This document shows, piece by piece, positions 1 to 24,110 of a stretch of 24,110 bases of DNA. This DNA comes from a bacterium (lineage in GTDB: Bacteria > T1Sed10-126), in the NCBI GenBank assembly GCA_003554945.1, contig PWHN01000021.1:1-24110 (forward strand), given 5' to 3'. The translations under genes were made by a program, and so were the position numbers. The number at the start of each line of letters is the position of its first letter. Position 1 is the stretch's first letter. The notes under the pieces were generated by a model. The model saw nothing but the letters and a program-made list of their open reading frames with translations. It did no database searches and was not told the origin of the DNA.

Positions 1-71
1 CAATAGATCCTGGAGGATCTGATTATTGCCAGATATACCTCGGAGATTGGGCGGAGGCCAATCAAGAATGA
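1..71 (+). CDS. possible C-terminal end of an upstream gene (partial)
   Basis: One frame is open from the window edge to a TGA at 69-71 and encodes about 22 residues ending in LGDWAEANQE. It lies just upstream of the DUF177 gene in the same direction, so it may be the tail of the preceding gene. The fragment is too short to recognise a family, and chance openness of this length is quite possible. Confidence 0.3.
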   Translation, partial: IDPGGSDYCQIYLGDWAEANQE

Positions 72-145
72 GTCCCAACATCTTTGAGTAGCCCGTCTTT
101 AACAAGGATTTCAACAGAGCCATTAACTTTTACCATAAGTTGTCT

Positions 146-161
146 GGAGAGTTTTTCATTG
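146..161 (+). promoter_or_regulatory. ribosome binding site and TTG start of the DUF177 gene
   Basis: GGAGAG at 146-151 is followed by a 7-base spacer and a TTG codon at 159-161. An in-frame TTG also exists at 84, but it has no ribosome-binding site, and family members usually begin right at the motif that here reads QIDVTELL. This sets the start at 159. Confidence 0.7.
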
Positions 162-692
162 CAAATAGATGTTACTGAACTCCTGGAGGAGACGGGACAT
201 AGTCTTCACCTGGAGGAAGAGATTGACTACAAAGGCCATGAATTACAGGATGGTCGGGCAGTGTTAGGGAGCGTTGTTTCGGTAGACGTTACTCTGACTC
301 ATCTGTCTGAGGGGCTGCTGGAATTGACCGGCACTTATGCGGCAGATTTAATTGTATCTTGCAGCCGCTGTTTACAGGATCTATCACTGGAGCTTGAGGA
401 AGAGCTCCTGGGACTATTTATTCCGGAAAATTATGAGCAGGATATCGAACCACGCGAGGGGCGATACCGTGTAGAATATACGGGAAGCTCTGTTGAATTC
501 TGGCGTCTTATTCGCCAGGATTTCCTCGTTAACATCCCCATGCGCCCTCTCTGTCAGGACGACTGTCAGGGTCTCTGCCCAGAATGTGGAGCAAATTTAA
601 ATCAGAATGATTGTGGCCACGATCTGCAGCCGGAAGTAACCGATCCCCGGCTTGAAGGATTAAAAGATATCGATATTGAATCTAATCAGTAA
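159..692 (+). CDS. yceD: DUF177 / YceD family zinc-ribbon protein
   Basis: A protein of 177 residues if read from the TTG at 159. Family members sit beside rpmF in very many bacteria, and YceD-type proteins have been linked to ribosomal RNA or large-subunit biogenesis, though the biochemical role is not settled. The start QIDVTELL matches the usual N-terminal motif. Paired cysteines are C68-x2-C71, then C132, C136, C140, C143 and C152 within the typical GLCPECGANLN segment, which suggests metal binding. The middle is very acidic. The stop is 12 bases before the rpmF ATG, so the two are probably co-transcribed and translationally linked. The family call is firm; the function is inferred from the family. 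Confidence 0.88.
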   Translation: MQIDVTELLEETGHSLHLEEEIDYKGHELQDGRAVLGSVVSVDVTLTHLSEGLLELTGTYAADLIVSCSRCLQDLSLELEEELLGLFIPENYEQDIEPREGRYRVEYTGSSVEFWRLIRQDFLVNIPMRPLCQDDCQGLCPECGANLNQNDCGHDLQPEVTDPRLEGLKDIDIESNQ

Positions 693-707
693 GAGGTGAT
701 TTTAATG
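691..707 (+). promoter_or_regulatory. ribosome binding site that sets the rpmF start
   Basis: AAGAGGTGA at 691-699 overlaps the upstream stop codon and lies 5 bases before ATG 705. The GTG inside it, at 696, is in frame and could be mistaken for a start, but it is part of the Shine-Dalgarno sequence. The ATG gives the standard L32 N-terminus MAVPKKRTSK. Confidence 0.8.
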
Positions 708-905
708 GCTGTTCCTAAAAAGAGAACTTCAAAAGCAAAAACCCGCAGCCGGCATGCTCAGTGGAAGAAAAAAATGAGCTCGCCACCAACCGGTGAGTGC
801 TCAAACTGTGGTAACCAGAAGCTGCCCCATCGAGTCTGCATGAACTGTGGTCATTATCGAGGCCGTCAGGTGCTTGATGTAAGCGAAGGTTCTAACCAAG
901 GCTAA
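705..905 (+). CDS. rpmF: 50S ribosomal protein L32
   Basis: A basic protein of 66 residues beginning MAVPKKRTSKAKTRSRHAQW, the L32 signature. It is a structural protein of the large ribosomal subunit. Two CxxC pairs (C32/C35 and C45/C48) form a zinc ribbon, so this is the cysteine-containing paralogue type rather than the zinc-free form some bacteria also carry. It follows the DUF177 gene by 12 bases and precedes plsX by one base. This arrangement is conserved widely and ties ribosome and membrane-lipid synthesis into one transcript. Confidence 0.96.
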   Translation: MAVPKKRTSKAKTRSRHAQWKKKMSSPPTGECSNCGNQKLPHRVCMNCGHYRGRQVLDVSEGSNQG

Positions 906-906
906 C

Positions 907-1929
907 ATGCAAACACCTTCAATTGCCGTCGACGTGATGGGCGGTGACAACGCCCCCGCCGCTGAACTGGGCGGGATAGAGGCGGCGCTTCACGAATATG
1001 ATCTGCATCTGTTGCTTGTCGGGCGTAAAGATGAAATTGCTCCCAGGCTCTCGGCACCTGATTCTTACAGAGGCTCTTATGAAATTCTTCATGCCCCGGA
1101 ACGAATAGCTATGCAGGAGGATCCGATAAGCGCGGTTCGTCAAAAACGTGACTCCTCGCTTATGGTTGCCGTAGAGTCTGTTCGTGAGGGGCAGGCCGAT
1201 GCTATTGTTAGCGCCGGTAACACCGGTGCTGTCACTACTGCAACTAAAATTCGCTGGGGTGTTCGCGAGTCAGTCGAGCGTCCGGCTATTGCTACTCTGT
1301 TTCCGACTCGTGAGGATGACTACACCATCCTTATTGATGCCGGTGCTAACTCTGACTGCACTCCCGTGCAGCTCGTTCAATTTGGCCTCATGGGAAGTGT
1401 CTATTCTGAAATTGTTCTGAACAAAAAGAACCCCTCAGTAGGACTGCTTAATCTTGGGGAAGAGGCGGTAAAAGGAAATAAGCTGACCAAGGAAGCTTTC
1501 ACATTATTTGAACAGCAGCCCCTTAATTTTACCGGGAACGTCGAGGGAAACCAGATTGCCGACGGTATTGTCGACGTTATTGTCTGTGATGGTTTTGTGG
1601 GCAACGTGGTTTTAAAGTTGTCCGAAGGACTTGCAGTTTATTTGCGTGATTTTCTGAAAGAGGGTATCTATAGCTCCTGGCGCACCAAGCTGGGCGGCTT
1701 GATGTTGAAACCTGTTTTTGAAGATTTTGAACAGATGATTGATGCCGAGGAGGTCGGCGGAGCTCCCTTGCTGGGGCTCAATCACGGTTGTATCATTGCT
1801 CATGGAGATAGCTCTCCTAAAGCAATTAAAAATGCTATTCGTGTCGCTTGCCTCTGCATACGGGATAAGTTTAATACGATTATAGGAGATCGCATGGCGG
1901 AGCTTAATCTGACGGAGGCTGAACAATGA
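907..1929 (+). CDS. plsX: phosphate acyltransferase PlsX
   Basis: 340 residues, normal for PlsX. The enzyme converts acyl-ACP and phosphate to acyl-phosphate, the donor used by PlsY in the first step of phospholipid synthesis, and works at the inner face of the membrane. The nucleotide-fold motif IAVDVMGGDNAP is at residues 6-17 and SAGNTGA at about 102-108; the C-terminal part contains IVCDGFVGNVVLK. The ATG at 907 directly follows the rpmF stop. The gene ends in ATGA, overlapping the fabH start by four bases, which indicates translational coupling. I saw no FapR-type operator upstream. Confidence 0.96.
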   Translation: MQTPSIAVDVMGGDNAPAAELGGIEAALHEYDLHLLLVGRKDEIAPRLSAPDSYRGSYEILHAPERIAMQEDPISAVRQKRDSSLMVAVESVREGQADAIVSAGNTGAVTTATKIRWGVRESVERPAIATLFPTREDDYTILIDAGANSDCTPVQLVQFGLMGSVYSEIVLNKKNPSVGLLNLGEEAVKGNKLTKEAFTLFEQQPLNFTGNVEGNQIADGIVDVIVCDGFVGNVVLKLSEGLAVYLRDFLKEGIYSSWRTKLGGLMLKPVFEDFEQMIDAEEVGGAPLLGLNHGCIIAHGDSSPKAIKNAIRVACLCIRDKFNTIIGDRMAELNLTEAEQ

Positions 1930-2918
1930 ATAAAAATCCTGTTATTCTGGGAACCGGTTCTTATCTGCCAGAAAATGTTGTGACGAACACTGATCTTGAA
2001 AGCCGGGTGGACACTTCAGACGAATGGATCCGAACTCGCAGCGGGATTAGCGAAAGGCGCATCGCGGACGAAGATCAGTCCGCTTCTGATCTGGGTGTTC
2101 CCGCTGCTCGTGCCGCTCTGGAGGATGCTGACGTATCGCCGGGTTCCATTGATCTTGTCGTTGTTCCCACCTCCACGCCTGACATGGCTTTCCCCTCGAC
2201 TGCCTGTGCCATACAGGATCAGCTCGGCATCTCTGGTGCTGCTGCCTTTGACATTTCCGCAGCCTGCTCCGGTTATATATACGGTCTCTCTATCGCCCAT
2301 AGCCAGATTAAAGCCGGTGTGGTAGAAAATGTCCTTCTGGTTGCTCCCGAAGTCTATTCCCGTGTTCTTAACTGGGACGACCGCACCACCTGTGTGCTTT
2401 TTGGCGACGGTGCCGCGGCTGTTGTGCTTGGTAGTTCCGCTGACGGGTCGGATGCTGGTTTCAAGTCGCTTTATATAAAATCCGACGGCGAAAACCGCGA
2501 TATTTTGACCCTGCCCTCCGGTGGTTCCGCTCTCCCTCTGACCCCTGAATCGGTTGAAAAAGGCGAGCATCTGCTCTCCATGGATGGGCGGGCTGTCTAT
2601 CGAATTGCTGTCCGTCGTATGCGCTCTTCGGCTTTAAAGGTTCTTCACCGGGCTGACATGAAATCTGAAGATATTGACTGGGTTATCTGTCATCAGGCTA
2701 ATACCCGTATAATTGACTCCGTTCGAAAACGGCTGAAAATGCCTAAAAAAAAGATGATTGTGAATCTCGACAAATACGGTAACACCTCGGCCGCTTCAAT
2801 CGGAATAGCTTTGGATGAGGCCCGCCGTGATGGCCGTGTTTCAAGTGGAGACACCGTGATGTTCGTTGCGTTTGGCGGTGGCCTCACCTGGGGCGCCGCA
2901 ATTGTTACTTTACCTTAA
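1926..2918 (+). CDS. fabH: beta-ketoacyl-ACP synthase III
   Basis: 330 residues, full length. FabH condenses an acyl-CoA primer with malonyl-ACP to start fatty-acid synthesis. The Cys-His-Asn triad is visible: C114 in DISAACSGYIYGL, H256 in VICHQANTRI and N286 in DKYGNTSAASIG. The C-terminal GDTVMFVAFGGGLTWGA is typical of the family. It overlaps plsX by four bases and is followed after 18 bases by fabD. Which primer it prefers (acetyl or branched-chain) cannot be read from the sequence alone. Confidence 0.97.
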   Translation: MNKNPVILGTGSYLPENVVTNTDLESRVDTSDEWIRTRSGISERRIADEDQSASDLGVPAARAALEDADVSPGSIDLVVVPTSTPDMAFPSTACAIQDQLGISGAAAFDISAACSGYIYGLSIAHSQIKAGVVENVLLVAPEVYSRVLNWDDRTTCVLFGDGAAAVVLGSSADGSDAGFKSLYIKSDGENRDILTLPSGGSALPLTPESVEKGEHLLSMDGRAVYRIAVRRMRSSALKVLHRADMKSEDIDWVICHQANTRIIDSVRKRLKMPKKKMIVNLDKYGNTSAASIGIALDEARRDGRVSSGDTVMFVAFGGGLTWGAAIVTLP

Positions 2919-2936
2919 TAAAAACAGGTGATAAAA

Positions 2937-3878
2937 ATGTCTTTAGCTATTGTTTTTCCCGGCCAGGGGTCCCAAAGACGGGGAATGGGTCTTGATTTTG
3001 TTACAGGTGAGGAGCGCCAATGGTTTCAGGAGGTTAACGAATCACTTCCTTTTGACCTGTATGAATTGCTGGCTGAGGGAGACGACGACAAACTGGCTCG
3101 TACTAAATATACCCAGCCTGCTATGTTTGTTGTTTCTCATCTAATTTTCCGGTATCTTACCCAAAATGGAGTAGAGGCTGATTATTTTGCCGGACATAGC
3201 CTCGGTGAATATAACGCTCTCGCCGCCGGCGGCTGGACCGATTTCCAGGAGCTACTGCCCGCCGTTGTTGCGCGGGGGGAAGCTATGGATTCCGAAGCTC
3301 AGAAGCTTGACGGCGGTCTGGCAGCGGTGCTAAAGCTTGAACCCGAACCTCTGGAGGAGCTTTGCTCGATGATCAGTGAAGATGAATCCGTTGAAGGTAC
3401 TGTTCAGGTTGCTCTCTATAACTCTCCCGGCCAGTCCGTAGTCTCGGGTTCTAACGCAGCTATCGAGGCTGTGGTCGATCGCGCTCGTGATGCCGGTGCT
3501 CTCAAGGCGGTTGCTCTCGACGTCTCCGGCCCCTGGCACAGTCGTTACATGGCTGGTGCTGTTGAGCCTTTAAAAGCGGTATTGACTGAAGTTGATTGGC
3601 AGGACGGAGTCCCTTATGTACCTAATGTAACTGCTGAAATCCATAGTTCCGGTCAGCCGGTACAATTTTTACTGGATCAACTCGTCAAACCGGTTCGCTG
3701 GGTGGAAACGGTTCAGAGCCTGCTTGAAGCAGGGGTGGATACTTTTGTTGAAGTGGGTCCCGGCAAAGTTTTGAACGGCCTTGTTAAACGGATAGCCAAA
3801 GAAACGGACCATGACCCTGAAATTTACCGCACCGATAATATTGAACAGACCAAACAAACCCTGGAGGCGATCAAATAA
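2937..3878 (+). CDS. fabD: malonyl-CoA:ACP transacylase
   Basis: 313 residues from ATG 2937. It moves malonate from CoA to AcpP. The sequence shows GQGSQ at 9-13, the nucleophile S88 in GHSLGEY, conserved R113, and H201 in SGPWHSRYM, which completes the Ser-His pair. A GTG at 2928 is in frame but belongs to the Shine-Dalgarno sequence ACAGGTG (2924-2930), six bases before the ATG, and the ATG gives the expected MSLAIVFPGQGSQ start. The stop TAA shares one base with the fabG ATG. Confidence 0.96.
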   Translation: MSLAIVFPGQGSQRRGMGLDFVTGEERQWFQEVNESLPFDLYELLAEGDDDKLARTKYTQPAMFVVSHLIFRYLTQNGVEADYFAGHSLGEYNALAAGGWTDFQELLPAVVARGEAMDSEAQKLDGGLAAVLKLEPEPLEELCSMISEDESVEGTVQVALYNSPGQSVVSGSNAAIEAVVDRARDAGALKAVALDVSGPWHSRYMAGAVEPLKAVLTEVDWQDGVPYVPNVTAEIHSSGQPVQFLLDQLVKPVRWVETVQSLLEAGVDTFVEVGPGKVLNGLVKRIAKETDHDPEIYRTDNIEQTKQTLEAIK

Positions 3879-4624
3879 TGGCTGAACTTTCTGAACAAAA
3901 AGTTATTGTTACCGGTGCTGCTCGCGGCATTGGTCGAGCTATTGCCGAAAAATTTGGCCGGGCTGGTGCCGATGTGGGTTTGCTGGACTTAGAACCAGAC
4001 GTCCTGGAAGAAACTGCGTCTGCTCTGGCTGATGAAACAGGTGCTAATTTCACACCTCTGGCTGCCGACGTAACTGACCCCGAGGCAGTAGAATCTGCTT
4101 TCTCCGACTGGCGGGGCGAGCATGATGTTATTCACACTCTGGTTAATAACGCCGGTATAACTAAGGACGGGCTGATGTTGCGGCAGAAGAAGTCCGACTG
4201 GGATGCTGTCCTCAATGTCAATTTATCCGGCGCCTATAACTGTGTTCAAGCTGCTCTTAAACCGATGATGAAAGAACGCTGGGGCCGAATCATCATGGTC
4301 TCTTCAGTCATTGGTCTGCAGGGGAATGCCGGTCAGACTAACTACGCCGCCTCTAAGGCTGGTCTTATTGGCCTGACTAAATCCGTCGCCCGGGAATTGG
4401 CTGGACGTAACATTACCTGTAATGCCGTTGCTCCGGGATTTATACGCACCAAGATGACGGAGCAGTTGCCTGAAGAACAGCAGGAAGAAATTCGTGAAAT
4501 TACTCCGCTGGAGCGCTTCGGCGAGCCTGAGGAAGTAGCAGACTGTATACTTTTTCTGGCCGGCAAAAACTCCGCTTTCATTACCGGTGAAGTGATAAGA
4601 ATTGATGGCGGACTGGCAATGTAA
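3878..4624 (+). CDS. fabG: 3-oxoacyl-ACP reductase FabG
   Basis: 248 residues, a classical short-chain dehydrogenase. It reduces 3-oxoacyl-ACP to 3-hydroxyacyl-ACP with NADPH. The cofactor motif TGAARGIG is at 12-19, NNAG at 90-93, and the catalytic residues are S143, Y156 and K160 in the order VSSVIGLQGNAGQTNYAASK. The ATG overlaps the fabD stop by one base, and GGAGG near 3863-3867 serves as ribosome-binding site. Usually acpP follows closely; here a repeat-filled gap of about 430 bp intervenes, so acpP may have its own promoter. Confidence 0.96.
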   Translation: MAELSEQKVIVTGAARGIGRAIAEKFGRAGADVGLLDLEPDVLEETASALADETGANFTPLAADVTDPEAVESAFSDWRGEHDVIHTLVNNAGITKDGLMLRQKKSDWDAVLNVNLSGAYNCVQAALKPMMKERWGRIIMVSSVIGLQGNAGQTNYAASKAGLIGLTKSVARELAGRNITCNAVAPGFIRTKMTEQLPEEQQEEIREITPLERFGEPEEVADCILFLAGKNSAFITGEVIRIDGGLAM

Positions 4625-4696
4625 TCAAAAATCTCTTGAATTTTCTAAAGAATTTATCATAATTGTTCTCTCTAACTAATCCCTCTCCGAAAAGTC

Positions 4697-4742
4697 CCCT
4701 CTCCCCTGGAGGGAGAGGGCCAGGGTGAGGGGGAAAGTTTTT
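4697..4742 (+). repeat. GC-rich hairpin with downstream T-run
   Basis: CCCTCTCCC at 4697-4705 pairs perfectly with GGGAGAGGG at 4711-4719 across a 5-base loop. A run of T follows about 18 bases later (4737-4742). The hairpin plus the following GGGTGAGGG resembles a repeat scattered through many bacterial genomes. It may also act as a weak terminator after fabG, though the T-run is too distant for a classic one. Confidence 0.55.
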
Positions 4743-4817
4743 TGGAGATAGTTTAACTAATCCGTAACCGTTTAGCGGCTCCGGGGTGTTGTGGGATTGA
4801 ATGTCATTGTGGACTCC

Positions 4818-4983
4818 GATCCGCAATCCATTATTCGATATTTTCGGTTACTGTTCAACATCTCAATCGGGACGACCAAAAGCCCAAGATGGATTCCCGC
4901 TTCCGCGGGAATGACATTCAAGACCTCACGGTCGTCGTTATCGGGACATCATTTGTTCCAAGAATGACAGTGAAGGCGCTAAA
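4818..4983 (-). repeat. composite intergenic repeat, copy A
   Basis: This stretch is an inverted copy of sequence at 20452-20739. Bases 4818-4897 match the reverse complement of 20660-20739 at 74 of 80 positions. Bases 4893-4983 match the reverse complement of 20452-20542 at about 76 of 91. The two blocks are contiguous here but separated by 117 bp in the other copy. It includes the palindrome 4893-4900/4905-4912. Confidence 0.85.
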
Positions 4984-5072
4984 CAATCACACTAATTCCT
5001 TGCCTGAATAGTTGGGTGAGGCAAATTGGTTGGAAAACTTAGAATTTATAAATTTTTAGGAGGTGAATCTGA

Positions 5073-5303
5073 ATGGCAGTAAAAGATCAAGTTGCCGAGA
5101 TTATTGAAGATCAGCTTGGCGTTGACGCCTCGGAGATCACGGAAGACGCTTCTTTCACCGAGGACCTGAACGCCGATTCTCTTGACCTCGCTGAGCTCAT
5201 CATGGCTTTTGAGGTTGAGTTTGACATCGAAATCTCGGATGAAGAAGCCGAGCAAATCTCGACTGTTGGTGAAGCGGTCGAGCAGATAGAGAACCTTCAG
5301 TAA
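5073..5303 (+). CDS. acpP: acyl carrier protein
   Basis: 76 residues, very acidic, normal ACP length. It carries growing acyl chains on a phosphopantetheine arm attached to S36 in the motif [11 protein letters not shown] strong Shine-Dalgarno TAGGAGGTGA (5057-5066) lies 7 bases before the ATG, the best ribosome-binding site in the cluster, in keeping with the high abundance of ACP. fabF follows after 37 bases. The upstream gap of about 430 bp suggests separate or extra transcription, but no clear promoter can be named. Confidence 0.97.
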
Positions 5304-5340
5304 CTGGAGATTATTCCCTGAGAAGTGAGGAGAAATGACC

Positions 5341-6582
5341 ATGGGACGTGAAGTTGTTGTTACCGGTCTGGGTGCCGTAGCTCCCAACGGCATTGGAGTA
5401 GATAATTTCTGGTCCGGTGTTGTTGATGGCAAAAGCGGTGTTTCCAGGCTCGAGCGATTTGATACGGAGGATTATAATTCCAAGATCGCCGGCACTGTTG
5501 ATGATTTTGAACCGGGGGACTATTTCAACCGTAAGGAAACCCGGCGTATGGATACTTTTGTTCAGTATGGTGTTGTCGCCGCTCGTGAGGCGGTCGCCGA
5601 CGCCGGTTTTGATCCGGAAGATCCTGGGTATGATCCTGAGCGTGCCGGGGTTGTAATCGGTTCTGGTATCGGTGGTATTGAATCCATCGAAACCCAGCAC
5701 AAGCGCCTTCTCAAACGAGGTGCTCGCCGGCTTTCCCCCTATTTAATTCCTAAACTGCTAATTAATATTCTTCCCGGGCAGGTTGCCATTCGGCTCAACT
5801 GCCAGGGTCCCAATCAGGCTGTTGTCACCGCCTGTGCTACAGGCACACATTCGCTTGGTGATGCCGCTCAGTTTATTCTTGAGGATCGTGCTGACCTGAT
5901 CCTTGCGGGTGGCAGCGAAGCGGGAACCACACCTCTTGGATTTGGCGGTTTCTGCGCTCTGAAAGCGCTGAGCACTCGTAACGATGACCCCGAGGGGGCT
6001 TCCCGTCCTTTCGATGCGGAACGTGACGGTTTTGTCATGGGTGAGGGGGCCGGTGTGCTGGTCCTGGAGTCCAGGGAACACGCTGAGAAACGTGGCGCTG
6101 AGATTTACGCCCGTCTCTCCGGTTTTGGACAGACCTGTGACGCTCACCATATTACAGCGCCGCGCGGCGACGGGCAGGGAGCTGTAGACTGTATGAATCT
6201 TGCCCTCGAGGATGCTGACATTTCTCCCGAACAGGTCCAGTATGTAAACGCTCACGGCACCTCTACCAAGCTGAATGATAAGGCCGAAACTAAAGCTATT
6301 CGTTCTGTTTTTGGTGAACATGCCGACAACCTTAAGGTTAGCTCTATAAAGTCGTCAATTGGTCATTTGCTTGGTGCCGCTGGAGCTGTTGAAGCCATTG
6401 TTTGTGCACTGGCTATTAAAGAAGGAGTGGTGCCGCCGACGATTAATTACGAAAATCCCGACCCCGAGTGTGATCTTGATTATGTCCCCAATCAAGCAGA
6501 AGATTTAGAGGTTGATACCGCAATCAGTAATAGCTTTGGATTTGGCGGACATAACGCCTCGATCGTTCTTGAAAAACCCTGA
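5341..6582 (+). CDS. fabF: beta-ketoacyl-ACP synthase II
   Basis: 413 residues from ATG 5341. It elongates acyl-ACP by condensation with malonyl-ACP. The Cys-His-His triad is C165 in VVTACATGTHS, H305 in NAHGTSTKLND and H342 in SSIGHLLGAAG, with K337 also conserved. Two ATGs lie two codons apart (5335 and 5341). The Shine-Dalgarno GAGGAG (5327-5332) is only 2 bases from the first and 8 from the second, and the second gives the usual MGREVVVTGLG start, so 5341 is preferred. A likely terminator hairpin follows at 6626-6659. Confidence 0.96.
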   Translation: MGREVVVTGLGAVAPNGIGVDNFWSGVVDGKSGVSRLERFDTEDYNSKIAGTVDDFEPGDYFNRKETRRMDTFVQYGVVAAREAVADAGFDPEDPGYDPERAGVVIGSGIGGIESIETQHKRLLKRGARRLSPYLIPKLLINILPGQVAIRLNCQGPNQAVVTACATGTHSLGDAAQFILEDRADLILAGGSEAGTTPLGFGGFCALKALSTRNDDPEGASRPFDAERDGFVMGEGAGVLVLESREHAEKRGAEIYARLSGFGQTCDAHHITAPRGDGQGAVDCMNLALEDADISPEQVQYVNAHGTSTKLNDKAETKAIRSVFGEHADNLKVSSIKSSIGHLLGAAGAVEAIVCALAIKEGVVPPTINYENPDPECDLDYVPNQAEDLEVDTAISNSFGFGGHNASIVLEKP

Positions 6583-6625
6583 CACGTTTCCTAACTGGTC
6601 ATTTCTCCTCCGCTTCTCCACCCGC

Positions 6626-6659
6626 TTTTAACCATCTCCTTTCGCAGGGATGGTTAAAA
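6626..6659 (+). terminator. hairpin after fabF, possible terminator
   Basis: TTTTAACCATC (6626-6636) pairs perfectly with GATGGTTAAAA (6649-6659). The arm begins with T4 and ends with A4, the layout of a weak bidirectional terminator, but no strong T-run follows on the + strand. It lies 43 bases after the fabF stop. Confidence 0.45.
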
Positions 6660-6712
6660 TCCTTTACTGGTTCCCTCTATTCTGGAGAACGAGGGACCAG
6701 GGTATGGCTGGA

Positions 6713-6808
6713 GCAACTTTTTAACTTTCACACTTTGCAACTTTTTAACTTTCACACTTTGCAACTTTTTAACTTTCACACTTTGCAACTTTTTAACTTT
6801 CACACTCT
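6713..6808 (+). repeat. 24-bp tandem repeat, four copies, upstream of rnc
   Basis: Four consecutive 24-bp units start at 6713, 6737, 6761 and 6785, each beginning GCAACTTTTTAACTTTCACA. The first three are identical and the fourth differs only in its last bases. The array ends 17 bases before the rnc ATG, so it lies in the rnc leader or promoter region. Identity between units points to recent slippage expansion. The reverse strand is open through the array (a repeating SVKVKKLQ), but I regard that as chance. Confidence 0.95.
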
Positions 6809-6825
6809 CAAAAAGGAAACTTTCT

Positions 6826-7530
6826 ATGGCACTTACGGACAATCAATTAATTGAAAAGCTCAAGGAGAGGTTCGATTTCCCGGTTGAGGAGAACTATTCT
6901 GTTTTTCTTGAAGCCTTTACTCATCGCAGCTACCGTAATGAAAACAATCTCGATTACGATAATGAACGGCTTGAATTCCTTGGAGACGCCATCCTTGAGC
7001 TTCTTGTTGGCGAATTTCTGTTTAAAAATTTTCCCGAGGCGCGCGAAGGACGTCTCTCTAAAATAAAAAGTGCTGTAGTAAACACCGCTTCCCTCAGTAA
7101 CATTGCTCGCCGGCTTGATTTTGATCAGTATCTGCGACTGGGTTTGGGCGAAGAAAAGGCTAATCGCGGTCTGCGTCGCGAACGTGCCGACGTTGTTGAA
7201 TCATTCACTGCCGCGCTTTATCTCACCGTGGGGCTGCAGGAGACTCGACAGTTTATCATGCCCTACCTGGAGGATGAGGTTGAACGATATTTGTCCGAGG
7301 GCAGCCGTAATTTTAAAGGACGTCTGTTGGAAGCTGTTCAGCAGCGCTGGGACGATCCCCCGACTTATCACGTAAAATCTGTAAAAGGGCCCGAACATGC
7401 GCCCCGTTATAATGTCGTAGTGAAAGTTAACGGGGAAGTCTATGCTGACGGTTCTGGAGCAAATAAAAAGGAGGCCGAACAGGAGGCGGCCCGCCGCGCA
7501 CTTAAACAGTTCGAACCTGATGAGAGCTAA
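6826..7530 (+). CDS. rnc: ribonuclease III
   Basis: 234 residues with an RNase III domain followed by a double-stranded-RNA-binding domain (about 157-230). It cleaves double-stranded RNA in ribosomal RNA processing and mRNA turnover. The signature NERLEFLGDA supplies E47, E50 and D54; D122 and E125 in ADVVESFTAALYL complete the metal site. In the last motif the usual Gly-Ala and trailing Asp are Ala-Ala and Thr, a mild deviation. The ribosome-binding site AAGGAAA (6813-6819) precedes ATG 6826. It overlaps aroA by 11 bases. rnc after fabF is a common arrangement. Confidence 0.96.
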   Translation: MALTDNQLIEKLKERFDFPVEENYSVFLEAFTHRSYRNENNLDYDNERLEFLGDAILELLVGEFLFKNFPEAREGRLSKIKSAVVNTASLSNIARRLDFDQYLRLGLGEEKANRGLRRERADVVESFTAALYLTVGLQETRQFIMPYLEDEVERYLSEGSRNFKGRLLEAVQQRWDDPPTYHVKSVKGPEHAPRYNVVVKVNGEVYADGSGANKKEAEQEAARRALKQFEPDES

Positions 7531-8824
7531 GTTTGAATCACCCTCCTGTCTTGCCGGTTCTTTAAGAGTCCCCGCTTCTAAGTCTTATACCCACCGTGCA
7601 TTAATTGCTGCAGCTCTGCTTGTCGGTGGGCGCGTCCATCACCCTCTGAAAGCTGAGGATACGGTCGCCACCCGGGAGGCTATTAGTGCGTTTGGTGTTA
7701 AAGTCAGTGACACCGGCACAGGTTTTGACATTAAGGCGCCAGCCCGGCCACAACTCACTGCAGATAGAATAAATACCGGTGAAAGTGGCACCCTGCTTCG
7801 TTTTCTGGCCCCGATTTGTTCCGTAATCCCCGGACCCGAAAAAGTTGTTCTTGAAGCGAAAGGAACTTTACTATCCCGTTCTCATGAGGAGCTGGTCAGG
7901 ACTCTGCGGGACAATGGATTTAAAATCGAAGCGACCGGTTCACAGGCTACTGCCCCCTTGACCTGTTTCCCCGGCCAAAAATTACCGCAGTCGCCCCTTA
8001 AATTAACTGCTGAAACCACCAGCCAGCACCTCTCGGGCTGGCTTATTGCGCTCGCTTTTTCGGGCGGCGGAGAAATCGAGCTCGCTGGTGAACCGGTAAG
8101 TGCACCTTATGTGGAGATGACCGCCCGTCTTCTCCGTCGGGCCGGGGTCTCTGTTGAAACTCCTGAACCAAATCACTACCGGGTAACTCCCAATCAACTA
8201 AAACCGCTTGATTACGAAGTGCCCGGCGACTATAGCTCCGCCGCCTTCCATATTATTGGTTCTCTTTTGACGGAAGGTAAGCTTGAACTGCAGGGCCTGG
8301 TCCCCGACGATCCTCAGGCCGACCGCCAAATTATTTCTCTGCTCGCTAACTTTGGTGCCCCGGTTGCCTGGCAGGGTAGTAGTTCCAATTCCTCGCTTGA
8401 AGTGCGCGGCCCGTTTCGTCCCCCTAATTTTCACTACGATGCCGGCGCCTGCCCCGATCTTGTGCCGGTACTTGCAGTATTTGCCGCCTTTGCTTCCGGG
8501 GAAGAGGTAGTTCTTGAAAATATTGCTCATCTAAAAAATAAGGAGAGCGATCGGCTGGCGGCCACCTGTACCGAGTTAAACAAAACTGCTGCCACAGCTC
8601 GGGCCAGTGCTGATAAATTAATAATTAAACCGCCATCAGGAAATTTTTCGGAAGAAAAAATTGTTTTTAATACATACGGCGACCACCGCATAGCTATGGC
8701 TTTTTCTATTTTTGCTCTTGTCCGGGGAAATTGTGAGCTGACCGGTGTCGAGTGCGTTAGCAAGTCTTATCCCAATTTTTACGACCATTTGAAAGAGCTG
8801 GGCGTAAACTTTGACTTGCTCTGA
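7520..8824 (+). CDS. aroA: 3-phosphoshikimate 1-carboxyvinyltransferase (EPSP synthase)
   Basis: 434 residues from ATG 7520, overlapping the end of rnc by 11 bases. It joins phosphoenolpyruvate to shikimate-3-phosphate in aromatic amino-acid synthesis. Visible active-site segments are SLRVPASKSYTHRA (K21, S22, R26), GESGTLLRF (88-95), D313 in CPDLVP, KNKESDR (E342, R345), TYGDHRIAM (D388-R390) and K415. A GTG-free frame continues upstream to 7442, but the family N-terminus fits the ATG at 7520. I see no good ribosome-binding site, so it probably depends on coupling to rnc. aroA in a fatty-acid/rnc operon is uncommon. Confidence 0.94.
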   Translation: MRAKFESPSCLAGSLRVPASKSYTHRALIAAALLVGGRVHHPLKAEDTVATREAISAFGVKVSDTGTGFDIKAPARPQLTADRINTGESGTLLRFLAPICSVIPGPEKVVLEAKGTLLSRSHEELVRTLRDNGFKIEATGSQATAPLTCFPGQKLPQSPLKLTAETTSQHLSGWLIALAFSGGGEIELAGEPVSAPYVEMTARLLRRAGVSVETPEPNHYRVTPNQLKPLDYEVPGDYSSAAFHIIGSLLTEGKLELQGLVPDDPQADRQIISLLANFGAPVAWQGSSSNSSLEVRGPFRPPNFHYDAGACPDLVPVLAVFAAFASGEEVVLENIAHLKNKESDRLAATCTELNKTAATARASADKLIIKPPSGNFSEEKIVFNTYGDHRIAMAFSIFALVRGNCELTGVECVSKSYPNFYDHLKELGVNFDLL

Positions 8825-8864
8825 ATTTATATTACTATTGTACCGAGTTGACTCCCGATCTTTT

Positions 8865-8881
8865 CCCCCCTTAAAGGGGGG
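8865..8881. repeat. CCCCCCTT/AAGGGGGG palindrome
   Basis: CCCCCCTT (8865-8872) and AAGGGGGG (8874-8881) form a perfect inverted repeat 40 bases after aroA. A near-identical copy is at 13934-13950. It may act in termination, but no T-run follows. Confidence 0.6.
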
Positions 8882-8904
8882 GATGAATTCCGGTTCAAGG
8901 CCTG

Positions 8905-8950
8905 CCCTTGAACTTGACGTCATCCCGGCCCCCGAGCCGGGATCCATCTT
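8905..8950 (+). repeat. palindromic repeat of the CGTCAT...ATCCA family
   Basis: The flanks CTTGAACTTGACGTC and CATCTTGA enclose the stem ATCCCGGC/GCCGGGAT (8922-8929 and 8936-8943). The same flanks and stem recur at 13824-13870 in the same direction, and in inverted form near 19711-19750. Confidence 0.8.
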
Positions 8951-8989
8951 GATTTTGACGTGGTTATTCGTTCAAAACACAAGAAGTTG

Positions 8990-9015
8990 TTGCGGGTCAA
9001 GCCCGCAATGACGAC
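8990..9015 (+). repeat. palindromic repeat TTGCGGG/CCCGCAA
   Basis: TTGCGGG (8990-8996) pairs with CCCGCAA (9002-9008) and is followed by TGACGACC, which is the reverse of the CGTCAT-type flank. It is the third repeat in the aroA-lipoprotein gap of 281 bp; nothing else recognisable lies there. Confidence 0.65.
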
Positions 9016-9105
9016 CGATAGAGCAGATCTGCAATGCCGCTGGGGACGTTAAACAAGTAATAAAACCTCATAAAAAGCTCCTCTGTAAAAGGAGATTGAA
9101 AGAAG

Positions 9106-9834
9106 ATGGTTATGATGCTCAAAAAAATGTTTTTTATCCTTTTACCCTGGCTTATTCTGCCCGGTTGTGCAACCACGGGCACCGGTGAGTTTACCAGGCT
9201 GTCAACTGATATCGCCGGCGATGGCCTTGCCATACCACCGGTTCAGGGTATTGGGGCCACAGAAGCAGGTCAGGAACTTCTCGGCCGACTGGACCTATCC
9301 AATTTTCGCAAGCGTTATGGATCTGTTCAATTTATTGCCCGTGATGAGCTTGAAGAGCTTGAGATATCGGAGCTTACGCCGCCACTTTCCCGCCGGCGTC
9401 TCGATCTGTTGCGTGATAGTATCGACTCTGATTTTATGCTGATTGTCTATGTCGACCGTTTTGCCGAGGAGGAGTTTACTACTGAGGGGACCCGGACTCT
9501 TTATCATTATCGCGACCGGCGTGAAGTAAAAGATCTCGAGGATTTTGATGCCAACGGGGATACTCCGCCTGTATATACCCGTTATCGGGACGGTCGCGTA
9601 ATGGTCAGGGAACGTATATATGACGCTGAGGAGGTTCCCTTTGACCGGCCTCGGGTTCGTTCTGTTATTTCTGTCTCCGCTTACCTTTACGATCTGCGGG
9701 CCGGCGATCTCGTCTGGTCTGGAAACAGGGTGGAACGTGCTTCGGGGGATATTGACCGTATTTCTGCTGTTGAACTTTCGCAGACAGTTCAAGCTCGCGT
9801 TGCCCGCCGGCTGTCCGACGCTTTTGCCCCATAG
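9106..9834 (+). CDS. lipoprotein of unknown family
   Basis: 242 residues. A short charged start (MVMMLKK) is followed by a hydrophobic segment ending ILPGC, so C21 is the predicted lipidated cysteine; the Pro before Gly is slightly atypical for a lipobox. The mature part is acidic and arginine-rich, without further membrane segments. The C-terminal third (VISVSAYLYDLRAGDLVWSG) looks like a soluble alternating-strand domain of the sort seen in outer-membrane-associated assembly lipoproteins, but I cannot assign a family. GGAG (9091-9094) is 11 bases before the ATG and could be masked by a nearby CTCCT. nfnA starts 9 bases after the stop. Confidence 0.8.
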   Translation: MVMMLKKMFFILLPWLILPGCATTGTGEFTRLSTDIAGDGLAIPPVQGIGATEAGQELLGRLDLSNFRKRYGSVQFIARDELEELEISELTPPLSRRRLDLLRDSIDSDFMLIVYVDRFAEEEFTTEGTRTLYHYRDRREVKDLEDFDANGDTPPVYTRYRDGRVMVRERIYDAEEVPFDRPRVRSVISVSAYLYDLRAGDLVWSGNRVERASGDIDRISAVELSQTVQARVARRLSDAFAP

Positions 9835-9843
9835 ATAACCATA

Positions 9844-10659
9844 ATGTATCCAATTAAATCATCCCGCCGGTTAGCTCCCGACATCTACCGTCTGGAGGTG
9901 CAGGCCGACCACGTCGCCACCTCCGTCAAACCCGGCCAGTTTGTTGTCCTTCGTCTGGATGAAAAGGGGGAAAGGTTCCCCCTGACAGTGGTTGATGCTG
10001 ACCCTGAATCCGGTTTTATCTTCCTCGTTGTCCAGGCCGCCGGTTATTCCACTAAAAAATTAGTTAACCTCTCCCCCGGGGAGTCTATTCTTGATCTGCT
10101 CGGCCCACTTGGAGAACCTACTAAAATTGCAAAATTTGGACGGGTTGCCTGTCTGGGCGGTGGTGTGGGTACTGCTCTTGTTTATCCAATTGCGAAAGCT
10201 TGTGCCGCCGCCGGAAACGAGGTTGTCTCTTTTATCGGGGCACGCACTGCTAAATTGGTTCTTCTCGAAGATGAACTTGACTCTGTCAGTAATGAACTTG
10301 TCATAACCACCGATGACGGGTCCCGCGGTATACAGGGATATGGCGCCGATGTGCTGGCTCGACGCTTGCAGGCGGGTGAAAGCTTTGATCGGGTCTTTGC
10401 TATTGGACCGGTTCCGATGATGAAATCAGTCTCTGATGTAACTCGACCTGCTGATATTGAAACGATTGTAAGCCTTAACCCGATTATGGTTGATGGAACC
10501 GGTATGTGTGGAGGCTGCCGGGTGACTGTTGACGGCCAGGTAAAGTTTGCCTGTATGGACGGCCCGGAGTTTGACGGGCACGATGTTGATTTTGAAGAGC
10601 TGGCAGCCCGCCAGCAATATTTCAAGGACCATGAAGAGTGTTACCTCCAGAACCTCTAA
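9844..10659 (+). CDS. nfnA: NfnA-type ferredoxin-NADP reductase subunit (PyrK/SudB-like)
   Basis: 271 residues, a ferredoxin-reductase-like FAD/NAD(H) subunit. With NfnB it forms NADH-dependent reduced ferredoxin:NADP oxidoreductase, a cytoplasmic electron-bifurcating complex; homologues are also annotated as sulfide dehydrogenase subunit. The FAD motif RFPLTVV is at 44-50, the nucleotide loop LGGGVGT at 104-110. The C-terminal [2Fe-2S] site shows D217 near C222, C225 and C237 (DGTGMCGGC...KFAC); in characterised NfnA the cluster is held by one Asp and three Cys, which fits. There is no good ribosome-binding site before ATG 9844. PyrK is the main alternative, but no pyrD is nearby and nfnB follows. 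Confidence 0.88.
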   Translation: MYPIKSSRRLAPDIYRLEVQADHVATSVKPGQFVVLRLDEKGERFPLTVVDADPESGFIFLVVQAAGYSTKKLVNLSPGESILDLLGPLGEPTKIAKFGRVACLGGGVGTALVYPIAKACAAAGNEVVSFIGARTAKLVLLEDELDSVSNELVITTDDGSRGIQGYGADVLARRLQAGESFDRVFAIGPVPMMKSVSDVTRPADIETIVSLNPIMVDGTGMCGGCRVTVDGQVKFACMDGPEFDGHDVDFEELAARQQYFKDHEECYLQNL

Positions 10660-10680
10660 CCACAAGATGTACTTTTTTTC

Positions 10681-10712
10681 TGTCATTCCCGCGGAAGCGG
10701 GAATCCAGCGAC
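10681..10712 (+). repeat. palindromic repeat between nfnA and nfnB
   Basis: ATTCCCGC (10685-10692) and GCGGGAAT (10697-10704) with flanks TGTC and CCAGCG. The same palindrome lies in inverted orientation at 4893-4912. It occupies the 116-bp gap between two genes of one complex and may act as an mRNA stability or attenuation hairpin there. Confidence 0.75.
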
Positions 10713-10775
10713 GTTGAATTTTTAGATTCGCACGAAACAGCTATTGCAAATTAATCGAACGGAAGCTTGATAATT

Positions 10776-12152
10776 TTGAATCAGGAAAAACCAGAACGTC
10801 AACGCATCCCCCGGCGCCGGCCGGAAGAACGGGTGGAAGACTTTCAAGAAGTAGCCCGCGGGTATACATCAGAACAGGCCCGCCGCGAAGCTGAACGCTG
10901 TCTTCAGTGCCCCAAACCGCAGTGCGTAGAAGGTTGCCCTGTTCGCGTTGACATCCCCGGTTTTATTAAAAAAATTACTTCTGATGAGCCGCAGGCGGCC
11001 GCCGAAGTAATAAAAATAACAAACGTTCTCCCCGCTATCTGTGGTCGCGTCTGTCCCCAGGAGGACCAGTGTGAAGCTCGCTGTATTCTCGCTGCCAGTG
11101 ATGAACCCATAAATATTGGTGCGCTTGAACGTTATGCCGGTGATCGTGCCCGCAAACAGGAAAAGCCTTCTGGTAATCTCACTAACCCCCCGGTCGCCGT
11201 CGTCGGCGCCGGTCCTGCCGGTTTGACCTGTGCCGCTGACTTGCTTCGCCTTGGTCACCCTGTAACTATATTTGAGGCTTTCCATGAACCCGGTGGTGTG
11301 CTGGTCTATGGAATACCTGAGTTTCGTCTGCCTAAGGAAATTGTCCGTGAAGAAATTCGTCATCTTGAGGATATGGGAGCCAAAATAGAGACAAATGTTC
11401 TTGTTGGACGAACAGTTACTATTGACCAGCTTCTAAACGAACAAAAATTTGCTTCCGTATTTGTTGCGGCAGGAGCCGGGACCCCCTGGTTTTTAGGACT
11501 GCCCGGCGAAAACCTTCCCGGCGTTTATGCTGCCAACGAATTTCTTACCCGTGTTAATCTGATGCGTGCTCACCGGTCCGACTACGCTACCCCTTTGAAA
11601 CTTGGCGATCGGGTAGCCGTAATTGGTGGCGGCAACGTTGCCCTTGACTCTGCCCGCTCTGCTTTACGTGTCGGGGCCTCTGAAGTGTTGTTGCTTTACC
11701 GGCGTGACCGTGAACAGATGCCTGCTCGAAAAATGGAGGTTGAACACGCCGAAGAGGAAGGGGTTGAATTTCATTTTTTAACCAATCCTATTCGTTTCCA
11801 TCCTGATGACCAGGATCACCTGGGTCAGATTGAATGTCTGCAGATGAAGCTTGGCCAGCCCGATGATTCCGGCCGTCCGCGGCCGCTTCCTGTAGAGGAT
11901 AGCAATCATTTTTACGACGTCGATAATGTTATTGTTGCTGTCGGATCCCGTCCTAACCGCATTATTGGTGAGACGACGGAAGACCTCGAGACTAATTCCG
12001 ATAATACGATTGCCGCCGACGAGTCGAGCGGCGCCACCTCGCGGCCCGAGGTTTTCGCCGGCGGCGACGTGGTCACCGGCTCCGCCACCGTTATTGCCGC
12101 CATGGGCGCCGGCCGCCGCGCCGCCCGCTCAATCCATAACTACCTCACCTAA
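10776..12152 (+). CDS. nfnB: NfnB / glutamate synthase small-subunit-like oxidoreductase
   Basis: 458 residues if started at TTG 10776. An upstream in-frame TTG at 10767 lies only one base from GGAAG (10761-10765); the second TTG has a 10-base spacing. The N-terminus carries two [4Fe-4S] sets, C42/C45/C50/C54 and C89/C93/C99/C103. Then come the FAD motif GAGPAG at about 144-149, a second dinucleotide motif VIGGGNVALDSAR for NADPH, and the terminal FAD motif FAGGDVVTGSATVIAAMGAGRRAA. Paired with nfnA it should be the larger Nfn subunit, the one that bears the bifurcating FAD in studied complexes. Annotation as GltD or SudA is the alternative, but no large glutamate synthase subunit is present. 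Confidence 0.9.
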   Translation: MNQEKPERQRIPRRRPEERVEDFQEVARGYTSEQARREAERCLQCPKPQCVEGCPVRVDIPGFIKKITSDEPQAAAEVIKITNVLPAICGRVCPQEDQCEARCILAASDEPINIGALERYAGDRARKQEKPSGNLTNPPVAVVGAGPAGLTCAADLLRLGHPVTIFEAFHEPGGVLVYGIPEFRLPKEIVREEIRHLEDMGAKIETNVLVGRTVTIDQLLNEQKFASVFVAAGAGTPWFLGLPGENLPGVYAANEFLTRVNLMRAHRSDYATPLKLGDRVAVIGGGNVALDSARSALRVGASEVLLLYRRDREQMPARKMEVEHAEEEGVEFHFLTNPIRFHPDDQDHLGQIECLQMKLGQPDDSGRPRPLPVEDSNHFYDVDNVIVAVGSRPNRIIGETTEDLETNSDNTIAADESSGATSRPEVFAGGDVVTGSATVIAAMGAGRRAARSIHNYLT

Positions 12153-12186
12153 AACCAAAACAAGATTGTTTAAAACAGTTATCTGT

Positions 12187-12222
12187 TTATCTGTGATCAT
12201 CCGTGTTTATCCGTGTCCCATA
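12187..12222 (+). repeat. 36-bp dispersed repeat, copy 1
   Basis: Matches 22854-22889 at 33 of 36 bases, including a shared 20-base stretch GTGTTTATCCGTGTCCCATA. Both copies lie just outside a gene end. The motif is internally repetitive (ATCYGTG units). Confidence 0.8.
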
Positions 12223-12249
12223 TACCAGTGAACATGAATTGTGGGTCAA

Positions 12250-12277
12250 GCACGCAGTGGGGGGAGCGTGCGTTTTT
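12250..12277 (+). terminator. possible terminator after nfnB
   Basis: GCACGC (12250-12255) pairs with GCGTGC (12266-12271), followed by GTTTTT. The layout suits a rho-independent terminator. The stem also resembles a decayed form of the GCGGGTCAAGCCCGC palindrome at 8992-9006, so it may be a repeat put to use. Confidence 0.5.
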
Positions 12278-12296
12278 GACCTGCAATAAATTAAAA

Positions 12297-12324
12297 TTGT
12301 TTTTTCCTGCACGTTAGTTATAAT
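12297..12324 (+). promoter_or_regulatory. candidate promoter for a small transcript
   Basis: TTGTTT (12297-12302) and a perfect TATAAT (12319-12324) are 16 bases apart. Transcription would start near 12331, about 25 bases before the AAGGAGG at 12356. Only a sequence match; not shown to be used. Confidence 0.45.
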
Positions 12325-12355
12325 TTGTCTTCCCCCACCAATCCGTTTGCAAATG

Positions 12356-12485
12356 AAGGAGGTGCTTATTATCGGATTTTTAAATTGCCGTCACTATCAC
12401 TGCCACTATTATGCACCGGACCCAGCCGGTTCATCATAAAAACCGGCTGGGGAGAATGAGATAATAAGATACCTCCTTTATTTTT
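12356..12485 (+). ncRNA. nested inverted-repeat locus, candidate small RNA or micro-mRNA
   Basis: The outer arms are AAGGAGGT..TTATTATC (12356-12373) and GATAATAA...ACCTCCTT (12460-12478), with 8+8 matched bases around a small internal loop. The inner hairpin is a perfect 11-bp stem, CCCAGCCGGTT (12421-12431) with AACCGGCTGGG (12441-12451). The 3' arm is followed by TATTTTT. The 5' arm is a perfect Shine-Dalgarno sequence, so folding would hide it. A transposon remnant is a possible alternative reading. Confidence 0.45.
12362..12439 (+). CDS. possible 25-codon micro-ORF, Cys/His/Tyr-rich
   Basis: A frame of 25 codons runs from GTG 12362 to TAA 12437-12439 and contains LNCRHYHCHYYAPDPAGSS. 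The GTG overlaps the Shine-Dalgarno AAGGAGG, so an ATT at 12368 with a 5-base spacing would be the better-placed but rare start. The His/Cys/Tyr cluster could bind metal or be a leader peptide. It lacks the hydrophobic segment of type I toxins. It may equally be a chance frame inside a structured RNA. Confidence 0.2.
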   Translation: MLIIGFLNCRHYHCHYYAPDPAGSS

Positions 12486-12556
12486 GACACATCTGTAACC
12501 ATAACCATGGGGGAGCGCATATAATTTTTTAACCCGGAAATGAGGTGATCTGTTCA

Positions 12557-13690
12557 GTGTGGGATATTGCTGTTGCCGGGGCCGGCCCGGCCGGCTCTTT
12601 TCTCGCCGGTTTGCTGGCCCGCGAAAACTTTTCAGTCCTTCTTCTTGAAAAGGAAACCTTCCCGCGAAACAAATCCTGTGGAGGAGGACTGCCTCCCCAC
12701 GCAACCAAACTACTCGACTCATACAATCTTCCCTGGCGCTCAACTGTAGTTAACTCCGTCGAACAAGCCCACCTCTTTTTTGATTTTAACTCTCCGATTG
12801 AAATAAATCTTTCCGACCACCCTCTACAGCTTGTTACCCGCCGTCAGTTTGATACCGGTCTTGCTTCCTGGGCTGTAGACCAGGGTGCTGAACTTCGGAC
12901 TGGCTCTCCACTTCAGTCTTACAAAATTAATGATAAAGAAATTCAGCTAAATATCTCCGGTACGACGTCGGAAAAATCTCGTTATCTCATCGGCGCCGGC
13001 GGCGCCGCCGGACCTGTAACTCGCCGCCTTAATCCCGAAATCCCACCCCATGCCGGGATGACCGCTTATCTAAAAGTCCCTGACGAAATTTTTGCAGACT
13101 ACGCTGATCGAGTAATTTTTGACGTCCAGCCTGATTACCAGGGCTACGCCTGGATTTTTCCGAAACAAGACCACCTGAATGTGGGGTTGGGGGGATACGA
13201 AACAGAAGGTTTGAAACCCGGGCTTTATCAATATCTGGAAGCCACTTTCGAAAATATTGATTATCGCCTTCAAGACAGCGTTGGCCATCCGCTGCCTTTT
13301 TATTCACCCGGCCGACAGATTGTCGATTCGCCTGTAGCACTGGTGGGTGACGCCGCCGGTCTCGTTGACGGCTTGATAGGGGAAGGTATTTTTTACGCTC
13401 TAAAAAGTGCCGAGCTGTGCGCAAAATCTTTTGCCGCTGGTAGCTCGCCTCTCATACAGTATAAAAAGGAGCTAAAAACTCGGCTGTTGCCCGAGCTTAA
13501 CTGGTCCCGCCGCATTGGTCGCTTCGCTTATCAACATCCCCGTTTAGCTTATGAATTTGGGTTTGAAAATGCTGCGGTCCGGGAATATTTAAAAGATATT
13601 GTTAGCGGTAAATGCAGCTACCGGAACCTGGTAAAACAGTTTTCCCCCCGACTTCCGGTTTCCCTTTCTTTCCCCCGTAGGGAAGATTGA
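12557..13690 (+). CDS. geranylgeranyl reductase family FAD-dependent oxidoreductase
   Basis: 377 residues from GTG 12557. The FAD motif GAGPAG is at 8-13 right after the start, CGGGLPPH at 41-48 matches the family's substrate-side motif, and GDAAGLVDGLIGEGI at 264-278 is the second FAD motif. Family members reduce prenyl double bonds in archaeal-type lipids, chlorophyll or quinone side chains, or act on other substrates; the substrate here is unknown. A GTG at 12545 is in frame but belongs to the GAGGTG Shine-Dalgarno sequence, about 9 bases before GTG 12557. No isoprenoid gene is nearby. It appears to be a single-gene unit between two repeat-rich gaps. Confidence 0.78.
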   Translation: MWDIAVAGAGPAGSFLAGLLARENFSVLLLEKETFPRNKSCGGGLPPHATKLLDSYNLPWRSTVVNSVEQAHLFFDFNSPIEINLSDHPLQLVTRRQFDTGLASWAVDQGAELRTGSPLQSYKINDKEIQLNISGTTSEKSRYLIGAGGAAGPVTRRLNPEIPPHAGMTAYLKVPDEIFADYADRVIFDVQPDYQGYAWIFPKQDHLNVGLGGYETEGLKPGLYQYLEATFENIDYRLQDSVGHPLPFYSPGRQIVDSPVALVGDAAGLVDGLIGEGIFYALKSAELCAKSFAAGSSPLIQYKKELKTRLLPELNWSRRIGRFAYQHPRLAYEFGFENAAVREYLKDIVSGKCSYRNLVKQFSPRLPVSLSFPRRED

Positions 13691-13752
13691 GATGACGACA
13701 AATCCGGGGGGATGAACTTGAAGTCATCCCGGCCCCTGAACCGGAAAACAAC

Positions 13753-13787
13753 AGCTTAAAGCTCAAAGCCAAAAGCTGAAAGCTAAT
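13753..13787 (+). repeat. heptamer array, five AGCTNAA units
   Basis: AGCTTAA, AGCTCAA, AGCCAAA, AGCTGAA and AGCTAAT follow each other with a strict 7-base period. Confidence 0.85.
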
Positions 13788-13823
13788 TCAAATTCATCAA
13801 GTGCTCATAATCTTGTTCATGCT

Positions 13824-13870
13824 CTTGAACTTGACGTCATCCCGGCCTACGAGCCGGGATCCATCTTGAA
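13824..13870 (+). repeat. palindromic repeat of the CGTCAT...ATCCA family
   Basis: Stem ATCCCGGC (13839-13846) with GCCGGGAT (13853-13860), with the same CTTGAACTTGACGTC and CATCTTGA flanks as the copy at 8905-8950. A decayed partial copy lies just upstream at 13709-13745. Confidence 0.8.
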
Positions 13871-13933
13871 CTTGACCTTGATTTTCGGTCTTGCGCATCT
13901 TCGCCTGCTCGCAAGCTCGCCTCTTCGATCTTT

Positions 13934-13950
13934 CCCCCCTTGAAGGGGGG
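13934..13950. repeat. CCCCCCTT/AAGGGGGG palindrome, second copy
   Basis: CCCCCCTT (13934-13941) and AAGGGGGG (13943-13950), matching the copy at 8865-8881. A further G-rich run follows at 13959-13966. Confidence 0.6.
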
Positions 13951-14000
13951 GAGACAAAGGGGGGGGACGGGTTTCGGTTTACGAGTTACTGGTTGAAGCC

Positions 14001-14084
14001 GAAAACTAAAAACTATAAACTGAAAACTGAAAACTGAAAACTGATAACTGAAAACTAAAAACTAGAAACTGAAAACTGAAAACT
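14001..14084 (+). repeat. heptamer array, twelve GAAAACT-like units
   Basis: Twelve 7-base units in perfect register, mostly GAAAACT with variants AAAAACT, ATAAACT, GATAACT and AGAAACT. The array ends 42 bases before the recG start. Shorter pieces of the same pattern occur at about 19903-19922 and 20427-20444. Confidence 0.95.
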
Positions 14085-14126
14085 TGTTCTCATACGACAT
14101 CAAATAAAGAAAGAGGCGCGAGTAAT

Positions 14127-16433
14127 TTGCTAAAAGGAAAAGAACAATTAACCGAACTCTTTGCCGCAGTCCGTAAGCAGCTCGTCTCATCGGCGGACAG
14201 GGAAGAGTGGGGGACCAGTATCGAGCCCCTTTTAAAAACGCCCGATGATGGTTCGGATTCGGCTCTCTGGTCCGCTCTTGAAGAACTCCTTAAAAAATAC
14301 GTCAGCTTCGGCGAAGAAAAATTTTTATGGGAAGCTGTTGCCCGTCTTGCCCGCTTGAGTGACTGGTATCTGTCCCGTCCGGTTACCATTATCTCCGGTG
14401 TCGGCAAGAAGCGCGCCGAAAAACTTGCTAACCTGGGAATAGAAACGGTTGCTGACTTATTGCACCATTATCCCCGCGCTTATACCGACCGCCGCTACGT
14501 CGATCAAATAGCCGATGTCGATGAAGTAAAATATTATACCCTCTATGGCGAGGTCTTATCCGTTCAGGTCGTTCGCGGCCGCAATCCCCGGCTTGAAGTT
14601 CGTCTCGGTGACGACAGTGGCAGTATCCGGGTTAATTTCTGGAATCAGACGTACCTCGCCGACAAATTTACACGGGGAACTAAACTCTTCTGTTTCGGGC
14701 GGGCGGATTTCTACCGCGGCCGTCCGCAGCTTAATAACCCCGAGTTTGAAATTATTGGTTCGCCGGAAAAACTTGATGAGTCTCGCTCAATAATGCCCGT
14801 TTATCCGCTCTCCGAGGGTCTTTCTCAGCGTCGCCTCCGCAGTTGGTTGGCGCGCGCCCTTGACTTTGGCCGCCCGTTGTTAACCGATTCGTTGCCCGCT
14901 GATTTGCGTCGGGAAAACGAGCTTCCACCTCGCCCCTGGAGTATACGTAATCTTCACGAACCCGAAACTGTTGTCGCCCTTGAACAGGCCCGCAAGCGTC
15001 TTATATTTGAAGAATTTTTCTATTTCCAACTCATATTTGCCCTCCATAACTGGAACGTAGAAACCATATCTAAAGGCCGAGAATATACCGCGGCCGAGCA
15101 GCGTGACCGCTTTGTCGACAGTCTACCCTTTGAGTTGACCGGCGATCAGCATCAGGTTCTGGCGGAGATTGAGTCCGATCTTTGTGACAGCGCTCCCGTT
15201 CACCGGCTACTGCAGGGCGATGTCGGCACCGGGAAAACGGTGGTTGCGCTTGCTGCTATCCTGCGGGTAATCGACAGTGGCTATCAGGCTGCTCTCATGG
15301 CGCCCACCGAGGTGCTGGCTGAACAGCACTACCGGACAGCCTCTGAACTGCTGAACGGTATCAAATGCAGCTATGAGCGGCTCACCGGCAGCCTTTCCGC
15401 GCCCAAAAAAGAGACGGTCCGTCACCGGCTTAACTCAGGCGAACTTGATCTTGTTATTGGTACTCACGCCCTTATCCAGGAAGGAGTCGATTTTTCTCGT
15501 CTGGGCTTTATCGTCGTTGATGAACAGCACCGTTTTGGTGTCGATCAGCGGCGCCGCCTGCGTGAGAAGGGCCCCTCTGTCGATATGCTGATTATGTCGG
15601 CGACCCCAATACCCCGCAGTCTCGCGATGACGGCTTATGGTGACCTGGAGGTTAGTACCCTCGAGGAGTTTCCTCTCCAACGCCGCCGGGTTCAAACCAG
15701 GGTGCTGGATCGCACTGCCCCAAATCGACGGCAAGTTTATGAGCATGTCCGCCAGTTAGCCCGTGAAGATTGCCGCAGCTTTTTTATTTTTCCGGCGATT
15801 GAAAAAAATGAGTCGACTGAACTTACCGCTGCCGAAGATGCCTTCCAGAGGGCTCAATCATCTGAACTTTTTGCCGGTCTTGGGCTCGGACTTTTACACG
15901 GCCGCCTGGATTCAGAGGAAAAAAAATCTGTAATGGACCGTTTTCGTCGCGGAGAAATACAGGTGCTATTTTCCACTACTGTTGTTGAAGTTGGGGTCGA
16001 CGTTCCCGAAGCCAGTTGTCTCGTTGTTTTTGAAGCCGAACGTTTTGGACTCGCTCAACTTCATCAGCTTCGCGGAAGAATTGGGCGTGCCGGTCAGCAG
16101 GCCTACTGCTATCTCTTCCTGAACCAGGCTGTGGCCCCCGGTTCCCGGGAGCGTCTCCAGGTGCTGGAACGCACTGACGATGGTTTCCAGGTTGCCCGCC
16201 GCGACCTTCAGTTCCGCGGTATTGGCTCGCCTACCGGGACTGAACAGTCCGGCTGGGGAGAGTTTGAAATAGGTAATGTCTGGGAAGACCGCGAGATAAT
16301 GAGCGCCGCCCGCTCCGCCGCCGAAAAACTGGTCGCCTCAACGAATGGCCTCGACGCCCCCCGTCTGGCCCTCCTCAACCAAAAATTACACTCCACTTAC
16401 GCCGACCAACTCCAATTCGCCCGCATAGGCTAA
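14127..16433 (+). CDS. recG: ATP-dependent DNA helicase RecG
   Basis: 768 residues from TTG 14127, with GAGG (14113-14116) 10 bases upstream. RecG remodels stalled forks and branch-migrates Holliday junctions. The first 80 residues are a poorly conserved extension; the wedge/OB domain follows with GVGKKRAEKLANLGI (91-105). Helicase motifs are GDVGTGKT (364-371), DEQHRFG (465-471), SATPIPRSLA (491-500) and QLRGRIGRAGQQAYC near 650. The segment usually reading RGPG-LGTRQSG is FRGIGSPTGTEQSGWGEF here, a modest departure. The stop is three bases before the left end of the Y1 element; without that element glgB would lie almost directly downstream. Confidence 0.95.
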   Translation: MLKGKEQLTELFAAVRKQLVSSADREEWGTSIEPLLKTPDDGSDSALWSALEELLKKYVSFGEEKFLWEAVARLARLSDWYLSRPVTIISGVGKKRAEKLANLGIETVADLLHHYPRAYTDRRYVDQIADVDEVKYYTLYGEVLSVQVVRGRNPRLEVRLGDDSGSIRVNFWNQTYLADKFTRGTKLFCFGRADFYRGRPQLNNPEFEIIGSPEKLDESRSIMPVYPLSEGLSQRRLRSWLARALDFGRPLLTDSLPADLRRENELPPRPWSIRNLHEPETVVALEQARKRLIFEEFFYFQLIFALHNWNVETISKGREYTAAEQRDRFVDSLPFELTGDQHQVLAEIESDLCDSAPVHRLLQGDVGTGKTVVALAAILRVIDSGYQAALMAPTEVLAEQHYRTASELLNGIKCSYERLTGSLSAPKKETVRHRLNSGELDLVIGTHALIQEGVDFSRLGFIVVDEQHRFGVDQRRRLREKGPSVDMLIMSATPIPRSLAMTAYGDLEVSTLEEFPLQRRRVQTRVLDRTAPNRRQVYEHVRQLAREDCRSFFIFPAIEKNESTELTAAEDAFQRAQSSELFAGLGLGLLHGRLDSEEKKSVMDRFRRGEIQVLFSTTVVEVGVDVPEASCLVVFEAERFGLAQLHQLRGRIGRAGQQAYCYLFLNQAVAPGSRERLQVLERTDDGFQVARRDLQFRGIGSPTGTEQSGWGEFEIGNVWEDREIMSAARSAAEKLVASTNGLDAPRLALLNQKLHSTYADQLQFARIG

Positions 16434-16436
16434 CAT

Positions 16437-16461
16437 TACCTCGGAGGTTGAAAGTTTGAAA
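16437..16461 (+). repeat. left inverted repeat of the Y1 element
   Basis: Perfect 25-base match in reverse to 17350-17374. It begins with the near-palindrome ACCTCGGAGGT and continues with GTTTGAAA. Confidence 0.95.
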
Positions 16462-16484
16462 GTTTAGTATAAAATCTTGTTACT

Positions 16485-17345
16485 ATGGCTTATCCAGTTA
16501 GGTTGTTTAAACCCGGTTATTGGTATCATGTCTTTACTCGCGGTCAACGAAAGGAACCGCTATTTTTCTCACCCGTGGATCGGATTGCGTACCTATCATT
16601 TCTTGACCATGAATTTTACAGAAATGATGCTCGCCTTGGTTCTTATTGTTTGATGGTTAATCACCTGCATTTATTGGTTCGTATGGGTGAGGTTCCGCTG
16701 GGAGATATTTTTCAAACTGTTCATATGAAATATGCGAGGTATTTCAATAAAAAACGTGATACTGTCGGACATGTTTTCCAGGGCCGGCCTGGTATGAAAA
16801 TAGTCTTAAAAGATGATTATTTACAGCAGCTTGTTATTTATATACATAATAATCCTGTGGAGGCAAATTTGGTTCAAAAACCATTACAATACGATTGGAG
16901 TTCGTGGCACTGGTTTTGTAATGGTAGAATAACTGAAATTAGAACCGCCGAGTATCCGCCAGGCTTTACGGATCAAAACCGTGGTCCGCGTTTTATGAAT
17001 TTGTTAAAATCTGATTTTACACTATCAGGCGATAAGAATTATTGGGGTACTTCTGAACAGTGGGATGAGATTGAACGTCGAAAGTCAGGGCGGGAGGGCA
17101 GAAAATTTAGAGAAAAACGTGGAAAGTCTTCCCTGGGTGAAATTGCTCAGCAGGTCAGTGACCAATTTGAAATTGAGATAGATATGTTGAAGAGTAATTC
17201 TCAAAAAACTGAAATAGTAGCAGCTCGAAGGGAAGCAATGGGACGAATGTATGAAGAAGGCTATGGACCAACTGAGATTGGTAAATTTTTCAATCAAACT
17301 CCCAGTTCCGTAGTACACGCTTATGAAAAATGGATAAAAACATAA
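16485..17345 (+). CDS. REP-associated-type tyrosine (Y1, HUH) transposase with DnaA-like C-terminus
   Basis: 286 residues. The N-terminal 130 residues are a Y1 transposase: the HUH pair is H60/H62 in LMVNHLHLLVRM, and the probable nucleophile is Y119 in VIYIHNNPVEANLV (Y112 is the alternative). Such enzymes nick and rejoin single-stranded DNA at hairpins. After a charged linker (about 190-235), residues 240-284 (AARREAMGRMYEEGYGPTEIGKFFNQTPSSVVHAYEKW) resemble the DNA-binding domain IV of DnaA. No Shine-Dalgarno sequence precedes ATG 16485; TATAAA at 16468-16473 lies close to it. It appears intact. Group assignment within the REP-associated transposases is uncertain. Confidence 0.88.
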   Translation: MAYPVRLFKPGYWYHVFTRGQRKEPLFFSPVDRIAYLSFLDHEFYRNDARLGSYCLMVNHLHLLVRMGEVPLGDIFQTVHMKYARYFNKKRDTVGHVFQGRPGMKIVLKDDYLQQLVIYIHNNPVEANLVQKPLQYDWSSWHWFCNGRITEIRTAEYPPGFTDQNRGPRFMNLLKSDFTLSGDKNYWGTSEQWDEIERRKSGREGRKFREKRGKSSLGEIAQQVSDQFEIEIDMLKSNSQKTEIVAARREAMGRMYEEGYGPTEIGKFFNQTPSSVVHAYEKWIKT

Positions 17346-17349
17346 AGAT

Positions 17350-17374
17350 TTTCAAACTTTCAACCTCCGAGGTA
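17350..17374 (-). repeat. right inverted repeat of the Y1 element, carrying the glgB ribosome-binding site
   Basis: Exact reverse complement of 16437-16461. Its outer bases GAGGT (17369-17373) lie 8 bases before the glgB ATG and are the only Shine-Dalgarno-like sequence there. Confidence 0.9.
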
Positions 17375-17381
17375 AAATATT

Positions 17382-19571
<2,190 letters not shown>

Positions 19572-19656
19572 CTAATGTTGCCAGTTTCCAGTTTAAAGTT
19601 TCAATGTAAGTGTTTAGCGTCCCCACTGTAATTGTGAGCTTGATCGAATGATCGTC

Positions 19657-19678
19657 ATTGCGGACCACGATCCGCAAT
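19657..19678 (+). repeat. palindromic repeat ATTGCGGA/TCCGCAAT
   Basis: Stem 19657-19664 with 19671-19678, preceded by CGTC and followed by CCATTTTTA. A longer 13-bp version lies at 20725-20756. Confidence 0.8.
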
Positions 19679-19710
19679 CCATTTTTACGGTTTTGAACGA
19701 TAACCGCTTA

Positions 19711-19750
19711 AAAATCAAGATGGATTCCGGCTCGGAGGCCGGAATGACGT
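19711..19750 (-). repeat. palindromic repeat, inverted copy
   Basis: Stem ATTCCGGC (19724-19731) with GCCGGAAT (19738-19745). The flanks ATCAAGATGG and GACGTCAA are the reverse complements of those at 8905-8950. The core differs from that copy on both arms together. Confidence 0.8.
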
Positions 19751-19838
19751 CAAATTCAAACTGGTTTCCGGGTCGTTCGCCCGAAACAACGGACCCCGGG
19801 ATATTTAGTTAGGATCACGCTAAACAAGTACGTTTCAA

Positions 19839-19922
19839 GTTAAATTCAAAATCGCTAGCCCTTTGAAATCTTTGTCGAAAATTATGGGTTGCGGGTTCAG
19901 GTGTAAACTAAAAACTGGAAAC
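19839..19922 (+). repeat. 84-bp direct repeat, copy upstream of arsR
   Basis: Matches 20361-20444 at about 73 of 84 bases in the same orientation. Both begin GTTAA-TTCAAAATCG, contain ATGGGTTGCGGGTT and end AAAACTGGAAAC. The copies bracket arsR. Confidence 0.85.
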
Positions 19923-19981
19923 TTCAAACTAAAAACGAACTTTAAGGTTTTACGATCTAAGGTGTTAACCCGCAACATGGT

Positions 19982-20320
19982 ATGACGGTGATTAACGTGG
20001 AAAAAGAGGAAATAAATGATTTCTTCAAGGTCTTAACCGACGAGACCCGACTGCAAATAATTCAGCTCCTGCGTGACGGGGAGCTCTGCGTCTGTGAACT
20101 CCAGGAGGAGCTGGAGATGTCCCAGCCCTCCGTCTCCTACCACCTCCGTCAGATGGTTGAGGCCGGTTTTCTGCTGCGCCGTCGCGAGGCCGGCTGGACA
20201 AATTACCGTCTGAACCCCGAGCTTCCGGAACAGGTCGACAAAATCCGCGAGGAGCTGGGTCTCTATGAAGGCGGTTTTGAAACGACGCTAAAGGAGACAA
20301 AAAAACGTCCCTGCAGTTGA
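19982..20320 (+). CDS. ArsR/SmtB-family metal- or thiol-responsive repressor
   Basis: 112 residues with a winged-helix fold. ELCVCEL at 35-41 gives C36 and C38, matching the ELCVC motif with which ArsR proteins bind As(III) or Sb(III) in the helix before the recognition helix; a third Cys, C111, is near the end. The recognition region is MSQPSVSYHLRQMVEAGFL and the wing RRREAGWTNYRL. The start is uncertain: ATG 19982 has no Shine-Dalgarno sequence, and in-frame GTGs at 19988 and 19997 are alternatives. No arsenic gene is adjacent; the next gene is a CoA-disulfide-reductase-like flavoprotein, so a redox or persulfide role is also possible. Confidence 0.88.
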   Translation: MTVINVEKEEINDFFKVLTDETRLQIIQLLRDGELCVCELQEELEMSQPSVSYHLRQMVEAGFLLRRREAGWTNYRLNPELPEQVDKIREELGLYEGGFETTLKETKKRPCS

Positions 20321-20360
20321 GACCTTATGTGCGTGTAAAGTTTCCAGTTGTCAGTTTAAA

Positions 20361-20444
20361 GTTAACTTCAAAATCGCCAGTCCGGTGAAATCTTTGGCGA
20401 AATTTATGGGTTGCGGGTTTAGCTGTAAATTGAAAACTGGAAAC
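20361..20444 (+). repeat. 84-bp direct repeat, copy downstream of arsR
   Basis: Partner of 19839-19922 at about 87 percent identity. GTTGCGGGTT at 20410-20419 has an imperfect inverted partner AACCTGCAAC at 20797-20806. Confidence 0.85.
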
Positions 20445-20451
20445 GTAATTA

Positions 20452-20739
20452 TTTAGTGTCTTCACTGCCATTCCCGGAACGAATGAGTTCCCGGTAACGG
20501 CGACCGGGAGGTCTTGAACGTCATTCCCGTGTAAACGGGAATCCAGCGGAAGTTCAGTGTTCGGTAATCGGTAGTCGGTGATCGGTAACTTCGGTAGTTC
20601 AACATCAAGGTCAACGTCAAAGCCACTGGATTGCCCGGGCAAGCCGGGCAATGACGACCGGAATCCATCTTGGGCTTTTAGTCGTCCCGGTTGAGATGTT
20701 GAACGGTAACCGGGAATAACGAATAATGGATTGCGGATC
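20452..20739 (+). repeat. composite intergenic repeat, copy D (with insertion)
   Basis: The outer blocks 20452-20542 and 20660-20739 match copy A (4818-4983) in reverse. The central 117 bp (20543-20659) is absent from copy A; it carries the TCGGTRR heptamers and a 9-bp-stem palindrome. The sequence GGATTCC (in reverse) lies at both joints. Confidence 0.85.
20561..20588 (+). repeat. heptamer array, four TCGGTRR units
   Basis: TCGGTAA, TCGGTAG, TCGGTGA and TCGGTAA in perfect 7-base register. Confidence 0.85.
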
Positions 20740-20760
20740 GTGGTCCGCAATCCATTTTTA
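20725..20760 (+). repeat. 13-bp-stem palindrome followed by T-run
   Basis: AATGGATTGCGGA (20725-20737) pairs perfectly with TCCGCAATCCATT (20744-20756), then TTTA follows. The layout could terminate transcription coming from arsR, before the flavoprotein gene. Confidence 0.7.
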
Positions 20761-20852
20761 ACGGTTGATGGTTTTCAGTTTTCGCTCTGAGGTGTTAACC
20801 TGCAACACGCAACTAGCACCCCGAAACATGCTCTTAAAGGAGGTTATTACCA

Positions 20853-22175
20853 ATGAAAGACAGAAATCATCTCGTAATCGTCGGTGGTAACGATGCTGGT
20901 CTATCGGCAGCGTTAGCCGTCCGCCGCTGTGGTGACGAGCGCAAAATCACCGTTATAGAGAAGAACTCTTATCTTGGTTTTGCTCACTGCAGTTTCCCCT
21001 ATGCTGCCGGCAGCGGTGAGATACAGCGCCAGGATTATATCCACCAGGATCCCGATGAATTTGGCAGTAAATACAACATAGATTTTCACATGGAAAGTGA
21101 AGTTTATAAGCTCAACACGGCCCACCGCCAGGTTCACTATAAGAAAAAAACAGGCGAGGAGAAAACAATCTCTTTTGACAAACTCCTCGTCGCCTCCGGC
21201 GCTGAACCAATAGTCCCCGCCAGTTTCAGTGCCGCTAATGAACTGCACGTAATCAGTAAGGTTGAGGATATTGAAAACCTCAACCGTGACCTTATTAAAA
21301 CTGACCCTGTCTTTATTATCGGCGGCGGTACAATTGGTGTTGAAACTGCCGAGACTCTTGCCGACCGCGGTTACCAGGTAGGGCTTGTAGAGGGGCGTCG
21401 TCTTATCCTGCCGTTTAGTCAGGCGCTCTCTGAAGAAGTAGAGGAGGAGCTGGTGGGGAAGGGCGTTCAGGTTTTTAAAAATCAGATGGTTGAGGATGTA
21501 AAAAAAGTAAACAACCGGTATCAAATTCAGACCCCCGATCGCAATCATACTGCCGGCACCGTAATTGCCGCCCTTGGCGTCAAACCGGTTACCGGTTATC
21601 TGTATGACCCCAGCTTAAATAAGGACGAACGGGGCTGTCTGCCGGTTGATAACCGCATGCGCACCGGTGTTCCCGGGGTTTATGCGGCCGGTGACGTCAT
21701 CCTGCGCCAGCAGTTCGACGGTCAGCGTGAGATGTGGCCGGTTGCCAGCGCAGCTTCTCTCGACGGCTGGACGGTCGGGATGGATCTTGCCGGTCGCGGC
21801 GTTGATCGCAGCCGCGGTGTGCGCCGGCTTGGATTCTCTCTCTCCGGAACCGGTTTTGCTCGCATGGGAACCTTACCCGACAATTTACCGAAAACGGCTA
21901 GCTGGGTTGAGGTTACCACGGGTCTTACTTTCCTCGGCGAGCGCCGCCGGGTCAGGGCACGAGTTGCCGTCGATACTTCAAATAACTTGGTTCTGGCGGG
22001 TGAAATAGCGGCCGGCGCCAACCTGGCCGGGTTCCTGCTCTCACCGCTGGGACATTTTCTCCAGGAGCGCGCTCCAGTTGAAGAACTGGCCGGTCTTGAG
22101 GCTATTTATCATCCAAAACTTAATGCCATGAACCATCCCCTGGCCATAACCGCCCGCAAATATCTGCAGACTTGA
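20853..22175 (+). CDS. CoA-disulfide reductase / NADH oxidase-like flavoprotein
   Basis: 440 residues, a pyridine nucleotide-disulfide oxidoreductase of the single-cysteine type. The FAD motif is VIVGGNDAGLSAA (8-20), and C46 in LGFAHCSFPYAAG matches the catalytic cysteine of CoA-disulfide reductases, persulfide reductases and NADH oxidases. The NAD(P)H motif IIGGGTIGVETAE is near 155 and the second FAD motif VYAAGDVI near 273; a dimerisation domain follows. No rhodanese domain is fused. AAAGGAGG lies 9 bases before the ATG. The stop overlaps the cheD TTG. Which substrate (CoA-disulfide, polysulfide or oxygen) cannot be told from sequence. The ArsR gene upstream may regulate it. Confidence 0.85.
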   Translation: MKDRNHLVIVGGNDAGLSAALAVRRCGDERKITVIEKNSYLGFAHCSFPYAAGSGEIQRQDYIHQDPDEFGSKYNIDFHMESEVYKLNTAHRQVHYKKKTGEEKTISFDKLLVASGAEPIVPASFSAANELHVISKVEDIENLNRDLIKTDPVFIIGGGTIGVETAETLADRGYQVGLVEGRRLILPFSQALSEEVEEELVGKGVQVFKNQMVEDVKKVNNRYQIQTPDRNHTAGTVIAALGVKPVTGYLYDPSLNKDERGCLPVDNRMRTGVPGVYAAGDVILRQQFDGQREMWPVASAASLDGWTVGMDLAGRGVDRSRGVRRLGFSLSGTGFARMGTLPDNLPKTASWVEVTTGLTFLGERRRVRARVAVDTSNNLVLAGEIAAGANLAGFLLSPLGHFLQERAPVEELAGLEAIYHPKLNAMNHPLAITARKYLQT

Positions 22176-22669
22176 AATTACAAGAAGAAGTGCATACCGG
22201 TGTGATTAAGTTTGGTGACGAAAAGACTATTCTGCGGGCCGTCGGAATCGGGTCCTGCGTGGTTGCCGCTGTGGCTGACCTGAAAGCCCCCCGGGGCAGC
22301 ATGGCCCACATAATGCTCCCCGGAAAACCTCCCGCACACAGGCGGGAGCGAATTGGTCGCTACGCCCGTCCGGCTCTCGAACGATTGATAAAATTGCTCT
22401 GGGGAAACGGCAGTCGCAGTAAGGATCTGCGGGTGGTCTTAGCCGGCGGCGCAAACGTTCTTGCTGAGGAAGGCAAGGACATAGGGAAGCAGAACATTCG
22501 TTCAGTAAAAGAGATTCTCGATCAGATGTGCTTGCCGATTGTTGCCGAGTCGCTTGCCGGCCGCCGCCGGCGTAGTGTTACTTTCGACGTGGAAACCGGT
22601 GAAATCCAATGCGCTATTGGAAACGAAAAGCCGCAATTACTCTGGCAGCGTAAAGAGATATCTGACTGA
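22172..22669 (+). CDS. cheD: CheD-family chemoreceptor glutamine deamidase
   Basis: 165 residues from a TTG whose last bases are shared with the upstream TGA (4-base overlap); a GTG six codons later is an alternative start. CheD deamidates receptor glutamines and partners CheC. C29 in VGIGSCVVA and H46 in GSMAHIMLP have the same 17-residue spacing as Cys27 and His44 of Thermotoga CheD. The residue at the position of its Thr21 is A23, so one member of the published triad seems replaced. The GGANVL motif and a terminal TFDVETGEI follow. No other chemotaxis gene is nearby, so it is an orphan coupled to a flavoprotein. Confidence 0.88.
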   Translation: MKLQEEVHTGVIKFGDEKTILRAVGIGSCVVAAVADLKAPRGSMAHIMLPGKPPAHRRERIGRYARPALERLIKLLWGNGSRSKDLRVVLAGGANVLAEEGKDIGKQNIRSVKEILDQMCLPIVAESLAGRRRRSVTFDVETGEIQCAIGNEKPQLLWQRKEISD

Positions 22670-22690
22670 AAAAGGCTCAGCGCATAATCT

Positions 22691-22845
22691 GTAACGTGTC
22701 ACGATAATTCCGTGTAATTCATCAAATCAAAACTGCTTATGATTATACGGTTTTGACTGTCATCCGAATTATATCCAGTCAATTAAGGAGTTTGGATTCA
22801 CGGGCTTAATTCGAAAGGTTCACCGGAATAAATTCGAGACGTTAC
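22691..22845. repeat. imperfect inverted-repeat element between cheD and the HDOD gene
   Basis: The end arms 22691-22712 and 22824-22845 match at 16 of 22 positions, with GTAACGT outermost. Inside are a smaller pair TCAAAAC/GTTTTGA and a GACTG/CAGTC pair. It fills most of this 231-bp convergent gap and could be a decayed mobile element or a two-way terminator. Confidence 0.45.
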
Positions 22846-22853
22846 ACAATTAT

Positions 22854-22889
22854 TTATCTGTGCCCATCTGTGTTTATCCGTGTCCCATA
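22854..22889 (+). repeat. 36-bp dispersed repeat, copy 2
   Basis: Matches 12187-12222 at 33 of 36 bases. It lies 11 bases beyond the stop codon of the HDOD gene. Confidence 0.8.
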
Positions 22890-22900
22890 AATCATCAACA

Positions 22901-23779
22901 CTATAACTCCTGGGCAAGCTTCATAAATTCTTGGGCGTCATCTAAGTCTCGTTGAAATTCTTTGACAATTACGTCGAAGTCGTCCTTGTCGATTTCCAGC
23001 GCCTTAAAAACCCTGTCGTCAACCAGCACACCAATTTTGTCGCCCGTCCAGCCGATCCCCTTGGCTCTTACAATTTTTTCGCCGGCGTAGACAAGTAGCG
23101 GAAACATTTGTACCTCCGGCGGAGCCGAAAATGGTTCGTGATAATAGCCCAGTCCGGCTATTGCTGCTTCCGGTAAATCCCAGCTTTCAGCCAGCCAGCG
23201 TCCCATCTCCGGGTCACGAAATCCTAAAATCTCCTCTTCCGCCGCTAACAGACTGCAGCCTTTATCGTGAGCATACTCCACTGCCTCCTTCAACTCGGAA
23301 CGGAAGTAAAGGGCCAGTATTAGAGTACCGAGCATATGCAGCAGGCCGCCGATCATGGCGTCTTCAGCCTGTGGGAAGCGGATTCTTCGTCCCGTAGTTT
23401 CTGTAGCAATACCCGTTGCAATTGATTTTTCCCACAGTCCTACCAAATCAATGTCCGTCTCTTTCAAATCCCCACTTACCTTGTCCCGGGTAATTGTCAG
23501 GACGGACGCGCCGACGGCCAGGTTGCGCACCGTATTAAAACCGAGGTAAACAACGGCGTCGCGGACGTTCTCTATACGCCGGTTCAGGCCGTAGTAAGCG
23601 CTGTTGATCAGTTTTAACACTTTTGCTGTCAGCGAAGGATCATTGACTAAAATTTTCTCTATTTCTCTGGCTGAGGCATCTGGTGAATCGAGTGCAGCAA
23701 GCAGACGCGGGATTACCGGTGGGAGTGAGGGAAGATCACTTATCTGACTTACCATGCGTTGAAAATTTTCTTTGCTCAT
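22901..23779 (-). CDS. HDOD-domain signalling protein
   Basis: 292 residues on the - strand. Residues 14-215 form an HDOD domain: the opening DLPSLPPVIPRLL, ILVNDPSLTAKVLKLINSAYYG (43-64) and AVVYLGFNTVRNLAVG (75-90) are diagnostic. HDOD proteins are non-catalytic relatives of HD phosphohydrolases and act in signalling, motility, stress or cell-cycle control. No output domain is fused. The Shine-Dalgarno GGTGAG lies 4 bases before the ATG. It converges with cheD; both families are common in motility networks, but the link is only suggestive. Confidence 0.9.
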   Translation of the reverse strand: MSKENFQRMVSQISDLPSLPPVIPRLLAALDSPDASAREIEKILVNDPSLTAKVLKLINSAYYGLNRRIENVRDAVVYLGFNTVRNLAVGASVLTITRDKVSGDLKETDIDLVGLWEKSIATGIATETTGRRIRFPQAEDAMIGGLLHMLGTLILALYFRSELKEAVEYAHDKGCSLLAAEEEILGFRDPEMGRWLAESWDLPEAAIAGLGYYHEPFSAPPEVQMFPLLVYAGEKIVRAKGIGWTGDKIGVLVDDRVFKALEIDKDDFDVIVKEFQRDLDDAQEFMKLAQEL

Positions 23780-23995
23780 CTAACTCACCGCAAAGATTTA
23801 AGTTAATTTTGTTTTAATAATTGGCCCTGCTTGAAAGTAAAATCGAGATGGATTCCGTTCCCACGCCTCAATTCATTTTCAATTTATCCCCCCTGAGTGG
23901 GTAAAAATTAATTGTAGCATAGTTATCCCTTATTCCCGGCAAATGATTTTATACCATCTCGTGGCTCGTTTGGCATACTTTTTACTATCTTAGCC

Positions 23996-24036
23996 CGAAT
24001 TATGCACAAAGAGTTGCGATCTTTGAGCATAATTCG
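23996..24036. repeat. 17-bp-arm hairpin
   Basis: Arms 23996-24012 and 24020-24036 match at 16 of 17 positions (outer CGAATTATGC, inner CAAAGA) around the 7-base loop GTTGCGA. Confidence 0.85.
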
Positions 24037-24045
24037 TCCAGAGGA

Positions 24046-24078
24046 CAGCCCTCAGGGCGCTGAGGGCTGGGCTAACCC
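24046..24078. repeat. pair of overlapping hairpins
   Basis: CAGCCCTCAG (24046-24055) pairs perfectly with CTGAGGGCTG (24060-24069). The end of the second arm can instead pair as GCTGGG/CCCAGC with bases up to about 24078, so the two stems are mutually exclusive. Confidence 0.75.
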
Positions 24079-24110
24079 AGCTGTCAAACTAATAGAATTA
24101 TTGCCATAAA

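Follow-up and report, generated by a model that had tools for sequence, protein, structure and literature searches.

The window, i.e., the whole 24,110-nt stretch of DNA that was analyzed, contains recG, which ends at position 16433, and glgB, which starts at position 17382, with a gene for a 286-aa Y1 (HUH) transposase between them (Table 1). This gene is enclosed by two 26-nt arms that are 100% complementary to each other and lie 888 nt apart. The arm pair scores 26, compared to a maximum of 12 among 30 shuffles of the same flanks, which is far beyond chance. The boundary of the left arm was set by analogy with a related pair of elements (C83/G001, see below), whose homology starts at CCTCGG. 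Perfect inverted ends had already been described in the first-pass annotation of this sequence, and its 25-bp length and coordinates were right to within a base. The 10-base recG-glgB junction that it proposed is exactly what is left once positions 16437 to 17374 are removed. In the only same-family genome compared (G001), recG is followed by an ArsR-type gene, and glgB is absent from that place; no recG-glgB junction lacking the element was found.

Table 1. Features of the element between recG and glgB (positions in the window)
Feature	Position	Strand	Evidence or remark
Left arm (TIR)	16436..16461	+	26/26 complementary to 17350-17375; solo copies
Outer box ACCTCGGAGGT	16438-16448	+	Part of left arm
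Inner word TTGAAAGT, period 8, 2.2 copies	16448..16465	+	p=0.002; TRF
Promoter-like TTGAAA-16-TAAAAT, 10/12	16448..16475	+	Single match, not above chance alone
Y1 (HUH) transposase gene, 286 aa, TIRYT type	16485..17345	+	ORF and domain matches
Y1_Tnp domain, aa 12-123	16518..16853	+	Pfam 6.8e-07
HUH motif NHLH, aa 59-62	16659..16670	+	Both H invariant in 19 homologs
Candidate catalytic tyrosine Y119 in YIHNNP	16839..16841	+	Invariant in 19 homologs; class 2 Y---NP motif
DnaA domain IV-like HTH, aa 219-282	17139..17330	+	Pfam Bac_DnaA_C 6.7e-09; PDB DnaA matches
Right arm (TIR)	17350..17375	-	26/26 complementary to left arm
GAGGT of right arm tip	17369..17373	+	Read from sequence; putative ribosome-binding site

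Six bases separate the end of the right arm from the glgB ATG. Because the tip of this arm puts GAGGT 8 nt upstream of that ATG, the element may supply the putative ribosome-binding site of glgB. The Y1 domain of the transposase matches PDB entry 4er8, and the protein is recognized by the NCBIfam model REP_Tyr_transpos at 5.7e-14, under the curated cut-off of 80 bits. Structure prediction was confident for the HTH part only, the Y1 part being modelled poorly; in Foldseek, the HTH aligned with DnaA domain IV at an rmsd of 0.8 but with an E value of about 0.1.

Y1 transposases that combine an HTH tail with long terminal inverted repeats (TIRs) were described in 2013 as TIRtrons/TIRYTs (Di Nocera et al., PMC3733652, available text), and most TIRtrons were classed in 2018 as TnpAY1 subclass 2.1 (Quentin et al., PMC6006769, available text). 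The suggestion of a distinct element family in the first-pass annotation is therefore not upheld. Its separation of the ends from the CGTCAT-type palindromes of the window agrees with a comparison within the window. At least two types of CGTC-tagged palindrome are found there, at positions 4795-4836, 8903-8973, 13820-13890, 19646-19759, 20660-20751, 4890-4916, 10681-10707, and 20520-20548; according to the available text of PMC3733652, no dedicated transposase is known for the CGTC-tagged REP superfamily. A 292-aa ORF encoded on the minus strand at 22901-23779 had no NCBIfam match.

Related elements and solo arms

Homolog loci were taken from 59 and then from 386 genomes, with just 3 genomes of the G040 phylum to draw relatives from; TIRYTs were present in 130 of the 386. 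An inverted pair with a score of at least 16 was detected at 81% of the 125 genes with complete flanks, as opposed to 1.3% with swapped flanks and 0% with shuffled ones, and in a larger set, TIRs with such scores accompanied 108 of the 136 HTH-bearing homologs (79%). The share of genes with TIRs ranges from 79 to 86%, varying with the sample and the score threshold, and about 15 to 20% of homologs lack a TIR by inverted-pair scoring. The view that long TIRs are dispensable for Y1 transposases, from which the first-pass annotation started, holds for IS200/IS605 but not for subclass 2.1, given these frequencies.

The extent of the mobile unit was assessed in 26 pairs of relatives with >60% identity. 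In 7 of the 10 closest pairs (at least 65% amino acid identity), homology ends no more than 8 nt from both arm tips, and one pair, 98% identical, resides inside a single genome (G299). The C83 paralog of the window's transposase has an ortholog in G001 with 77% identity over 206 aa; the DNA homology between the two loci covers 646 nt, starts from the CCTCGG tip of the arm, and gives way to unrelated flanks, and none of the ORFs beyond it is matched in the paralog loci. At the junctions of related elements, no target duplication is visible, and there is no target-site preference beyond A/T at the two positions just outside the tips. All these boundary comparisons concern related elements, with the window's own copy outside them. 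Because the flanks of the nearest related pairs are unrelated and their homology reaches no further than the arm tips, the gene together with its ends is the mobile unit, which is what the first-pass annotation had supposed. In G001, an inverted half arm precedes the left arm (L087, 3936-3964), and the joint AACAACTTTACCTCGGAGGTAAAGTTGTT is a 13-bp perfect hairpin with the loop CGG.

Solo arms of the window element were searched for with a 20-base pattern allowing up to 3 mismatches, which matched both element arms and other sites; those with at most 2 mismatches were counted as solo. The end of the window element was found without the gene at no fewer than 7 other sites in the genome (controls, 0 forward and 1 reverse), so it does recur elsewhere; its absence elsewhere, together with the same gene in the same place in every relative, was what the first-pass annotation would have taken as the mark of a resident gene. 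The window's transposase gene itself is present in a single copy. Five paralogs, at 25 to 51% identity, each have inverted arms of their own (25 to 38 bp, 87 to 100% complementary), and every one of these arm families has solo copies elsewhere in the genome. Taken together, the six arm families include at least about 45 solo arms versus 16 gene-flanking ones, with a total of 2 hits in the reversed-pattern controls; the solo-arm counts are lower bounds because they come from pattern searches. Within the stretches inspected, most solo arms sit between ORFs. Direct tandem pairs of arms also occur, such as those of the C94 family at a spacing of 28 to 34 bases, and an inverted arm pair was seen once, on C57.

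Build of the arms and the transposase domains

The arms are bipartite and consist of an outer box, usually GGGGTCAG, and an inner word of 7 to 8 bp that is repeated head to tail. This build emerged from 92 distinct arms, collected across many genomes and anchored on a GGGGTCAG-like box; the window element, with the outer box ACCTCGGAGG, is missing from this set because its divergent box fell under the anchor threshold. Covariation was measured by matches between columns i and i+d within elements, compared with those between elements. Copies of the word covary within the element only at offsets 7 (z 5.9) and 8 (z 6.0), and weakly at 9. The 7-8 peak is absent outside the arms and in the gene body, the baseline of the outside regions being raised to z of about 1 to 3. 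Individually, the head-to-tail repeat is significant (p<0.05) in 49 of the 92 arms.

The -35-like hexamer of the promoter-like match in the window falls inside the inner word. Across the 92 elements, promoter scores are higher for the left arm than for the right (p of about 1e-5), and the -10 region beats its own shuffle (p=0.007).

Tandem repeats of similar period are found elsewhere as well. The window contains an octamer minisatellite, AACTTTTT, with 10.8 copies at 6713-6806, and a heptamer one, GAAAACT, with 12 copies at 14001-14084. In another part of the genome (G000:C120, L184, 8388-8459), a GAAAGTTG minisatellite of 7.5 copies grows from the inner word of a solo arm of the E16 family.

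The two parts of the arm appear to follow different domains of the transposase. Similarity of the outer box correlates with Y1 identity given HTH (partial Mantel 0.55) and not with HTH given Y1 (-0.04). Similarity of the word correlates with HTH at 0.16 to 0.20 given Y1, with Y1 at 0.06 to 0.09 given HTH (p 0.05 to 0.08), and with the interdomain linker, used as a control, at 0.01 to 0.06 given Y1. An earlier, smaller set gave, by one metric, a correlation of 0.118 (p=0.036) for the word and Y1 given HTH; in subsamples of 70% from the smaller set, the excess of HTH over Y1 for the word was retained in 76% of cases and that of Y1 over HTH for the box in all. Mantel shuffles ignore shared ancestry, and kinship partly remains in these correlations. 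The link of the outer box to the Y1 domain is solid, and that of the inner word to the HTH is suggestive and weaker. Whether this amounts to a general rule for TIRtrons is about an even bet: Y1 would read the outer box, the HTH would read an element-specific word of 7 to 8 bp, and an exchange of the HTH would change the arms that are recognized. If such a two-module rule is true, several TIRtrons could share one genome without cross-talk.

Probable mechanism and its alternatives

The window element belongs to the TIRtron kind, and its outer box is divergent. The best explanation of the data, to which we give a probability of roughly 0.7, is a TIRYT-type Y1 transposase acting on two identical inverted arms, with the HTH bound to the word and Y1 working at the tip. 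A Y1 dimer would use its HTH tails to bind both copies of the word in each arm, which would bring the Y1 tyrosine to the outer box. At the tip, this tyrosine would cut and rejoin one DNA strand, presumably on single-stranded DNA at a fork, and the transfer could involve the element as a whole or just one arm, with no duplication of the target. The left word may in some members double as the -35 element of the transposase promoter, so that HTH binding would limit the expression of the transposase itself.

An alternative in which the gene is resident and domesticated and no longer moves, the solo arms being old leftovers or host regulatory sites, would fit the presence of a single gene copy with the next paralog only 51% identical, as well as the near absence of the family from plasmids (1 of 72,556) and its absence from phages (0 of 50,697) in searches with one query. 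It is nevertheless unlikely in view of the related elements whose flanks are unrelated and whose homology stops at the tips, among them the nearly identical pair in one genome, and of the solo arms in six families. It also seems improbable that the repeated word, instead of being a protein site, serves as a promoter -35 box or arose from heptamer/octamer minisatellites. The consensus word does resemble TTGACA, left arms give better promoters than right ones, and heptamer/octamer minisatellites are abundant in the genome, including those with a period of 7-8 that occur in the window and on C120, one of which grows from a solo arm. However, the word is kept in both arms and in solo arms, its covariation is limited to the arm interior at offsets 7-8 in many genomes, and its similarity increases with that of the HTH.

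The Y1 domain would also be compatible with a hairpin-end mechanism of the IS200/IS605 or REP type, in which each arm would adopt a single-stranded fold, with the HTH incidental; a 4-bp stem is possible within ACCTCGGAGGT, and the back-to-back half arm in G001 makes a perfect hairpin. Against it, the single-strand fold of the window arm reaches only -1.3 kcal/mol, the E14 and E79 arms have no fold, the 92 arms give no signal of self-complementarity, and neither GTAG nor GTGG occurs in either window arm. Such a mechanism is thus very unlikely here.

Known systems and genome neighborhoods

The TIRtron interpretation agrees with the available text of PMC3733652 in the RAYT-like Y1 gene between long inverted repeats that bear no relation to GTAG REPs, in the dispersal of the repeats singly, in dimers, or in groups (reported there for some members), and in the coexistence of several TIRYTs per genome with differing TIRs. 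The TIR motif GGGGWSAS of the same text, which is common but not defining, is replaced by ACCTCGGAGG in the window element and by GGGGTCAG-like boxes in most relatives; a further difference is that the six TIRtrons residing together in this genome each have their own solo arms. With TnpAY1 subclass 2.1, as characterized in the available text of PMC6006769, the element shares the Y---NP tyrosine motif, NHxH, and a C-terminal DnaA-like HTH and, likewise, is without REP hairpins; the C-terminal Bac_DnaA_C/HTH domain expected for subclass 2.1.2 was detected at 6.7e-09 (aa 219-282). That text left open the role of the DnaA-like tail, suggesting that it might have no direct contact with the target or might have come to recognize a new one, and the present data favor recognition of a new target. 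The make-up of the ends, including the inner repeated word, is not described in the available texts of PMC3733652 and PMC6006769, nor are the head-to-tail word and the links of box to Y1 and of word to HTH in that of PMC3733652.

REPtrons (RAYT-REP, E. coli TnpAREP) have a related Y1 domain, that of PDB 4er8, and short ends scattered without the gene; the window element differs from them in having no GT[AG]G-tagged hairpin, in its bipartite inverted-repeat ends, and in the extra HTH domain. Y1 HUH chemistry can be expected as in IS200/IS605, and no target duplication was seen in either case. In contrast to those elements, the window element has long TIRs instead of subterminal hairpins, consistent with the weak fold of its arm, and the paralogs in this genome are at most 51% identical rather than near-identical copies. 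TIRYTs are widespread, as the survey above indicates, and the available texts of PMC3733652 and PMC6006769 describe no activity tests. The repeated word offers a concrete and cheap target for probing what the DnaA-like tail does, and the division of box to Y1 and word to HTH, if true, would make these elements a naturally occurring case of modular recognition in single-strand transposition.

Several neighborhoods of the arms in the genome under study (G000) deserve mention. On C4 (L180), solo arms of the E16, E14, E103, and E94 families alternate with small gene pairs, one with DUF4258 and one with a weak match to the MqsA antitoxin. On C110 (L181) and C103 (L182), up to four families are represented by solo arms that lie in the same orientation between ordinary genes and adjoin longer shared stretches of about 60 to 70 nt. 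A cassette array on C4, C110, and C103 was considered and rejected: the solo arms there are located between ordinary genes (NfeD, band-7, symporter, gcvT, and AbiEii), and the genes between the arms on C4 are toxin-antitoxin-like pairs. In the region 5353-7928 of C103, the TIRtron is flanked by a gcvT-like gene (6834-7928) and by other genes of the same strand, including a glycine dehydrogenase-like one; this is another insertion between codirectional genes, apparently inside a glycine cleavage operon. Finally, at L251 (G151:C34:51700-55000), two TIRYT-type genes adjoin each other on one strand.
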